A stretch of 57,978 bases of DNA from contig JAFSCU010000023.1 in assembly GCA_017436575.1 (NCBI GenBank), positions 1-57,978 of the forward strand, in the 5' to 3' direction. Position numbers and translations under genes: made by a program. How positions within the stretch are numbered: the first letter of the stretch is position 1; the number at the start of each line of letters is the position of its first letter. Shown one piece after another: positions 1 through 57,978 of the stretch. Below the pieces are notes generated by a model. It was not told the DNA's origin. It saw nothing but the letters and a program-made list of their open reading frames with translations, and searched no databases. The DNA comes from Oscillospiraceae bacterium. Its GTDB lineage: Bacteria > Bacillota > Clostridia > Oscillospirales > Ruminococcaceae.

Positions 1-280
1 AACGCAGCACAAGTGTGGAATGCTGCGACTGCTACAAATCACGGGAATTTCCCCCTCGCTCACAAATAGTTCGCTCGCCAAAAAAATTCTTCCGTGATTT
101 TCGCAAATATTCCGCCACCTGTCAGTTGTATTGACCCTGGCGGTCTATTTGCTTTCCGCAGTCTGCGCTATTTATATTCGGGGATAAATCCCCGAACCCC
201 TCTGCCTCCCTCTGACGAGGGAGGTGGCACGGCAAAGCCGTGACGGAGGGAGAGAGTTACACACATAAACAATAATTTAC
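1..280. repeat. Long intergenic repeat, copy A (cut by window edge)
   Basis: This noncoding stretch recurs almost unchanged at 29732-30010; by eye I count about ten differences. It contains two strong hairpin elements near its right end: CCTCCCTCTGACGAGGGAGG and CACGGCAAAGCCGTG. Both copies end immediately beside the terminator of a minus-strand gene. No open reading frame with a ribosome binding site is visible. The element probably starts before base 1, so its left end is unknown. Confidence 0.9.
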
Positions 281-292
281 TTTACAACAAAT

Positions 293-318
293 AAAGCCGC
301 TGTTTAAACAGCGGCTTT
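293..318. terminator. Terminator of the nitroreductase gene
   Basis: Perfect 10-bp stem AAAGCCGCTG / CAGCGGCTTT with a 6-nt loop, just past the stop of the minus-strand nitroreductase gene. On the minus strand it is followed by a T-rich run. Confidence 0.75.
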
Positions 319-328
319 TGATTTTTAA

Positions 329-838
329 TTAAAATTTGTTGTAAACTGCAACATCTTCAAATGCTTTTCTTGGACGTGGGTTTGGTGCTTCGTCTGGATA
401 ACCAACTGTAACAACTGTAATTACTCTTGTGCCTTCTGGGCAGCCAACGATTTCTGTTGCCATATCAGGGTCAAAAGAGCCTATCCAGCAGGAGCCCAGG
501 CCCATACCGAATGTGGCAAGATGCAGGTATGTGGATGCGATGGAAGCATCGATTGTACCACGGTTGTAGCCGGAGTCGTTCATTTCCACATATTCAGTTG
601 CACAGATACAGAAAATCAGTGGAGCTGTCATAGCAGGGCCACGGCTTTCGCAGGCAACTCTCATTTTTTTCAGCTGTTCTTCGTCTGTGATAGCAACGAA
701 TTTCCATTCCTGTCTGTTTGCAGCACTTGGTGCAATACGCATAAGGTCAATCAGTTCGTCGATTTTTTCCTGTTCAACAGGGATATCTTTGTATTTGCGG
801 ATAGAGATTCTGCTGCGCATAACGTCAAAAAATTCCAT
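329..838 (-). CDS. Nitroreductase family protein
   Basis: FMN-dependent NAD(P)H oxidoreductase of the nitroreductase fold, 169 residues, normal for the small single-domain members. The N-terminus carries the family's FMN-phosphate motif (RSRISIRKYKD, about residues 8-18), followed by the SAANRQEWKF segment near residue 38 that corresponds to the usual 'SGxNxQPW' flavin loop. The C-terminus has the family's GYPDE...RPRK ending. The ATG at 838 is preceded by GGAGG at good spacing. The gene has its own promoter (880-908) and terminator and so is probably monocistronic. The natural substrate cannot be read from the sequence; members reduce nitro compounds, quinones or flavins in the cytoplasm. 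Confidence 0.9.
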   Translation of the reverse strand: MEFFDVMRSRISIRKYKDIPVEQEKIDELIDLMRIAPSAANRQEWKFVAITDEEQLKKMRVACESRGPAMTAPLIFCICATEYVEMNDSGYNRGTIDASIASTYLHLATFGMGLGSCWIGSFDPDMATEIVGCPEGTRVITVVTVGYPDEAPNPRPRKAFEDVAVYNKF

Positions 839-879
839 AATAAATCCTCCATAATATATAGACGTGTTTTGATACTTTA

Positions 880-908
880 ATTATATCATATAGCCGGCAT
901 ATCTACAA
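880..908 (-). promoter_or_regulatory. Sigma-A promoter of the nitroreductase gene
   Basis: On the minus strand TTGTAG is followed after 17 bp by a perfect TATAAT. It lies about 40 bp upstream of the start codon. Confidence 0.65.
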
Positions 909-962
909 TTGAAGCAGTGTGTTCCCGTGTAGAAAATAATACAGTAAAATATAACTGTTTGC

Positions 963-994
963 ACAAAAAACAAAGGGAGAACACTCCCTTTGTT
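963..994 (-). terminator. Terminator of the M20 peptidase gene
   Basis: Stem AACAAAGGGA / TCCCTTTGTT with a 6-nt loop, followed on the minus strand by a run of T (TTTTTTGTGC). It separates the peptidase gene from the nitroreductase gene. Confidence 0.8.
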
Positions 995-1010
995 TAAAAT
1001 TATAACTGAT

Positions 1011-2255
1011 TTAGCCGATAATGCTTTCAGCAGCGTCTGTACCTGCGCACAGCAGTGCCAGCAGCATTGCAGCCTGGCAGCCTTTGTGTTCGTTGCCGTC
1101 AATAAGGAACTGTTCAGACAGCATGTGGCAGTTTGCAGCATAGTCTCTGCCACCGCCCAGACATACAGCCTGCAGGCCTGCTTCGATTGCTCTGTTACAG
1201 TTTGTGCTGCCGCCTTTGGACAGTGTTGCTTCGTCGCCCAAAAATTCTGCAACTGCAACTGCTCCTTCAACGATAGGTGTATGTGGGTCCTGTGCGCCTG
1301 CATTTACGTCACAGATGTGTTTTACTGTATATGTGATTGTGTCTTTGCCCCAGCGGTCTGTTTCTTCTTTGCAGGCCTGTTCAATGGCTTCAAAAATTCT
1401 GTCGCGGAGTTTTTCCAGTTCGCCCTGGTCGTTGGAACGGAAGTTGAATCTGATTGTACATTCAGGCACAATGGCGTGTACAGCGGCATAGTTGCCTGCT
1501 TCCAGGTTAGTGATTGCAAAAGATGTGCGTGGTTCGCTTGGAACTACGAAATCAGAAATTTTTGCGATTGCTCTGCCGGCTGCGTGGATAGGGTTTGCAA
1601 CTTTGCCGAATGCGCCGTAAGCGTGGCCGCCGATGCCGTGGAACACTACTTCGTAAGTCTGAATACCTGTTGCTTCAAAGGTTACATCGCTCCAGCCGTC
1701 ACCGTCAACAGAAATTGAAGCGTCCAGTTCCGGATGATGTTCAACATAGTATTTCATACCTTTCAACGCACCTGTGCCTTCTTCCTGTACTGTGCCTACA
1801 AAGTGGATATCGCCTTTTGTTTCAATGCCGGCAGCGTTCATAGCGCGCAGGGCAGACAGTACAGCAGCAAGACCGCGTGTATCGTCAACTATACCAGGGC
1901 ATTTGATATAGCCGTTTTCTCTGATGATTTCCAGTTTTGTATCCAATGGGAAAACTGTGTCCAGATGGCCTTCAATCAGCACATTTTTGCCGCCGCCTGT
2001 ACCTTTGCGCACTGCAACAGCGTTGCCGTATTCGTCAATATAAGCTTCCAGGCCTTCTTCCTGCAGCATTTCCACAAAGCGTTTTGCTTTTTCAGCTTCG
2101 TGATGTGTAGGTGCAGGGATAAGTGTCAGTTCGCACTGTTTGTCAAGGATAATATCCCGGTCGTCTTTGATGAAATCAAGTGCTTTTTTTACTTTTTCAT
2201 CAGCTACCAGAGTAGCCATTTTGTTTTTTACGTTTTCAGAAATCTGATATGCCAT
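1011..2255 (-). CDS. M20 family zinc metallopeptidase
   Basis: Cytoplasmic M20/M25/M40 family di-zinc hydrolase of 414 residues, related to peptidase T, ArgE and DapE. Visible metal and catalytic motifs are GHLDTVFP (H97, D99), GIVDDTRG (bridging Asp about 124-125), the catalytic Glu pair in VQEEGTG (158-159) and SVDGDG about residue 186; the dimerisation (lid) domain sits between roughly 200 and 320. I place the start at the ATG at 2255, which follows AAAGGAAATAACT; an in-frame start 84 bp further upstream lacks a ribosome binding site and would add sequence unlike the family. The likely role is hydrolysis of a peptide or an N-acyl amino acid; the exact substrate is not evident. Own promoter and terminator. 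Confidence 0.85.
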   Translation of the reverse strand: MAYQISENVKNKMATLVADEKVKKALDFIKDDRDIILDKQCELTLIPAPTHHEAEKAKRFVEMLQEEGLEAYIDEYGNAVAVRKGTGGGKNVLIEGHLDTVFPLDTKLEIIRENGYIKCPGIVDDTRGLAAVLSALRAMNAAGIETKGDIHFVGTVQEEGTGALKGMKYYVEHHPELDASISVDGDGWSDVTFEATGIQTYEVVFHGIGGHAYGAFGKVANPIHAAGRAIAKISDFVVPSEPRTSFAITNLEAGNYAAVHAIVPECTIRFNFRSNDQGELEKLRDRIFEAIEQACKEETDRWGKDTITYTVKHICDVNAGAQDPHTPIVEGAVAVAEFLGDEATLSKGGSTNCNRAIEAGLQAVCLGGGRDYAANCHMLSEQFLIDGNEHKGCQAAMLLALLCAGTDAAESIIG

Positions 2256-2295
2256 AGTTATTTCCTTTCTTTTATTGAACGTGTTATTTGTATTA

Positions 2296-2324
2296 ATTAT
2301 ATATTTTTTGGATTGTAAAATCAA
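2296..2324 (-). promoter_or_regulatory. Sigma-A promoter of the M20 peptidase gene
   Basis: Minus strand TTGATT, 17 bp, TATAAT; about 40 bp upstream of the peptidase start. Confidence 0.6.
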
Positions 2325-2381
2325 AAAATAAATAGACAAATTTTTATATGTTATTTTGGAAGATGTGACTATTTACGGCAA

Positions 2382-2398
2382 TGCAACTGTCAGTTGCA
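2382..2398. promoter_or_regulatory. Perfect palindrome, candidate XRE operator
   Basis: TGCAACTG-T-CAGTTGCA is a perfect 8-1-8 inverted repeat, with a related half site (GGTTGCA) directly after it. It lies just upstream of a TATACT -10-like element (2442-2447) that precedes the first XRE regulator gene, so autoregulation is plausible. Assignment to that regulator is inference. Confidence 0.55.
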
Positions 2399-2475
2399 CG
2401 GTTGCAAATGGCAGGTGGTGGATTTTTAAGGGGTAAAATGTTATACTTGACTTAAACAACAGGCAGGTGACAACA

Positions 2476-3012
2476 ATGACTTTTGGACAGAAATTGCAGT
2501 TAATCAGAAAAAAGAATAATCTTACACAGGAACAACTGGCAACCCAGCTGTATGTGTCACGCCAGGCTGTTTCCAAATGGGAACAGGATACAGCGATGCC
2601 GGATGTAGATAAACTTCTTCTGATTTCACATCTGTTTGATGTATCTCTGGATTATCTGCTGAAAGAGGAAATAGATAATGATGTAACAGCTGCACCTGAC
2701 GGCAGAAAAAATAATCTGGTTGACAGTATAATAAATATCTGTAGAAAATACGGCTATATTGCAGGCTATGGGTTGTCAGCAGTATCATTGTACTGTTTTA
2801 TCGGTTATGTAATTACGCTTGTGTCTGTAATTGTTTTCAGCATACCACCTAAAGGCTTTACCGGTACTGGCGGCGCATTATTCGGTTCCGTATACACTAT
2901 TCTGTTCTTTTACATGGCTTTGTCTTCCTTTGGTATTATTATGGGCATGTGGCTGGCAAAATATCTCAAAAAACGTACAGAAAAGTACCATAAAGGCGGT
3001 GATAGCCAGTGA
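2476..3012 (+). CDS. XRE-family HTH regulator with two membrane segments (1 of 3)
   Basis: 178 residues. Residues 4-58 form a Cro/CI-type helix-turn-helix domain with the sequence RKKNNLTQEQLA...VSRQAVSKWE typical of clostridial XRE regulators. The C-terminal half carries two hydrophobic segments (about 98-122 and 135-162), so the DNA-binding domain is probably tethered to the membrane. Start: ATG at 2476, preceded by GCAGGTGA; an in-frame GTG 9 bp upstream overlaps that ribosome binding site. The paralogues at 3753 and 4250 start at the same place in the alignment. The stop overlaps the start of the next gene (GTGA), indicating translational coupling. A perfect palindrome lies upstream. The signal sensed is unknown. 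Confidence 0.88.
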   Translation: MTFGQKLQLIRKKNNLTQEQLATQLYVSRQAVSKWEQDTAMPDVDKLLLISHLFDVSLDYLLKEEIDNDVTAAPDGRKNNLVDSIINICRKYGYIAGYGLSAVSLYCFIGYVITLVSVIVFSIPPKGFTGTGGALFGSVYTILFFYMALSSFGIIMGMWLAKYLKKRTEKYHKGGDSQ

Positions 3013-3617
3013 AAAAACCATTTACAAAAATATTGCTATCGGTAGTGACTGTATATCGGTTGCTTTTTATAAAAATTAAGCTGGATCAGCCGGATTTTAT
3101 ATATGACAGAAAAGTCACTCTTGCACAAAGGGATATTGTAATAACTGAAACAGATATACCTCTGCAATCTACAGACAGGGAGTTTTATCTGTGGCAGGAG
3201 CATTTTAAGTGCAGACAGCGGCAAATATTTCAGGGGGATATACAGGTGCTGTTTTCAGCTTCTACAGATGAAAGTGGAAATACTGTTATAGATGAAATAC
3301 TGGATATTACTGCCACCGGCGGTGATGAAGAATATAAATTTGTCACCGAACATTCCAAGGCATATTTTATAGAAGAACAGGACACAGCGGTTATTACACT
3401 TATGGGGTGTTATGAAAAAGAGTTTGCTGTGGACCGAGTTCCACTTATGAAGTATCTGCCGGGTATGTTTGCAAAGATAAAACTGACACAGCCGGGCTGG
3501 TGGAGAAGTGATCTGTTGGTGTTTATAATTGCAATAGAGCCGCAATATATACAGCAACTGAAAGATGCGGGAGAATTTACAAAACAGATTGTGAACACGC
3601 GAATATATGATTATTAA
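3009..3617 (+). CDS. Hypothetical protein with N-terminal membrane anchor
   Basis: 202 residues, family not recognised. Residues 6-23 are a hydrophobic stretch suited to a single membrane anchor or uncleaved signal; the rest is soluble, mixed alpha/beta and mildly charged. The GTG start overlaps the stop of the upstream XRE gene in the tetranucleotide GTGA, with AAAGGCGGTGA upstream, so the two are translationally coupled and probably act together, for example as regulator and partner or sensor. A strong terminator follows. No catalytic motif or cysteine pattern is visible. I do not assign a function. Confidence 0.75.
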   Translation: MKKPFTKILLSVVTVYRLLFIKIKLDQPDFIYDRKVTLAQRDIVITETDIPLQSTDREFYLWQEHFKCRQRQIFQGDIQVLFSASTDESGNTVIDEILDITATGGDEEYKFVTEHSKAYFIEEQDTAVITLMGCYEKEFAVDRVPLMKYLPGMFAKIKLTQPGWWRSDLLVFIIAIEPQYIQQLKDAGEFTKQIVNTRIYDY

Positions 3618-3630
3618 CTGTAAAAAAACG

Positions 3631-3655
3631 GCCGCAACCCAAAGTTGCGGCTTTT
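3631..3655 (+). terminator. Rho-independent terminator
   Basis: Stem GCCGCAAC / GTTGCGGC with a 5-nt loop followed by TTTT; ends the XRE-1 / hypothetical protein operon. Confidence 0.85.
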
Positions 3656-3669
3656 CCAATGAATATATG

Positions 3670-3694
3670 TAGCTTTTGGGGTGGCAAAAAGCTA
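3670..3694. promoter_or_regulatory. Inverted repeat overlapping the promoter of the second XRE gene
   Basis: TAGCTTTT / AAAAGCTA separated by about 9 nt, running directly into TATAAT at 3694-3699. It occupies the -35 region, where a repressor operator would be expected. Function inferred from position only. Confidence 0.45.
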
Positions 3695-3700
3695 TAATAA

Positions 3701-3730
3701 ACGCGTAGGGGATGGCCTCCCGGACATCCC
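3701..3730. repeat. 30-bp GTAGGGG element (1 of 3 copies)
   Basis: Nearly identical to 29548-29577 and 35351-35380. It can fold through GGATG / CATCC. Here it sits between the -10 box and the ribosome binding site of the second XRE gene, so it forms part of that gene's 5' untranslated region. Confidence 0.8.
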
Positions 3731-3752
3731 AAAATATCTTTTAGGAGTAAAA

Positions 3753-4253
3753 ATGAACTTTAACGAAAAACTTTTGACCTTGCGCAAAAACGCAGGTATG
3801 TCACAGGATGCACTGGCTGAAAACCTGGGTGTAACCCGCCAGGCTGTGTCGAAATGGGAACTGGGCACTGCTATGCCGGAGACAAAAAGCATAGTGCAGA
3901 TAGCACAGGTGTTCAGCGTTACAACAGACTATCTGCTGGGATATACCTCTGTTCAATATCCCGATATAAAACAGAAAATGAAAAGCAATAAAGAAAAAAT
4001 CATATTTGCAGGCTATGTTTTAGTTACAATGGCATTTCTGTTTTGCTGTATGAAAACGGCGGTTCATCTTGCCAGGGAAATTACATTAACGGTAAGACCT
4101 CTGGCCTATGTTTCTGTGGAAGAATGGAAAGAAATAGCATGGAGTCTGGGATTGGATAACTTACAATATTCTGTATTGTTTGCTGTTGTAGCTGTGATTT
4201 TGTACATTGTGAAAATGTTAATCAGAAAATCAAATAAGGGGACAAAGATATGA
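3753..4253 (+). CDS. XRE-family HTH regulator with two membrane segments (2 of 3)
   Basis: 166 residues. The helix-turn-helix domain spans residues 4-58 (RKNAGMSQDALAENLGVTRQAVSKWE spaced as in its paralogues). Two hydrophobic segments follow, about 82-100 and 142-158. Start: ATG at 3753, with TTAGGAG 5-6 nt upstream; a longer in-frame reading from 3681 would translate through the promoter-proximal repeat element and is rejected. The stop overlaps the start of the third XRE gene (ATGA), so the two are coupled. The three paralogues within 2 kb look like a local duplication. Target and signal are unknown; a membrane-tethered regulator is inferred from the TM segments. Confidence 0.88.
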   Translation: MNFNEKLLTLRKNAGMSQDALAENLGVTRQAVSKWELGTAMPETKSIVQIAQVFSVTTDYLLGYTSVQYPDIKQKMKSNKEKIIFAGYVLVTMAFLFCCMKTAVHLAREITLTVRPLAYVSVEEWKEIAWSLGLDNLQYSVLFAVVAVILYIVKMLIRKSNKGTKI

Positions 4254-4750
4254 CTTTCGGAAAAAAGATATACTTGCTGCGAAAGAAAAAAGGATATTCT
4301 CAGGACACACTGGCTGAAAAACTGGGTGTAACCAGACAGGCTGTGTCAAAATGGGAACTGGATGAGATGTTACCTGATTGCGAAAATGCTGTAAAAATAG
4401 CAAAATTATTTTCTGTTACTACTGATTATCTGCTGAAAGAAAATATAGATATTAAACCGAAAAGAACAATTCCCGCCTTGCCGGATAAATATGACAATGT
4501 TGATTTTCTGGCCGCTATATCTGCCTTCGGTGCATCTTTGGCAGCCTTTGGCTTATATCGGTTCAGATTATTCTGGGCGCATTATGCTCACGATGAAACT
4601 TTAAAACACTTAAGAAACGACCATTGGTTTGTTTATAAAGACTGGATATGGGTTGAAACCATAGATGAAATTGTAATTCTTTCTTTTTTGCTGTTTATTA
4701 TCGCGGTTTCATTTATTAATGCAAGAAAAATTTACAAAAACTGTAAATAA
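4250..4750 (+). CDS. XRE-family HTH regulator with two membrane segments (3 of 3)
   Basis: 166 residues with the same layout as the gene before it: helix-turn-helix at residues 4-58 (GYSQDTLAEKLGVTRQAVSKWE region) and two hydrophobic segments about 83-101 and 140-158. Its ATG overlaps the stop of the preceding gene in ATGA. The DNA-recognition helix (TRQAVSKWEL) is identical to that of gene 2 and close to that of gene 1, so all three may compete for related operators. The C-terminal halves differ much more than the DNA-binding halves, as expected if they sense different signals or partners. Confidence 0.87.
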   Translation: MTFGKKIYLLRKKKGYSQDTLAEKLGVTRQAVSKWELDEMLPDCENAVKIAKLFSVTTDYLLKENIDIKPKRTIPALPDKYDNVDFLAAISAFGASLAAFGLYRFRLFWAHYAHDETLKHLRNDHWFVYKDWIWVETIDEIVILSFLLFIIAVSFINARKIYKNCK

Positions 4751-4814
4751 CCTGTTTTTATCCTGCGAAATGTGATATAATATTACAAAATCCGACAAAA
4801 CAGGAGAAAAAGTA

Positions 4815-5747
4815 ATGAGTATTGTAGTAATGGGTGCCACTTTTGTGGATATCAAAGGCTTTCCGGTTGACGCTTATATTCCAACAGGACGCAATGTAGG
4901 TTATATCGAGTATGTTCATGGCGGTGTTGCACGCAATGTAGTAGAAGATATAGCAAATCTTGAACTGCGCCCTACATTTCTGGGTATAGTGGACGAATCC
5001 CCTCTGGGTGTTGATGTAGTAAAAAAACTGAACGACCACAAAGTAAACACAGAATATATTATGACACGCCCTGAAGGTATGGGTACATGGCTGGCAGTTT
5101 TTGACAATAATGGTGACGTGGCAGGGTCTATTTCTGTGCGTCCTGATATGATGCCTCTGGTGGAACTGCTGGAAGAAAAAGGCGACGAAATTTTTTCAAA
5201 GGCTTCTTCTATAGTATTCGAAGTTGACCTGGAAAAAGAAATTGTAAAGGCTGCACTTGACCTGTGTGAAAAACACAATGTGCGTGCATACAGCATGGTT
5301 TCAAATATGTCCATTGCTGCAGAAAGACGCGACTTTTTACAGCGTTTTGAATGTTTCATCTGTAATCAGGGTGAAGCAGGCATTCTTTTTCTTGATGATT
5401 ATTCAAATAAAACTCCACAGGAAATGGCAGATATCCTGGCAGTAAAGGTAAAAGCTGCCAACATCAAATCAATGGTTGTTACAATGGGTGAACAGGGTGC
5501 TGTTTACGCAACTATTGACGGTGTGAAAGGCGTTTGCCCAGCCAGAAATGTGGCTGTAAAAGATACTACCGGTGCAGGTGATGCATTCTGTGCAGGTGTT
5601 GTGGCCGGTCTTACTTATGGCAAAACTCTGCCGGAAGCAATCGATATTGGTTCTATGCTGGCTGCATCTGTTATCACCTCCAGCGAAAATGTGTGCCCAC
5701 GCTTCCTCCCAAGAGAAGTAGGCATTGATATTGATGTTATAGACTAA
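4815..5747 (+). CDS. PfkB-family carbohydrate/nucleoside kinase
   Basis: 310 residues, the ribokinase/PfkB fold, ATP-dependent phosphorylation of a sugar or nucleoside in the cytoplasm. The first PfkB signature is present as GGVARN (36-41) and the second as DTTGAGDAF (250-258), in which D256 is the expected catalytic base and GAG forms the anion hole. ATG at 4815 follows AGGAG at good spacing. The overall pattern recalls pseudouridine kinase-like members, but no PsuG glycosidase gene is adjacent, so the substrate stays open. It is flanked by a TATAAT-type -10 upstream (4776-4781) and a terminator downstream, so it is probably monocistronic. Confidence 0.88.
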   Translation: MSIVVMGATFVDIKGFPVDAYIPTGRNVGYIEYVHGGVARNVVEDIANLELRPTFLGIVDESPLGVDVVKKLNDHKVNTEYIMTRPEGMGTWLAVFDNNGDVAGSISVRPDMMPLVELLEEKGDEIFSKASSIVFEVDLEKEIVKAALDLCEKHNVRAYSMVSNMSIAAERRDFLQRFECFICNQGEAGILFLDDYSNKTPQEMADILAVKVKAANIKSMVVTMGEQGAVYATIDGVKGVCPARNVAVKDTTGAGDAFCAGVVAGLTYGKTLPEAIDIGSMLAASVITSSENVCPRFLPREVGIDIDVID

Positions 5748-5768
5748 ATTATTATAATTTATATATAT

Positions 5769-5798
5769 AAAAACAGCCTGAAAATGGCTGTTTTTGTT
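5769..5798 (+). terminator. Rho-independent terminator
   Basis: Stem AAACAGCC / GGCTGTTT with 7-nt loop followed by T-rich sequence, after the PfkB kinase gene. Confidence 0.8.
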
Positions 5799-5825
5799 TA
5801 TTTGGACTATTTTTCCAATTATCCG

Positions 5826-5853
5826 TTGACTTTTTCACAGGTGTATGTAATAA
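5826..5853 (+). promoter_or_regulatory. Possible promoter of the DegV gene
   Basis: TTGACT, 16 bp, TAATAA, about 70 bp upstream of the DegV start. Other TTGACA-like boxes lie nearby, so the exact start site is uncertain. Confidence 0.4.
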
Positions 5854-5925
5854 TTGACAAGGCTAAAAATAGTTTTAAAAACCATAAGAAAAGATTATTG
5901 ACATAACTCCAAGAGGTATTTGAAT

Positions 5926-6759
5926 ATGAAAATAAAAATTGTTGGCGATTCCGCATCAAACCTTTACTCACTTACAGGTGTTGACTATGAATGTGCACCA
6001 TTGCGCATTGTCACAGACAATAAGGAATATGTGGATACTGTTCAGCTGGATATTCAGGGCATGGTAGATGACCTGCGTACATACAAAGGTAAATCCGGCA
6101 CAGCCTGCCCGGGTGTGGGCGATTATCTGGCTGCATTTGAAGGCTATGACATCATCTATGTTGTTACTATTATCAGCACACTGTCTGGCAGTTATAATGC
6201 AGCAATGCAGGCAAAAGCACAGTACGAAGAAGAAAACCCTGGCAAAAAAGTATTTGTTGTTGACTCCTACACAGCCGGTGGCGAACAGAAACTCCATCTG
6301 GAAAAACTGCGTGACCTGGTTCTGGCGGGCAAAGACTATGAAACAGTGTGCCGTGAAATCACAGAATACAAAGACCACGGTACATCACTGGTATTTTCTC
6401 TGGAATCAATGATAAACCTGGCAAACAATGGCCGTGTGCCTATGATTGTAGCCAAAGCTGCAGGTCTTATCGGTCTGCGTATGATTGGTATTGTAAGCGA
6501 AGAAGGCCAGATTCACCCTACAGACAAAGCCCGCGGTGAAAAGAACACTATTGAAACTATCTGGGCAAAAATGCTGTCTGAAGGCTATAAAGGCGGCAGA
6601 CTGAGAATTGACAACTGCTTCAATGAAAAAACAGCAGAAGAAATCAAAAAACTGGCACTGGCAAACTTCCCGGGTGCAGATGTTAAAATTGAACCAACAG
6701 GCGCACTGTGCAGCTTTTATGCTGAAAAAGGCGGCCTGATGATAGGTTTTGAAATCTAA
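5926..6759 (+). CDS. DegV family protein
   Basis: 277 residues, full length for the DegV family of fatty-acid-binding proteins, which deliver exogenous fatty acids to FakA-type kinases in Gram-positive bacteria. Typical segments are the N-terminal DSASNL, the ISSTLSGSY-like loop (TIISTLSGSYNAA, about residues 84-96), and the VVDSYTAGGEQ segment near 115. ATG at 5926 follows AAGAGG; an in-frame TTG two codons earlier is less well spaced. No FakA partner gene lies in the window, so its lipid partner or the use of a distant kinase is unknown. Its own terminator follows directly. Confidence 0.9.
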   Translation: MKIKIVGDSASNLYSLTGVDYECAPLRIVTDNKEYVDTVQLDIQGMVDDLRTYKGKSGTACPGVGDYLAAFEGYDIIYVVTIISTLSGSYNAAMQAKAQYEEENPGKKVFVVDSYTAGGEQKLHLEKLRDLVLAGKDYETVCREITEYKDHGTSLVFSLESMINLANNGRVPMIVAKAAGLIGLRMIGIVSEEGQIHPTDKARGEKNTIETIWAKMLSEGYKGGRLRIDNCFNEKTAEEIKKLALANFPGADVKIEPTGALCSFYAEKGGLMIGFEI

Positions 6760-6763
6760 AGCA

Positions 6764-6790
6764 AAAAAAGGCGCAAAAATGCGCCTTTTT
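6764..6790 (+). terminator. Rho-independent terminator
   Basis: Stem AAAAAGGCGC / GCGCCTTTTT with 6-nt loop directly after the DegV gene. Confidence 0.88.
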
Positions 6791-6849
6791 ATGATGTGAT
6801 TTTTAAAATATATCATATAGTTTTTATAATTATATGATGCATTTTTACA

Positions 6850-6878
6850 TTGACCTTTTCAGCTTTATGTCGTATAAT
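6850..6878 (+). promoter_or_regulatory. Sigma-A promoter of the DUF1836 gene
   Basis: TTGACC, 17 bp, TATAAT; start codon about 35 bp downstream. Confidence 0.75.
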
Positions 6879-6912
6879 TGTTATTAATCTGAACTAATAA
6901 AGGGTGACAGTA

Positions 6913-7425
6913 ATGGATATAGAAAAGATTTTGAATTTTAAAATGCCAAGATATAACGAACTGCCTGCAATCGAACTGTATATTGACCAGGTGCTTTCAT
7001 ATATTGACAGTATTTTTGCGCCGCTGGAAATGCAGGACATTGAAAAACCGTTGACAGCATCTATGGTAAACAACTATGTAAAACAGGGTGCCGTGCCTCC
7101 AACTGTGAAAAAACGCTATTCCCGTGAACATATTGCTTACCTTATTATAGTAAAGCTGGCAAAGCAGATTTTTACCATTGATGAAATTATCAGAATGATA
7201 AAAATACAGAAATCTGTTTACGATATTGAAACAGCCTACAATTATATCTGCACAGAACTGGAAAAAATACTGGTGGCAGTTTTCTCTGAACAGCAGCTGC
7301 CAAGTGATACATCCACAACAATGAAAACCCAGAGATATTTTGTGCGCAATACACTTATTGCCATTGTTTACAAAATCCATACACAGAAACTTATGGCTAT
7401 TTATGATGTGGATAATAAAGAATAA
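6913..7425 (+). CDS. DUF1836 domain-containing protein
   Basis: 170 residues. The sequence matches the DUF1836 family of Firmicutes: a middle segment LTASMVNNYVKQGAVPPTVKKRYS resembling a winged-helix/MerR-like DNA-binding region (about residues 48-72), then REHIAYLIIVKLAKQIFTIDEI and further helices. The start is placed at ATG 6913, after AAAGGGTG; an in-frame GTG three codons earlier overlaps that ribosome binding site. The family is of unknown function; the MerR-like helices suggest DNA binding, which is inference. Strong promoter and terminator make it monocistronic. Confidence 0.85.
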   Translation: MDIEKILNFKMPRYNELPAIELYIDQVLSYIDSIFAPLEMQDIEKPLTASMVNNYVKQGAVPPTVKKRYSREHIAYLIIVKLAKQIFTIDEIIRMIKIQKSVYDIETAYNYICTELEKILVAVFSEQQLPSDTSTTMKTQRYFVRNTLIAIVYKIHTQKLMAIYDVDNKE

Positions 7426-7431
7426 TCACAG

Positions 7432-7459
7432 CTCCACCTGTAAAGGTGGAGTTTTTTTA
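7432..7459 (+). terminator. Rho-independent terminator
   Basis: Stem CTCCACC / GGTGGAG with 6-nt loop and a run of seven T. Confidence 0.88.
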
Positions 7460-7476
7460 TTTTTTCACCTGAAATT

Positions 7477-7506
7477 CACATACAGGTCAGCTGTATGTGT
7501 TATAAT
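7477..7506 (+). promoter_or_regulatory. Promoter with perfect inverted-repeat operator
   Basis: CACATACAG-GTCAG-CTGTATGTG (7477-7499) is a perfect 9-5-9 inverted repeat immediately upstream of TATAAT (7501-7506). It covers the -35 region of the carbohydrate-binding lipoprotein gene, so a dimeric repressor or activator probably binds here. Confidence 0.65.
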
Positions 7507-7532
7507 ATAGAAAAACATACAGGGGGAATGGT

Positions 7533-9143
7533 ATGAAAAAAATTAATTCTTTATTTCTGTCTGTGGCGATAATATCGGCACTGTTTACAGCATGCTCTCC
7601 ACAGAATCAGGGCGAAGGCTCTGTGGTGGATTTTGTAGGCATACAGCTTTCAGATGACGGTGTTACGATAGGTGGTACACCTGCTTCCACAGATGAAAAA
7701 GACGCTGTTTATATTTCAAATGATATTGTTTTCTATCTTGAAGGTCAGGGTACAGAATACGGCGAAGGTGAAACAAATGATGAGCACCCACAGGCGGAAG
7801 CTGACAAACACACAGTTATAAACATTACACAGCCTGGTAACTATATGGTCAGCGGCAGTATTTCTCACGGACAGATTGCAGTAAACCTGGGAGATGATGC
7901 AAAATATAATCCTGATGCAGTGGCAAACATTATTCTGAACAATGCTGAAATAACCTGCACAGTTGCACCTGCAATTATCTGTTATTCAGCCTATGAATGT
8001 GGCAGTGATGATGCTGACACCGCCACAAAAGATGTTGATACAGAAAATGCAGGTTTTAATATAGCATTGGCTGATGACAGTGTGAATGTTGTAAAGGGTA
8101 GCCATGTTGCAAAAATTTATAAACCGGGAACCACCGATAAACTGCATAAATATGATGCCGCCATAGAATCACTGGTATCTCTGAATTTCAATGGTGACAG
8201 TGGAGTTTTGAACCTTGTTTCTGACAATGAAGGCATAGAAACAAAAATGCACATGACTATAAATGGCGGTACTCTGAACATCAAATCAGCAGATGACGCC
8301 CTTAATGCAGGTGAAGATGGCGTCAGCGTTATTACCATAAATGACGGCACTGTGTGGGCAGACAGCAACGAAGGCATGGAAGGTGACGGCATAGATTCCA
8401 ATGGCTGGCTGGTTATCAATGGCGGCAGTGTAAATGCCTTTGGCAATTCAGACAGTATGGACAGCGGTCTGGACAGTGATAAAGGCGTTTATATCAACGG
8501 CGGCACAGTTTTTGCTACAGGCAATATGTATGATGAAATATCAAAAGGCAGTTCACAGAACTTTGCAGTGTTTAATTTTGCACAGCCTGTTTATGATAAA
8601 TCTGTTGTACTGAAATCACTGGTAGATGATTCACTTACTCTTTTAAAAGGTAACGCAAAGGGCAGTGTAATGGTTTATTCATCACCACAGCTTGCAGAAG
8701 GCGACTATGAACTGTATTTTGTAAACGGATACACAGGTGGCGGTGAAGTGGGAGTATTTACTGATATTACTGCGATAACAGATGAAATACAGCTGGCCCA
8801 CAGCGGTACTTCAGGCGGTATGATGGGCGGTCGACCACAGATGGGGGGCTTTGACCGGAAAATGCCACAGAATGGTGACCGATTTGGGATGCCATCAAGT
8901 TGGAATGATGGCAACAGACCTATCCCGGACCGCGGCACACCTCCACAGAATACGGAGAATATGCCCGCTATAGATTTTGATAAACAAAGACCGCAGGGAG
9001 ATATGCCACAGGCAATGCCGACGCCGGATGGTGAAAATATGCCTATGGACTTTGGTGTTATGGGAAATGCCACAGAAACTATTTTTAATATTGTAAAAGG
9101 TGCAAATATTTTTAACGGAGTGACAGAACTTATAATAGAATAA
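7533..9143 (+). CDS. Carbohydrate-binding domain lipoprotein (Cthe_2159-like, DUF4353)
   Basis: 536 residues. The signal peptide ends in a lipobox LFTAC with C21 as lipidation site, so the protein is anchored outside the membrane. The body, roughly residues 60-420, shows repeated short strands of the type INGGTLNIKSADDALNAG and INDGTVWADSNEGMEGDGID, with N/D/G-rich turns; this is the right-handed beta-helix of the Cthe_2159 family, whose founder binds polygalacturonate/cellulosic polymers and calcium. An unusual insert at about 430-515 is rich in Met, Pro, Gln, Gly and Asn (for example GGMMGGRPQMGG), after which a short folded C-terminus resumes. It has its own promoter with an inverted-repeat operator and a terminator. 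Confidence 0.85.
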   Translation: MKKINSLFLSVAIISALFTACSPQNQGEGSVVDFVGIQLSDDGVTIGGTPASTDEKDAVYISNDIVFYLEGQGTEYGEGETNDEHPQAEADKHTVINITQPGNYMVSGSISHGQIAVNLGDDAKYNPDAVANIILNNAEITCTVAPAIICYSAYECGSDDADTATKDVDTENAGFNIALADDSVNVVKGSHVAKIYKPGTTDKLHKYDAAIESLVSLNFNGDSGVLNLVSDNEGIETKMHMTINGGTLNIKSADDALNAGEDGVSVITINDGTVWADSNEGMEGDGIDSNGWLVINGGSVNAFGNSDSMDSGLDSDKGVYINGGTVFATGNMYDEISKGSSQNFAVFNFAQPVYDKSVVLKSLVDDSLTLLKGNAKGSVMVYSSPQLAEGDYELYFVNGYTGGGEVGVFTDITAITDEIQLAHSGTSGGMMGGRPQMGGFDRKMPQNGDRFGMPSSWNDGNRPIPDRGTPPQNTENMPAIDFDKQRPQGDMPQAMPTPDGENMPMDFGVMGNATETIFNIVKGANIFNGVTELIIE

Positions 9144-9147
9144 AAAT

Positions 9148-9183
9148 AAACCGTGATGCAGATTAAATACATCACGGTTTTTC
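9148..9183. terminator. Bidirectional terminator
   Basis: Stem AAACCGTGATG / CATCACGGTTT between two convergent genes, with T-rich flanks on both strands. Confidence 0.85.
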
Positions 9184-9563
9184 TATATCATAAATACGTA
9201 TTTATAAATAATATGCCATATCCACAGCAGTATCAGTGCCCATACAACCAGAACAGGCAACATATATCTTTTTTTGTTTTCACCCTGCCAGTCCGCCTGT
9301 GCCTGCGCTACACATTCTGCCATTATATCATCTGGCATCAGTTTCACAGCCAGCCACATCAGAAATGGCAGAACAATCACATCATCTATTGCACCCAGCA
9401 CAGGTATAAAGTCAGGTACTATATCCAGGGGAGACAATACATAATAAACACACAGCCCACAGGCCAGTTTGGCATACAGCGGTGTGTCGCTGCGTCTCAT
9501 TGCAATATACATCGCACCTATCTTGCTGTTAATAGTTTCTGTTGCATTTTTAAATTTACTCAT
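9183..9563 (-). CDS. DUF1232 (YkvA-like) membrane protein
   Basis: 126 residues. The family core YYVLSPLDIVPDFIPVLGAIDD is present (about residues 40-61), followed by a hydrophobic helix (VIVLPFLMWLAV). A second membrane helix near the C-terminus (about 102-122) anchors the protein. The ATG at 9563 is preceded by AAAAGGAGGGTG, a very strong ribosome binding site. The biochemical function of DUF1232 proteins is not established. It is convergent with the carbohydrate-binding lipoprotein gene and shares its terminator. Confidence 0.88.
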   Translation of the reverse strand: MSKFKNATETINSKIGAMYIAMRRSDTPLYAKLACGLCVYYVLSPLDIVPDFIPVLGAIDDVIVLPFLMWLAVKLMPDDIMAECVAQAQADWQGENKKRYMLPVLVVWALILLWIWHIIYKYVFMI

Positions 9564-9695
9564 AGCACCCTCCTTTTAAAGTTATAGAACATATAATATC
9601 ACAATTGTCACAATAAATCCACAAAACTTTAAAAAATGATAAATATTTCACATTTGTGTGGTATACTTAACATATAATTTAAAGCAGGTGAAAAA

Positions 9696-10049
9696 ATGAA
9701 AGACAATTCCTATCTTAAAAATCTTATTGAAAATATGGACGAAAGCACATCGCTGAAACAGCTTCAGGATTATGTGGAAGATATGGTTAATATACGCGGT
9801 TTTGCTGACGAAACCCCACAGGACTGTCTGTTGCTGCTGACAGAAGAACTGGGCGAACTGGCAAAGGAAGTGCGCAAAAGCCACACCCACATAAAAAACG
9901 ACACAGCTAAAAACAATAAATCAGATTTGAATGGCGAAATAGGTGATGTATTGATGATGTTACTTGCCCTTTGCCGCACCCTTGACGTTGATTTGCTGCA
10001 GGCTTTCAGGGAAAAAGAATTGATAAACTGCGGCAGAAACTGGAAGTAG
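9696..10049 (+). CDS. MazG-like nucleotide pyrophosphohydrolase
   Basis: 117 residues, one MazG/dUTPase-like all-alpha domain. Members hydrolyse (d)NTPs to monophosphate and pyrophosphate in the cytoplasm, cleaning the nucleotide pool. The metal-binding motif is visible as EELGELAKE (about 48-56) followed by EIGDVLMMLLAL (about 79-90), that is, EExxE...ExxD. The segment RGFADETPQDCLLLLTEE is typical of the small stand-alone clostridial members. The end (KELINCGRNWK) corresponds to the usual 'KExxNxxRxW' tail, so the gene is complete. Followed by its own terminator. Confidence 0.82.
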   Translation: MKDNSYLKNLIENMDESTSLKQLQDYVEDMVNIRGFADETPQDCLLLLTEELGELAKEVRKSHTHIKNDTAKNNKSDLNGEIGDVLMMLLALCRTLDVDLLQAFREKELINCGRNWK

Positions 10050-10069
10050 TATTGAATCTGTATTCACAA

Positions 10070-10101
10070 AAATGACCTGATGCTTAATCGGGTCATTTTT
10101 C
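10070..10101 (+). terminator. Rho-independent terminator
   Basis: AAAATGACC / GGTCATTTTT stem with 12-nt loop after the MazG-like gene. Confidence 0.78.
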
Positions 10102-10131
10102 AGTAATATAGCGGAAAAACAGCTTTTGTCC

Positions 10132-10160
10132 TTGACTTATTGCACGATAAAGTATATTAT
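10132..10160 (+). promoter_or_regulatory. Sigma-A promoter of glyS
   Basis: TTGACT, 17 bp, TATTAT, giving a leader of about 80 nt. The leader contains a perfect hairpin GGGTTGC-ACT-GCAACCC (10182-10198) and a second weaker one (CCAC...GTGG at about 10206-10221). No T-box sequence is present. Confidence 0.65.
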
Positions 10161-10248
10161 TAAATAATGATGATTTAACCTGGGTTGCACTGCAACCCAC
10201 TATGCTGCCACAGCCAGAGGTGGTAAATACATATATTGGAGGAAAATC

Positions 10249-11628
10249 ATGTTAAACACAGAAAAAACCATGGAAAAAGTTGTTAACCTTTGTAAAAACA
10301 GAGGTTTTGTATATCCAGGCTCCGAAATTTACGGTGGTCTGGCAAACACTTGGGACTACGGCCCACTGGGTGTTGAATTCAAAAACAACGTAAAAGCTGC
10401 ATGGAGAAAAAAATTCGTTCAGGAAAGCCCATACAACGTAGGTCTTGATGCTGCTATCCTGATGAACCCACAGACATGGGTTGCATCTGGTCACGTAGGT
10501 GGTTTCTCTGACCCACTTATGGACTGTAAAGACTGTAAAACACGTCACCGCGCTGACAAACTGATTGAAGAAGCAGGCTTTGAATGTGCTGGTTGGTCCA
10601 ACGAAAAAATGTCTGAATTTATCAGAGAACAGGGCATTGTTTGCCCAGAATGCGGCGGCACAAACTTTACAGATATCAGAAAATTCAACCTGATGTTCAA
10701 AACATTCCAGGGTGTTACAGAAGATGCCAAAAACGAAATCTTCCTGCGTCCTGAAACAGCACAGGGTATCTTTGTAAACTTTGCAAATATCCAGAGAACT
10801 ACAAGAAGAAAACTGCCATTCGGTGTTGCACAGATTGGTAAATCTTTCCGTAACGAAATCACTCCTGGTAACTTCACATTCCGTACAAGAGAATTTGAAC
10901 AGATGGAACTGGAATTCTTCATCAAACCAGGCACAAATATGCAGTGGTTCCAGTACTGGAGAGAATACTGCTACAACTGGCTGCTTTCTCTGGGCATGAA
11001 AGAAGAAAACCTGAAACTCCGTGACCATTCACCTGAAGAACTGTCACACTATTCAACAGCTACAACAGACATCGAATTTATGTTCCCATTTGGCTGGGGC
11101 GAACTGTGGGGCATTGCTGACCGCGGTGCATTCGACCTGACACAGCATTCCGAACACTGTGGCAAACCAATCGAATACTTTGACCCAGAAACAAACGAAA
11201 AATACATTCCACACGTTGTTGAACCATCCCTTGGTGCAGACCGTGTTGCTCTTGCTTTCCTTGTTGAAGCATACGATGAAGAAGTTGTTGATGCAGAAAA
11301 GAACGATACACGTGTTGTTCTCCACCTGCACCCAGCACTGGCTCCATACAAAGCTTGCGTGCTGCCACTGAGCAAAAAACTGTCTGACGAAGCAACAGAA
11401 GTGTTCCAGTCTCTGCAGAAACACTTTATGGTTGACTACGACGAAGCAGGTTCTATCGGCAAACGTTACCGCCGTCAGGACGAAATCGGCACACCTCTGT
11501 GTATCACATACGACTTTGAATCAAAAGAAGACGGCTGTGTAACAGTTCGTGACCGTGATACAATGCAGCAGGAAAGAATTAAAATCGAAGACCTGGTTGA
11601 ATACATCAACAAGAAAATCGAATTTTAA
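10249..11628 (+). CDS. glyS: Glycyl-tRNA synthetase (single-chain, dimeric type)
   Basis: 459 residues, class II aminoacyl-tRNA synthetase charging tRNA-Gly. This is the single-chain alpha2 enzyme, not the two-gene GlyQ/GlyS form. Recognisable stretches are [13 protein letters not shown] near the start, the zinc-type cysteine pairs CKDCK and CPECGG (in the insertion before the catalytic core), motif 2 in [22 protein letters not shown], and motif 3 in [14 protein letters not shown]. The C-terminal anticodon-binding domain begins around residue 360 ([11 protein letters not shown]). ATG at 10249 follows GGAGG. It has its own promoter with a hairpin leader and a strong terminator; codon use is biased, as in other highly expressed genes here. 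Confidence 0.97.
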
Positions 11629-11646
11629 TTTATAACTCCAATAATT

Positions 11647-11674
11647 AAAGCCGCCCGGCAGGGCGGCTTTTTGT
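11647..11674 (+). terminator. Rho-independent terminator
   Basis: AAAGCCGCCC-GGCA-GGGCGGCTTTTT directly after glyS. Confidence 0.92.
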
Positions 11675-11684
11675 GTGCAGTAAA

Positions 11685-11995
11685 ATGTAGGGGAGGGCTT
11701 CCATGCCCGCCTTACGGAATTTATGGCGGAATCATAGTGTTGTCATCCTGGGCGAGTGAAACGAGCCGAAGGATCTTTGATGCAACAGAAACGTATAAAT
11801 GATAATTTAACAATTATTCCAGGGCGAAGATTCTTCAGTCGCTATGCTCCTTCAGAATGACAATAGAATGGACTGTTGTTTTTTACTGTCCACGTAGGGG
11901 AAGCTATCAGCTTCCCGATTTAGATGGAGGGATTTTATGCCCTATTGTTTTAAAAGGACGATGTAGGCATCGTCCCCTACGATAGACGATGCCCA
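11685..11995. repeat. Block of dispersed intergenic repeats
   Basis: No gene is seen here. It holds a GTAGGGGAGGGCTTCC element (about 11687), a GTCATCCTGGGCGAGTGAAA...AGGATCTTT segment (11740-11777), its partner AGATTCTTC...TCAGAATGACA (11829-11862), a GTAGGGGAAGC hairpin (about 11894) and GATGTAGGCATCGTCCCC (about 11961). The same modules recur at 14.8-16.1, 29.6 and 35.4 kb. Confidence 0.8.
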
Positions 11996-12008
11996 TATTA
12001 TCCCTGAA

Positions 12009-12036
12009 AACAAAACAGCAGGTTACCCTGCTGTTT
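12009..12036 (-). terminator. Terminator overlapping the stop codon
   Basis: Stem AAACAGCAGG / CCTGCTGTTT with a 4-nt loop; on the minus strand followed by TTTTGTTTT. The stop codon of the membrane protein gene lies inside the stem. Confidence 0.78.
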
Positions 12037-12502
12037 CTTCTGTATCAATTTTATTCTTCTTATATTTCTTTTCAAAAAAATCTGCAACAATGCAAAAAAC
12101 TGTAAGTGCTATAAAATACACTGCATAAAGAGTAATAATGTCGGTTTTCGCATTTTCAATATTAACTGCAGTTGGTGCAGCACGGGCGGTGTTTACCATA
12201 TTCATGGCTCGGCTTTGCAGAAAATCATGACCACCACAGATTATAAATGCAGTGGCTAATCCTGACCAGGTAAATTCTATTTTCTGTTTCGGCTTGTCTT
12301 TGTTCTTAAACTTATTTACAATCAAAAGAATTGCAAATGGTATTAAAAAGGCTAAAAGCAGGATACCGAAAATCATATTCTCTTTTGGGTGTTCACTGCC
12401 GTGTTGCCGCAGATAGGTATATGACCAGGCTTCTGCTGAATACATAGCTATCAGCAGTCCAAATATCCAAATATAAACTATTGCTTTTTTCACTTTTTCC
12501 AT
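12023..12502 (-). CDS. Hypothetical polytopic membrane protein
   Basis: 159 residues, family not recognised. At least three clear hydrophobic helices (about 7-25, 45-63 and 121-143) and a weaker one around 78-92, with charged lysine-rich loops (KFKNKDKPKQK) and a basic C-terminal tail. ATG at 12502 follows TAAGGAGGGG. It lies 1 bp downstream of the GNAT acetyltransferase stop on the same strand, so it is the last gene of the four-gene minus-strand operon that runs from 14749. No transport or catalytic motif is visible. Confidence 0.75.
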   Translation of the reverse strand: MEKVKKAIVYIWIFGLLIAMYSAEAWSYTYLRQHGSEHPKENMIFGILLLAFLIPFAILLIVNKFKNKDKPKQKIEFTWSGLATAFIICGGHDFLQSRAMNMVNTARAAPTAVNIENAKTDIITLYAVYFIALTVFCIVADFFEKKYKKNKIDTEETAG

Positions 12503-12503
12503 A

Positions 12504-12983
12504 TTACCCCTCCTTATCCAATATATATTCCATCTTTACCATTTCCGGCACAAACCCCTGTTTTTCATACAGCGATATGGCACCGCTGTTCAGGGCGTTT
12601 ACATTCAGCTGTATTCTGTCTATACCTTCTTCACGGGCTGTGGCTTTTATTGCTTCCATCAGCTGTCCTGCCACACCCATACGGCGGCAGTTTTCGTCTA
12701 CTGCCAGGTCGGCAATCCACAGACAACTGAAAGGAATAATGCTGTTGCTTTTCATCTGTGTTATGCTGTAACTTACTGCACCGACAACATTACCGTTTTG
12801 GTCAACAGCCACCAGCCGCTGTGCCTCTGCCAGCAGTTGGTCGTACACTTTTTCGTCAAAAAAATCTTCCGGTAATATGTATGTATCAGGGCGTAGTTTT
12901 ATATGATGCTGCCACGACTGCACCATAAGTTTTTTTACTCCTTCATAGTCCGCTTTTACCGCAGGGCGAATTATAATATCCAT
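12504..12983 (-). CDS. GNAT family N-acetyltransferase
   Basis: 159 residues, one GNAT domain transferring an acetyl group from acetyl-CoA to an amine. The acetyl-CoA pyrophosphate loop is ENCRRMGVAGQL (about residues 98-109, the R/QxxGxG/A motif), preceded by the beta-4 strand LWIADLAVDE; motif B is SGAISLYEKQGFVP near the C-terminus. The layout is typical of small-molecule or protein N-terminal acetylases such as RimI-like proteins, but the substrate is unknown. ATG at 12983 follows AAGGTGACATAA. It sits 11 bp downstream of the coiled-coil gene, in one operon. Confidence 0.88.
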   Translation of the reverse strand: MDIIIRPAVKADYEGVKKLMVQSWQHHIKLRPDTYILPEDFFDEKVYDQLLAEAQRLVAVDQNGNVVGAVSYSITQMKSNSIIPFSCLWIADLAVDENCRRMGVAGQLMEAIKATAREEGIDRIQLNVNALNSGAISLYEKQGFVPEMVKMEYILDKEG

Positions 12984-12994
12984 TTATGTCACCT

Positions 12995-13921
12995 TTATTT
13001 ACTTGTATTCAGTATTTCTTTGGTTTTTTGCTGCTGTATTTCATTGTCAGCCGCCAGTGTGCCCAGTATTCTCAATGTGCTGTATATTTTATTCCTTGCA
13101 TTTTCCATATTGGCCTTTGATTTTTTAATCCGGTCATTTACTGCTATGCTGGTGAACAGTCCGTCAAAGAAAAAGTCTGCAAATGAAAGAAAATCATCAA
13201 GAACAACATCAATGTTTTCATCTATGGTAACATCTGCCAGTTCGCTTCTGAAACGGTGCAGGGCCTGCTGCAGCTTTTCACCGGCATGCCGTGCTTTATC
13301 CAGAAAATCGTGTTTCTGAAAGTCCACCAGCATACTGTCAAACAGAACATCCCATACAAATAGTTCTTCTGCTTTTTCGAGATTGAAAATCACTTCGCTG
13401 GCCAGAGTAGCAGCCTGATTGCCAACTGCAATGGCTTCGTCCAGTTCTTTTTTATTGTTTTCAAGGAAATACAGGTTTTCTTCCAATGCCAGCAGGTCTT
13501 CGTCATTGGCTGCCTTTCCAAAGCCGATTGCATCAACCCTTTCTTTCAGCAGGGCGGCATATTCTTCATCGGCATTCTGCAGGTTTTCAAGTTCGGCAAG
13601 ATAGCGGTCAAGGTCGTATTTTACTGCCTGTTTTTCTCTTTCGGCACTGTCATACTTTACTTTTGCGGCATAAGCCTCCCGGCGCTCTTTATCCAGTCTT
13701 TCTTCCTTTTTGCCAAACATATTAAGGAAAAAGCCTGTTAAACCGCCTTCTTCAATGGAAACAACATCATTTTCTTCCTTGTTCCAGGTATTGTACAGTT
13801 CATCGCATTTTATCAGCAGTTCGTTATATTGTGTTTGCAGATTTTCTGTCATACTTTCCAGATGTTTTCTGCGGTCAATTTTACCGCGCAGTTCTTTAAT
13901 TCTATATGTAAAATCTGTCAT
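12995..13921 (-). CDS. Coiled-coil protein, family unknown (paralogue B)
   Basis: 308 residues, not recognised. Residues about 8-55 and 68-145 are strongly charged heptad-like helices, separated by a Gly/Phe hydrophobic loop GGLTGFFLNMFGKKEE (about 58-73). The C-terminal half is predominantly helical (aromatic-rich FLSFADFFFDGLF about 245-257). The neighbour at 13934-14749 has the same plan (coiled coil, GG-F-F-K loop, EEEYAALLK-type segment), so the two are diverged paralogues made from one operon 12 bp apart. The loop might insert into or associate with a membrane, but that is speculative. No enzyme motif. Confidence 0.78.
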   Translation of the reverse strand: MTDFTYRIKELRGKIDRRKHLESMTENLQTQYNELLIKCDELYNTWNKEENDVVSIEEGGLTGFFLNMFGKKEERLDKERREAYAAKVKYDSAEREKQAVKYDLDRYLAELENLQNADEEYAALLKERVDAIGFGKAANDEDLLALEENLYFLENNKKELDEAIAVGNQAATLASEVIFNLEKAEELFVWDVLFDSMLVDFQKHDFLDKARHAGEKLQQALHRFRSELADVTIDENIDVVLDDFLSFADFFFDGLFTSIAVNDRIKKSKANMENARNKIYSTLRILGTLAADNEIQQQKTKEILNTSK

Positions 13922-13933
13922 AATTTATCCTTT

Positions 13934-14749
13934 CTATGATAATTGCTCCAGCTGCTGCTTCAACATTTCCACTGTAACTGCTACATTTTGTGCGGTCAGT
14001 GCCACTTCTGCCAGCATTTCTTTTGGAGTAAGCGGAAAATCGTATCTGACCACTGGCAGGTGCCCGTCTATATTGTTCAGATAGCTGCCTGGGTAACCCA
14101 CTTTGGAATAAAAATGCCTGTAGGATGTAAAATCAATGGCAATATTGTTGCTTATGTCCACATCATTTACAGCCAGTCTGAATTTGTAAAGTTCTTTTTT
14201 GATATCCTGGGGTCTGTTGTATGGCAGTTTACCGTCCAGAATACTGCCAAGATAATTCAGCAGACTGTTTCCCGCATCAACAGCCAGTGCCAGTTTTTCC
14301 TTGCGGTTTTTCTGCAATGCGGCATATTCTTCTTCCAGCTCAGCCTGTGTGATTATATCGTTTTTGCCGTCTGCCAGGGCAGTGTCTATTTCGTTCATCA
14401 GGTTGGTGTATTGCCTTTTGGCATCAGAAAGACCGGCTGCCTCATTAAATGTTTTCTGAATTTTGTGTTTCAGACTGTCCAGTTGGCGTGCCACATCATT
14501 GTATGCTGTTCTGATGGCAGAAAGTTCAGTGTAAACTGTGTCGTCTTTTCTGCTGAAAATTGCAAAAATGCCGCCTTTCTGTGCTTTATCCGCTTTTTTT
14601 ACTGCTTTGTCCAGTGCATCAGCCAAAGGCTGTAATTCATATTCCAGAGCGGATTTTTCTTCGTTCAACTGTGACAGCAAAGAATCCAGATAGGCTTTTC
14701 TTTCCATCTGCTGTCGCAGTTCTCTCAACTTTTTACCGTATTCTGTCAT
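13934..14749 (-). CDS. Coiled-coil protein, family unknown (paralogue A)
   Basis: 271 residues, family not recognised. The N-terminal 60 residues form a charged coiled coil, then the loop KGGIFAIFSRKDD (about 57-69) and a second long coiled coil to about 150, including EEEYAALQKNRKEK, which matches DEEYAALLKER in the neighbouring paralogue. The C-terminal 120 residues look globular. The start is the ATG at 14749 after GAGGTGATAAT; a longer in-frame reading to 14782 lacks a ribosome binding site. It is the first gene of the operon 14749-12023 (two coiled-coil proteins, GNAT enzyme, membrane protein). Confidence 0.78.
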   Translation of the reverse strand: MTEYGKKLRELRQQMERKAYLDSLLSQLNEEKSALEYELQPLADALDKAVKKADKAQKGGIFAIFSRKDDTVYTELSAIRTAYNDVARQLDSLKHKIQKTFNEAAGLSDAKRQYTNLMNEIDTALADGKNDIITQAELEEEYAALQKNRKEKLALAVDAGNSLLNYLGSILDGKLPYNRPQDIKKELYKFRLAVNDVDISNNIAIDFTSYRHFYSKVGYPGSYLNNIDGHLPVVRYDFPLTPKEMLAEVALTAQNVAVTVEMLKQQLEQLS

Positions 14750-14840
14750 ATTATCACCTCTTGATTTTATTATATAATACAATTTTCACAATTCAATATT
14801 TTCACAGAAATATCATTATTACAATACTGTCACAATTGAT

Positions 14841-15056
14841 GGAATGACAGAGCATTTGCAGGGGACGATGCATCGTACCTATATATAAAAAGCGGAATTT
14901 TGCACCGTCACAGTGCAGAAAATGCAGCTTTTACAATATTTGCAGTACAAAGATTCTTCGTGCAAAGCCCTCAGAATGACAGAATGGTAGTTTAGTGGAT
15001 ATAAAACGGGCTGATGTGGGCATCAGCCCCTACGCAGTTGGCGTATGTTTATAACC
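14841..15056. repeat. Dispersed repeat unit, left copy flanking the HTH pair
   Basis: Starts in the tail of a unit (GAATGACAGAGCATTTG) and continues through ACGATGCATCGTACC, AAAGCGGAATTTTG, a short CAGTGCAG segment, AAAGATTCTTCG...CTCAGAATGACA and GATGTGGGCATCAGCCCCTACGCAGTTGGCG. The same order occurs at 15843-16063, where about 30 extra bases (GTCATCCTGAACG...) are present; they are missing here. No gene in this stretch. Confidence 0.85.
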
Positions 15057-15068
15057 ACTAAAACAAAT

Positions 15069-15101
15069 AAAACACACAGCATATAAATCACGCTGTGTGT
15101 T
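15069..15101 (-). terminator. Terminator of the small XRE gene
   Basis: AAACACACAGC / GCTGTGTGTT stem with about 11-nt loop at the end of the minus-strand XRE gene. Confidence 0.65.
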
Positions 15102-15306
15102 ATTTATTCATTATTGGGTTGTCGGTACGACCAAGAAGATAGTCAATGGATACATCAAAATAATCTGCAATTTTGATTAATGTTTCATAATCAGCTTGAT
15201 GAGAACCAGTTTCATATCTGCTGATAGTATTCTGATTCATAGACAAATCCATTGCTAATTTAAGCTGTGATATGCCTTTTTCTTTTCTCAATTCTTTTAA
15301 TCTCAA
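15100..15306 (-). CDS. Small XRE-family HTH repressor
   Basis: 68 residues, nearly only a Cro/CI-type helix-turn-helix domain (LKELRKEKGISQLKLA...MNQNTISRYETG) with the typical ending DYLLGRTDNP. I choose the TTG at 15306, which follows GAGGTGG at normal spacing and gives the canonical MRLKELRKEKG start; a longer in-frame reading from 15339 has no ribosome binding site. It is divergent from a small gene at 15398, and the spacer holds three copies of the TGGTATATTT operator half site, one overlapping this gene's own ribosome binding site. It is thus probably an autorepressor that also controls the divergent gene. Confidence 0.85.
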   Translation of the reverse strand: MRLKELRKEKGISQLKLAMDLSMNQNTISRYETGSHQADYETLIKIADYFDVSIDYLLGRTDNPIMNK

Positions 15307-15373
15307 ATATACCACCTCGTTGACATTATTATCCCACAATGGTATATTTAAAATATCCCAATTTGGTATATTT
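15305..15373. promoter_or_regulatory. Divergent operator-promoter region with three TGGTATATTT half-site blocks
   Basis: A near-perfect 21-bp palindrome TGGTATATTTAAAATATCCCA (15340-15360 plus centre) is flanked by a half site at 15364-15373 and an inverted half site at 15305-15314. A plus-strand promoter TTGACA (15320-15325), 17 bp, TATATT (15343-15348) puts its -10 box inside the palindrome, so binding would block transcription of the 65-residue protein gene. Confidence 0.75.
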
Positions 15374-15397
15374 GAAAGAAGTTCAAGGAGAATTATT

Positions 15398-15595
15398 ATG
15401 ATAGACTATAAAGCAAAATATGAAGAATTGTCTATGCTATGTCATGATTTTGTCAACAAGGTTATGGATATTGAAACCAGAGATATTCAGGAAAGAATGA
15501 ACAAAAAAATACAGGAAGCCGGTGGGCTGGTGGAATATTTCAACAAACTGGCAGAAGAAAGAGAAACAGAAAACATAGAAGATATAGAAGAATAA
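15398..15595 (+). CDS. Small acidic helical protein of unknown function
   Basis: 65 residues, not recognised. The ATG at 15398 follows AAGGAG at 7 nt; a longer upstream reading would run through the operator and is rejected. The protein is almost entirely helical and charged, with an acidic C-terminus (ERETENIEDIEE) and no cysteine or catalytic motif. It is transcribed from a promoter whose -10 lies in the XRE operator, divergent from the repressor gene. The pair resembles a small regulatory or toxin-antitoxin-like cassette, but no known toxin fold can be named. Confidence 0.7.
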   Translation: MIDYKAKYEELSMLCHDFVNKVMDIETRDIQERMNKKIQEAGGLVEYFNKLAEERETENIEDIEE

Positions 15596-15601
15596 TATAA
15601 T

Positions 15602-15625
15602 GTAGGGGAGGCGTTTCGCCTCCCG
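15602..15625. repeat. GTAGGGGAGGCG hairpin element
   Basis: GGGAGGCG-TTT-CGCCTCCC, a perfect palindrome directly after the small gene; it may double as a terminator since it is followed by GTTTTTTTG. Confidence 0.7.
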
Positions 15626-15675
15626 TTTTTTTGACGGTTTGTGAACAGTTACTGCATAAACTGCAAAACAAGTCC

Positions 15676-15842
15676 GTAGGGTACGATGCCTGCATCGTAC
15701 CTATATATACAAAAAAGCGGAATTTTGTCATCCTGAACGCAGTGAAGGATCTTTGCACTGATACAGTGCAGAAAATGCAGCTTTTATAATATTTGCAGTA
15801 CAAAGATTCTTCGGGCATAGCCCTCAGAATGACAGAACATTT
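15676..15842. repeat. Dispersed repeat unit, middle copy
   Basis: About 165 bp: GTAGGGTACGATGCCTGCATCGTACC hairpin, AAAGCGGAATTTT, then GTCATCCTGAACGCAGTGAAGG through AAGATTCTTCGGGCATAGCCCTCAGAATGACA. Tandem with the next unit; the join repeats the start sequence. GTCATCCTGA and TCAGAATGAC form imperfect terminal inverted repeats. No gene in 15596-16131. Confidence 0.85.
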
Positions 15843-16063
15843 GTAGGGTACGATGCCTGCATCGTACCGATATATGCACAAAGCAGAACATTGTCATCCT
15901 GAACGCAGTGAAGGATCTTTGCACTGATACAGTGCAGAAATTATAGTTTTTATAATATTGGCAGTACAAAAATTCTTCGGGCAAAGCCCTCAGAATGACA
16001 GAGTGGTAGTTAAGTGGATATAAAACGGGTTGATGTGGGCATCAGCTCCTATGCAGTTGGCGG
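15843..16063. repeat. Dispersed repeat unit, right copy with long tail
   Basis: Same order as the middle unit, followed by the tail GTGGATATAAAACGGG...GATGTGGGCATCAGC that it shares with the left copy at 14841-15056. Left and right copies thus form direct repeats around the XRE/small protein pair. Confidence 0.85.
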
Positions 16064-16086
16064 GTATTTATAGCTGCCACAAAACA

Positions 16087-16118
16087 AAACACACAGTACA
16101 CCAATGTACTGTGTGTTT
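16087..16118 (-). terminator. Terminator of the serine dehydratase operon
   Basis: AACACACAGTAC / GTACTGTGTGTT stem with a 6-nt loop; followed on the minus strand by TTTGTTTTG. Confidence 0.8.
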
Positions 16119-16131
16119 ATCATTTGTATTA

Positions 16132-16998
16132 TCAGCCAAAAATTTCTTTGTAAATTGCCTGGCCGGCCGGAGTGGTGGCTATACCGCCCATAGCTGTTTC
16201 TTTCAGCTGTGGTGGCAGCATTTTGCCAACTTTGAACATACTGTCAACCACCTGGTCAAATGGAATATGTGCCACCTGACCTGCCAGTGCCATATCAGCA
16301 CTGATAAGGGCGTTTACAGCGCCGGAAGCATTTCTCTGTGCACAAGGCAATGCAACCAGACCTGCAACAGGGTCACAAACCAGACCCATTACGTTAATCA
16401 TTGCAAAACCTGCGGCGTCCAGACATCTGTCGTCGCTGGCCCCCATCATATATGCAGCAGCGGCTGCAGCCATACTTGCTGCCACGCCACATTCAGCCTG
16501 ACAACCGCCGTCAGCGCCGGCAACTGTGGCATTTTTTGTATAGATAGCACCTACAGCACTGGCTGTAATCAGTGCTTCCAGTGTTTTTTCTCTGGAAACT
16601 TTTTTGTTTTCCATCACACCCAGCAGTACAGCAGGTACAATACCGCAGCTGCCTGCAGTAGGGCTGGCACAGATTTTACCCATTGAAGCGTTTACTTCAC
16701 TGCAGGAATATGCCAGTGACATAACATAGTTGATATAACCGCCTGTGATTGATTCACCTTTTGAATATTCATACTGGCAGTTTGCAACACCGTCTACCAG
16801 ACCGCCTTTTGTAGCCTGTTTCTGTTCCAGTGCTTTCAGTGCAGAGTTGAACATAATATCCAGTCTGCCCGAAAAATGTTCCATAACTCGTGTTCTGCTC
16901 ATACCTGTCAGCTTTACTTCGTTGTCAAGGGCAACTTCCCATATACGTTTGCCCTGTGCATTGCACAGATTCAATAATTCTTCAGCATTCTTATACAT
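16132..16998 (-). CDS. sdaAA: L-serine dehydratase, Fe-S dependent, alpha subunit
   Basis: 288 residues. With the beta subunit it forms the oxygen-labile [4Fe-4S] L-serine ammonia-lyase that converts serine to pyruvate and ammonia in anaerobic Firmicutes, feeding the pyruvate:ferredoxin oxidoreductase. The cysteine motifs for the cluster and active site are visible in ASPTAGSCGIVPAVLL (about residues 111-126) and CQAECGVAAS (about 165-174), with a further conserved region GLVCDPVAGLVALPC downstream. The ATG at 16998 follows AAGGGGGAATAAACT; it starts 3 bp after the beta-subunit gene. A terminator follows. Confidence 0.95.
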   Translation of the reverse strand: MYKNAEELLNLCNAQGKRIWEVALDNEVKLTGMSRTRVMEHFSGRLDIMFNSALKALEQKQATKGGLVDGVANCQYEYSKGESITGGYINYVMSLAYSCSEVNASMGKICASPTAGSCGIVPAVLLGVMENKKVSREKTLEALITASAVGAIYTKNATVAGADGGCQAECGVAASMAAAAAAYMMGASDDRCLDAAGFAMINVMGLVCDPVAGLVALPCAQRNASGAVNALISADMALAGQVAHIPFDQVVDSMFKVGKMLPPQLKETAMGGIATTPAGQAIYKEIFG

Positions 16999-17001
16999 AG
17001 T

Positions 17002-17673
17002 TTATTCCCCCTTGATGTTTACTACTACAACGCTGAGCACGTTGTTTACCTGACGCAGTTCTTCAATAACATTTTCAGGAATAATGTCGTCACATTCAAT
17101 TACACAGAACGCTTTTTCACCACGGCTGGTGCGGCTTACCTTCATAACGCCGATGTTGATATTGTTGAAAGCAAGTATTGTGGACACATCACTTACCACG
17201 CCTTTTACGTCCTGCTGCTGTACAATAACAGTAGGCATTGTGGCGTTCAGTTCACATACCAGGCCGTTGATATTTGTAATCAGAATACGGCCACCGCCCA
17301 GTGAAGCACCTTCTACAAAAAATTCATCGCCGTTTTCAGCAACAAAAGTGATTCTTGCTGTGTTTTCATAAACAGATGGAATTTCTGTTGGATAGAAAAC
17401 AAATTCCACACCTTCTTTTTCGGCGATTTCAAAACTCTGGCCCAGTCTTTCATCGTCTTCGTTCATACCCAGGGCACCTGCTACCAGGGCATAGTCTGTA
17501 AAGTGACCACGGTATGTGCTGGCAAAAGAGCCGCCCAGACCAAAACGCACTTTTTTAAATGGTTTGTCATAAATCAGGCGTGCAGTTTTGGCCAGCTTTG
17601 CAGCACCTGCTGTATGTGATGATGATGGGCCAATCATTACAGGACCCACAACATCCAATAAACTGATATTCAT
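17002..17673 (-). CDS. sdaAB: L-serine dehydratase, Fe-S dependent, beta subunit
   Basis: 223 residues. The N-terminal serine dehydratase beta-chain domain carries the conserved VVGPVMIGPSSSHTAGAAKL segment (about residues 9-28); an ACT domain follows from about 148 (VIVQQQDVKGVVSDVSTILA), which in this enzyme class mediates serine binding and subunit contacts. ATG at 17673 follows GCGGAGG. It is the first gene of the operon sdaAB-sdaAA. Length is normal for the separate-subunit enzyme. Confidence 0.95.
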   Translation of the reverse strand: MNISLLDVVGPVMIGPSSSHTAGAAKLAKTARLIYDKPFKKVRFGLGGSFASTYRGHFTDYALVAGALGMNEDDERLGQSFEIAEKEGVEFVFYPTEIPSVYENTARITFVAENGDEFFVEGASLGGGRILITNINGLVCELNATMPTVIVQQQDVKGVVSDVSTILAFNNINIGVMKVSRTSRGEKAFCVIECDDIIPENVIEELRQVNNVLSVVVVNIKGE

Positions 17674-17882
17674 AAATAAACCTCCGCATTACACTTAATA
17701 AAAAAGTGTTTACATTAATTTTATTTTAACATATATAACCAAAAAAATAAATAGGCTTTTACTGTATGAAACATAGAACTATTCATCGGTTTATTGTATA
17801 AAACGCTTTGAGTAAATATATATTGAAAACAATTGTAATATTTGTGAAAGTTATGTATAATAGAATAAATATGTAATAAAAC

Positions 17883-17919
17883 CTTACATAGATTTTACAT
17901 TTATTTATAACTTTTTACA
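17883..17919 (+). promoter_or_regulatory. Candidate PhoP boxes upstream of ytvI and the first Na/Pi cotransporter
   Basis: Four TTTACA-like hexamers at 17883 (CTTACA), 17894 (TTTACA), 17904 (TTTATA) and 17914 (TTTACA), spaced 11, 10 and 10 bp. This matches the known layout of PhoP-binding direct repeats in Firmicutes (TT-A/T/C-ACA about every 11 bp). A promoter follows immediately. Confidence 0.6.
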
Positions 17920-17920
17920 C

Positions 17921-17949
17921 TTGTATACATACTTTAAATATATTAGAAT
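17921..17949 (+). promoter_or_regulatory. Promoter of the ytvI - Na/Pi cotransporter operon
   Basis: TTGTAT, 17 bp, TAGAAT, with the phased TTTACA repeats immediately upstream. A second candidate promoter, TTGTAA - 17 bp - TATAAT (17833-17861), lies upstream of the repeats. Confidence 0.55.
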
Positions 17950-17973
17950 AATAATCAGGCAGGTATATTTATT

Positions 17974-19047
17974 ATGGGATTGGAAAATAAAAAGAAATTT
18001 TTAACCAATTTTTGCTATTATGGTATACTTCTGGCAGGTGGTGCACTGGCACTGAAATTCGGGTGGGAATATCTTACACCTTTTGTGATTGCCTTTATTG
18101 TTTCATTCTGTCTTAAACCGGTAGTAAATAGGGTTAATATTTACTTTAAAATAAAACGCAGCGTTTCTGCAATTGTGTGTGTAGCAGCATTTTATTTGCT
18201 GACAGGGGTTGTAATATCCCTGATAGGCGTGCAGGTTATACTGTTTATCCGCAATATGTTTTTCGTATTGCCGGACTATTACAACAACGAAATAGCACCA
18301 CTGGTTTCCGACTGGCTGCATCGTATACAGCGGTTTGTGGTAACTATAGACCCAGAAGTTACAGCAACTGTGGAAGAATACATTATCAGTCTGCTGGATA
18401 ATCTGGGGCAGTGGGTTTCATCACTGTCAGTTACAATGCTGTCAAAGTTTTCTGCAAGTATAGTGGCTGTACCTGGCCTGTTTATCAAAACACTTATCAC
18501 AATAATCGCAACATTTTTTATTTCTGTTGATTATTATGAAATTACATTTTTCATTGCCCGTCAGTTGAATACAAAACAGATATCACTGCTGTATGATGCT
18601 GAAACCTATGCAAAAACTGCATTGGTTCAGTACATCAAATCATATTCACTGATTTTGTTTATCACATTTGCAGAAATTGCCGCAGGTCTGTGGCTGTTGG
18701 GTGTGAAAAGGGCAGTACTGATAGCAATGCTGATTGCTGTCTTTGATATTCTGCCGGCTGTTGGCACAGGCGGTATCATTATCCCGTGGGGTATCATTTC
18801 AATAGCATTGGGTGATGTCTTTATGGGTATCGGTTTGCTGGCGCTGTATCTGATTGTTACAGTTGTCAGAAACACTTTAGAGCCTAAGATTGTGGGTGAG
18901 CAGGTGGGGCTGCACCCGGTTGCAACTCTTATGGCTATGTTCCTCGGTTCTAAAATCATGGGTATTATCGGGCTGTTCGGCTTCCCGATTGCACTTGTGA
19001 TTTTGACAAAGTTAAATGACTCTGGCAAAATCAAACTTTTTAAATAA
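17974..19047 (+). CDS. ytvI: YtvI/AI-2E family integral membrane protein
   Basis: 357 residues, about eight membrane helices, the AI-2E/PerM superfamily layout. It matches the sporulation membrane protein YtvI subgroup (GVKRAVLIAMLIAVFDILPAVGTGGIIIPWG near residue 235-265, then an LEPKIVGEQVGLHPVATLMAMFLG segment). The specific transport activity of YtvI is not established. The gene is followed after 13 bp by a Na/Pi cotransporter gene and shares its promoter, which carries PhoP-like repeats; this unusual pairing suggests that expression here responds to phosphate. The name rests on overall similarity, and a plain AI-2E-family transporter is the alternative. Confidence 0.82.
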   Translation: MGLENKKKFLTNFCYYGILLAGGALALKFGWEYLTPFVIAFIVSFCLKPVVNRVNIYFKIKRSVSAIVCVAAFYLLTGVVISLIGVQVILFIRNMFFVLPDYYNNEIAPLVSDWLHRIQRFVVTIDPEVTATVEEYIISLLDNLGQWVSSLSVTMLSKFSASIVAVPGLFIKTLITIIATFFISVDYYEITFFIARQLNTKQISLLYDAETYAKTALVQYIKSYSLILFITFAEIAAGLWLLGVKRAVLIAMLIAVFDILPAVGTGGIIIPWGIISIALGDVFMGIGLLALYLIVTVVRNTLEPKIVGEQVGLHPVATLMAMFLGSKIMGIIGLFGFPIALVILTKLNDSGKIKLFK

Positions 19048-19060
19048 GGAGAAAATCTAT

Positions 19061-20698
19061 ATGAATATGGAGAGTATTCTGGGTCTTTGCGGCGGCCTTG
19101 CACTGTTCCTCTATGGTATGCACATGATGAGTGACGGTCTGGAAGCTGTTGCAGGCGAAAGAATGAAACAGATTCTTGAAAAACTTACTTCCAGCACATT
19201 CAAAGGTGTTTTGGTGGGGACACTTATTACAGCCATTATCCAGTCATCATCTGCCACAACAGTTATGTTGGTTGGTTTTGTAAACTCTGGTCTTATGGCG
19301 CTGGAAAACACTGTTGGTGTTATCATGGGTTCCAACATCGGTACTACTATGACAGGTATCCTGATGTCTATCGGTATCAGTGATATTGCACCGCTGATTG
19401 CCATTGCCGGTGTATGCCTTATCATGTTTACAAAAGACGAAAAGAAAAACAATCTGGGTATTGTTATTGCCGGTCTGGGTATTCTGTTCCTGGGCATGAA
19501 CATGATGAGTGATGCTATGCGCGGCATGCGTGACAACCAGATGTTTATCAATCTTATTACATCTTTGAAAAACCCTATTCTGGGTGTTCTGGTTGGTACA
19601 GTGTTTACTGCACTTATCCAGTCTTCCTCTGCTTCTATCGGTATTCTGCAGGCTCTGGCTATGGCAGGTCTGGTAACACTGGATACAGGTATCTATGTAA
19701 TGTTCGGCTTTGCTATCGGTACATGTGTAACTGCTGTTATTGCATCTATCGGTGCAAATGCAAATGCAAAACGTGTTACAATCATCCATCTGGCATTCAA
19801 CGTAATAGGTACTGTGGTGTTTGTAATATTCTGCCAGTTTATACCGTATGTACAGTTCTTCCAGAATATGTTCCCTACATCACCAGAAGCACAGATTGCC
19901 AACGCTTTCCTTGTGTTCAAAGTGGCCACAACAATTATGTTGGTTCCATTTACAAAACAGCTGGTTGCATTTTCAAGAAAAGTTATTAAGGATGTGGAAG
20001 AAAACAAAGAAATCCGTCCTTCTATTTCCGCAAGAGCAGTTTCTATATCCGGTTACCACTTTGGTGCTGCTGCCATTGCTATCTCACTTATCAGAGATGA
20101 AGTTAACTATATGTACGACATTGCAAAACGCAATGTGGAACTGGCCTTTGATGCCGTACTTGAAAATACAAACAAATACGATGCTGAAATCGATAAAAAC
20201 GAAGATGAATTGGATAGACTCAACAGTGAAGTTTCACAGTACATCTCCAGCATTCTCGGCCAGATAAGCACTGTTGACAGTGACGTTGTTTCCGGCTATT
20301 TCAGAATTGTTGGTAACATTGAACGTATCGGTGACCATGCAACAAACTTTGCAGACTATACAAAATTCTTCCTTTCCAGAAATGAAAGACTGTCTGACAG
20401 AGCACAGAGTGAAGTTGTTGTTATGAAACAGACAACACTGGATGCTATGAGCCTGCTGGAAGGTGACAGACGCGAGGATGCAGCTTCTATGCTGGCCAGT
20501 GTTTCAAGAGCCGAACAGGAAATCGACGATATGACAGACAACTACCGCAATGCACAGATGGACAGAATGAAAACTACTACATGTTCACCTGAAGCCAGCG
20601 TAGTTTACGCAGAAATGCTGACAGACTTTGAACGTATCGGCGACCACCTGCTGAATATCTCTGAAGAATTTGCAAGAATGTATCCTGCAAAAGCATAA
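19061..20698 (+). CDS. Na/Pi cotransporter family protein with PhoU-like tail (1 of 2)
   Basis: 545 residues. The N-terminal 310 residues contain the two inverted Na/Pi cotransporter repeats with the QSSSATTVMLVGFVNSG (about 66-82) and QSSSASIGILQALA (about 188-201) substrate motifs. After a linker, residues about 345-545 form a PhoU-like helical domain (MYDIAKRNVELAFDAVL, and ERIGDH twice). Such proteins take up or export phosphate with sodium, the PhoU part being regulatory. ATG at 19061 follows AAGGAG; an in-frame extension inside ytvI is rejected. Second gene of the ytvI operon. Confidence 0.93.
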   Translation: MNMESILGLCGGLALFLYGMHMMSDGLEAVAGERMKQILEKLTSSTFKGVLVGTLITAIIQSSSATTVMLVGFVNSGLMALENTVGVIMGSNIGTTMTGILMSIGISDIAPLIAIAGVCLIMFTKDEKKNNLGIVIAGLGILFLGMNMMSDAMRGMRDNQMFINLITSLKNPILGVLVGTVFTALIQSSSASIGILQALAMAGLVTLDTGIYVMFGFAIGTCVTAVIASIGANANAKRVTIIHLAFNVIGTVVFVIFCQFIPYVQFFQNMFPTSPEAQIANAFLVFKVATTIMLVPFTKQLVAFSRKVIKDVEENKEIRPSISARAVSISGYHFGAAAIAISLIRDEVNYMYDIAKRNVELAFDAVLENTNKYDAEIDKNEDELDRLNSEVSQYISSILGQISTVDSDVVSGYFRIVGNIERIGDHATNFADYTKFFLSRNERLSDRAQSEVVVMKQTTLDAMSLLEGDRREDAASMLASVSRAEQEIDDMTDNYRNAQMDRMKTTTCSPEASVVYAEMLTDFERIGDHLLNISEEFARMYPAKA

Positions 20699-20720
20699 TA
20701 CTGGATTCATTTAAATATAT

Positions 20721-20753
20721 ACAGCCACGGCATAGTGCCGTGGCTGTTTTTTT
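20721..20753 (+). terminator. Rho-independent terminator
   Basis: ACAGCCACGGCA / TGCCGTGGCTGT with T-run; closes the ytvI operon. Confidence 0.92.
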
Positions 20754-20764
20754 GCTATTGATGT

Positions 20765-20816
20765 TTTACAAAAAATTTACATAATTTTACATATATTTTA
20801 CAAAAATGCATATAAT
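20765..20816 (+). promoter_or_regulatory. Candidate PhoP boxes and -10 of the second Na/Pi cotransporter gene
   Basis: Four perfect TTTACA hexamers at 20765, 20776, 20786 and 20797, spaced 11, 10 and 11 bp, directly upstream of TATAAT at 20811-20816. The repeats would cover about -58 to -21, which is where PhoP activates Pho-regulon promoters in Bacillus; there is no separate -35 hexamer, as expected for an activator-dependent promoter. Confidence 0.72.
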
Positions 20817-20898
20817 CAATGACTTTTGATATATGGTGTGATAAAATAATAACAGATATTTTTTTATCGTATTATTCAGGCAAGAAAAGAGGATTGTT

Positions 20899-22527
20899 AT
20901 GACAGTAACAGATTTATTGGGCCTTTTAGGCGGGCTGGGTATGTTTTTGTTCGGTATGAATCTTATGAGCAACGGTCTGGAAGCCGCGGCCGGCGAAAAG
21001 ATGAAAAAACTGATGGAAAAACTGACAGATACCACTTTTAAAGGTGTGCTGATAGGTACTCTGATTACAGCACTTATTCAGTCTTCTTCAGCCACCACAG
21101 TTATGCTGGTTGGTTTTGTAAACTCCGGTCTTATGTCCCTGTCACAGACTGTTGGTATCATTATGGGGGCCAATATCGGTGCCACATTGAACGGTGTTTT
21201 ACTGGCTGTTGGTGTAGGGGAAATGGCTCCTCTTATCATTTTTGTCGGTGCGGCACTGATAATGTTTTCCAAAAAGGAAAAATTCAAACAGTACGGCAAC
21301 ATCATAATAGGTCTTGGTATTCTTTTCCAGGGGATGAATATGATGAGCAGTTCTATGGCTGGCCTGCGTTCATCACCGGCATTTATAAATCTTATTACTA
21401 CATTTGAAAATCCTCTTATAGGTGTTGCAGTTGGTACAGTGTTTACGGCTATTATTCAGTCATCTTCTGCAACAGTAGGTATTCTGGAAAGTCTGGCTCT
21501 GGCAGGTCTGGTAACATTGGACAATGGTATTTATGTAATGTTTGGTGCCACAATGGGCACCTGTATTACAGCTGCCATTGCTTCCATCGGCACAGGTGTA
21601 AATGCAAAACGCGTTGCTATCATACATTTGCTGTTTAACATTATCGGTACAGTGGTGTTTGTGCTTATATGTATATTCTTCCCATTTGTACCATTGGTAC
21701 AGCGTATGTTCCCATCATCAGTATCGGTACAGATTGCCAATGCCCATGTTATATTCAAAATAGTTACAACTGTTCTGCTGTTCCCATTTGCAAACTGGAT
21801 GGTAAAATTTTCCGAAACTGTATTGAAAGACAAGTCAGAGGAAACACAACGTGTGCCTGTTTATGAACGCGCAAAAACTATGGCCGGTTATTCTGTTGGC
21901 AACAGTGCCATTGCCATTTCTCTTATCAGGGAAGAAACAAACTATATGTATGATATAGCAAGAAAAAACCTTGCTCTCAGCTTTGAAGCAATGCTTACCC
22001 GCAATGCTGACAGATATGAAGAAATCCATGAAAACGAAAGAGAAATCGACAAACTGAACAGGGAAATATCCCGTTATATTTCATCTGTTATTGCCAATAA
22101 AATGCCAGCCCACGACAGCGAAATAGTCAGCGGATATTTTGGTATTATCGGCAATATTGAAAGAATAGGCGACCACGCCATGAATTTTGCAGATTATGTA
22201 AAATTTATAGTTAATCAGAACATAGAATTTTCTGAAAGGGCAATGGGAGAAATTGCACAGATGCAGGAGTATTCACACAAAGCAATGGACCTTTTGGTCG
22301 GTGACAAAAGAGGCGAAGCCCATCAGCTGTTGGTAGATGTTTCAAAGGTTGAACAGAAAATGGATGATATGACCGAAACTTATCGCAATGCCCAGATGGA
22401 CAGAATGAAAACCACAACCTGTTCACCGGAAGCAAGTATCGTTTATGCCCAGATGCTGACAGACTTTGAAAGAATAGGGGACCATCTGCTTAATATTGCC
22501 CAGGAATTTGCAAGGATGTACCCGTAA
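20899..22527 (+). CDS. Na/Pi cotransporter family protein with PhoU-like tail (2 of 2)
   Basis: 542 residues, a full-length paralogue of the gene at 19061, with the same QSSSATTVMLVGFVNSG and QSSSATVGILESLALAGL motifs and the PhoU-like C-terminus with ERIGDH repeated (about 410 and 530). The two share most of their sequence in both halves, so the duplication is fairly recent. ATG at 20899 follows AAAAGAGGA. It has an independent promoter with four perfect phased TTTACA repeats and its own terminator, so it is separately controlled, probably by phosphate. Confidence 0.93.
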   Translation: MTVTDLLGLLGGLGMFLFGMNLMSNGLEAAAGEKMKKLMEKLTDTTFKGVLIGTLITALIQSSSATTVMLVGFVNSGLMSLSQTVGIIMGANIGATLNGVLLAVGVGEMAPLIIFVGAALIMFSKKEKFKQYGNIIIGLGILFQGMNMMSSSMAGLRSSPAFINLITTFENPLIGVAVGTVFTAIIQSSSATVGILESLALAGLVTLDNGIYVMFGATMGTCITAAIASIGTGVNAKRVAIIHLLFNIIGTVVFVLICIFFPFVPLVQRMFPSSVSVQIANAHVIFKIVTTVLLFPFANWMVKFSETVLKDKSEETQRVPVYERAKTMAGYSVGNSAIAISLIREETNYMYDIARKNLALSFEAMLTRNADRYEEIHENEREIDKLNREISRYISSVIANKMPAHDSEIVSGYFGIIGNIERIGDHAMNFADYVKFIVNQNIEFSERAMGEIAQMQEYSHKAMDLLVGDKRGEAHQLLVDVSKVEQKMDDMTETYRNAQMDRMKTTTCSPEASIVYAQMLTDFERIGDHLLNIAQEFARMYP

Positions 22528-22534
22528 TTTTTAA

Positions 22535-22570
22535 TGACAGCTTTGAATTTTTCAAAGCTGTCAAATTTTT
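22535..22570 (+). terminator. Rho-independent terminator
   Basis: TGACAGCTTTGAA / TTCAAAGCTGTCA, a perfect 13-bp stem with 3-nt loop and T-run. Confidence 0.92.
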
Positions 22571-22581
22571 ATCAAAATGTA

Positions 22582-22610
22582 TTGACAAAAAATACAAATG
22601 GGTGTATAGT
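22582..22610 (+). promoter_or_regulatory. Sigma-A promoter of the T-box operon
   Basis: TTGACA, 17 bp, TATAGT; transcription would start near 22617 at the 5' end of the T-box leader. Confidence 0.8.
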
Positions 22611-22616
22611 GAATAC

Positions 22617-22915
22617 AAATTTAATACATCTCACAAAAGCATTGATAAGAAATAGTAGGCTTTATTGGATTTGCAGAGAGGCTCTGGCTGGTGTAAAGGG
22701 CTATGAAGGTAAGGTTGAACACATCTTTGAGCTATTCACCGAACAAGGCACAGACCTTCAGTAGACTGAATCGGAACCTTCGCCCGTTATCGCGACAGAG
22801 TATGTTGGTACTCGATAAGGTTGCTGCCGCGAGGGAGTAATAAAGAGAGGTGGAACCACGGTTATTTGCCGTCCTCTTGATGTCAGACAGACATCAGGAG
22901 GGCGTTTTTATTTTA
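22617..22915 (+). ncRNA. T-box leader riboswitch
   Basis: A tRNA-sensing leader of about 300 nt. The T-box sequence AGAGAGGTGGAACCACGG is at 22844-22861, followed by a 15-bp terminator stem (22870-22904) and a T-run. Stem I is recognisable by AGTA (about 22663) and GAA (22717-22719), the two strands of the loop-E motif beside the specifier loop, and by GAGAGG in the upper part. The bases right after GAA are CACATC, so the specifier may be CAC (His); ACA (Thr) is possible if one spacer base is needed. Uncharged matching tRNA would allow read-through into the amino-acid ABC transporter. Confidence 0.93.
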
Positions 22916-22982
22916 TCCATGGTTGTATCATTGCAGTTGGGATAGTTAAATCAATTATTTTACTCAATCAAGGAGAACAATC

Positions 22983-23822
22983 ATGAAAAAACTTACAGCT
23001 TTATTTTTATCACTTGTTATGTTGCTGGCTATGACAGCCTGTTCATCAGAAAACAAAGCGGAATATGCAAACCGTCTGGAAGAAATCAAAGCACGCGGTG
23101 TGCTGACAGTTACCACAGAACCATACTTTGCACCTAACGAATTCATCGACCCGGCAAAAGAAGGCGATGAAAAATATGTTGGCGCAGATATCGAGCTGGC
23201 AAATTATATTGCAGATAAACTGGGCGTGGACCTGCAGATAGTTCCACTGGAATTTACAGCTGTGCTGTCTTCTGTTTCTGAAGGTAAATATGACCTGGCC
23301 ATTTCAGCCCTTGCTTATAAACCTGACAGGGCCGAAGCTATGAACCTTTCCAAAGGCTATTACTTTGATGAAGATACCGAAGGCTATGGCATGCTGTGCC
23401 GCACAGAAGATGTGGATAAATATCCTACAGCAGTTGATATGAAAGACGCTGTTATCGTTGTTCAGGCCGGTTCTCTCCAGCAGGACTATGTACTGGACCA
23501 GATTCCTGAATGTAAAGAAATCAAATATGTTTCTTCCATGACCGATGCATTCCTTATGGTGCAGGAAGATAAAGCCGACCTGGCAGCCTGCTTTATCGGC
23601 AATGGCAGACTTTATTCTGATGCAAACCCTGGTGTAAATATTGTAAACGGCTTCAAATTCATTGAAAACAAAGAATGGGGCGGCACAAGAATAGGCATGA
23701 AAAAGGGCGAAGATGAACTGACAGATGCAATCAACGCCATAATTGATGAAGTTGTGTCCAGCGGCGTTTATGCACAGTGGTACGACCAGTATGCAGCATA
23801 CGCAGCAACTCTGGGCTTATAA
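22983..23822 (+). CDS. Polar amino-acid ABC transporter, substrate-binding lipoprotein
   Basis: 279 residues. The signal peptide ends in the lipobox AMTAC, with C20 as lipid anchor. The mature part is a family 3 solute-binding protein: KARGVLTVTTEPYFAPNEFID, VGADIELANYIADKLGVDLQIVPLEF and the typical YDLAISALAYKPDRAEAMNLS segments. It captures a polar amino acid outside the membrane and feeds it to the permease. It is the first gene after the T-box leader, so it is induced when one amino acid is scarce; if the specifier is CAC, the ligand is histidine. ATG at 22983 follows AAGGAG. Confidence 0.93.
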   Translation: MKKLTALFLSLVMLLAMTACSSENKAEYANRLEEIKARGVLTVTTEPYFAPNEFIDPAKEGDEKYVGADIELANYIADKLGVDLQIVPLEFTAVLSSVSEGKYDLAISALAYKPDRAEAMNLSKGYYFDEDTEGYGMLCRTEDVDKYPTAVDMKDAVIVVQAGSLQQDYVLDQIPECKEIKYVSSMTDAFLMVQEDKADLAACFIGNGRLYSDANPGVNIVNGFKFIENKEWGGTRIGMKKGEDELTDAINAIIDEVVSSGVYAQWYDQYAAYAATLGL

Positions 23823-23840
23823 TCAGGACGGTATTCAGAA

Positions 23841-24503
23841 ATGTTTTACGATATTATAGCTATCTGGCAAAAATATAATTATGTATTTATTGAAGGCGTA
23901 AAATGGACTGTGATTCTTACAGTTATTACAGTGTTTTTCGGCACTATTCTTGGCGTGCTGATTGCTTTTATGAAAATGAGCAAGGTGAAAATACTCAATG
24001 CCATTACCGCGCTGTATATTGAAATCATACGCGGTGCACCTATGCTGTTGCAACTGTACTTTTTCTGGCTGTGGCTGCCAAAGGCAATGCCTTTTGAAAT
24101 GAGCGAAAGAGATTGCATAATAGTGGCACTTATTATTAACAGCTCTGCATATATTGCAGAAATAATCCGTGCAGGTATTCAGGCGGTGGATAAAGGCCAG
24201 ACAGAAGCGGCCAAAAGCCTGGGTATAAGAGACAGTTATATGATGAGATATGTTATACTGCCACAGGCTGTAAAAAACATTCTGCCTGCAATCGGCAATC
24301 AGTTTATATTTATGCTGAAAAACACCAGTCTTGCCAGTACATTTTTCATCGGCGAACTGATGACCAGCTGGCGCACAGTCCAGACGGCCACATATAAACC
24401 TATCCCGGCTCTTATAATAGTTGGTATAATCTATGTTGGCATGACCTGGACACTGACAATACTGCTGGGCAGATTTGAAAGGAGGCTGGCAGCAAGTGAC
24501 TGA
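23841..24503 (+). CDS. Polar amino-acid ABC transporter, permease
   Basis: 220 residues, His/Glu/Gln/Arg/opine-type permease with about five membrane helices. The conserved [20 protein letters not shown] block is at about residues 58-77, and the EAA loop that docks the ATPase is [22 protein letters not shown] (about 126-147). It sits 18 bp after the binding protein gene, and its end overlaps the start of the ATPase gene. As the only permease gene it should act as a homodimer. Confidence 0.94.
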
Positions 24504-25230
24504 TGTATTGCTGAAAGTAGAAAATCTGAAAAAGAATTTTGGTAACTTACAGGTGCTGAAAGGCATCAATCAGACTGTACGCACAGGTGAAGTGGTATCT
24601 GTTATAGGTCCGTCAGGCAGTGGGAAAAGTACATTTCTGAGGTGTCTGAATCTTTTGGAAAGACCTGATGAAGGCGAAATATGGTTCGACGGGCAGGAGA
24701 TAACCCAAAAAGGTATAAACATAGACCTGCACAGACAGAAAATGGGTATGGTTTTCCAGCATTTCAATGTGTTCCCCAATATGACTGTGCTGCAGAATAT
24801 CACCCTTGCTCCAATCCTTGAAAAGAAAATACCAAAGGACCAGGCTGAAAAACAGGCTATGGAACTGTTGGAATCTGTGGGTATGGCGGACAAACGGAAC
24901 GAATATCCCCGCCGTCTTTCAGGTGGGCAGAAACAGCGTCTTGCTATTGTGCGTGCTCTTGCAATGGAACCAAAGGTTATTCTTTTTGACGAACCTACCT
25001 CTGCACTGGATCCTGAAATGGTAAAAGGTGTATTGAATGTTATCAAAGACCTTGCCAGTTCAGGTATGACAATAGTTATAGTTACCCACGAAATGGGCTT
25101 TGCCCGTGAAGTTTCTGACAGGGTGTTGTTTATGGACAACGGCGTTATTGCGGAAGAAGGTACACCTGAAGAAATATTTGAAAATCCGCAGCATGAAAGA
25201 ACAAAAGAATTTTTAAGTCAGGTACTCTGA
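24496..25230 (+). CDS. Polar amino-acid ABC transporter, ATP-binding protein
   Basis: 244 residues, complete ABC ATPase. Walker [10 protein letters not shown] (38-46), Q-loop VFQHFNVF, signature [11 protein letters not shown], Walker [13 protein letters not shown] and the switch His in VTHEMGFA are all intact. I use GTG at 24496, which follows AGGAGG and overlaps the permease stop by 8 bp; the in-frame TTG at 24475 would put the ribosome binding site inside the coding region. Last gene of the T-box operon. Confidence 0.95.
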
Positions 25231-25269
25231 CAGATTATTTCAGACTGCTTCTTTCTCTCTATATAAGGC

Positions 25270-25310
25270 AAAACCCCGGCACTGTGCAGACAGGCCGGGG
25301 TTTTGTTTTG
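25270..25310. terminator. Bidirectional terminator
   Basis: AAAACCCCGGC / GCCGGGGTTTT stem with T-run, between the convergent ABC transporter operon and the GNAT gene. Confidence 0.88.
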
Positions 25311-25312
25311 TA

Positions 25313-25747
25313 TTACAGATATTTTTCCATTATAATGTGAGGTACAGGGGCATAACTTAAAGTAAACACCTGCCCGGATGTGCTGTATCCGTGCTTTTCA
25401 TAAAAATGCTGGGCGGACACACGGGCGTCCAACGTGATTTTTTCGCCGCCCAGGGCCAAAGCTTTCTGTTCAAGCTTTTTCAGCATTTCACTGCCAGTGC
25501 CATGGCTTTGTATTTCGTTATCAACACACAGATATTCCAGACGGAAAACAGTACCGCTGAATGTCATAGTGCCAACACCAATCAGTTGCTCCTCCTGAAA
25601 AGCACCTACTATTAAAGCGTTTTCTTCAAAACTGAAATCTTCATCGTAAATATTAAGTCCCAAAGGTTTTCTCATTACTTTGTTTCTTAAATCAAGTGTT
25701 TTGTTGTAATCTGATGTACCATATTTTATGTCTCTGACTTCAAGCAT
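25313..25747 (-). CDS. GNAT family N-acetyltransferase
   Basis: 144 residues, single GNAT domain. The beta-4 strand RLEYLCVDNE is followed by the acetyl-CoA loop IQSHGTGSEMLKKLE (about 79-93), and motif B reads SAQHFYEKHGYSTSGQVF (about 110-127). The order and length fit small clostridial GNAT enzymes of the ElaA/YjcF type, whose substrates are unknown. ATG at 25747 has GGAGG upstream. It is monocistronic and convergent with the amino-acid transporter operon. Confidence 0.87.
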   Translation of the reverse strand: MLEVRDIKYGTSDYNKTLDLRNKVMRKPLGLNIYDEDFSFEENALIVGAFQEEQLIGVGTMTFSGTVFRLEYLCVDNEIQSHGTGSEMLKKLEQKALALGGEKITLDARVSAQHFYEKHGYSTSGQVFTLSYAPVPHIIMEKYL

Positions 25748-25875
25748 ACAAATTTTCCTCCTTCTTTACAGTTTTACAACGAAATTATAATACTACTTAA
25801 AAACTCATAAATCAACAAGTAAACAGTTTCTTTGTAAATTATTATAAAAATAAGGATGCTGTGAAAAAAAGATTG

Positions 25876-25914
25876 TAAAAAATAATAATGCTGATGGCTT
25901 TACATCAGCATTAT
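25876..25914 (-). terminator. Terminator of the DMT transporter gene
   Basis: AATAATGCTGATG / CATCAGCATTAT stem with a 6-nt loop, T-rich on the minus strand. Confidence 0.8.
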
Positions 25915-25915
25915 C

Positions 25916-26818
25916 TTAATCAAGTCGGCTTGTATTTACATGCACTTTTACCTTTACATCGCTGTTTGCGCTGTCAAAGGCTGACGCAATGCCTGTCATA
26001 ACAATCAGCACACAGCCTATAACGCCTTTAACTGGTATCATTTCTTTGTATACAATCACACCTGCCACCAAACCTATCACAGGTTCCAGCATATTCAGCA
26101 TACTTGCTGTGGATGCACCCAGGGTTTTAATACCGTATGTCAGCAGAAACAGTGTTGTTACAGTACAGAACACTGCAATTATCAGCAGCAACACCAGTGC
26201 CAGTAGTGAACAGGGCAACATCATTTCTTTTGTAACAATTGCCTTTATGCCGAAAAATACAGCTGCAAAACTGCTGACATAAAATACAATAACCAGTCCG
26301 TGCAGTCTGCCGAAAGTCAGTTTTTTATTGGCTATTACATAGGCTGCGTATGTGGTACCACTGGCAATTGCCAGTACCACACCGGGCACAGATAGGCTGG
26401 AAAAATCTGCAATCAGCAGTATACCGCCTACAGCACACATACACGCCAGCAATTTGGCTTTGGTCATCTTTTCTTTGAACAACACAGTCATAACCACTGT
26501 TACAAACAGGGGATAAGTGAAATGCAGCATAGTGGCAAGGCCTGTGGGAATCAGGCTGTAAGCCATAGTCAGCAGTGCCATAGTGGCACCAAAACCGATT
26601 ATGCCCATAACTGCCATTTCTGCAATCTGTCTTTTGGTTGCGGTCATATCAATTCCCAGCACCTTCAGCGCTATAAATGACACTATTGCTGCAAAAAACA
26701 GCCTGTAAAAAACCACTGCGCCACTGGTCATACCTTCCAGCAATGCTCTTTTTGTAAAAATCGGCATAATGCCGTATAAAAAACTGGCAACAACTACTGC
26801 CAATACGCCTTTTTTCAT
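25916..26818 (-). CDS. DMT superfamily (EamA) transporter
   Basis: 300 residues, ten predicted membrane helices in two EamA repeats (about 5-138 and 148-285). The first repeat contains the family-like GVLAVVVASFLYGIMPIF start and the second the GASTASMLNMLEPVIGLVAGVIVYKE block near the end. Members export amino acids, nucleosides or other metabolites; the substrate is unknown here. The C-terminus ends in a short hydrophilic tail. It is divergent from the rRNA methyltransferase gene. Confidence 0.9.
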   Translation of the reverse strand: MKKGVLAVVVASFLYGIMPIFTKRALLEGMTSGAVVFYRLFFAAIVSFIALKVLGIDMTATKRQIAEMAVMGIIGFGATMALLTMAYSLIPTGLATMLHFTYPLFVTVVMTVLFKEKMTKAKLLACMCAVGGILLIADFSSLSVPGVVLAIASGTTYAAYVIANKKLTFGRLHGLVIVFYVSSFAAVFFGIKAIVTKEMMLPCSLLALVLLLIIAVFCTVTTLFLLTYGIKTLGASTASMLNMLEPVIGLVAGVIVYKEMIPVKGVIGCVLIVMTGIASAFDSANSDVKVKVHVNTSRLD

Positions 26819-26934
26819 TTTTGCCTCCGTGGAAAATAATAGAAATATATTACATCAATTTTATATAAAATTCAAGACAAAGCACCCTTTTGTATGGTAT
26901 ATTATAATTATAAAATATCAGAGAGGTTTTTGTT

Positions 26935-28302
26935 TTGAAATTACCACAGCAGTTCTGTGAAAAAATGCAGACACTTTTGAAAGAAGAATACCCTGATTTT
27001 ATCAGCGGTTATGACAACGACAACTATTATTCTCTCCGCGTAAACACACTGAAAGCGGATGCTGAAAAAATTTATAAAGAAAATCTTTTCAGCCTGTCAC
27101 CTGTGGACTGGTGCAGTACAGGTTTTTATTATGACAATGCCACACGTCCGGGGCGTCATGCCTATCATCACGCCGGTGTTTATTATATTCAGGAAGCATC
27201 GGCTATGGCACCTGCACGGGCCGCCGAAATACAGCCGGGAGATAAAGTGCTGGATCTGTGTGCCGCACCTGGCGGTAAATCCAGTCAGGCAGCAGCTGCA
27301 CTTATGGGTACAGGCTTGCTGGTTTCCAATGAAATTGTGGCATCCCGCGCCAAAATTCTTTCCGGCAATATGGAAAGAATGGGGGTAAAAAATGCTATTG
27401 TTTTAAATCACAGCCCGCGGGAACTGGAAAAACACTTTCCATATTTCTTTGATAAAATCATAGTTGATGCCCCTTGCAGCGGTGAAGGTATGTTCAGAAA
27501 AGAAGCTGCTGTTGTAAACGAGTGGTCACAGCAGCAGGTGTTGGTATGTGCAAACCGCCAGGGACATATACTGGAAAGTGCTGCAAAAATGATGGCACCC
27601 GGTGGTAAAATAATCTATTCTACCTGTACATTTTCACCGGAAGAAAATGAAATGGTGGTTGCCCAGTTTATGAAAAATCACCCTGAATTTTCCACTGTGC
27701 GCCCACAGATTTTTGATTTCTTTTCGCCGGGCCGTCCCCAGTGGGCAGACGGCAACCCACGGCTGGCAGACACTATGCGCCTTTTCCCACACAAGCTGAA
27801 AGGTGAGGGCCATTATGTGGCTGTTCTGCAGAAAAATGGCGGTGACACAGGCAGGGTAAAATACGCAAAAACAGTAAATGACAAAAAGATTCTGGCAGAC
27901 TGGTATAAGTTTGCCAAGGAAACACTGATAGGTGTGGAATTTACCAATTTTGTTCTTTTTGGTACCAATCTGTACTCTTTGCCTGATAATACTCCGGACT
28001 TTTCCAAACTGAAAGTTCTTCGCCCGGGTTTACATCTGGGTGAAATCAAAAAAGGCCGCTTTGAACCAAGCCACAGCCTGGCCGCAGCTCTTTCAACAAA
28101 CCAGGCGGTCAATGTTGAAAATCTTTCTCTTAACGATGAAAGACTGGAAAAATATCTTACAGGTGAGGAAATACCTACTGACAATCCTGCCCGCGGCTGG
28201 CGATTGATAGCAGTAAACGGTTACAGTCTGGGCTGGGGTAAATGCGATGGCAATGTAATCAAAAACCATTACCCAAAAGGTCTGCGAATTATGAAAGCGT
28301 AA
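26935..28302 (+). CDS. RsmF/RsmB-type rRNA (cytosine-5) methyltransferase
   Basis: 455 residues. SAM-dependent m5C methyltransferase of the NOL1/NOP2/Sun family. The SAM loop is DLCAAPGGKSSQ (about 103-114); the two conserved cysteines are in DAPCSGEGMF (C181, motif IV) and STCTFSPEENE (C231, motif VI), the latter being the catalytic nucleophile in the family. The extended C-terminus (about 310-455) looks like the RsmF/YebU domain, including a PUA-like part (GLHLGEIKKGRFEPSH). The gene starts with TTG at 26935, with AGAGAGG upstream. The target is probably 16S rRNA. Confidence 0.92.
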   Translation: MKLPQQFCEKMQTLLKEEYPDFISGYDNDNYYSLRVNTLKADAEKIYKENLFSLSPVDWCSTGFYYDNATRPGRHAYHHAGVYYIQEASAMAPARAAEIQPGDKVLDLCAAPGGKSSQAAAALMGTGLLVSNEIVASRAKILSGNMERMGVKNAIVLNHSPRELEKHFPYFFDKIIVDAPCSGEGMFRKEAAVVNEWSQQQVLVCANRQGHILESAAKMMAPGGKIIYSTCTFSPEENEMVVAQFMKNHPEFSTVRPQIFDFFSPGRPQWADGNPRLADTMRLFPHKLKGEGHYVAVLQKNGGDTGRVKYAKTVNDKKILADWYKFAKETLIGVEFTNFVLFGTNLYSLPDNTPDFSKLKVLRPGLHLGEIKKGRFEPSHSLAAALSTNQAVNVENLSLNDERLEKYLTGEEIPTDNPARGWRLIAVNGYSLGWGKCDGNVIKNHYPKGLRIMKA

Positions 28303-28337
28303 AAAAATAAATCGTTTATACAGGAAAGGAGATTATT

Positions 28338-28970
28338 ATGAAAAACATTACAGTACAGTGGCTTGGCCACGCCTGCTACAAACTTACATTCGGCGATTGG
28401 ACCTGCGTTATCGATCCATACGACAACGGCAGTGTACCTGGCATTGCAGACCTTCAGGTTTCAGCACACGAAATTTTCTGCAGCCACGGCCATCACGACC
28501 ACAATGCGGCCCATCTGGTAAAACAGGTCCGTATGTTTGCACCTGCGCCACTGGTTACAGAAGTGGAAACATTCCACGATGATGCACAGGGGACAAAACG
28601 CGGTACAAATATTGTTCGCGTTTTTGAATACGAAGGAATGACACTGGCACATTTTGGCGACCTGGGGCATATTCTTACCGATGAACAGGTAGAAGCTATC
28701 GGCCCTGTGGATGTGGCTCTTATACCTGTGGGCGGTTTTTACACCATTGACCCACAGCAGGCAGTAAAGGTGGCACAGCAGGTGGAAGCAAAGGTAGTTA
28801 TTCCAATGCATTACCGCACAGCTGATTTTGGTTTTGATGTAATAGCCCACATCGATGATTTTACTGCTCTTTGTGACAACGTGGTAGTAACAGAGGAAGA
28901 CACAATAGTTATAGATGAAAATACCCCTGAAATGACAGCTGTCCTTACTCCTCATTTCCTTGAAAAGTAG
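28338..28970 (+). CDS. Metallo-beta-lactamase-fold hydrolase (UlaG-like)
   Basis: 210 residues, MBL fold. The metal-binding motif is SHGHHDH (about 49-55), with further ligands in HFGDLGH (about 112-118) and IPMHYRT near residue 157. This is the compact UlaG-like metal-dependent hydrolase group with the N-terminal WLGHACY motif, common in anaerobes; the substrate is unknown. The ATG at 28338 follows AAAGGAG, 36 bp after the methyltransferase gene, so they may be cotranscribed; two zinc-ribbon genes follow 8 bp later. Confidence 0.9.
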   Translation: MKNITVQWLGHACYKLTFGDWTCVIDPYDNGSVPGIADLQVSAHEIFCSHGHHDHNAAHLVKQVRMFAPAPLVTEVETFHDDAQGTKRGTNIVRVFEYEGMTLAHFGDLGHILTDEQVEAIGPVDVALIPVGGFYTIDPQQAVKVAQQVEAKVVIPMHYRTADFGFDVIAHIDDFTALCDNVVVTEEDTIVIDENTPEMTAVLTPHFLEK

Positions 28971-28978
28971 GTGATTTT

Positions 28979-29269
28979 ATGAAATGCCCTTACTGTGGAA
29001 AAGATATGGAAAAAGGCTATATTACGACAAATGGTGCTTTGATTGCGTTTAGTAATGATGAACCCAATGCCTTTTATGTGGACAGTGAAATCTGGATAGC
29101 CAGGTCTTATTTGAGAGGTGCATATAATGAGGCATATCACTGCCCTGACTGCCGTATAGTTGCCACCCAATACAGCGAAGAACTGAACAAAGGCAATAAA
29201 ATCAAACAAGAAACTGACCGCCGGTGGAAACAGCGGCAGGAAATTGCCAATGAAGGTAAAAAACCATGA
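28979..29269 (+). CDS. Zinc-ribbon protein (DUF6487-like), copy 1
   Basis: 96 residues. An N-terminal CPYC (C3, C6) and a downstream CPDC (C55, C58) form a four-cysteine zinc ribbon around a beta-rich insert; the C-terminal tail is charged (KQETDRRWKQRQ). This is the small MKCPYCGKDMEKG family that is widespread in clostridia and has no assigned function. Its first 38 bases are identical to those of the next gene, which it overlaps by ATGA. It lies 8 bp behind the MBL hydrolase gene. Confidence 0.85.
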   Translation: MKCPYCGKDMEKGYITTNGALIAFSNDEPNAFYVDSEIWIARSYLRGAYNEAYHCPDCRIVATQYSEELNKGNKIKQETDRRWKQRQEIANEGKKP

Positions 29270-29472
29270 AATGCCCTTACTGTGGAAAAGATATGGAAAA
29301 AGGGAACATATTCAACAAATTGCAGGTCAAGTGGCAGGACGAAAGCAGTGTTTTGTTCCCAAAAACTGTCAATCTGTCAAATATGAGTCTTTTGGGAGGC
29401 AAAGCAGTCAGTTGGCTGTGTGAAGATTGCAAAAAGGTAATAGTTGACTATTCAGATATACGGCAGGATTAA
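29266..29472 (+). CDS. Zinc-ribbon protein (DUF6487-like), copy 2
   Basis: 68 residues, a shorter paralogue: CPYC (C3, C6) and CEDC (C52, C55). Its ATG overlaps the stop of copy 1 (ATGA). The first 12 codons are identical to copy 1 at the DNA level, after which the two diverge almost completely, which points to gene conversion or very recent duplication at the 5' end only. No function is known for the family. Confidence 0.82.
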   Translation: MKCPYCGKDMEKGNIFNKLQVKWQDESSVLFPKTVNLSNMSLLGGKAVSWLCEDCKKVIVDYSDIRQD

Positions 29473-29476
29473 CCGG

Positions 29477-29506
29477 GACCGCCCATTGGGGTGGTCCTCA
29501 CTTTTA
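29477..29506 (+). terminator. Rho-independent terminator
   Basis: GGACCGCCC / GGGTGGTCC stem with a short loop and TCACTTTTAT; follows the zinc-ribbon genes. Confidence 0.72.
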
Positions 29507-29522
29507 TAAGGTAAAAATTATT

Positions 29523-29579
29523 GTTTAGCACACTGAAGGTGTGCTAAACGCGTAGGGGATGGCGTCCCCGACATCCCGC
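29523..29579. repeat. Palindrome joined to a GTAGGGG element
   Basis: GTTTAGCACAC-TGAAG-GTGTGCTAAAC is a perfect 11-bp inverted repeat. It runs directly into a copy of the 30-bp ACGCGTAGGGGATGG element (29548-29577) seen also at 3701 and 35351. Confidence 0.8.
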
Positions 29580-29605
29580 AAATAAAAGCACAGACTGTCA
29601 TATTG

Positions 29606-29640
29606 TCATTCTGAGCGAGTGAAACGAGCCGAAGAATCTT
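29606..29640. repeat. Half unit of the GTCATTCTGAGCGAG repeat
   Basis: GTCATTCTGAGCGAGTGAAA...GAAGAATCTTT, matching the first module at 11740; its partner half is missing here. The following 29641-29731 holds no gene and contains CAAATGATGTTTTATTG and TTTTCTTGAGAAAA palindromes. Confidence 0.75.
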
Positions 29641-29731
29641 TACACTTATAAAACATCAAATGATGTTTTATTGTTCTTTTCTTGAGAAAAGAACCAAAAG
29701 CATGGGGCGTTGCGATTCGCCCCATACCCCT

Positions 29732-30010
29732 AACGCAGCACAAGTGTGGAATGCTACGACTGCTACAAATCACGGGAATTTCCCCCTCGCTCACAAATAG
29801 TTCGCTCGCCAAAAAATTCTTCCGTGATTTTCGCAAATATTCCGCCACCTGCCAGTTGCACTGACCCTGGCGGTCTATTTGCTTTCCGCAGTCTGCGCTA
29901 TTTATATTCGGGGATAAATCCCCGAACCCCTTTGCCTCCCTCTGACTAGGGAGGTGGCACGGCAAAGCCGTGACGAAGGGAGAGAATTACGCACATAAAC
30001 AATAATTTAC
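29732..30010. repeat. Long intergenic repeat, copy B
   Basis: Full correspondence to bases 1-280 with about ten differences, one of them a single-base change in an A run. Like copy A it abuts the terminator of a minus-strand gene. No gene is present in 29473-30051. Confidence 0.92.
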
Positions 30011-30013
30011 ACA

Positions 30014-30044
30014 ACAAAAGCAGGGTGTTCACCCTGCTTTTATC
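30014..30044. terminator. Terminator of the M24 peptidase gene
   Basis: AAAAGCAGGGTG / CACCCTGCTTTT stem; T-rich on both sides. Confidence 0.85.
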
Positions 30045-30051
30045 ATTTTTA

Positions 30052-31299
30052 CTATCCAATTTTTATCATAACATCGCGGTACCCGTCGTTGAAATATGTT
30101 TTTCCGCCTGTAAAGGTAATGGTTTCTTCAATATAGAATGCCACATCCTGACCGTTCCATTCCGGTATGCTGTGGGTTATGTTCAGTTCCAGGGCATGGC
30201 AGGTGTTGTCATACAGTTTTATTTCGCCTGCACCGGCTACAAAACCCTGATTGTCCCACAGACCTATTGTGGGGCCTGCACCGTGGCCGTAAAAACCGAT
30301 AGGGTGGGTATACAGCATGGGGCGTATGCCTTCGGCTTTTGCCTGCTCCACAGCGGCAGCAAATATTTCGTTGCCTGTTCTCCCGGTGATAAAGTTATCC
30401 CTTACAATATCCTGAAAGCGGTTGCCGGTTTTCAGACCTTCCAGAATACCGGCCGGTATTTCTGTTTCATCATCTTTCAGCAGATATCCCAGTCTCTGGC
30501 TGTCAGTATGCAGCCCCATATATTCTATACCCCAGTCAGTGTGGATAATATCACCTTTTTCAATTACCACATCGCTCATTCGCTGGCCTGTACAGCCCTG
30601 TCTCTGCACATCTACATCAGGTGCAAACCACGCCTGCAGTCCCATATCGTTTATACGCTGCATTATGTAGTATTCCACGTCTGTGGTGGTTGTAACGCCC
30701 GGAGTTATCACATCCAATGAATATGCTTCACGGAGAATATCCATTGCGATTCTGTAAATCTGTGGATAAAGTTCAATTTCTTTTTCTGTTCGTGTTTCCA
30801 GCCAGCGGATTGCCATATTTCCATCTGCTACCAGTCTGTCGCCCAGTCTTTCATACAGATTGTCCCATATGCATTTGGACAGACCGTCAGCCTGACCGGA
30901 CACATCAGAAATATTCACAGCTATTTTATCAGGGTTTTTCTCCATTATTACCCTGGCTATAACATCATACTGGTTTTCTTTTGTGGTATAGGCATAGCGG
31001 TAATATGGTGACAGTCTGCCGTTTGGTCTGCCCAGGTTTATTGCTTCATAATTGCCATCCTTGTCAATGGAAAAAGCCAGACAGCTTAAACGGGAAGCGG
31101 TTTTCACCAGGCTTGGTGTCAGTGATTTGTACACAGGGTCTTCGTTGTACTCCCTGCAAATTACCAGCCACATATCCACGCCCTGTTCTTTTAACAGTTT
31201 CGGCATCAGGTTTTCCAGTCGGTCTTTCAAAATTTCATCCTGTAATTCATACTGCTTTCTCATCGGCAGAATATCGGTTTCTTTATTCAGCAGTTTCAT
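30052..31299 (-). CDS. M24 family metallopeptidase (Xaa-Pro aminopeptidase-like)
   Basis: 415 residues. The C-terminal 230 residues form the 'pita-bread' M24 fold; the five metal ligands can be followed in HTDWGIEYMGLHTDS (two Asp, about 255-266), HPIGFYGHGAGP (His, about 336-347), LELNI (Glu) and YIEETI (Glu near 393). The N-terminal half is the creatinase-like domain. Such enzymes remove N-terminal residues before proline; in this group the exact substrate is unproven. ATG at 31299 follows GGAGGAG. Monocistronic, with its terminator against the long repeat. Confidence 0.9.
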   Translation of the reverse strand: MKLLNKETDILPMRKQYELQDEILKDRLENLMPKLLKEQGVDMWLVICREYNEDPVYKSLTPSLVKTASRLSCLAFSIDKDGNYEAINLGRPNGRLSPYYRYAYTTKENQYDVIARVIMEKNPDKIAVNISDVSGQADGLSKCIWDNLYERLGDRLVADGNMAIRWLETRTEKEIELYPQIYRIAMDILREAYSLDVITPGVTTTTDVEYYIMQRINDMGLQAWFAPDVDVQRQGCTGQRMSDVVIEKGDIIHTDWGIEYMGLHTDSQRLGYLLKDDETEIPAGILEGLKTGNRFQDIVRDNFITGRTGNEIFAAAVEQAKAEGIRPMLYTHPIGFYGHGAGPTIGLWDNQGFVAGAGEIKLYDNTCHALELNITHSIPEWNGQDVAFYIEETITFTGGKTYFNDGYRDVMIKIG

Positions 31300-31518
31300 A
31301 TTCTCCTCCAGTGCTTTTTTATAATTTTAAATATATAGTCACCACATTGTCAAGAACCATTGGCCCGATTGATTACAATATAAGGAAAGATTGTTAAATA
31401 TTATCTTACATATAAGTTATTTCAACGAAAAACGAATAAAGTAAGGCTTATATAATCGGTAGAAAAATATTGAATATGACGAATTTTTTATTTTTATGGT
31501 AAAATCATCGCTAATTTC

Positions 31519-31547
31519 TTTACATATCCGTTGATTAGTGATAAAAT
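31519..31547 (+). promoter_or_regulatory. Sigma-A promoter of nifJ
   Basis: TTTACA, 17 bp, TAAAAT; leader about 47 nt ending in a strong AAGGAGG. The remaining intergenic sequence 31300-31518 is AT-rich with no gene seen. Confidence 0.65.
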
Positions 31548-31600
31548 GTTAGATGTAAAAAAGGCATAACTATGCCCTAATATAAGGAGGACTAAATCCA

Positions 31601-34600
31601 ATGGCAAGAAACAGAATTTCCATGGATGGTAATACAGCTGCCGCTCACGTTAGCTATGCTTTCACAGAAGTAGCTGGTATTTTCCCTATCACACCATCCT
31701 CTCCAATGGCTGAACAGACAGACGTATGGTCAGCAGGCGGTAGAAAAAACATCTTCGGCACAGAAGCTAAAGTTGTAGAAATGCAGTCTGAAGCTGGTGC
31801 TGCAGGTACAGTACACGGTTCTCTCCAGGCCGGTGCTTTCACAACAACTTACACAGCATCACAGGGTCTGCTCCTGATGATTCCTAACATGTACAAAATC
31901 GCTGGCGAACTGCTGCCAAACGTTATCCACGTTTCAGCTCGTACAGTTGCTGCACATGCTCTGAACATCTTCGGTGACCACTCTGACGTTTACGCATGTC
32001 GTCAGACAGGTTATGCTATGCTTGCTGAAACAAACCAGCAGGAAATCATGGACCTGGGTGCAGTTGCTCACCTGGCAACAATCGAAGGCCGTGTTCCAGT
32101 TCTGAACTTCTTTGACGGTTTCCGTACATCACACGAAATCCAGAAAATCGAAGTTTGGGAAAACGAAGACCTGGCTGAAATGGTTAACTGGGAAGCAGTT
32201 GAACGTTTCCGTCGTAACTCTCTGAACCCTGAAAGACCAGTTCTGCGTGGTACAGCACAGAACGGCGACATCTTCTTCCAGGCTAAAGAAGCTTCAAACC
32301 CATTCTATGAAGCATTCCCAGCAGTAGTAGAAAAATATATGGACAAAGTTAATGCTAAACTTGGCACAGACTACAAACTGTTCAACTACTACGGTGCACC
32401 AGATGCAGAAAAAGTAATCATCGCTATGGGTTCTGTAGTTGACACAGCTGAAGAAGTTATCGACTACCTGCTGGCACAGGGCGAAAAAGTTGGTCTTGTA
32501 AAAGTAAGACTTTACCGTCCATTCTCAGCTAAACACCTGATTGCTGCTATCCCTGCAACAGCTAAGAAAATTGCTGTTCTGGACAGAACAAAAGAACCAG
32601 GCGCTCTGGGCGAACCTCTCTACCTCGACGTTGTTACAGCTTTGGCTCTCAACGGCGAAATGGAAGGCAGAAAAGTTGTTGGCGGCCGTTACGGTCTGGG
32701 CTCTAAAGATACAACACCTGCTTGCATCTTTGCAGTATTCAACAATCTGGATCTTGAAGAACCAATGAACAACTTCTCAGTTGGTATCGAAGATGACGTT
32801 ACAAACAAATCTCTCCCAATGCCAACAGAAGTTCCAGCAACAGCTAACGAATCTATCGTATCCTGCAAATTCTGGGGTCTCGGTGGTGACGGTACAGTTG
32901 GTGCTAACAAAAACTCCATCAAAATTATCGGTGACCATACTGATAAATATGTTCAGGCTTACTTTGAATATGACTCAAAGAAAACAAACGGTCTGACAAT
33001 TTCTCACCTGCGCTTTGGCGATACACGTATCAAATCAACATACTACATCAACAAAGCTGACTTCGTTGCATGTCACAACCCATCATACATCCTCAAAGGT
33101 TTTGCTATGGTTCGTGACTGTAAACCAGGCGGCACATTCCTTATCAACTGCCAGTGGTCTGATGAAGAACTCAACCAGCACCTGCCAGCAGTAGCTAAGA
33201 GATACATTGCTGAAAACAATATCAACGTTTACACAATCAACGCTATCGACCTTGCAAAAGAAATCGGTATGGGTAAACGTACAAACACAATCCTGCAGTC
33301 CGCATTCTTCGCACTTGCAAACATCCTGCCAGTTGACGAAGCAGTTGACTACATGAAGAAAGCTGCATACAAATCATACAGCAAAAAAGGTATGGACATT
33401 GTAGAACTGAACTACAAAGCTATCGACCTTGGTAAAGATGCTCTGCACAAAGTTGAAATCCCAGCTGACTGGGCAACAGCAGTAGACGCACCAAAAGCTG
33501 AAGATGCAACAGTATATGTAAGCGAAGCACAGAAACACTTCAACGAAAAAGTTGTTACACCAGTTAACCTGCACAACGGTGAAAGCCTGCCAGTTTCTAC
33601 ATTCGTAGGTTTCGAAGATGGTACATTCCCACTTGGTCTGTCCGCATTCGAAAAACGTGGCGTTGCAGTTTCTGCTCCAGAATGGAAAGTTGACAACTGT
33701 ATCCAGTGTAACCAGTGTGCTATCGTATGTCCACACGCAGCTATCAGACCATTTATCCTGACAGCTGAAGAAGCAGCAGCAGCACCAGCAGCACTGAAAG
33801 GCAAAAAAGCTATCGGTAAAGGCATGGAAGAAATGACATTTACAATGGCTATTTCTCCACTTGACTGTATGGGTTGTGGCGTATGTGTAGGCGTATGTCC
33901 AGCTAAAGAAAAAGCTCTCGTTATGGTTGACCAGGAAGCAATGCTCCCACAGCAGGAAGTATTTGACTGGGCAGTTAAAGAAGTTGCTGAAAAAGAACTT
34001 CCATTCAACGAAGCATCTGTTAAAGGCAGCCAGTTCAAACAGCCTCTGCTTGAATTCTCCGGCGCTTGCGCAGGTTGTGTAGAAACAGCTTATGCTAAAC
34101 TTATCACACAGCTCTTCGGTGACAGAATGTACATTGCTAACGCAACAGGTTGTTCATCTATCTGGGGCGGTTCTGCACCATCTACACCATACACAATGAA
34201 CAAAGAAGGTCATGGTCCAGCTTGGGCTAACTCTCTGTTCGAAGACAACGCTGAATTCGGTCTTGGTATCTACACAGGTCAGAAAGCTATCCGCGAAAGA
34301 CTTGCTGCTAAACTGAAAGAACTCCGCGCTGTTACAACATCTGAAGAAAAAGCAGAAGCTATCGATGAATACTTCGCAACATACAACGACGGCAAAGCAA
34401 ACAAAGTTGCTACAGCTAAACTCGTTAAAGTTCTCGAAGCATCACCAGATTGCCCATACTGCGTAGAAGTACTGAAAGATAAAGAATACCTGGCTAAGAA
34501 ATCCATCTGGATCTTCGGTGGTGACGGTTGGGCATACGACATCGGTTTCGGTGGTCTTGACCACGTTATCGCTTCCGGTGAAGATGTAAACATCATGGTA

Positions 34601-35152
34601 TTCGATACTGAAGTTTACTCCAACACAGGTGGTCAGGCTTCTAAAGCTTCTAAACTGGGTCAGGTTGCACAGTTTGCTGCAGCTGGTAAAGCTATCGGCA
34701 AAAAAGACCTTGCTTCCATCGCTATGTCCTACGGTTATGTATACGTAGCACAGATCGGTATGGGCGCTGACATGAACCAGACAGTTAAAGCTATGACAGA
34801 AGCTGAAGCTTACAACGGTCCATCCCTTATCATCGGCTATGCTCCATGTGAAATGCACTCCATCAAAGGCGGCATGACAAACAGCCAGGCTGAAATTAAG
34901 AGAGCTGTTGACACAGGTTACTGGAACCTCTTCAGATACAACCCAGCACTGAAAGCTGAAGGCAAAAACCCATTCTCACTGGATTCTAAAGCACCTAAGG
35001 GCGGTTACCAGGAATTCCTGATGAACGAAGCTCGTTACGCTCGTCTGGCTGCTTCTAACCCAGAAAGAGCTGCTGACCTGTTCGCTAAGAACGAAAAAGC
35101 AGCTATGGACAGATACGACTACCTCAACAGACTTATCGAACTCTACAAGTAA
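31601..35152 (+). CDS. nifJ: Pyruvate:ferredoxin (flavodoxin) oxidoreductase
   Basis: 1183 residues, the single-chain PFOR that oxidises pyruvate with CoA to acetyl-CoA and CO2, reducing ferredoxin; the central energy enzyme of fermenting clostridia. N-terminal pyruvate/thiamine domain (YAFTEVAGIFPITPSSPMAE), two 2x[4Fe-4S] ferredoxin motifs beginning at C700 (CIQCNQCAIVCP) and C756 (CMGCGVCVGVCP), the proximal cluster Cys in SGACAGCVETAYAKL (about 824-838), and the TPP motif GGDGWAYDIGFGGLDHV from about 973. Codon use is strongly biased (GCT/GCA Ala, AAA Lys, CTG/CTC Leu), unlike most neighbours, as expected for one of the most abundant proteins. It consumes the pyruvate made by SdaAA/SdaAB. 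Confidence 0.98.
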   Translation: MARNRISMDGNTAAAHVSYAFTEVAGIFPITPSSPMAEQTDVWSAGGRKNIFGTEAKVVEMQSEAGAAGTVHGSLQAGAFTTTYTASQGLLLMIPNMYKIAGELLPNVIHVSARTVAAHALNIFGDHSDVYACRQTGYAMLAETNQQEIMDLGAVAHLATIEGRVPVLNFFDGFRTSHEIQKIEVWENEDLAEMVNWEAVERFRRNSLNPERPVLRGTAQNGDIFFQAKEASNPFYEAFPAVVEKYMDKVNAKLGTDYKLFNYYGAPDAEKVIIAMGSVVDTAEEVIDYLLAQGEKVGLVKVRLYRPFSAKHLIAAIPATAKKIAVLDRTKEPGALGEPLYLDVVTALALNGEMEGRKVVGGRYGLGSKDTTPACIFAVFNNLDLEEPMNNFSVGIEDDVTNKSLPMPTEVPATANESIVSCKFWGLGGDGTVGANKNSIKIIGDHTDKYVQAYFEYDSKKTNGLTISHLRFGDTRIKSTYYINKADFVACHNPSYILKGFAMVRDCKPGGTFLINCQWSDEELNQHLPAVAKRYIAENNINVYTINAIDLAKEIGMGKRTNTILQSAFFALANILPVDEAVDYMKKAAYKSYSKKGMDIVELNYKAIDLGKDALHKVEIPADWATAVDAPKAEDATVYVSEAQKHFNEKVVTPVNLHNGESLPVSTFVGFEDGTFPLGLSAFEKRGVAVSAPEWKVDNCIQCNQCAIVCPHAAIRPFILTAEEAAAAPAALKGKKAIGKGMEEMTFTMAISPLDCMGCGVCVGVCPAKEKALVMVDQEAMLPQQEVFDWAVKEVAEKELPFNEASVKGSQFKQPLLEFSGACAGCVETAYAKLITQLFGDRMYIANATGCSSIWGGSAPSTPYTMNKEGHGPAWANSLFEDNAEFGLGIYTGQKAIRERLAAKLKELRAVTTSEEKAEAIDEYFATYNDGKANKVATAKLVKVLEASPDCPYCVEVLKDKEYLAKKSIWIFGGDGWAYDIGFGGLDHVIASGEDVNIMVFDTEVYSNTGGQASKASKLGQVAQFAAAGKAIGKKDLASIAMSYGYVYVAQIGMGADMNQTVKAMTEAEAYNGPSLIIGYAPCEMHSIKGGMTNSQAEIKRAVDTGYWNLFRYNPALKAEGKNPFSLDSKAPKGGYQEFLMNEARYARLAASNPERAADLFAKNEKAAMDRYDYLNRLIELYK

Positions 35153-35233
35153 TCTGATTGCTTTTTAGTAGTTTCCGATTGAGTATTGATAGGGTAATCT
35201 CAACATCCATGGGAATAAGCTAAACAAAACAAT

Positions 35234-35267
35234 AAAGGGTACGGTTTTTCCGTACCCTTTTGTTTTG
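35234..35267 (+). terminator. Rho-independent terminator of nifJ
   Basis: AAAGGGTACGG-TTTTT-CCGTACCCTTTTGTTTTG. Confidence 0.92.
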
Positions 35268-35329
35268 TTCGGTGATAACTGACAGTTTATTCAATGGACA
35301 GTTTTGATTATGTTTATCAGCATAGTGAC

Positions 35330-35610
35330 TGATGCCCTCATCAATCCGCCACGCGTAGGGGATGGCCTCCCGGACGTCCCGCAATTTACCACCATGTCAT
35401 TCTGAGGGCGTTGCCCGAAGAATCTTTGTACTGCAAATATTATAAAAAATATAATTCCCGCATTGTACCAGTGCAAAGATCCTTCACTGCGTTCAGAATG
35501 ACAAGACTCGACATTGTGTGTGTTTCGGTACGATGTGGGCATTGTACTCTGCATATTTACTTTTATACCTTGCGTAGGGGCTGATGCCCTCATCAGTCCG
35601 TTTTTAAATA
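35330..35610. repeat. Block of dispersed repeats in inverted order
   Basis: Contains GATGCCCTCATCAATCC, the 30-bp ACGCGTAGGGGATGG element (35351-35380), a reversed ~108-bp unit (35396-35503) running from GTCATTCTGAGGGCG to CGTTCAGAATGACA, GGTACGATGTGGGCATTGTACT and GTAGGGGCTGATGCCCTCATCAG. No gene is seen between 35153 and 35681. Confidence 0.8.
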
Positions 35611-35681
35611 CAGGAAAAGCCTGCTTGCTCATATAGAAAAATGTTGGTATAATTTTAATATGCTATTTTATGGAGAGATAT

Positions 35682-36863
35682 ATGAATTACAGACTGGACA
35701 GATATGGCAACAAAATATCCTTGCTGGGCTTTGGCTGTATGCGCCTGCCGCAAACAGCTGGAATAATCAACAAAGCAGAGGCGGAAAAACAGATTATGGC
35801 CGCTTATAATGCAGGAGTAAATTATTTTGATACAGCTTATATTTACCCTGGCAGCGAATCTGCAATAGGTGAAATATTTGAAAAGAACGGTATAAGAAAA
35901 AACATAAACATAGCTACAAAACTGCCGCATTACCTTATAAAAACCAAGGAAGGGCTGGACAAACTGTTCAATGAAGAACTGAAGCGACTGCATACAGATT
36001 ATATTGATTATTATCTTATGCACATGCTTACAGACCTGCAAAGCTGGGAAAAACTGAAATCCATAGGCATTGTTGAATGGATTGCAGAAAAGAAAGCCAG
36101 TGGTCAGATAAGACAGATTGGTTTTTCATACCACGGCAACAGTGATATGTACTGTAAACTGCTGGATGTGTACGACTGGGATTTTTCTCTTATCCAATAC
36201 AACTATATGGATGAAAACACCCAGGCAGGCCGCAGGGGACTGGAATACTCTGCATCAAAGGGACTGCCTGTGTTTATTATGGAACCTTTGCGCGGCGGAA
36301 AACTGGTGAACAAACTGCCACAGGAAGCCTTGGATGTTTTTGCTTCCCACCCTGTACAGCATACACCTGCACAGTGGGCCTTCAGATGGCTGTTTAACCA
36401 GCAGGCTGTCACCTGTGTGCTGTCCGGTATGAACAGTATGGAAATGGTGCTGGACAATGTGAACACAGCCGCAACCACATCAGTGGGGGATATGACAGAT
36501 GCGGACAACGCTATGCTGCAAAAGGTGGCAGAAGCAATCAATTCAAAAATGAAAGTAGGCTGCACTGCCTGCGGCTATTGTATGCCTTGCCCTGCCGGAG
36601 TTGATATTCCGGGCACATTTGCGGCCTATAACCGCAGATACACAGAAAGCAGATTCCGGGGTTTTATAGAGTATACAATATGCACCGCTCTGAGAAAAGA
36701 TGCTTCATCTGCATCAAAATGTATCGGTTGCGGCAAATGCGAAAGACATTGCCCACAGTCCATTGAAATCAGAAAAGAACTGGAAACATCAGCAAAAGAG
36801 CTGGAAAACCCGGCGTATAAATTTGTTGTAAAAGCTGTGGACAAATTGAAACTGTTCGGATAA
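35682..36863 (+). CDS. Aldo/keto reductase with C-terminal ferredoxin domain
   Basis: 393 residues. The N-terminal TIM barrel (about 1-275) has the AKR motifs FDTAYIYPGSE (Asp and Tyr), IATKLP (Lys) and YLMHML (His). A C-terminal tail adds two Fe-S motifs: CTACGYCMPCPAGVD from C294 and CIGCGKCERHCPQSIEI from C347. This fused form is common in anaerobes and probably links NAD(P)H- and ferredoxin-based redox reactions in the cytoplasm; its substrate is unknown. I choose ATG at 35682, after GGAGAG; a longer form starting four codons earlier puts the ribosome binding site inside the gene. Confidence 0.92.
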   Translation: MNYRLDRYGNKISLLGFGCMRLPQTAGIINKAEAEKQIMAAYNAGVNYFDTAYIYPGSESAIGEIFEKNGIRKNINIATKLPHYLIKTKEGLDKLFNEELKRLHTDYIDYYLMHMLTDLQSWEKLKSIGIVEWIAEKKASGQIRQIGFSYHGNSDMYCKLLDVYDWDFSLIQYNYMDENTQAGRRGLEYSASKGLPVFIMEPLRGGKLVNKLPQEALDVFASHPVQHTPAQWAFRWLFNQQAVTCVLSGMNSMEMVLDNVNTAATTSVGDMTDADNAMLQKVAEAINSKMKVGCTACGYCMPCPAGVDIPGTFAAYNRRYTESRFRGFIEYTICTALRKDASSASKCIGCGKCERHCPQSIEIRKELETSAKELENPAYKFVVKAVDKLKLFG

Positions 36864-36872
36864 TTTATAAAA

Positions 36873-36910
36873 AAAGAAAAGCGGTATTCTGATGAATACC
36901 GCTTTTCTGT
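36873..36910. terminator. Bidirectional terminator
   Basis: AGAAAAGCGGTATTC / GAATACCGCTTTTCT, 15-bp stem between convergent genes. Confidence 0.92.
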
Positions 36911-36920
36911 TGTATTGGGT

Positions 36921-38417
36921 TTAATTTGCTTTGTTTCTGTTTTTCAGCACTGTCAGGATTACAAACAGTGTTACAACTGCACTGCCGAATACTGCAAACC
37001 AGTTCTGTACAAAACCTGCCACTGAGTAACCTACCAGACAGGATGCTGCAACTACCATTGCATAAGGCATCTGTGTGGAAACATGGTTTACGTGGTTGCA
37101 CTGTGCACCGGCACTGGCCATAATTGTTGTGTCAGAGATAGGTGAAATGTGGTCGCCACATACAGCACCGGCCAGAACAGCAGCGATTGCAATAACCAGC
37201 AGTGGGCTGCCTTCAGGGAAGATTTCTGTGGCGATAGGAATAAGAATAGAGAATGTGCCCCAGCTGGTACCTGTAGCAAATGCCAGACCTGTTGCGATAA
37301 CAAACAGCACAACAGGGAAAATACCAACAGAGATTGAACTGCCTTCAAGCGCTGTTTCAACAAATGTGCCTGCAGCCAGCATATCAGAGCAGAAACCGCC
37401 CAGTGTCCATGCCAGAATAAGAATGATGATAGCGCTTACCATCATCTGGAAACCTTCAGGAATGCATTCTGCAAATTCTTTGAAAGTAATAACTTTTCTT
37501 GGAATATACAGCAGGAATGTAAATACCAGTGAAATAAATGAGCCAAGTACCAGACCCATTGATGCATCACAGTTGGCAAAAGCTGTGATAAAGTCTGTGC
37601 CGTCAAAGAAACCGCCTGTATAAACCATACATGTGATACAGGAACCAATCAGAAACAGCACAGGCAGTACCAGGTCAATAACCTTGCCTTTGCCGCTTAC
37701 AGGTAGTTCTCTTTCGCTGTGGTATTCAGATGAACCGCTGTGCAGGTCGCCTGTGGTTTTTGCGTTGTGTTCATATCTTGCCATAGGGCCAAAGTCAAAA
37801 TCACTGTATGCCATATAAACAACCATCATAATTGTCAGCAGAGCGTACAGGTTGAATGGGATTGTCTGTAAAAACAGTGAGAAACCGTCACCGCTGGTGT
37901 AACCTGAAACTGCTGCAGCCCAGGAAGAAATAGGTGCGATGATACAGATAGGTGCGGCTGTGGCATCGATAATGTATGCCAGCTTTGCACGGGAAATGTT
38001 GAATCTGTCAGTTACAGGGCGCATTACGCTGCCAACTGTAAGGCAGTTGAAGTAGTCGTCAACAAAAATCAGAGCGCCCAGACCAAATGTGGACAGCAAT
38101 GCACCACGGCGGCTGGTAATCTTTTTGTTTGCCCATTCACCATAAGCGGCAGACCCGCCGGCTCTTGTCATCAGGGCAACCATAATGCCCAGGAAAACCA
38201 GGAAAATCAGGATGCCGATGTTCCAGGCGTCGCCCAGTTTGGAAATCATAACTTCAAAAATAGCTTCTGTTGTGGCAACAGGTGAAAAATTTGCATACAG
38301 CAAAGCAGCTGAAAGTATGCCGATGAAAAGTGACATATACACTTCTTTTGTAATCAATGCCAGAGCAATGGCAATGATTGGTGGTACCAATGACCAGAAT
38401 GTTCCTACGAAATTCAT
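36921..38417 (-). CDS. NhaC-family transporter, predicted lysine importer
   Basis: 498 residues, about twelve membrane helices, Na+/H+ antiporter NhaC superfamily. Recognisable blocks include IFVDDYFNCLTVGSVMRPV (about 115-133) and GTSWGTFSILIPIATEIFP (about 392-410). The coding region follows a complete lysine riboswitch and its terminator, and comparative genomics has linked riboswitch-controlled NhaC-family proteins in Firmicutes to lysine uptake (named LysW there). I therefore predict Na+- or H+-coupled lysine transport rather than pH control; the family alone would not tell these apart. ATG at 38417 follows AAAGGAG. Confidence 0.88.
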   Translation of the reverse strand: MNFVGTFWSLVPPIIAIALALITKEVYMSLFIGILSAALLYANFSPVATTEAIFEVMISKLGDAWNIGILIFLVFLGIMVALMTRAGGSAAYGEWANKKITSRRGALLSTFGLGALIFVDDYFNCLTVGSVMRPVTDRFNISRAKLAYIIDATAAPICIIAPISSWAAAVSGYTSGDGFSLFLQTIPFNLYALLTIMMVVYMAYSDFDFGPMARYEHNAKTTGDLHSGSSEYHSERELPVSGKGKVIDLVLPVLFLIGSCITCMVYTGGFFDGTDFITAFANCDASMGLVLGSFISLVFTFLLYIPRKVITFKEFAECIPEGFQMMVSAIIILILAWTLGGFCSDMLAAGTFVETALEGSSISVGIFPVVLFVIATGLAFATGTSWGTFSILIPIATEIFPEGSPLLVIAIAAVLAGAVCGDHISPISDTTIMASAGAQCNHVNHVSTQMPYAMVVAASCLVGYSVAGFVQNWFAVFGSAVVTLFVILTVLKNRNKAN

Positions 38418-38472
38418 AAATTTCTCCTTTAATAAAATATATTTATGAATAAAGCCGCGATAGCTTAAAGTT

Positions 38473-38506
38473 AAAAAAATATGGTGCGCAAAGAATGCAC
38501 ACCATA
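38473..38506 (-). terminator. Regulatory terminator of the lysine riboswitch
   Basis: Minus strand TATGGTGTGC / GCGCACCATA stem followed by TTTTTTT, between aptamer and gene. It is the transcription-attenuation element. Confidence 0.88.
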
Positions 38507-38536
38507 GCCAATAAAACCCATACGGGTTTGTATTAA

Positions 38537-38709
38537 AACTTTAGATAGCACTCCACTTTCGTGACAGTCCGTTACATATTCTGCAACAGCCCAGCCTCCG
38601 CCGGTTAATAGGCCCGGTCGGCAACTTCGGCACAGCACCCCTTTCACCTTTCCGCCTTTACGGTTTTACAAAGGTTACTATTGAGCTATGCTCCTCTATC
38701 GAAACTTTA
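38537..38709 (-). ncRNA. Lysine riboswitch (L-box) aptamer
   Basis: Read on the minus strand the leader has the class's conserved order: AAAGTTTCGATAGAGGAGC (P1 and its junction), AGTAACC, a run of GGAAAGGTGAAAGGGG, GCCGAAGTTGCC, CTGGGCTG and the 3' end ACTGTCACGAAAGTGGAG followed by GCTATCTAAAGTTT closing P1. Lysine binding should stabilise P1 and allow the downstream terminator to form, switching off the NhaC-family transporter. Confidence 0.95.
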
Positions 38710-38721
38710 TTGTATGCAGGG

Positions 38722-38750
38722 ATTGTATCACAGCAAACTGCCAATGTCAA
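38722..38750 (-). promoter_or_regulatory. Sigma-A promoter of the lysine riboswitch
   Basis: Minus strand TTGACA, 17 bp, TACAAT; transcription starts about 5-10 bases before the aptamer. Confidence 0.8.
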
Positions 38751-38855
38751 CACATTTGGTTGTTTCTGCCATACACATTGGCTGACTGAACAATAAAATG
38801 ATATAAAACCAGCCTTAATTGTCATTTGTTACAAAAAAGACGGCTTGACATACCC

Positions 38856-38882
38856 AACAAAAAAGCGGAGCCGTTGCTCCGC
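38856..38882 (-). terminator. Terminator of the ireB operon
   Basis: GCGGAGC-CGTT-GCTCCGC with a T-run on the minus strand. Confidence 0.82.
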
Positions 38883-38894
38883 CTTGTTGTTACA

Positions 38895-39173
38895 TTATTT
38901 AGACATTTCAGCCTGCAGCCACACTGCACCTACATCCAGTGCATTGTACAGACCGTTTTTGATACCCTGTTTTTTCATTCTCTGAATAGGGTCAAGTGTT
39001 GTGTCTGTGGAAATTAAAGAAACATGTATCTTGTCAGATACTGTCTGGCCGCCTACCTCTTTTGTACTGAGAACCTTCAGATACACAATAACAGGTGCAT
39101 CAGGGTTGCCATAGTACATTTCATCGCCGCTGCGTACCAGTGGTAAACCTTTGTAAGTCATGCCCATGGGCAA
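38895..39173 (-). CDS. Small conserved-looking protein of unknown function
   Basis: 92 residues, family not recognised. No membrane segment; beta-rich N-terminal half (YKGLPLVRSGDEMYYG, APVIVYLKVLSTKEV) and a helical C-terminus ending AVWLQAEMSK. ATG at 39173 has AAGGAGG upstream. It lies 26 bp downstream of the ireB-like gene on the same strand and before a shared terminator, so both are probably one operon, which may hint at a role near the IreK/IreB kinase pathway; that is only a neighbourhood argument. Confidence 0.78.
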   Translation of the reverse strand: MPMGMTYKGLPLVRSGDEMYYGNPDAPVIVYLKVLSTKEVGGQTVSDKIHVSLISTDTTLDPIQRMKKQGIKNGLYNALDVGAVWLQAEMSK

Positions 39174-39199
39174 TACCTCCTTGAATTTACTCAGGGAGA

Positions 39200-39439
39200 C
39201 TATGCGAGATAATTTTTCAGAAGGCTCTGCAGAATATCATCCCTGTCCAGCTTTCTGATTTTGTTTCTTGCTCCCTGGTGTGTAGTGATGTAGGTTGGAT
39301 CTTCTGACAGAATGTAACCCACAATCTGATTGATAGGGTTATATCCCTTTTCCTGCAAAGCATCATACACTTCCTTCAAAGTCTGTCTGATTTCTTCGTC
39401 TCTTTCGTTGTAAATTGAAAAAATAGTGGTTTCGCTCAT
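39200..39439 (-). CDS. ireB: IreB family regulatory phosphoprotein (UPF0297)
   Basis: 79 residues, the UPF0297/IreB family, which in Enterococcus is a small phosphoprotein target of the PASTA kinase IreK and acts as a negative regulator of cephalosporin resistance. The family core [31 protein letters not shown] (about 22-52) and the ending [22 protein letters not shown] are clear. Start ATG at 39439 follows GGAGGG. Usually this gene lies next to ruvX/yqgF and DUF1292 genes; here it is instead followed by an unknown 92-residue protein. Confidence 0.93.
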
Positions 39440-39608
39440 CCTACACCCTCCTTTATACTAATACTATTGTACAGTAAAAATGTGAACAATTCAAGTATAA
39501 AAACCATCTTATTGAATATATGTCATTTTTCGGCAGAGCAAGGTAAAAAAGGGCATGGCTTTTTGGGGGATAAAAAATCTGCAGAACAGCCAAATTATTG
39601 CCAATTAA

Positions 39609-39637
39609 TTGACAATCTAACAGTGTAAATGTATAAT
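39609..39637 (+). promoter_or_regulatory. Sigma-A promoter of pheST
   Basis: TTGACA, 17 bp, TATAAT, giving a leader of about 110 nt. The leader has small hairpins (CAGCA/TGCTG, GCCGGC) but no T-box sequence. Confidence 0.8.
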
Positions 39638-39755
39638 ATTATATTACATAGAAATACTTTTTTTAAATATACAGCAGTGTTGCTGACTGGCCGGCAATGT
39701 AGAGAGAGGCGCCGTCATACAGAAAAACTGCTTTGAAAAAGTGGAGGATACAATT

Positions 39756-40793
39756 ATGAAAGAAAAACTGGAAGCTCTGCTTAGCGAAGGCATTTCACGG
39801 GTAAATGCTGCTAAAACAGAGGCTGAACTGCAGGAAGTTAAAGGCAGCCTGCTGGGCAAACAGGGCTCTGTAACCCTGCTGATGAAAGAAATGTCCAAAC
39901 TGCCAAAAGAAGAACGTCCTGCTGCCGGTCAGCTTATCAACCGGACAAAAAATCAGCTCAGTGAACTGATTGATGCAAGAAGAGAAGAACTGAAGCTGAA
40001 AGCCAGTGAAGTTGCAGCTGACTTTGACGTTACTGTGCCTGGTCTGGCACCTATCAGCGGTGGTCTGCACCCAATTATGCAGATGTGCTATGACCTGAAC
40101 GACGCTTTCCGCTCAATGGGTTTTGAAGTGTTTGAAGCTACAGATATTTCAAGTGAATATTATTCATTTGACAACCTTAACTTCCCACCAAACCATCCTG
40201 CAAGAGAAAGCATGGATACATATTGGCTGGAAGGCCACGACAGCGGCGAAAGCTGGGACAAACTGTGTCTGCGTCCACACCTGACAGGTGACAGTGTGCG
40301 CTACCTCCAGACACACAAACCTCCATACCGCTTTGTTTACCCAGGCCGCGTATACCGCAACGAAACTACTGACGCACGTCACGAAAGAGCATTCTTCCAG
40401 TACGAAGCACTTATCGTTGACAAAGACTTTACATTTACAGCCGGCAAGGTTATGATTCAGACAATTCTGTCAAAAGTTTTTGGCAGAGAGGTTAAAATCA
40501 GAATGCGCTCCGGTTTCTTCCCATTTGTTGAACCAGGTTACGAAATCGATATGGAATGTCTGGTTTGTGGCGGCAAAGGCTGCAGCGTTTGCAAACAGGT
40601 AGGTTGGATCGAAGTTATGCCAGGTGGCACACCACATCCAAATGTACTGCGTGCTGCCGGTCTTGACCCGGACGAATATACAGGCTTCTATGTAAACATC
40701 GGTCTGGACAGACTGGTTATGATGCGCTATGGCGTTGATGATGTTCGTCTGTTCAACTCAGCAGACCTGAGATTCCTGGAACAGTTCAGATAA
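39756..40793 (+). CDS. pheS: Phenylalanyl-tRNA synthetase, alpha subunit
   Basis: 345 residues, normal for the bacterial alpha chain, which carries the class II catalytic core of the (alpha-beta)2 enzyme. The N-terminal coiled coil (about 1-90) is followed by the core from HPIMQMCYDLNDAF; motif 2 lies around the YRNETTDARHERAFFQYEAL block (near 203-222), and motif 3 in NIGLDRLVMMRYGVDDVR near the end. I use ATG at 39756 after GGAGG; the in-frame GTG at 39741 lies within the ribosome binding site. pheT follows 14 bp later. Confidence 0.97.
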   Translation: MKEKLEALLSEGISRVNAAKTEAELQEVKGSLLGKQGSVTLLMKEMSKLPKEERPAAGQLINRTKNQLSELIDARREELKLKASEVAADFDVTVPGLAPISGGLHPIMQMCYDLNDAFRSMGFEVFEATDISSEYYSFDNLNFPPNHPARESMDTYWLEGHDSGESWDKLCLRPHLTGDSVRYLQTHKPPYRFVYPGRVYRNETTDARHERAFFQYEALIVDKDFTFTAGKVMIQTILSKVFGREVKIRMRSGFFPFVEPGYEIDMECLVCGGKGCSVCKQVGWIEVMPGGTPHPNVLRAAGLDPDEYTGFYVNIGLDRLVMMRYGVDDVRLFNSADLRFLEQFR

Positions 40794-40807
40794 GGAGGTA
40801 AAACACA

Positions 40808-43246
40808 ATGTTAGTATCATTAAACTGGATTAAAGATTATGTAAAACTTCCTGCTGACATGGACCTGAGAAAGCTGGCTTATGACCTGACAATGTCAACT
40901 GTTGAAGTAGAAGATGTTGTGGAACTGGCTAAAAACTTTGAAGGCATCGTAGTAGGTGAAATCAAGGAAGTTCTGCCACATCCAAATGCAGACAAATTGC
41001 GTGTTTGCAATACAGATATCGGTGGCGGCGAAATCAAACAGATTGTTTGCGGCGGCGCTAACCTGGAAGTTGGCCAGAAAGTTGCAGTTGCACTGCCTGG
41101 CGCAATGGTAAAATGGCACGGTGAAGGTGACCTGGTGGAAATCAAGGCATCAAAACTGCGCGGTGTGGAAAGCTACGGTATGATTTGTGCTTCCACAGAA
41201 ATCGGTCTTGGCGATTTGATGCCATGTGAAGAACACGAAATAATGAATCTGAACGCATTTGACTGCGTTGCAGGTGACAATCTGGCAAAAGCACTGAATC
41301 TGGACGACGTTATCCTTGAAATCGACAATAAATCCATGACAAACCGTCCTGACCTGTGGGGTCATTACGGTATCGCCAGAGAAATCGCTACACTTTATGA
41401 CCTGCCACTGGAACCAATTGCAAAATTTGTTCCACAGGTTGAAGGCGGTGTGGATGTTAGAATCGGCAACAGCGAAAGATGCCGCCGTTTCACAGCTACT
41501 AAAATTGAAAACGTATATGTAAAAGAATCACCATTTGAAATCAAGTCTCGTCTGTGGAGAGTAGGCCAGAGACCAATCAATGCACTGGTTGATATTACAA
41601 ACTATGCAATGATGGCATCCGGTCAGCCTTCACACGCTTATGACCTGAATCATATCGTTGACTTTATCGAAGCAAGAAATGCCAAAGAAGGCGAAGTTCT
41701 GAATCTGCTTAACGGCGAAGAACTGAAACTGAATCCGGATGACCTGGTAATTGCTGACGCAACAGGCCCTGTAGGCCTGGCTGGTGTTATGGGTGGCGCA
41801 AAAGATTCCATCCTGCCAGAAACAACAGAAGTTCTGCTGGAAATTGCAAACTTTGAATCAATGGGTGTTCGCAGAACAAGCCAGCGCTATGATGTGCGTA
41901 CAGATGCTTCTTCCAGATATGAAAAAGCCATTGACCCTGAAAGAGTAGAAATGGGCTTCAATATGGCTATGGCACTGTTTGCACAGCTATACCCTGAAAT
42001 GAAAGTTACAGCATTTGTGGACCAGTACCCAACACCTATCGAAAAACCAGTTATTGATGTAAGCCTTAACTGGCTGGAAAGACGTCTGGGCCAGAGATTC
42101 CCTAACGAATACATCGAAAACAAACTTTCCAGAATGGGCTTTGATGTAACTATCGACGGCGACAATCTCCATGTTGTTACACCTTCATGGCGTGCAACAG
42201 GCGATATCTCTGAAAGAGCTGACATTATGGAAGAAATCGCCAGAATTTATGGCTACGACAATATTCAGGCAACAAAAATCACAACTACTTTTGAAGCTGC
42301 AATCAACCAGCTGGACTTTGACCTTTCCAGAAAAATCAAAGAATATCTGGCTTTCCGTTGCAATATGCAGGAAGTATTCACATATCCTTGGATGAACGAC
42401 AAAACAGTGGAAGCAATTATGGGCACAACAGATGGTCTGCTGAAACTGTCTACTCCTCCATCACCAACAGAAAAATTCATCCGTTGCTCTATTCTGCCAA
42501 ACATCTGTGATACAGTGGCTAAAAACGAACGTTTCTATACAGACTTTGCAGTGTTTGAAGAAGCACAGACATATCTGGACAGAGACTATGTAAGTAACTA
42601 CGATGAAAAAGAAAAAATTCCACATTACACAAAAGCTATCGGCGGTGCTTTCACAGGCAATGCAAATGACATTGTTGGTTTGTTCCGCAAAGCCAAAGGT
42701 GTGCTGGAAATGATGCCAAGATACACACACATGGAAGGTTTTACATTCAGAAAAGATGAAAAACCTGTATGGGCAGACAACACTGTATGGCTGAACATCT
42801 ATGTTGGCGATGAAAAAGTGGGCGATATGGGTCTGCTGGCCAAAAAGCCATCTATGGAATGTGGCATCAAAAATCTGGCTGCTATCCTGTTTGAACTGGA
42901 TTTCTACAAACTGGTTCCATTCAAATCAAGAACAAACGAATTCAAGCATCTGCCTGAATTCCCAGAAAACAACTACGATATTTCACTGCTCTTTGATGTT
43001 GATACAAAGTGGGAAAAAATCTATGCAGAAATAATGAGAAAAGCAAAATCAGAAAAACTGATTAAAGCTGCTTATTTCGTAGATGAATATCGTGGCAAAC
43101 AGATTCCACAGGGCAAAAAATCTGTTACTATCCGTCTGGTTATCGGTTCAGATACAAAAACTCTTACTTCTGAACAGATTGAAAAAGTAGCTGCAACAGT
43201 TACAAAAACACTGGAACACACTGCAGGTGCACAGACAAGATTTTAA
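40808..43246 (+). CDS. pheT: Phenylalanyl-tRNA synthetase, beta subunit
   Basis: 812 residues. N-terminal tRNA-binding OB domain (HPNADKLRVCNTDIGG...VCGGANLEVGQKV, about 58-98), B3/B4 editing domain in the middle (about 215-390), the B5 domain (about 405-475), the catalytic-like core, and the C-terminal anticodon-binding FDX domain with FKHLPEFPENNYDISLLFD and the RGKQIPQGKKSVTIRL ending. ATG at 40808 follows AAGGAGG. Second gene of the pheST operon, closed by a strong terminator. Confidence 0.97.
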   Translation: MLVSLNWIKDYVKLPADMDLRKLAYDLTMSTVEVEDVVELAKNFEGIVVGEIKEVLPHPNADKLRVCNTDIGGGEIKQIVCGGANLEVGQKVAVALPGAMVKWHGEGDLVEIKASKLRGVESYGMICASTEIGLGDLMPCEEHEIMNLNAFDCVAGDNLAKALNLDDVILEIDNKSMTNRPDLWGHYGIAREIATLYDLPLEPIAKFVPQVEGGVDVRIGNSERCRRFTATKIENVYVKESPFEIKSRLWRVGQRPINALVDITNYAMMASGQPSHAYDLNHIVDFIEARNAKEGEVLNLLNGEELKLNPDDLVIADATGPVGLAGVMGGAKDSILPETTEVLLEIANFESMGVRRTSQRYDVRTDASSRYEKAIDPERVEMGFNMAMALFAQLYPEMKVTAFVDQYPTPIEKPVIDVSLNWLERRLGQRFPNEYIENKLSRMGFDVTIDGDNLHVVTPSWRATGDISERADIMEEIARIYGYDNIQATKITTTFEAAINQLDFDLSRKIKEYLAFRCNMQEVFTYPWMNDKTVEAIMGTTDGLLKLSTPPSPTEKFIRCSILPNICDTVAKNERFYTDFAVFEEAQTYLDRDYVSNYDEKEKIPHYTKAIGGAFTGNANDIVGLFRKAKGVLEMMPRYTHMEGFTFRKDEKPVWADNTVWLNIYVGDEKVGDMGLLAKKPSMECGIKNLAAILFELDFYKLVPFKSRTNEFKHLPEFPENNYDISLLFDVDTKWEKIYAEIMRKAKSEKLIKAAYFVDEYRGKQIPQGKKSVTIRLVIGSDTKTLTSEQIEKVAATVTKTLEHTAGAQTRF

Positions 43247-43261
43247 TTGAATATGTTTTTG

Positions 43262-43291
43262 AAAAGGCTGCCGTCAGGCAGCCTTTTTGTT
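43262..43291 (+). terminator. Rho-independent terminator of pheST
   Basis: AAAAGGCTGCC-GTCA-GGCAGCCTTTTTG. Confidence 0.92.
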
Positions 43292-43337
43292 TTGCCTGTT
43301 TTTAAAAGGATTATAAGAAAACCTGAGTTACACCTCA

Positions 43338-43367
43338 TTGACAACAGGTTGAAAAAAGGAGTATAAT
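43338..43367 (+). promoter_or_regulatory. Sigma-A promoter of the MATE gene
   Basis: TTGACA, 18 bp, TATAAT. Confidence 0.72.
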
Positions 43368-43415
43368 TAAAAGGTTAACGATTAAACAAATAATAATCCT
43401 AAAAAGGATAGAAAT

Positions 43416-44780
43416 ATGAAGCTTTCAAATAAAGAAATTTTTGAAACCGCACCGGTAAAACAGGCTGTCGTATCACTGGTAGTGCCTACCATTATCAGCC
43501 AGCTGATTACCGTTGTGTACAATATGGCGGATACATTCTTTATCGGGCAGATAGGTGATCCAAATCAGGTGGCTGCGGCCAGCCTGTGTATGCCTATGTT
43601 CCTGCTGCTTACTGGCTGTGCCAACCTGTTTGGCATTGGCGGCGCCAGCCTTATCAGCCGCTGTCTGGGCAGTGACGATACAGACAAAGCCCGCAGTGTT
43701 GCGGCTTTCAGCATCTGTTCAGCGTCTGCCGTTGCAGTTGTGTACGGTATTATTCTGTACATCGTACGCCCTGTTATACTTCCGTTGGTTGGCGCAAACG
43801 CTGCCACCTATGAATATTGCAGCCAGTATCTTTTCTGGACAGTAACCATCGGCGGTATTCCTACTGTTCTCAACGCTCTGCTGGCACATCTTGTCCGCAG
43901 CGAAGGTCACTCACGCCGGGCCAGCATCGGCATGGCTATGGGCGGTGTGCTGAATATTATCCTGGACCCTGTGTTTATTCAGGTGTTCAAACTGAACGTT
44001 GCTGGTGCAGCTATTGCAACAATGCTGTCAAACCTGGCTGCCACACTTTATTTTGTAATGCTTATCCGTTCACAGCACGGTGCATCTGTAATCAGCCTGA
44101 ATCCACGCCACTATACACTGAAAATGAGTATTCCAAAGGAAGTTATGCTGGTTGGGCTGCCCAGCTGTATGATGAACTTTATGGGCGTATTCTCCAATAT
44201 CACTATGAATCGACTTATGGCCAGCTATTGCAATGAAGCAGTTGCAGGTATCGGTATCGCCAAAAAGGTAGATATGCTGGCATTTGCCATTGCCACAGGT
44301 ATGAGCCAGGGCTGTCTGCCGCTTATTGGTTATAACTATTCAGCCAAAAACTACAAGCGAATGATGGAAAGCATCAAAACCACATTCAGATACAGTATGA
44401 TAGTTGCCACCGCCGGCACAGTATTCCTTCTTACCTGTGCAGGTCCATTGGTAAGGGCATTTATCGACGACCCTCTTACTGTACAGTACGGTCAGCTGTT
44501 CCAGAGAATTATATGTATCACAACACCATGTGTTTCAATCACAATGATTGTTATCACTATGTTCCAGTCCACAGGTAAAAAACTGCAGCCATTGCTGCTG
44601 TCACTGCTGAGAAAAGGCGGGCTGGATATTCCTGTAATGATTGTTATGAATCATCTGGTTGGTGTAAACGGCATTGCTTGGGCAACACCTATTGCTGACA
44701 CCGGCGCCATGCTGTGTGCTATTTTGCGGTTTATTCCGTTTTGGAAACATCTTAAAGCAGAACAGGAACAGACGGTTTGA
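43416..44780 (+). CDS. MATE family efflux transporter
   Basis: 454 residues, twelve membrane helices in two MatE repeats (about 15-175 and 235-400), the length of the NorM/DinF group. Typical blocks are VPTIISQLITVVYNMADTFFIGQIGDPNQVAA (about 23-54), GIGGASLISRCLGS and ATGMSQGCLPLIGYNYSAKNY (about 294-314). Such proteins expel cationic drugs or metabolites in exchange for Na+ or H+. Substrate unknown. Monocistronic, with its own promoter and terminator. Confidence 0.93.
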   Translation: MKLSNKEIFETAPVKQAVVSLVVPTIISQLITVVYNMADTFFIGQIGDPNQVAAASLCMPMFLLLTGCANLFGIGGASLISRCLGSDDTDKARSVAAFSICSASAVAVVYGIILYIVRPVILPLVGANAATYEYCSQYLFWTVTIGGIPTVLNALLAHLVRSEGHSRRASIGMAMGGVLNIILDPVFIQVFKLNVAGAAIATMLSNLAATLYFVMLIRSQHGASVISLNPRHYTLKMSIPKEVMLVGLPSCMMNFMGVFSNITMNRLMASYCNEAVAGIGIAKKVDMLAFAIATGMSQGCLPLIGYNYSAKNYKRMMESIKTTFRYSMIVATAGTVFLLTCAGPLVRAFIDDPLTVQYGQLFQRIICITTPCVSITMIVITMFQSTGKKLQPLLLSLLRKGGLDIPVMIVMNHLVGVNGIAWATPIADTGAMLCAILRFIPFWKHLKAEQEQTV

Positions 44781-44792
44781 TATAACTTATAC

Positions 44793-44828
44793 AAAAAACA
44801 GGTGAAAAATTTTCACCTGTTTTTTAAT
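44793..44828 (+). terminator. Rho-independent terminator
   Basis: AAAAAACAGGTGAAAA / TTTTCACCTGTTTTTT. Confidence 0.9.
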
Positions 44829-44921
44829 TTGTTTACATAATCTGCTTGAAACATACCCCTTGTCAGATGTTATACTTAATATAGAAATAGTTTAAGGATA
44901 AACTAAAAGGAGCGTTGCATT

Positions 44922-45935
44922 ATGAATAAAAGAGAAAGATTTATGAACTTTTTACAGAATAAACCTGTAGACCGTGCACCGGTGGCATTTTTTCATCATT
45001 TCACCAGAAATGATGAATGGTTCAAAGGTCTGGTAAGTCCTGAAATATTTGAAAAAAATATCAATGGACATAAATCTGCCAGAGAGGTTTTTGACCCGGA
45101 TGTTATCAAGGTTATGAACGATTCACTGATGATTATGATGTGTGATGTAACTATGGTAAAGGAACCTGCAGATCTGAGAAAAGTTACACCGCCGGCAATG
45201 GATTCTGCCTGGATGCAGAAAACAAAAGAGCTGACTCTCCGTGCACTGGAATTTTACAAAGACAGTGAAGCACCAAAATATGCCACAGGTTTTTCACCGT
45301 TTATGTGCCTGCGCGCCAGTTTCAGTGCCACACCTGGCTTTGATAACTATCGTGAAATGCTGATTGATTTTGTGCAGAAAGACCCGGAATCTTTCCTGTA
45401 CTGCCTGGACAAAATTGCAGATACAATTATGCTGCTGAACGAAATGCTGGTTAAAGAATGTGGTGCCGAAGGCATTTACTTCTCTGTAAACAACCAAAGC
45501 CATTTCTTCCCGGATGATTTATATCTGAAATATGTTGTGCCATCAGACAAAAAGGTTATCGCCCATGCAAATACACTCAGCGATATTAACCTGTTGCATA
45601 TCTGCGGCTATGCAGGCAAGGCAAACAACCTGGAACTGTTCAAGGATTACGACATAGCAGGCTTTAACTGGGCTGTACACGCAGAAGGTGTTTCACTTTC
45701 TGAAGGCAAAAAATTGTTCGGCGGCAAACCTGTATTTGGCGGATTTGAACAGGATACTGTTATCTACACCGGCACAAGAGAAGAAGTGGAAGAATTTACA
45801 TACAAAATTCTTGACGAGGCCGGCCAGACAGGCATTATGATTGGCTGCGACTGTACTGTACCGCACGACATTGATGACAACCGTCTGGAATGGGTGCGTC
45901 AGGCCTGTGTTAAATATGCAGAAAAGAACAGATAA
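44922..45935 (+). CDS. URO-D family protein (methyltransferase-like)
   Basis: 337 residues of the uroporphyrinogen decarboxylase superfamily TIM barrel (MNKRERFMNFLQNKPVDRAPV is the usual start). In clostridia these stand-alone proteins are mostly not heme enzymes but MtaA/MtbA-like corrinoid methyltransferases or related; the window has no heme genes. HICGYAG (about 226-232) provides a His-Cys pair suited to zinc-thiol chemistry, and IGCDCTVPHDI near 308 supplies two further Cys. No corrinoid protein gene is adjacent, so the reaction remains open. ATG at 44922 follows AAAGGAGCG. Confidence 0.8.
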   Translation: MNKRERFMNFLQNKPVDRAPVAFFHHFTRNDEWFKGLVSPEIFEKNINGHKSAREVFDPDVIKVMNDSLMIMMCDVTMVKEPADLRKVTPPAMDSAWMQKTKELTLRALEFYKDSEAPKYATGFSPFMCLRASFSATPGFDNYREMLIDFVQKDPESFLYCLDKIADTIMLLNEMLVKECGAEGIYFSVNNQSHFFPDDLYLKYVVPSDKKVIAHANTLSDINLLHICGYAGKANNLELFKDYDIAGFNWAVHAEGVSLSEGKKLFGGKPVFGGFEQDTVIYTGTREEVEEFTYKILDEAGQTGIMIGCDCTVPHDIDDNRLEWVRQACVKYAEKNR

Positions 45936-45956
45936 TCTGTAATCATATCTGAATAT

Positions 45957-45993
45957 AAAAATCTCCGTATATCAGTTTATACGGAGATTTTTT
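45957..45993. terminator. Bidirectional terminator
   Basis: AAAATCTCCGTATA / TATACGGAGATTTT with T-run, between convergent genes; the stop of the PAP2 gene lies inside it. Confidence 0.88.
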
Positions 45994-46685
45994 CTGTGAT
46001 ATTTTACAGCAGGAGGATAATTTGCTGTTTCTTTTCTGAAAAACATATAATATGCCATCATACATATAGGCAGTGCCACCATAATATCTGTTACAGAATG
46101 TTGTTTCAGAAAAACTGTGGATATGCTGATAAAAAATGTGGTTATGGCAAAAACGGTTTTGCATTTTTGGCTGTCAAACCCTTTTGTGTGCCAGGCGGTG
46201 TGCATTACAGCCATAGACCCCACCACATGCAATGACGGGCACACATTGGTGTTGGTGTCAATAGTGTAAAACCAGGCCATAAAGTCTGTCAGAATATTCT
46301 GTCTTTCAAAAACCACAGGTCGCAGCAACTGGCAGGTAGGGAAGATGAAAAATATTATCAGACCTGTTGTATAGGTAAATATAATATATTTCATCAGCTT
46401 TTTAAAAGCATCCACATCATAGAAAAATGTGTAGACATGTATGCCAATCAGATAAAAATACCACAGCACGTACGGGAATACAAACCATTCGCAGAATGGT
46501 ATCATACTGTCCAGCGGAGTGTAAACCACATTGTATACCGGCACAGGCAACACCCTTTCGGCAAACCAGAACAACAGCCCGAACAGCGGCCAGTATGCCA
46601 GCATAAATATATGGCGGTATCGGGGTGAAGTTATATTGTCAAATCTTAAATCTTTATAATAATCATAAAATACAGGTTTTTTCAT
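45972..46685 (-). CDS. PAP2 family membrane phosphatase
   Basis: 237 residues, about six membrane helices. PAP2 motifs: the second motif is CPSLHVVGSMAV (about 149-160), with the catalytic His, and the third is FLKQHSVTDIM (about 190-200). The first motif (KxxxxxxRP) appears only partly (LLRPVVFERQN near 120), so this belongs to the divergent inositol-phosphorylceramide synthase/AUR1-like or lipid phosphatase group rather than a typical undecaprenyl-PP phosphatase. The substrate, a phosphorylated lipid, is inferred. Start ATG at 46685. Confidence 0.83.
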   Translation of the reverse strand: MKKPVFYDYYKDLRFDNITSPRYRHIFMLAYWPLFGLLFWFAERVLPVPVYNVVYTPLDSMIPFCEWFVFPYVLWYFYLIGIHVYTFFYDVDAFKKLMKYIIFTYTTGLIIFFIFPTCQLLRPVVFERQNILTDFMAWFYTIDTNTNVCPSLHVVGSMAVMHTAWHTKGFDSQKCKTVFAITTFFISISTVFLKQHSVTDIMVALPICMMAYYMFFRKETANYPPAVKYHRKNLRIN

Positions 46686-46874
46686 ATTTTATTTCCTTTT
46701 TCAGATACTTAATAACAGTTTAGAACTGTATTGTGAAAATAATAAAACTGATTTGTGAAAAATAAAAGAAAAAATTGTGAAAATAAGAAAGTCTTAATGG
46801 AAATTTAAGATTTTGCACTGAAAGCAGATATGGAATAATTATATCAGTCATCAATGATAATTAATTAACAATCT

Positions 46875-46934
46875 TGATACTATGTTGCCATAGCAACATA
46901 AATATTGTATAATATGTGATATCATAGTATCACA
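46875..46934 (+). promoter_or_regulatory. Promoter with nested inverted repeats of the SsuABC-like operon
   Basis: TTGCCA (46885-46890), 17 bp, TATAAT (46908-46913). TATGTTGC-CATA-GCAACATA (46881-46900) covers the -35 box; TGTGATA-TCATAG-TATCACA (46915-46934) covers the start site; and TGATACTATG (46875) pairs with CATAGTATCA (46923-46932) across the promoter. A GC-rich hairpin TGCGCC-GGGG-GGCGCA (46941-46956) lies in the leader just before the ribosome binding site. 46686-46874 is AT-rich without a gene. Confidence 0.75.
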
Positions 46935-46975
46935 AATCCATGCGCCGGGGGGCGCACACAGAAAGGTTTATAACT

Positions 46976-47977
46976 ATGAAAAAAGTTTTAAGTTTAGTTC
47001 TCAGTATGGTTATGTGTCTGTCGGTATTCACAGCCTGTGGCGGTGAAACAGAAGTTGACACTCCTGCACCTGCAGCGATATTCCGCATTGCAGGTATGAA
47101 AGGCCCTACAACAATGGGTATGACAAAATTGATGAAAGACGCCGAAGCAAACAATGCTGACCAGGCTTACGAAGGCAATATCTACAATGTAGAAATGTTC
47201 GGTACAGCACAGGAAATCAATCCTCTGATGATTCAGGGCCAGTTGGATGTTGCGGCAGTTCCTGCCAACGTTGCAGCCACACTTTATGCAAAGACAAAAG
47301 GCGAAGTTCAGGTTGTTGCTGTAAATACACTGGGCGTTCTGTATATGGTTCAGATTGGCGAAGGTGTACAGTCCGTTGCTGACCTGAAAGGCAAAACAAT
47401 CTACACAACAGGTAAAGGTACTACACCTGAATACACACTGCGTCATATCCTGTCTGAAAACGGCATCGACCCAGACAAAGATGTAACTATTGAATTCAAA
47501 AGCGAAGCAACAGAAGTTGGCTCTCTGCTGGCAGCAGAAGGCGATATGGTAGCAATGCTGCCACAGCCATATGTAACAGCTGTTCAGGCACAGAATCAGA
47601 ATGTAAAAGTTTGCCTTGATATGACAGAAGAATGGGGCAAAATCTCTGACCAGAAACTTATCACAGGTGTTCTGGTTGCAAGAAAAGAATTTATCGAAGC
47701 AAACAAAGCTTCATTTGACGTATTCCTTGCTGATTATGCTGCATCCACAAAATATGTAACAGAAAATGTTGACCAGGCTGCTGCATGGGTTGCAGAATAC
47801 GGCATCGTCGCAAAAGAACCACTGGCTAAAAAAGCTATTCCACAGTGCAACATCACTTGCGTGACAGGTGAAGAAATGAAAGCACTGGTAAACAATTACT
47901 GCACAGTTCTGTTTGAACAGAACCCTGCATCCGTTGGAGGTACAATGCCTGATGAAGCCTTCTACTATCTGGGCTGA
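46976..47977 (+). CDS. ABC transporter substrate-binding lipoprotein (SsuA/TauA-like)
   Basis: 333 residues. Signal peptide with lipobox SVFTAC (C21), so the protein is attached outside the membrane. The mature part has the NMT1/SsuA-type fold: IQGQLDVAAVPANVAATLY (about 86-104), VADLKGKTIYTTGKGTTPEYTLRHIL (about 133-158) and AMLPQPYVTAV. The group binds sulfonates, pyrimidines, nitrate or similar small ligands; nothing here fixes the ligand. ATG at 46976 follows GAAAGG; a longer in-frame reading would include the leader hairpin. First gene of a three-gene transport operon. Confidence 0.88.
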   Translation: MKKVLSLVLSMVMCLSVFTACGGETEVDTPAPAAIFRIAGMKGPTTMGMTKLMKDAEANNADQAYEGNIYNVEMFGTAQEINPLMIQGQLDVAAVPANVAATLYAKTKGEVQVVAVNTLGVLYMVQIGEGVQSVADLKGKTIYTTGKGTTPEYTLRHILSENGIDPDKDVTIEFKSEATEVGSLLAAEGDMVAMLPQPYVTAVQAQNQNVKVCLDMTEEWGKISDQKLITGVLVARKEFIEANKASFDVFLADYAASTKYVTENVDQAAAWVAEYGIVAKEPLAKKAIPQCNITCVTGEEMKALVNNYCTVLFEQNPASVGGTMPDEAFYYLG

Positions 47978-48722
47978 TAAACTGAAAAAGTTAACAGGTG
48001 TATTTTTCTGGTTGGCTGTATGGCAGTTTGCTGCTATGAAAATAGGCAAAGAAGTGCTGTTGGCCTCACCGGTTTCTACAATTAAGGCGCTGATTTCCCT
48101 TTGTGGACAATCAGCGTTTTGGTCTGCCATAATTTTTTCCCTTTCACGCATTATGCTGGGCTTTACACTGGCATTGGTTATGGGGGTGTTGCTGGCAGGG
48201 CTGTCTGCAATGTATGACACTGTGCGCTATATATTTGCACCTCTTTTCAACGTTATCAAGGCTGTGCCGGTGGCATCATTTATCATTCTGGCACTGCTGT
48301 GGGTAAGAGGTGGCAACCTGTCTGTCTGCATTTCATTTCTGATGGTACTGCCAATTATCTACAACAATATGCTGGCAGGCTTTACACGGGTGGATAAATC
48401 TCTACTGGAAATGGCGGCGGTTTTCCGTCTTTCCAATCTGAAAAAAATCAAATATATCTACATACCACAGGTGTTGCCTTATTTTACAGCGGCCTGTACC
48501 ACTTCTTTGGGTCTGTGCTGGAAAAGCGGCATCGCCGCCGAAGTAATCGGTATGCCGCGGGGCTCTATGGGTAACCGGCTGTATGAAACAAAACTGTATA
48601 TGGACACCCCTGAAATGTTTGCATGGACGGTGGTTATTGTAATTATCAGTTTTATAGTGGAAAAAGGTTTCCTGTGGCTGCTGGATAAAATCACCGCCAG
48701 AATAACTGACGGATTTTTATAG
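47952..48722 (+). CDS. ABC transporter permease (SsuC/TauC-like)
   Basis: 256 residues, about six membrane helices of the BPD_transp_1 type with the EAA-like loop EMAAVFRLSNLKKIKYIYIPQVLPYF (about 153-178). The start overlaps the binding-protein gene by 26 bp; ATG at 47952 lies about 12 nt after GGAGG, and an upstream in-frame start seems less likely. It works with the binding protein before it and the short ATPase after it. Confidence 0.88.
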   Translation: MKPSTIWADKLKKLTGVFFWLAVWQFAAMKIGKEVLLASPVSTIKALISLCGQSAFWSAIIFSLSRIMLGFTLALVMGVLLAGLSAMYDTVRYIFAPLFNVIKAVPVASFIILALLWVRGGNLSVCISFLMVLPIIYNNMLAGFTRVDKSLLEMAAVFRLSNLKKIKYIYIPQVLPYFTAACTTSLGLCWKSGIAAEVIGMPRGSMGNRLYETKLYMDTPEMFAWTVVIVIISFIVEKGFLWLLDKITARITDGFL

Positions 48723-48731
48723 GAGGGAATT

Positions 48732-49304
48732 ATGGATATAGAAATAAAAAATCTCTCCAAAAGCTATGATGGCACACCGGTGCTGGAAAATATGTCACTT
48801 ACGCTGACAAACAGCAAACCTGTTTGTCTTATGGGGCCATCAGGCCGCGGTAAAACCACACTTTTTAATATTCTGCTGGGGCTTACAGCAGCTGACAGTG
48901 GCCAAATAAAAGGAACAGAAAACAAAAAATTTTCTGCTGTTTTTCAGGAAGACAGGTTGTGCCGGCAGTTATCGGCACTGATGAACCTTGCCATTGTACT
49001 GGACAAACCTGACAAAGCAGAGCTTTCGCTGCTGCTTGGAAAAATGGGGCTGACAGATGATGAAATCCGCCGCCCGGTGTCACAGCTGTCGGGCGGGCAG
49101 AAACGCCGTGTGGCAATTCTGCGCAGTCTGGTAAGTGACAGCGATGTTGTGCTGATGGACGAACCCTTCAAAGGTCTGGACGAAGACACACGCCGAGTAG
49201 TCATCGCCCAGGTAAAAGAACTGCTGGCAGAACGCATACTGTTGGTAATCACCCATGATGAGCAGGATGCAGAACTGTTGAATGCTGATATTGTGGAAAT
49301 GTAA
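48732..49304 (+). CDS. ABC transporter ATP-binding protein (short)
   Basis: 190 residues, noticeably shorter than the usual 240-260 for SsuB/TauB. Walker A GPSGRGKTT (35-43), the signature LSGGQKRR, Walker B VVLMDEPFKGLD and the switch His in VITHDEQDA are all present, so the nucleotide site is complete; the missing part is mostly in the helical subdomain and the C-terminus. ATG at 48732 follows GGAGGG, 9 bp after the permease gene. Length suggests a compact but working ATPase. Confidence 0.9.
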   Translation: MDIEIKNLSKSYDGTPVLENMSLTLTNSKPVCLMGPSGRGKTTLFNILLGLTAADSGQIKGTENKKFSAVFQEDRLCRQLSALMNLAIVLDKPDKAELSLLLGKMGLTDDEIRRPVSQLSGGQKRRVAILRSLVSDSDVVLMDEPFKGLDEDTRRVVIAQVKELLAERILLVITHDEQDAELLNADIVEM

Positions 49305-49355
49305 AATCTGTCAAAACTCAGTTTTGATACCAATAGTTTATAAGGGGTGATTTAT

Positions 49356-50078
49356 CTGAAAAAACCAAGAAAAATTCTTGTATCACTGGTGGTGCTGATA
49401 GTGCTGTGTCTGGGTGGCTTTTTTGCCTATACACTGGATTTTTACACTGCGGACTACGATGATGCCATAGAGGCACTGGCCGGAACTGAAAGTCTGAAAA
49501 TATACAGTGAAGAAAATATGGTGATTTTCAAACCGGAAAATCCTGTGGCCGGTTTTATATTTTATCCCGGCGGAAAGGTGGAATCCACCGCATATTCACC
49601 TCTGGCAAGACAGCTGGCGGAAAATGATATTCTGTGCATTATCACATCAATGCCGTTCAATCTGGCTGTTTTTGACATAAAAGCGGCAGAAATGCCAATG
49701 GAAGTTTTTGCAGATATTGATGACTGGTATATAGGCGGTCACTCTCTTGGCGGGTCTATGGCGGCGGCATTTGCGGCGGAAAATACTGACAAAATCAGCG
49801 GTCTTGCACTGTTGGCTTCATATTCTACTGCTGACCTTTCGGACAGTAATATTGATGTTCTTTCTGTTTACGGCAGTGAAGACGGTGTGCTGAATATGGA
49901 AAAGTACAATGAATACCGCACCAACTTGCCGCGGAATACTGTTGAAATTGTAATTGACGGCGGTAACCACCGGCAGTTTGGCAGCTATGGCCTGCAGGAT
50001 GGTGACGGCACTGCTACAGTTTCTGCTGACAGCCAGCTTTCCCAGACGGTAACTGCCATTGTGGATATGATAAAATAA
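49356..50078 (+). CDS. Membrane-anchored alpha/beta hydrolase
   Basis: About 240 residues. An N-terminal hydrophobic helix (about 9-27) anchors the protein, with the hydrolase outside the cell. The nucleophile elbow is GHSLGGSMA (Ser at about 130), an FYPGGKVES oxyanion loop precedes it, and the catalytic His is in GGNHRQFG; this is the compact 'alpha/beta hydrolase 5' group. The start is unclear: the first in-frame GTG at 49347 lies directly in AAGGGG, whereas CTG at 49356 has ideal spacing from it and gives MKKPRKI. It follows the ABC transporter genes by about 50 bp and may be in that operon. Confidence 0.82.
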   Translation: MKKPRKILVSLVVLIVLCLGGFFAYTLDFYTADYDDAIEALAGTESLKIYSEENMVIFKPENPVAGFIFYPGGKVESTAYSPLARQLAENDILCIITSMPFNLAVFDIKAAEMPMEVFADIDDWYIGGHSLGGSMAAAFAAENTDKISGLALLASYSTADLSDSNIDVLSVYGSEDGVLNMEKYNEYRTNLPRNTVEIVIDGGNHRQFGSYGLQDGDGTATVSADSQLSQTVTAIVDMIK

Positions 50079-50085
50079 CATCAGA

Positions 50086-50118
50086 CAGCCAGATTATATA
50101 ATCCGGCTGTTTTTGTTT
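50086..50118 (+). terminator. Rho-independent terminator
   Basis: ACAGCCAGATT / AATCCGGCTGT (one mismatch) followed by TTTTTG; separates the hydrolase gene from the TIR-channel operon. Confidence 0.82.
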
Positions 50119-50149
50119 TGCATAAATTATCAAAAAGTCCCATATTTTA

Positions 50150-50178
50150 TTGAGTTACAGTAAAAACTTTGTTATACT
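50150..50178 (+). promoter_or_regulatory. Sigma-A promoter of the TIR/RyR/channel operon
   Basis: TTGAGT, 17 bp, TATACT, about 40 bp upstream of the first gene. No operator-like palindrome is visible. Confidence 0.68.
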
Positions 50179-50220
50179 GAAAATATATCGATATGTAATA
50201 TGCTTATAAAGAGGTAAATT

Positions 50221-52074
50221 ATGTTTAGCCTTGGGGTTGTAATTGTTTTTACAGGAATACTGTTTCTGGCACTTATAATAAATCTGGCATTGAAAAAGGA
50301 AAATTCTACCAAAGTCACAGGTGTGTGTGTGGCTGTGGCCGGTATTTCAGGCCTGTTTATATACGGCTATGGCTATGGTCTGGCCTATGCAGACAATCTG
50401 CCCCTGGCAATTATCCGCAGTCTTATGTCTGTATGGGGAATGTTTGTTTCCAAAAACGACTTTTCAATTGTCAGCAGCACACCTTTGTTTACATCAAAAA
50501 CCGCAGTGGTTTATTTCTGGCTGGTACATCTTATGGCACAGTATGCCACAGCCAGTGCAGCCATTGCCACCATCGGTGCCCGTGCGTTGCGCAGACTGCG
50601 ACTGTGGCTGGCATGTTTTGGCAACCTGTCACTGATTTATGGTATAAATGAAGACAGCGTGGCTTTTGGCAGACAGCTGGCAGAAACAGGCAAAAACAAT
50701 GTGGTTTTTGTGGATGACAAGGTAAGTTCTTCTCTGGAAAGCGCCATAAACTCTTTTGGCGGCGTTATTGTGGGGGACAAAAATGCCCTTTGGCCTGACA
50801 GGCGTTTTCTGCGCAGTCTTGGCGTCAGAGGGGAAAAACGAAAATATGATTTTTACCTTTTACATAAAAATGAAGCTGAAAATGCAAAATACGCCTTTGC
50901 ACTGAAAGATGCATTGGAAACAAACGGCATACCTGCCACAGCCTCAAATCTGGTTATGCTGGGCAGTGAGGAAACCCACACTGCACCACTGCAGATGTTT
51001 GGGGATAAATATGGCTTTGGCAATGTGTCTGTATTTGATGCACCGGGTCTGGTGGCCCGCCTGCTTATCCACCACTTTCCGCCTGCCGCAACTATGAAAT
51101 TCAATCCCGACTGTTCTGCGGCAGAAAATTTTGAAAGCGTTATTATCGGTTTTGGTGCTGTGGGGCAGGCTGTTATGAAACAGCTGGTTATGAACGGGCA
51201 GTTTGCCGGCAGTAACTTTTCTCTGGCAGTTTTCGCCCCTGATTTTGAAAAGGTCAGCGGTTACATCTCTGCCACCAGCCATTCTATTATGGATAACTAC
51301 AATGTAAAGTTTTACGACTATGACGGCCGCAGCCGCAGTATGTATGACTATATCCTGGCAAGAAAAGATGATATGAACTATATAGTTATCTGCACAGGCA
51401 ACGAAAAAACCAACAATGAAATCGGTGGTGAAATCACCCGATATCTTGCGCGCATCGGCAGCGATGCACAGGTTTATCTGGCTGGATACAGTGGCATTAC
51501 CTGTCTGACAGAGGGCAAAATACCGCCAAAGCAACACCCTGTTTTCACCACAGATGTGCTGTGTACAGGCGAAATAGACGCCATGGCGGCACAGCTGAAT
51601 CACCGCTATTGCAGTAATGATAAAACCCGGCAGCAGAACTGGGCTGAATGTGACTGGTTCAGCCGTATGTCCAGCCGCGCATCTGCTGACTTTATGCCAT
51701 CAATGGCGATTATTGCAGGGCAGAACCCTGCACAGCAGTGGTCGCTCACAGATATTCAGCTGGAAAACCTGGGAATTACAGAACATCTGCGCTGGATGGC
51801 GTTCCATTTTGTAATGGGTTATGAAAAAATGCCTGACGATGTTTATAATGAAAGACAGCGGCAGTATATCAGTGAAAAATCCCTTTATGGCACTGGCAGA
51901 ATTCGTGTGGGCAAAGACACTGTTGCCCGTCAGCACGCCTGTCTTATCCCTTGGGAAGAACTGGACGCACTGTCACAGAAAGAAAACGCTGTTACCGGCG
52001 GCAATGTGGACTATAAGCAGTCTGACAAAAACAATGTGCTGGCCATAGCAGATATGTATAGATTCAGTGAATAA
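50221..52074 (+). CDS. Membrane protein with TrkA-N/NAD-binding and RyR-like domains
   Basis: 617 residues. Three or four membrane helices at the N-terminus (about 3-24, 34-53, 60-77, 93-120) without a K+ filter. Then two Rossmann-like parts: SLIYGINEDSVAFGRQL (about 137-153) and SVIIGFGAVGQAVMKQL with GFGAVG at 310-315, the TrkA-N/RCK nucleotide-binding signature. Residues 517-617 form a RyR-like domain (ITEHLRWMAFHFVMGYEKMP, EHLRW at 521-525; ACLIPWEEL from about 573; DYKQSDKNNVLAI). It is first in an operon with a K+ channel and a TIR protein. ATG at 50221 follows AAAGAGG. It may partner the channel or sense a nucleotide; no ligand is known. Confidence 0.82.
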   Translation: MFSLGVVIVFTGILFLALIINLALKKENSTKVTGVCVAVAGISGLFIYGYGYGLAYADNLPLAIIRSLMSVWGMFVSKNDFSIVSSTPLFTSKTAVVYFWLVHLMAQYATASAAIATIGARALRRLRLWLACFGNLSLIYGINEDSVAFGRQLAETGKNNVVFVDDKVSSSLESAINSFGGVIVGDKNALWPDRRFLRSLGVRGEKRKYDFYLLHKNEAENAKYAFALKDALETNGIPATASNLVMLGSEETHTAPLQMFGDKYGFGNVSVFDAPGLVARLLIHHFPPAATMKFNPDCSAAENFESVIIGFGAVGQAVMKQLVMNGQFAGSNFSLAVFAPDFEKVSGYISATSHSIMDNYNVKFYDYDGRSRSMYDYILARKDDMNYIVICTGNEKTNNEIGGEITRYLARIGSDAQVYLAGYSGITCLTEGKIPPKQHPVFTTDVLCTGEIDAMAAQLNHRYCSNDKTRQQNWAECDWFSRMSSRASADFMPSMAIIAGQNPAQQWSLTDIQLENLGITEHLRWMAFHFVMGYEKMPDDVYNERQRQYISEKSLYGTGRIRVGKDTVARQHACLIPWEELDALSQKENAVTGGNVDYKQSDKNNVLAIADMYRFSE

Positions 52075-52099
52075 ATAATTTGTATATAAAGGTAATATT

Positions 52100-53662
52100 A
52101 TGAAAAAACAACACATTATGGCGGTAATATCACTGCTGGCGGCATATTTTGCCATGCTGGCATTGCTGGTATATGCTGAATCCTTCAGCGATGCCGCATC
52201 CATTACATCAATGAAAGATGCCCTGTGGTACTCGGTGGTAACACTTACCACCGTCGGTTATGGCGACCTGTCGCCGGTTACGGCCCTGGGCAAAGTGATA
52301 GGCAGTGTTTTCTTGCTGCTGTCCACCAGCTTGCTGGCTATGCTGGTGGTATTGGTTATGACCTTTGGTCAGGTGTGGGTGCGTTTTCGTCTGGGCTTTC
52401 TGCAGTCTGCCCAGTGGTTTGTATTTTCTTCACTTAATGAAGCCACCTGTGCCCTGGCACAGTCAATAAAGGCAGAAAACCCACAGGCAGTGCTGTTGTT
52501 CCCGAAAGATGACAACAAAGACCTGACTGCCATTATGAAAAAGTCAGCAGCTATGTTTGTAAAGGGCGGTGTGGAAGATATTCTGGCGCTGAAAAAGACT
52601 ACCACAGACCTTAACCTGTTCTTTATGGACCCGGACGGTTACAGCAATTATAACAATGCTGTTTCTTTCTGTGGAAAAGGCTACAGTGTTTATTGTCAGT
52701 CAGATTTTACCGCCGGTGCACAGCCGGCAGACCTGACTGTTTTCAGTATGGCAGAAAATACAGCACGCCTTTACTGGCGTACAAAGCCATTGCCAGCCAC
52801 AGCAAAAAATGTGGTAATTATCTCTGATGGTGATTATACTGATACGCTTCTGGCGCAGGCATTGCAGGTGAATCTGTATCACCCACAGCAGTCTGTGTGT
52901 TATCACATTTTTGCACCGGATACGGATTTTATGGCTATGCACCCACAGCTTGCCACAATGGTCAGTGTAAATGAAATATCTGCTGACCGTGACAGCCTGT
53001 TTTTCTACGATACAGCGTGGGGAAACCATATTGATGTTATTACACAGGCAGACAGGGTGATTGTGTCCACCACAGCAGACCGGGAAAACCTGCGAATCTA
53101 CAACAGCCTTATGAAATATTTTGTGCTGAAAGGCGATATACACCTGCGCCTTTCACAGCCTATGCCGGGCACCGCTTCATTTGGTACACACAGCAGCCTG
53201 TATACTTCCGGCGTGGTAATGCGCACTACCCTTACAAAAACAGCATCAGCTATGCATCAGATTTATCTGGACTCTACAGGTGCCACTTCACCACAGTGGG
53301 CAGACCTGTCCCCATTTACACGCGCATCCAATGTTTCTGCTGCAGACCATCTTCTGACAAAAATCAGGATTCTGCTGGAAGACGACAGTATTACAGATGT
53401 TACCGGTGCCACCTGTATGGCGGCTTATGAAAAATATGTCCGTACAAAAGATGAAAAAGCAGATTTTTACCGCCATCTTGAACACGACCGCTGGATGCGA
53501 TTCCACGCCTTGTATAACTGGACATACAACCCACAGCGAGACAACAGCCAGCGACAGCATCCGTCCATGGTGCCTTTTGAAAAACTGGATAAAGACACAC
53601 AGAAAAAAGATGATTATTCCTGGCAGCTTTTACAGCAGCTGGCAGACTTTCTGAAAGATTAA
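52100..53662 (+). CDS. Two-TM potassium channel with Rossmann and RyR-like domains
   Basis: 520 residues. TM1 about 6-26, pore helix 38-49, selectivity filter TVGYGD at 51-56, TM2 about 65-88: a KcsA/MthK-type K+ channel module, preceded by a short N-terminus. The long cytoplasmic part begins with WFVFSSLNEATCALAQSI (about 106-123), Rossmann/RCK-like but with a weak glycine motif. The C-terminus is a clear RyR-like domain: LEHDRWMRFHALYNW (EHDRW 461-465), QHPSMVPFEKL (487-496), and KKDD near 502-505. A channel gated through an RyR-like domain is inferred. It begins 25 bp after the preceding gene and ends 21 bp before the TIR gene. Confidence 0.9.
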   Translation: MKKQHIMAVISLLAAYFAMLALLVYAESFSDAASITSMKDALWYSVVTLTTVGYGDLSPVTALGKVIGSVFLLLSTSLLAMLVVLVMTFGQVWVRFRLGFLQSAQWFVFSSLNEATCALAQSIKAENPQAVLLFPKDDNKDLTAIMKKSAAMFVKGGVEDILALKKTTTDLNLFFMDPDGYSNYNNAVSFCGKGYSVYCQSDFTAGAQPADLTVFSMAENTARLYWRTKPLPATAKNVVIISDGDYTDTLLAQALQVNLYHPQQSVCYHIFAPDTDFMAMHPQLATMVSVNEISADRDSLFFYDTAWGNHIDVITQADRVIVSTTADRENLRIYNSLMKYFVLKGDIHLRLSQPMPGTASFGTHSSLYTSGVVMRTTLTKTASAMHQIYLDSTGATSPQWADLSPFTRASNVSAADHLLTKIRILLEDDSITDVTGATCMAAYEKYVRTKDEKADFYRHLEHDRWMRFHALYNWTYNPQRDNSQRQHPSMVPFEKLDKDTQKKDDYSWQLLQQLADFLKD

Positions 53663-53683
53663 ACTTTCATAAGAGGAATATAT

Positions 53684-56600
53684 ATGACTAACCAACCTGA
53701 AATGTTAAATGAATCACAGCCAAAACAGGACTTTCGTTTTGATGTGTTTATCAGCTATCGCCACTCTCCTCTGGACAGTGCGGCAGCTGCATATCTGCAC
53801 AAAGCCCTGGAAAACTATAAAATTCCAAAGGAAATTCAGGAAAAGATAGGCAAAAAGAAAATCAACCGTGTTTTCCGTGATGAGGAAGAGCTGGGGGCTT
53901 CCAGCGATCTGTTTACAGAAATTGAAAACAGTATCAAAGCCTCTGAATATCTGGTGGTTATTCTTTCACCAAGATATAAACAGTCCAAATGGTGCCTGAA
54001 AGAAATAGAATCTTTCCTGCAACACCGCAGCCGTGACAATATTCTGGCAGTAATCATCGAAGGCGAACCCTATGATGTTTTCCCGGATATACTGCTGGAA
54101 GACGGTGAACCGCTGGCACTGGACCTGCGCGCTGAAAATGAAAAAGAAATGCTGAAACTGGCAAAACAGCGTTTGCCGCGTCTGGTTGCCCCTGTTCTGG
54201 GCTGTACTTATGATGAACTGTATCAGCGTCACCGCGTGTACCGCATGCGACGCCTGGCGGCACTGTCCGGTATTGTGGCGGCAGTTTCGCTGTTTTTCGG
54301 TGCAGTAACAGTAAAACAGAATATAGAAATAAACAAAAACTTTATAGCCAAACAGGAAAATCAGTCCCGCTATCTGGCGCAGACTTCAGAAACACTGCTG
54401 GAAAAAGGCGACAGGGAAGCCGCTTTGCTGGTGGCACTGGAAGCTTTGCCAAAGGGCAGTGCAGACGACAGCCGCCCCTATGTGGCAGAGGCGCGCATAG
54501 CGCTGGAAAATGCCCTGTATACCTACAGAATGGACTATTATTACAATCTTCATCCTGTGAAGAAAATGTCTATGGATACCGACGGCAGCTATATCACCGA
54601 CTATGATGGGGATAATGATGTGCTGATGACAATGGACCTGAACGGATGTGTTTATGTTTGGAACGCCAAGGACGGCACACAGCTGCTGAAAGTGGGCGAC
54701 TGTGTCGCACAGGAAGCAAAACTGGCGTCAGACAGCCGACTGCTGATAAAAACAGCCGACAGTATATTCTGTTTTGATTACACAGATGGCAGTCTGCTGT
54801 GGCAGTGGCAGTATCCTGTGTGTGAAAAATGTTATTCCACCAAATTTGACTGGGCCTATAATAAAGCCACAGATACTCTGGTTTGCGTAAATACAAATTT
54901 TGGCTGGTATGAAGATGCGGTGTTCACACCACAGCTTACCTATGAATACAGCTATTCGGTTCTGGACAGCCATAAGATTTATAATCTGGATATGTCCAGC
55001 GGCACAGCCACTTTCTGGCATCCGGAAGATATGTATGAAAAAATAGGTACATCTGTTTACGATAAATGGAAAACAAAGGATGTGGCTGTTTCTCCGGATG
55101 GCAGATATGTGGCTATACAGCTGCAGCAGCCGGAAGAAAATTCCAGTGAAAATGGTATAAATCAGATTTATGTTTACCCTGTTTCAGGCGGACAGGCTGT
55201 CTACACATATTCTGTGCCGGCTTTCTGGCTGCTTAATCACCTTTACTGGCGGGACAATTCCAGACTTGTATCTGTTTATTCAGATGACACCTCTGTAATT
55301 GGCATGGGAATGGTGGAAAATCCATTTAACTGGTATGTGGACTGCCACGATATTGCAACAGGTGAAAAGCTGTGGACAGTAGCAGAAAGTTCCATGAGCT
55401 TAAACTACAATTTCAGCATACAGTCCTTTGAAGCCAATGACAACAGCGGCCGGACAAAACAGTGCATCGGCATTACAGGCGGCAATGTATTTGTTGCAAT
55501 AGACCGGGAAACAGGCTATGTTTACAGCCGTATGGAAGACCGCAGTGCTATAAAACTGGCACAGCCACTGCCAAATAAAACATCCATAATGATGATAACA
55601 CAGGATGGTTATGTGTTTGTTACCCATCCGCTGTCTGACAAGGTTTACAACCCTGTACTGAACAGTGCTTCATACTATCTTGATTTGGGCATTATTTCAA
55701 ATGTCTGCCGTTATAACGACAGAACATATATTTTCAATGGCTCTGGAATTTACTGGTATCAGGACAACATTGACTTCAACTTTAAGGCGATGAATATCAG
55801 CCCTTCAATGGTAGGCTTTTCAGAAAACAGCACATATATGTGGTTTATAGATTACAACGATGTAATACATCTCTATGATGTAACCACAAGAGAAGAACTG
55901 TGGACAGATGACGCAGTATGTACCACTGTCTACGACTACAATGCGCAGATTGTGAACAACAGATACCTGGTTTATCCTTCTACAGAAAAGGCAGAAATAT
56001 CGGTTTACGACATTGAAAATGCCACAGTGGCAGATTATCCTGTAAGTGACATTTATAATCAAGAAACTGAACTGTTTATCTCGGCAAAGCAGTCTGACAA
56101 TCTTATTACAGCATATACCATTACAGATAATTATGCTCCGGCAGATGACTTTGGCTACAATCCTGAAGTGGCGGCAAAAAATATACTGTGGGTCAAGGAT
56201 ATTGTAACAGGTGAAGATGTGGTGGCGTTTACAGCTGAAGATATTATCGGGGCTCTGGATAACGGCGATGACCTGTCAGAATTTTTCATAAAATCAGCAA
56301 TGCTGTCAGGGGACGGCAATTATCTGCTGATACCTTGCGACACTGTGTCAGTGGACTCAGAGGGCAAAGCGCTGCCTGCTACCGCACAGATGCCGGTGTG
56401 GGATATGGTAAACAACTGCTGGGTGAAACTGCCTCAGGAAGCAGCGGCTGTATTGCCAACAGGTTCTTCATATTACAGGCAGGACGGCTGGATTATGCCA
56501 CACAGCAGCCTTATCAATATGTATGGCAGTGACGGCAGCATAAAAATAGTGGACCTTGCTTCTATGGAAATCCTGCACAGCCTTGATTTCGGTGTGGTTG

Positions 56601-57022
56601 GCAGCACAGAAATATCCTTTACTCCTGATGGCGACCATATCATTATGCAGGATGGTGGCTATCATCTGAAAGTTTACAACTGGCGTGAAGGCAGGTATAC
56701 AATGGAAAAAACCACTGCTGAATTCAATTCTCTTGGCTTTGATTTCTATGGAGATAACCTGATGAGTGCAAAACTTACAGTCAGTGCATTTATTTCCAAT
56801 AATGTGCAGGTGTACGATATGACACAGCCGGGTGTGTACAAACTGCAGAATACCATCAGCCCTTGTATTGCCTGTGATGGTGTAACCACCGTTATTGCAG
56901 ATAATGAATATTCACGTTTCTACCCTTATTATTCCTTTGACCAGCTGATAGAAATGGCAAGGGAAATTCTGGGCGACCGACAGCTTACAGCGGCTGAAAG
57001 ACAGACATATCTTATTGACTGA
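53684..57022 (+). CDS. TIR domain protein with TM segment and beta-propeller-like repeats
   Basis: 1112 residues. TIR domain at about 18-170: FDVFISYRHS strand A and box 1, RVFRDEEELGASSDLFTEIENSI BB-loop region (62-84), and WCLKEIESF, in which E107 sits where NAD-cleaving TIR enzymes keep their catalytic Glu. After a YRMRR patch a single TM helix (about 191-210) follows, then LLEKGDREAALLVALEALP, and from about 280 to 1070 a long beta-rich region with WD40/PQQ-like blades (VYVWNAKDGTQLLKVGD, VAVSPDGRYVAIQ, ISFTPDGDHIIMQDGG). The TIR side has the positive flank and should be cytoplasmic; the propeller would then face outside. The C-terminal FDQLIEMAREILGDRQLTAAERQTYL resembles the tail of other WD40 signalling proteins. 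Confidence 0.9.
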   Translation: MTNQPEMLNESQPKQDFRFDVFISYRHSPLDSAAAAYLHKALENYKIPKEIQEKIGKKKINRVFRDEEELGASSDLFTEIENSIKASEYLVVILSPRYKQSKWCLKEIESFLQHRSRDNILAVIIEGEPYDVFPDILLEDGEPLALDLRAENEKEMLKLAKQRLPRLVAPVLGCTYDELYQRHRVYRMRRLAALSGIVAAVSLFFGAVTVKQNIEINKNFIAKQENQSRYLAQTSETLLEKGDREAALLVALEALPKGSADDSRPYVAEARIALENALYTYRMDYYYNLHPVKKMSMDTDGSYITDYDGDNDVLMTMDLNGCVYVWNAKDGTQLLKVGDCVAQEAKLASDSRLLIKTADSIFCFDYTDGSLLWQWQYPVCEKCYSTKFDWAYNKATDTLVCVNTNFGWYEDAVFTPQLTYEYSYSVLDSHKIYNLDMSSGTATFWHPEDMYEKIGTSVYDKWKTKDVAVSPDGRYVAIQLQQPEENSSENGINQIYVYPVSGGQAVYTYSVPAFWLLNHLYWRDNSRLVSVYSDDTSVIGMGMVENPFNWYVDCHDIATGEKLWTVAESSMSLNYNFSIQSFEANDNSGRTKQCIGITGGNVFVAIDRETGYVYSRMEDRSAIKLAQPLPNKTSIMMITQDGYVFVTHPLSDKVYNPVLNSASYYLDLGIISNVCRYNDRTYIFNGSGIYWYQDNIDFNFKAMNISPSMVGFSENSTYMWFIDYNDVIHLYDVTTREELWTDDAVCTTVYDYNAQIVNNRYLVYPSTEKAEISVYDIENATVADYPVSDIYNQETELFISAKQSDNLITAYTITDNYAPADDFGYNPEVAAKNILWVKDIVTGEDVVAFTAEDIIGALDNGDDLSEFFIKSAMLSGDGNYLLIPCDTVSVDSEGKALPATAQMPVWDMVNNCWVKLPQEAAAVLPTGSSYYRQDGWIMPHSSLINMYGSDGSIKIVDLASMEILHSLDFGVVGSTEISFTPDGDHIIMQDGGYHLKVYNWREGRYTMEKTTAEFNSLGFDFYGDNLMSAKLTVSAFISNNVQVYDMTQPGVYKLQNTISPCIACDGVTTVIADNEYSRFYPYYSFDQLIEMAREILGDRQLTAAERQTYLID

Positions 57023-57040
57023 TTTTGGAAAGGTGATTCT

Positions 57041-57379
57041 ATGCTGAAACTTTTTCTCCACTGGGAAATACTTATGTTTACCACTACAGACTGGTCCTGG
57101 GCAGGATTTATACTGATTGGTTTGGTGTTGGGGCGGTTTCTGCGACAGTTTGCAGTCAGACGAAAAAGTGAATACAAAGAAACACTGATGGGTATTTGCA
57201 TCATCTGGCTGGTGCTGCATATAATTAACTTTGCATTTATGCTGAAAGACCCTGCAGGCCTGCCAACACTGATATTGTCTATGCTGTCATCATTTGCACC
57301 GGTGGCAACATTTACAGTAATCGGCTTTCTGCTGACAGATATAATAAAAAGGCTGAAAGAAAAAATTGATGAAATTTAA
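57041..57379 (+). CDS. Small polytopic membrane protein of the TIR operon
   Basis: 112 residues, family not recognised. Three hydrophobic helices, about 19-36, 49-66 and 77-100, with basic loops (RQFAVRRKSEYK) and a C-terminal charged helix (IIKRLKEKIDEI). ATG at 57041 follows GAAAGGTG. It begins 18 bp after the TIR gene and ends before a terminator, so it is the last gene of the four-gene operon. It could be an accessory or channel subunit; there is no motif to say. Confidence 0.8.
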   Translation: MLKLFLHWEILMFTTTDWSWAGFILIGLVLGRFLRQFAVRRKSEYKETLMGICIIWLVLHIINFAFMLKDPAGLPTLILSMLSSFAPVATFTVIGFLLTDIIKRLKEKIDEI

Positions 57380-57382
57380 TAC

Positions 57383-57415
57383 AAAAGCACAGCGACTGCT
57401 GTGCTTTTTATTTGT
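57383..57415 (+). terminator. Rho-independent terminator of the TIR operon
   Basis: AAAAGCACAGC-GACT-GCTGTGCTTTTTATTTG. Confidence 0.9.
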
Positions 57416-57426
57416 GCCAACATAAT

Positions 57427-57570
57427 GTTAAGATTGTGTTAGTAAAAATAAAATTAAATAGTCAAATTAAATAAATATAACCCTTGTTTATTGTAATATA
57501 AGTAAAAATATAGCGATTTAAAGTTAATATAGTGTTAATGTAATGTTATAATTGTGTTAGAATTGGTTAA
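57427..57570 (+). promoter_or_regulatory. Helically phased GTTA repeats upstream of the APC permease
   Basis: GTTA(A) occurs at 57523, 57534, 57545, 57556 and 57566, spaced 11, 11, 11 and 10 bp, with another pair at 57427 and 57438 (11 bp). The core (T)GTTAA is the reverse complement of a PhoP-type TTAACA box. Regular one-turn spacing suggests that an OmpR/PhoB-type response regulator binds here. The rest of 57416-57734 is AT-rich without a gene. Confidence 0.55.
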
Positions 57571-57734
57571 ATAAATAACAATCAATATCAAAAACTAACA
57601 GAATTTTTTGTGATATAGTACCAAACGGGAATAAAGTCAATAGAAAAGTGTGAAATTTTAATGGGTAATATCCACAATTTATCGGCATTAAAACAGGAAT
57701 ATTACATAAATATAGTCCAAAACAGGAAAATATA

Positions 57735-57844
57735 TTGCCGAATTATGAACAAACTATGTATAATTTGCTTACGGGTTATCGGGCTGCCCGGTAAACCGGG
57801 TGGTCTATCGCACTTAAAAAATTCCAATTAAAGGAGAAAAAATT
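57735..57844 (+). promoter_or_regulatory. Promoter and leader hairpin of the APC permease gene
   Basis: TTGCCG (57735-57740), 18 bp, TATAAT (57759-57764). The leader contains CCCGGT-AA-ACCGGG (57787-57800) between two copies of a GGTTATCG/GGTCTATCG sequence (57774, 57803). It does not match a riboswitch class I know. Confidence 0.5.
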
Positions 57845-57978
57845 ATGGCTAATAATCAGTCACAGGGTACACTTGGTTTTATGGACCTGATGTCAATCGC
57901 TGTTGGTCAGATTATCGGTGCAGGCGTTATGGTTATGTCTATCTCAGCTCTGGGTATGACAGGTCGTTCCGTTAACAT
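57845..57978 (+). CDS. APC family amino-acid permease (partial, cut by window end)
   Basis: Only the first 44 codons are inside the window. The start ATG follows AAAGGAG. The visible part, GTLGFMDLMSIAVGQIIGAGVMV, is the first membrane helix of an APC-superfamily transporter with the G-x-IIGAG substrate motif typical of that family. The substrate cannot be told from this fragment. A hairpin leader and phased GTTA repeats lie upstream. Confidence 0.85.
   Translation, partial: MANNQSQGTLGFMDLMSIAVGQIIGAGVMVMSISALGMTGRSVN

Follow-up and report, generated by a model that had tools for sequence, protein, structure and literature searches.

Gene content of the locus

The window, that is, the whole stretch of 57,978 nt analysed here, contains an operon of four ORFs, g1-g4, at 50221-57379. 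According to the ORF list they all lie on the + strand, with intergenic spacers of 25 bp (g1/g2), 21 bp (g2/g3) and 18 bp (g3/g4). The features are as follows.

50150..50178, + strand: promoter-like site with extended -10 (TTGAGT-17-TATACT, TG 5' of the -10, 9/12 consensus), upstream of g1
50221..52074, + strand: g1, 617 aa, membrane, tandem RCK-like and RyR protein without K+ filter
50224..50613, + strand: g1 membrane part (model helices 2-24, 34-55, 60-76, 93-110, 115-131)
50620..51510, + strand: g1 tandem Rossmann/RCK-like region, about residues 134-430
51673..52071, + strand: g1 RyR-like domain with insert, about residues 485-617 (leave-out profile E 5.7e-10)
52100..53662, + strand: g2, 520-aa 2TM K+ channel with C-terminal RyR domain
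52250..52267, + strand: g2 selectivity filter TVGYGD, residues 51-56
52409..53314, + strand: g2 Rossmann-rich, RCK-like linker, about residues 104-405
53387..53653, + strand: g2 RyR domain, about residues 430-518
53684..57022, + strand: g3, 1112 aa, TIR, membrane helix and beta-propeller-like protein
53735..54139, + strand: g3 TIR domain (TIR_2 3.7e-14; ThsB_TIR, PF08937, 30.4 bits, cut-off 21.2)
54002..54004, + strand: codon of E107, the expected catalytic Glu (SKWCLKEIES)
54257..54313, + strand: g3 membrane helix, residues 192-210, from a hydropathy scan (charge: TIR side +5, opposite side +1)
54323..57019, + strand: g3 predicted external beta-propeller-like region (PQQ_2 and Beta-prop matches below cut-offs)
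57041..57379, + strand: g4, 112-aa membrane protein with three hydrophobic segments
57383..57408, + strand: intrinsic-terminator-like hairpin of 11 pairs, 3' of g4

The first-pass annotation had described a co-directional operon with spacers of 18-25 bp, one promoter and one terminator. The ORF coordinates agree with this arrangement, and the hairpin ranks first among the 15 terminator-like hairpins in the window (7.5 in shuffles). The promoter-like site is weak, because the window holds 27 such sites vs 17.5 in shuffles, and its 9/12 consensus match is not taken as evidence of function.

The channel and its putative gating-ring partner

The domains read from the letters alone in the first pass, namely a K+ channel with an intact filter, RyR-like C-termini on g1 and g2, a TIR domain with its catalytic Glu position filled and a small membrane protein (g4), were all recovered. 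For g2, the Pfam search identified the pore (Ion_trans_2, E 2.7e-13) and the tail (RyR, PF02026, 28.9 bits vs a cut-off of 27.4), and a profile search matched the RyR domain to RyR2 in the PDB (E 3.3e-13). The g2 model is weak (pLDDT 60.2); its fold match agrees with RyR and is not decisive. TVGYGD is present in 51/51 channel relatives, which were themselves selected by the pattern T-[VI]-G-[YF]-G-[DN], and the RyR tail is missing in two of them.

The RyR domain of g2 can be compared with that of RyDEP, a phage anti-Thoeris protein in which H75, W78, H100 and D117 handle cADPR isomers, with H75 and D117 as the catalytic pair (PMC13232231, a preprint). H462, W465, H487 and D504 of g2 align with these four residues at identical spacing. 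Among the RyR-tailed channels, the pocket H, W and H are found in 49/49 and the D in 46/49, while the more distant channel of genome L080 is without the second pocket H and the D.

For g1, RyR was absent from the matches of a Pfam search up to E 1, nor did a profile made only from the four genus g1 proteins match any RyR structure in the PDB. Despite this, an RyR profile built without the genus g1 proteins matches the g1 of the window (E 5.7e-10), and one built without both g1 and g2 still does (E 4.5e-9). The C-termini of g1 and g2 align (E 8e-7), and a wider g1-family profile matched RyR structures (E 7.5e-15). As judged by sequence, the RyR assignment holds for g2 and is likely for g1. The pocket residues H522, W525, H572 and D602 are present in 63/63 g1 relatives. 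The six commonest residues listed for these relatives at ungapped position 589 do not include Asp; a loss of the catalytic Asp in g1 was considered and dropped, since D602, which lies past the insert, is Asp throughout.

The AF2 model of g1 (pLDDT 68.5) matches the gating rings of CASTOR/DMI1 and GsuK, and on this model g1 would be a gating-ring protein of the CASTOR/GsuK type. The membrane helices were taken from the same model, whose confidence is low in that part (block pLDDT 42-77).

The putative TIR receptor

The catalytic position is Glu in 5/5 g3-type proteins. In an aligned column, which replaced a crude TIR-Glu pattern that had left many rows unresolved, it is Glu in all 38 main TIRs in the neighbourhood of g1 relatives, and likewise in 10/10 TIRs from other RyR or genus loci. 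Short TIR-like ORFs (260-335 aa, n=19) have Glu in only one case and Arg, Lys or Cys in the other 18.

Hydropathy places a membrane helix C-terminal to the TIR domain in 55 of the 57 TIR ORFs neighbouring g1 relatives, many of which come from close relatives. There is a single helix with more than 100 residues beyond it in 33 of the 55, and 50/55 carry more positive charge on the TIR side. The helix after TIR suggests that the neighbouring TIR proteins combine a cytosolic TIR with an outer sensor. From hydropathy and charge, the prediction for g3 is a receptor that spans the membrane once and has its propeller outside; in the putative TIR receptors of other lineages, the outer part consists of TPR or Sel1 repeats.

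Conservation of the gene set

Conservation as a unit is borne out for g1-g2-g3 and not for g4. The g1-g2-g3 set is kept in 3/15 congeners, namely L020 (87-89% identity), L021 (77-83%) and L022 (56-62%); L020 has it at the same site as the window, L021 and L022 at other sites. As a core gene, g4 was rejected: it is kept in L020, has no match in L021, and the L022 contig ends too soon. It is outside the conserved core.

The g1 relatives counted, all from named genomes, are the best 80 of 170 confirmed ones; 63 have at least 33% identity, and 17 at 23-26% were counted apart. When all ORFs are counted, a channel-RyR gene adjoins g1 in 51/63 close relatives, and 37/63 have a TIR gene no more than 8 kb away, where about 0.3 TIR neighbours are expected, or 2.4 if each genome has five TIRs. 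Both are nearby in 30 relatives and neither in five. This count supersedes an earlier one on non-overlapping longest ORFs (channel 42/63, TIR 32/63), and the five TIRs gained (L102, L110, L115, L120, L121) have E values of 8e-14 or better. No TIR within 8 kb was found in 26/63 and no adjacent channel in 12/63, which are upper bounds because some neighbours are on short contigs. Among the 17 distant relatives, the channel is found in none and a TIR nearby in only two.

The g1 and channel genes mostly overlap by a few bases or are 0-5 bp apart (42 pairs). Gene order varies among lineages; the g1 tree was built by a quick method and carries several warnings of long branches. A TIR-g1 pair is also carried by plasmid pNP243 of Butyrivibrio fibrisolvens D1. 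Carriage by plasmids or phages as a rule was rejected, with g1 matches in 1/72,556 plasmid records and 0/50,697 phage records. On the evidence of gene neighbourhoods, the recurrent linkage of g1, channel and TIR genes marks a real module, which is carried by gut bacteria.

The association extends beyond this operon. In the order set, TIR occurs in 21/25 RyR genomes vs 62/270 others (Fisher 1.7e-9), and in the class set in 22/27 vs 101/364 (Fisher 3.9e-8). With the window left out, 8/25 loci of the order set have a TIR gene no further than 5 kb from the RyR domain (0.3 expected), as do at least 7/29 of the class set (0.2 expected). TIR genes of several architectures also adjoin RyR genes of other kinds, one TIR-RyR fusion protein occurs in L070, and in L067 an RyR gene has a DUF4062-STAND gene as its neighbour.

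A location in defence islands, which the first-pass annotation had raised as a point to check, is not apparent. As a control marker we used N6_Mtase (PF02384), an abundant restriction-modification gene found in 206/295 order genomes. It occurs in 18/25 RyR genomes (46 matches), without enrichment, and lies within 5 kb of RyR in 0/26 loci, the nearest on shared contigs being about 17 and 99 kb away. On this control, defence islands were rejected as the explanation of the RyR-TIR linkage. The loci are unlike defence islands, and a sensor of stress or of competitors is therefore as open as phage defence.

Proposed mechanism and alternatives

The domain make-up, the K+ filter, the pocket residues, the TIR Glu and the recurrent gene linkage are documented at the sequence level. 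We propose that a TIR receptor facing outward produces an ADP-ribose-type signal whose binding to RyR domains gates a K+ flux, a reading that we consider just on the probable side. The g3 propeller, outside the membrane, would sense something at the cell surface, and its cytosolic TIR domains would be clustered or rearranged. The clustered domains, as putative NADases, would turn NAD+ into an ADP-ribose-type nucleotide, which may bind the C-terminal RyR domains of g2 and g1. Binding would open or close the g2 channel via RCK-type gating domains, and the membrane potential and K+ content would change. Here g1 would assemble with g2 as its filter-less gating-ring partner, and in other lineages a secreted protein from the same operon may assist the receptor.

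This reading is based on the conserved unit, the co-occurrence of RyR and TIR, the pocket residues, the TIR Glu, the helix after TIR and the ligands of GsuK. The TIR-signalled, RyR-gated K+ channel suggested at first reading is partly supported, in its sequence-level links (unit, RyR, pocket, Glu). Counted against the proposal are the relatives without TIR or channel, the L080 pocket, the middling or low model confidence and a topology drawn from hydropathy and charge. Two of eight phage RyR proteins tested failed to bind the cADPR isomers, and cleavage was found for none of these homologues (PMC13232231). Some TIR families are non-enzymes. ATP, ADP and NAD are also ligands of RyR and RCK domains, so that the one read here need not be a TIR product.

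The channel may instead be a metabolic one, in which RyR and RCK of g1 and g2 read ordinary adenine nucleotides or NAD+ as a measure of energy or redox state, the TIR protein does no more than anchor or deplete NAD+ locally, and the module would serve in electrical signalling, in pH or in K+ homeostasis. The dual-RCK K+ channel GsuK opens in response to ADP and NAD+ (PMC3510474), and human RyR Repeat12, matched by the g2 tail, has structures titled with AMP-PCP and ATP (PDB titles). The many g1-channel pairs without a nearby TIR and the unlikeness of the loci to defence islands also favour it. However, neither the TIR-RyR fusion nor so strong and recurrent an association of RyR with TIR genes of several architectures would be predicted by it, and we regard it as unlikely, though worth serious consideration.

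Some TIR adaptors act as scaffolds. The receptor TIR could similarly bind the gating ring directly, in a physical complex with no diffusible signal, as would suit three conserved proteins all predicted in one membrane and the tight packing of the g1 and channel genes. The invariant Glu of the main TIRs and the nearly invariant RyR pocket residues speak against such a complex; moreover, TIR types vary while g1 and g2 are constant, as would be expected of a common small signal more than of a specific interface. We find this reading improbable.

Alternatively, the RyR domains could end the signal by hydrolysing or soaking up TIR-made cADPR isomers, as RyDEP does, to limit toxicity. The catalytic pair of RyDEP is kept in g2 at the same spacing, but g1 has the Asp only after its insert, and the RyR domain is tethered to a channel. 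In addition, the homologues tested beside RyDEP did not cleave (PMC13232231). We consider this role very improbable. A loose neighbourhood of unrelated genes, suggested by the non-conserved g4 and the differing gene order, is scarcely credible, since the neighbour counts have already refuted it for g1-g2 and for TIR and the unit is kept at different genome sites.

If the TIR-signalled, RyR-gated channel exists, we infer a biological role, possibly including an antiphage effect, as a counterpart of Toll-like receptors: surface attack (phage adsorption, a toxin or wall damage) would lead to an electrical response via an ADP-ribose-type messenger, made by a TIR enzyme, that opens an RyR-gated K+ channel. 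We put this forward tentatively, as a possibility with the balance against it. Ion flux would then join the outputs of bacterial TIR signalling, and a new bacterial route from danger signal to ion current would be at hand. Channel gating of the cADPR type by a Repeat12 domain would exist in bacteria, and the operon would provide a compact, testable setting for the long-running debate on direct cyclic ADP-ribose action on ryanodine-receptor domains. Phage RyR proteins (RyR matches occur in 266 phage records) would be natural antagonists, with a hint at their target.

Comparison with known systems

The first-pass annotation knew of no described system with this gene set, and none combining TIR, RyR and a K+ channel was found in the titles and abstract openings of the open-licence literature searched; an earlier in-silico mention is possible. 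Within the same scope, a TIR operon-linked to a nucleotide-receiver channel would have no earlier case.

Known Thoeris effectors are SIR2-SLOG, membrane-macro or caspase-like proteins. As in Thoeris, the g3 TIR is of the ThsB type, and a separate protein carries a domain whose family includes known binders of cADPR isomers. However, effectors of the SIR2, macro or protease kind are absent from the Pfam matches of g1-g4, a K+ channel bearing RyR is the putative effector, and the TIR probably sits at the membrane and has an outer domain. No Thoeris model of PADLOC or NCBIfam was reached (best NCBIfam Thoeris match 14 bits vs a cut-off of 220), and the PADLOC matches of g3 are partial, TIR-only ones to the PDC-S66, SAVED-TIR and RT-TIR models.

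Swarozyc, a DUF4062 TIR-like NADase, recalls the DUF4062-STAND gene next to RyR in L067, but it acts by NAD+ depletion, and 'RyR', 'channel' and 'potassium' occur 0 times in its text (PMC13174449).

The RyR domain of g2 aligns with DyoEdafos gp78 (39% over 54 aa, E 3e-5) and shares the H, W, H and D spacing of RyDEP, while g1 keeps H, W and H, with the Asp only past the insert. In contrast to RyDEP, g2 is a host gene, fused to a channel within a TIR operon, and would be a receiver rather than an evader. With GsuK, CASTOR and MthK, the operon shares the gating-ring match of the g1 model and the 2TM K+ pore of g2; it differs in the C-terminal RyR, the tandem partner without filter and the linked TIR receptor. 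Finally, compared with Repeat12 of the animal ryanodine receptor, there is here one bacterial domain on a K+ channel, not on a Ca2+ release channel.

Organization of the operon

The first-pass annotation had described the locus as a four-gene TIR / RyR / K+ channel operon, and this layout was recovered here, with the open reading frames, the K+ filter, the TIR domain, the RyR domain of g2 and residue E107 all found. The features are as follows.

50150-50178, + strand: promoter-like site upstream of g1
50221-52074, + strand: g1, membrane protein with tandem RCK-like regions; nothing over any Pfam cut-off in a search of the protein
52100-53662, + strand: g2, two-helix K+ channel (Ion_trans_2, 2.7e-13)
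53684-57022, + strand: g3, N-terminal TIR (TIR_2, 3.7e-14; ThsB_TIR over its cut-off)
57041-57379, + strand: g4, 112 aa with three hydrophobic segments
57383-57408, + strand: terminator-like hairpin of 11 pairs, 3' of g4

The four genes, all in the same direction, are separated by spacers of 25, 21 and 18 bp. The TVGYGD filter occupies residues 51-56 of g2. RyR-like ends had been assigned to two proteins: the one at the C-terminus of g2 scores over the Pfam cut-off, and that of g1 was seen only with more than Pfam. In g3, the Glu of SKWCLKE is residue 107, and the beta-propeller matches score under their Pfam cut-offs.

Conservation and gene linkage

A full-length g2 orthologue is present in 4 of 16 genomes of the genus, the window's own counted, and the order g1-g2-g3 is kept in the other three carriers with 56-89% identity. 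The operon of one congener (L020) occupies the same genomic site, while those of the other two (L021 and L022) are located elsewhere, since the ABC-transporter genes to the left of the window's operon are followed there by other genes. Four further congeners contain a different RyR membrane protein, directly followed in two of them (L023 and L025) by a different TIR gene.

A g1-family profile search of genome contigs gave 517 pattern matches, of which 170 were confirmed and the best 80 analysed. These 80 come from Oscillospiraceae, Lachnospiraceae, Mogibacterium, Solobacterium and other hosts, for the most part of ruminant-gut origin, with the more distant relatives in Clostridiaceae, Thermoclostridium, Spirochaetes and Synergistaceae. 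Counting a filter-bearing RyR channel on the same strand within 300 bp and a TIR gene within 8 kb as neighbours, the 63 close relatives (at least 33% identity, out of the best 80 of 170) have a channel in 51 cases, a TIR in 37, both in 30 and neither in 5. The expected number of TIR neighbours is 0.3 at 0.68 TIR genes per genome (the order-set rate, see below), and 2.4 even at five per genome. Together with the three congeners, this linkage supports the gene set as a conserved unit. Among the 17 distant relatives, a TIR gene is nearby in 2, and the filter-bearing RyR channel was found beside none.

In most of the 42 pairs of a narrower count, the g1 and channel genes either share a few bases or are separated by 0-5 bp; both orders occur (29 g1-channel, 13 channel-g1). 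A quick g1 tree requires at least 16 changes to explain TIR presence and at least 8 for the channel. The partner TIR proteins vary in type, being propeller-like (L084, L107 and weakly L139), TPR (L086, L147), Sel1 (L132, L135) or with little beyond TIR (L128). The gene after the TIR-less channel-g1 pairs (L108, L109, L113, L114, L116 and L118) has a start that resembles, by motif, what we take to be a nucleoside hydrolase. At L078:8245-12148, a g1-type RCK-RyR protein is followed by a 698-aa protein, with a weak match to the plant channel CASTOR (E 0.0034).

The putative catalytic Glu and predicted topology of the TIR proteins

We aligned the 57 TIR ORFs found no more than 8 kb from a g1 relative and scored the column of E107. 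Glu occupies it in 38/38 ORFs outside the 260-335-aa class, whereas 18/19 within that class have Arg, Lys or Cys, a 264-aa TIR (L121) being the only one to keep it. The short proteins lacking Glu mostly precede a longer TIR-TPR protein that keeps it. Glu was also found in 10/10 TIRs from further loci, either with RyR or from the genus (L023, L027, L062, L066, L069 twice, L070, L073, L074 and L075). Because it is strictly kept in one partner and lost in the other, the alignment suggests that Glu is important for the function of the main TIR. At L086:15932-16777 and similar loci, the short partner is a TIR-like membrane protein of 280 aa that in most cases stands ahead of a TIR-TPR protein of 680 aa; judged by their residues at this column, the two appear to be a pseudo-enzyme pair.

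A single hydrophobic segment is present in g3 (residues 192-210), with a net charge of +5 before and +1 after it. Such a segment occurs in 55/57 TIR ORFs, mostly some 35-65 residues past the TIR, and the two ORFs that lack it (L147, L153) neighbour distant g1 relatives. By the positive-inside rule, the more positive flank of a membrane segment is cytosolic. In 50 of the 55 the more positive flank is the one towards the TIR, which predicts a cytosolic TIR and an external propeller, TPR or Sel1 region. In addition, Mogibacterium-type operons encode a protein of about 800-1080 aa whose N-terminus is signal-like; its gene is often found between those for the channel and the TIR. The sequence cluster of one example (L086:13432-15945), which gave no Pfam match when searched, spans 16 of the best 80 of 170 loci. 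We infer from this arrangement that the module may watch the cell surface.

Association of RyR and TIR beyond the g1 family

In the order set (295 genomes; RyR in 25, TIR in 83), TIR is found in 21/25 RyR genomes vs 62/270 RyR-less ones (Fisher 1.7e-9), and in the class set (391 genomes; RyR in 27, TIR in 123) in 22/27 vs 101/364 (Fisher 3.9e-8; 1e-7 without the window's genome), probabilities that serve as guides, the genomes being related. With the window excluded, the distance from the RyR domain to a TIR gene is at most 5 kb in 8/25 order loci (L027, L062, L066, L069, L070, L073, L074 and L075; 0.3 expected) and, from the best TIR matches listed, in at least 7/29 class loci (0.2 expected). 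An abundant restriction-modification marker, present in 18/25 RyR genomes, is within 5 kb of 0/26 RyR loci. One 669-aa protein (L070:9796-11805, G065:C1) comprises a hydrophobic N-terminal part, a TIR and a C-terminal RyR, and by its domain content is a natural TIR-RyR fusion. In L066, which represents another family, the partners of a TIR-propeller-like protein are one protein of g1 type and a small RyR protein.

Other neighbours were also observed. RyR genes adjoin a fusion of 1124-1172 aa with two AAA modules and an M41 (FtsH-type) peptidase (L064:5925-9443, L027:11244-14618), and L027 additionally has a TIR-only gene of 110 aa. The gut phage records MT836850.1 and MT837259.1 encode a RyR protein that shares about 63% identity with L027's bacterial RyR protein of 94 aa and is a candidate counter-defence or acquired gene. 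A 1505-aa DUF4062-STAND protein is beside the RyR gene at L067:3837-8795; DUF4062 is reported to be a TIR-like NADase (PMC13174449).

Proposed mechanism

Sequence and comparison establish the domains, the K+ filter, the pocket residues, the TIR Glu and the gene linkage; from these we infer the activities and biological role of the module as follows. The outer domain of the TIR protein would act as the sensor, and the TIR domains would make an ADP-ribose-type nucleotide. Once this is bound by the RyR domains of g2 and g1, the gating domains would move the K+ pore. K+ efflux could then depolarise the cell and halt phage growth or signal an envelope attack; K+ influx or channel closure might instead contribute to homeostasis. 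As the main rival reading, a metabolic nucleotide-gated channel accounts for the channel and for the RyR pocket (H, W, H and D, matching phage RyDEP) but leaves the TIR linkage unexplained.

Relation to known systems

No NCBIfam model matches any of the four operon proteins at its cut-off. PADLOC gives partial TIR matches for g3 (the best, PDC-S66, at 31 bits) and one weak match for g4. In Butyrivibrio fibrisolvens D1, the g1 homologue, annotated as 'hypothetical protein', adjoins a TIR protein. No description of a TIR/RyR/K+ channel system was found in the literature covered, which takes in few subscription papers. As a system, the operon lies outside Thoeris, both by its effector and by the models. 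We place it as TIR nucleotide signalling in a new form, with a new channel-type receiver.
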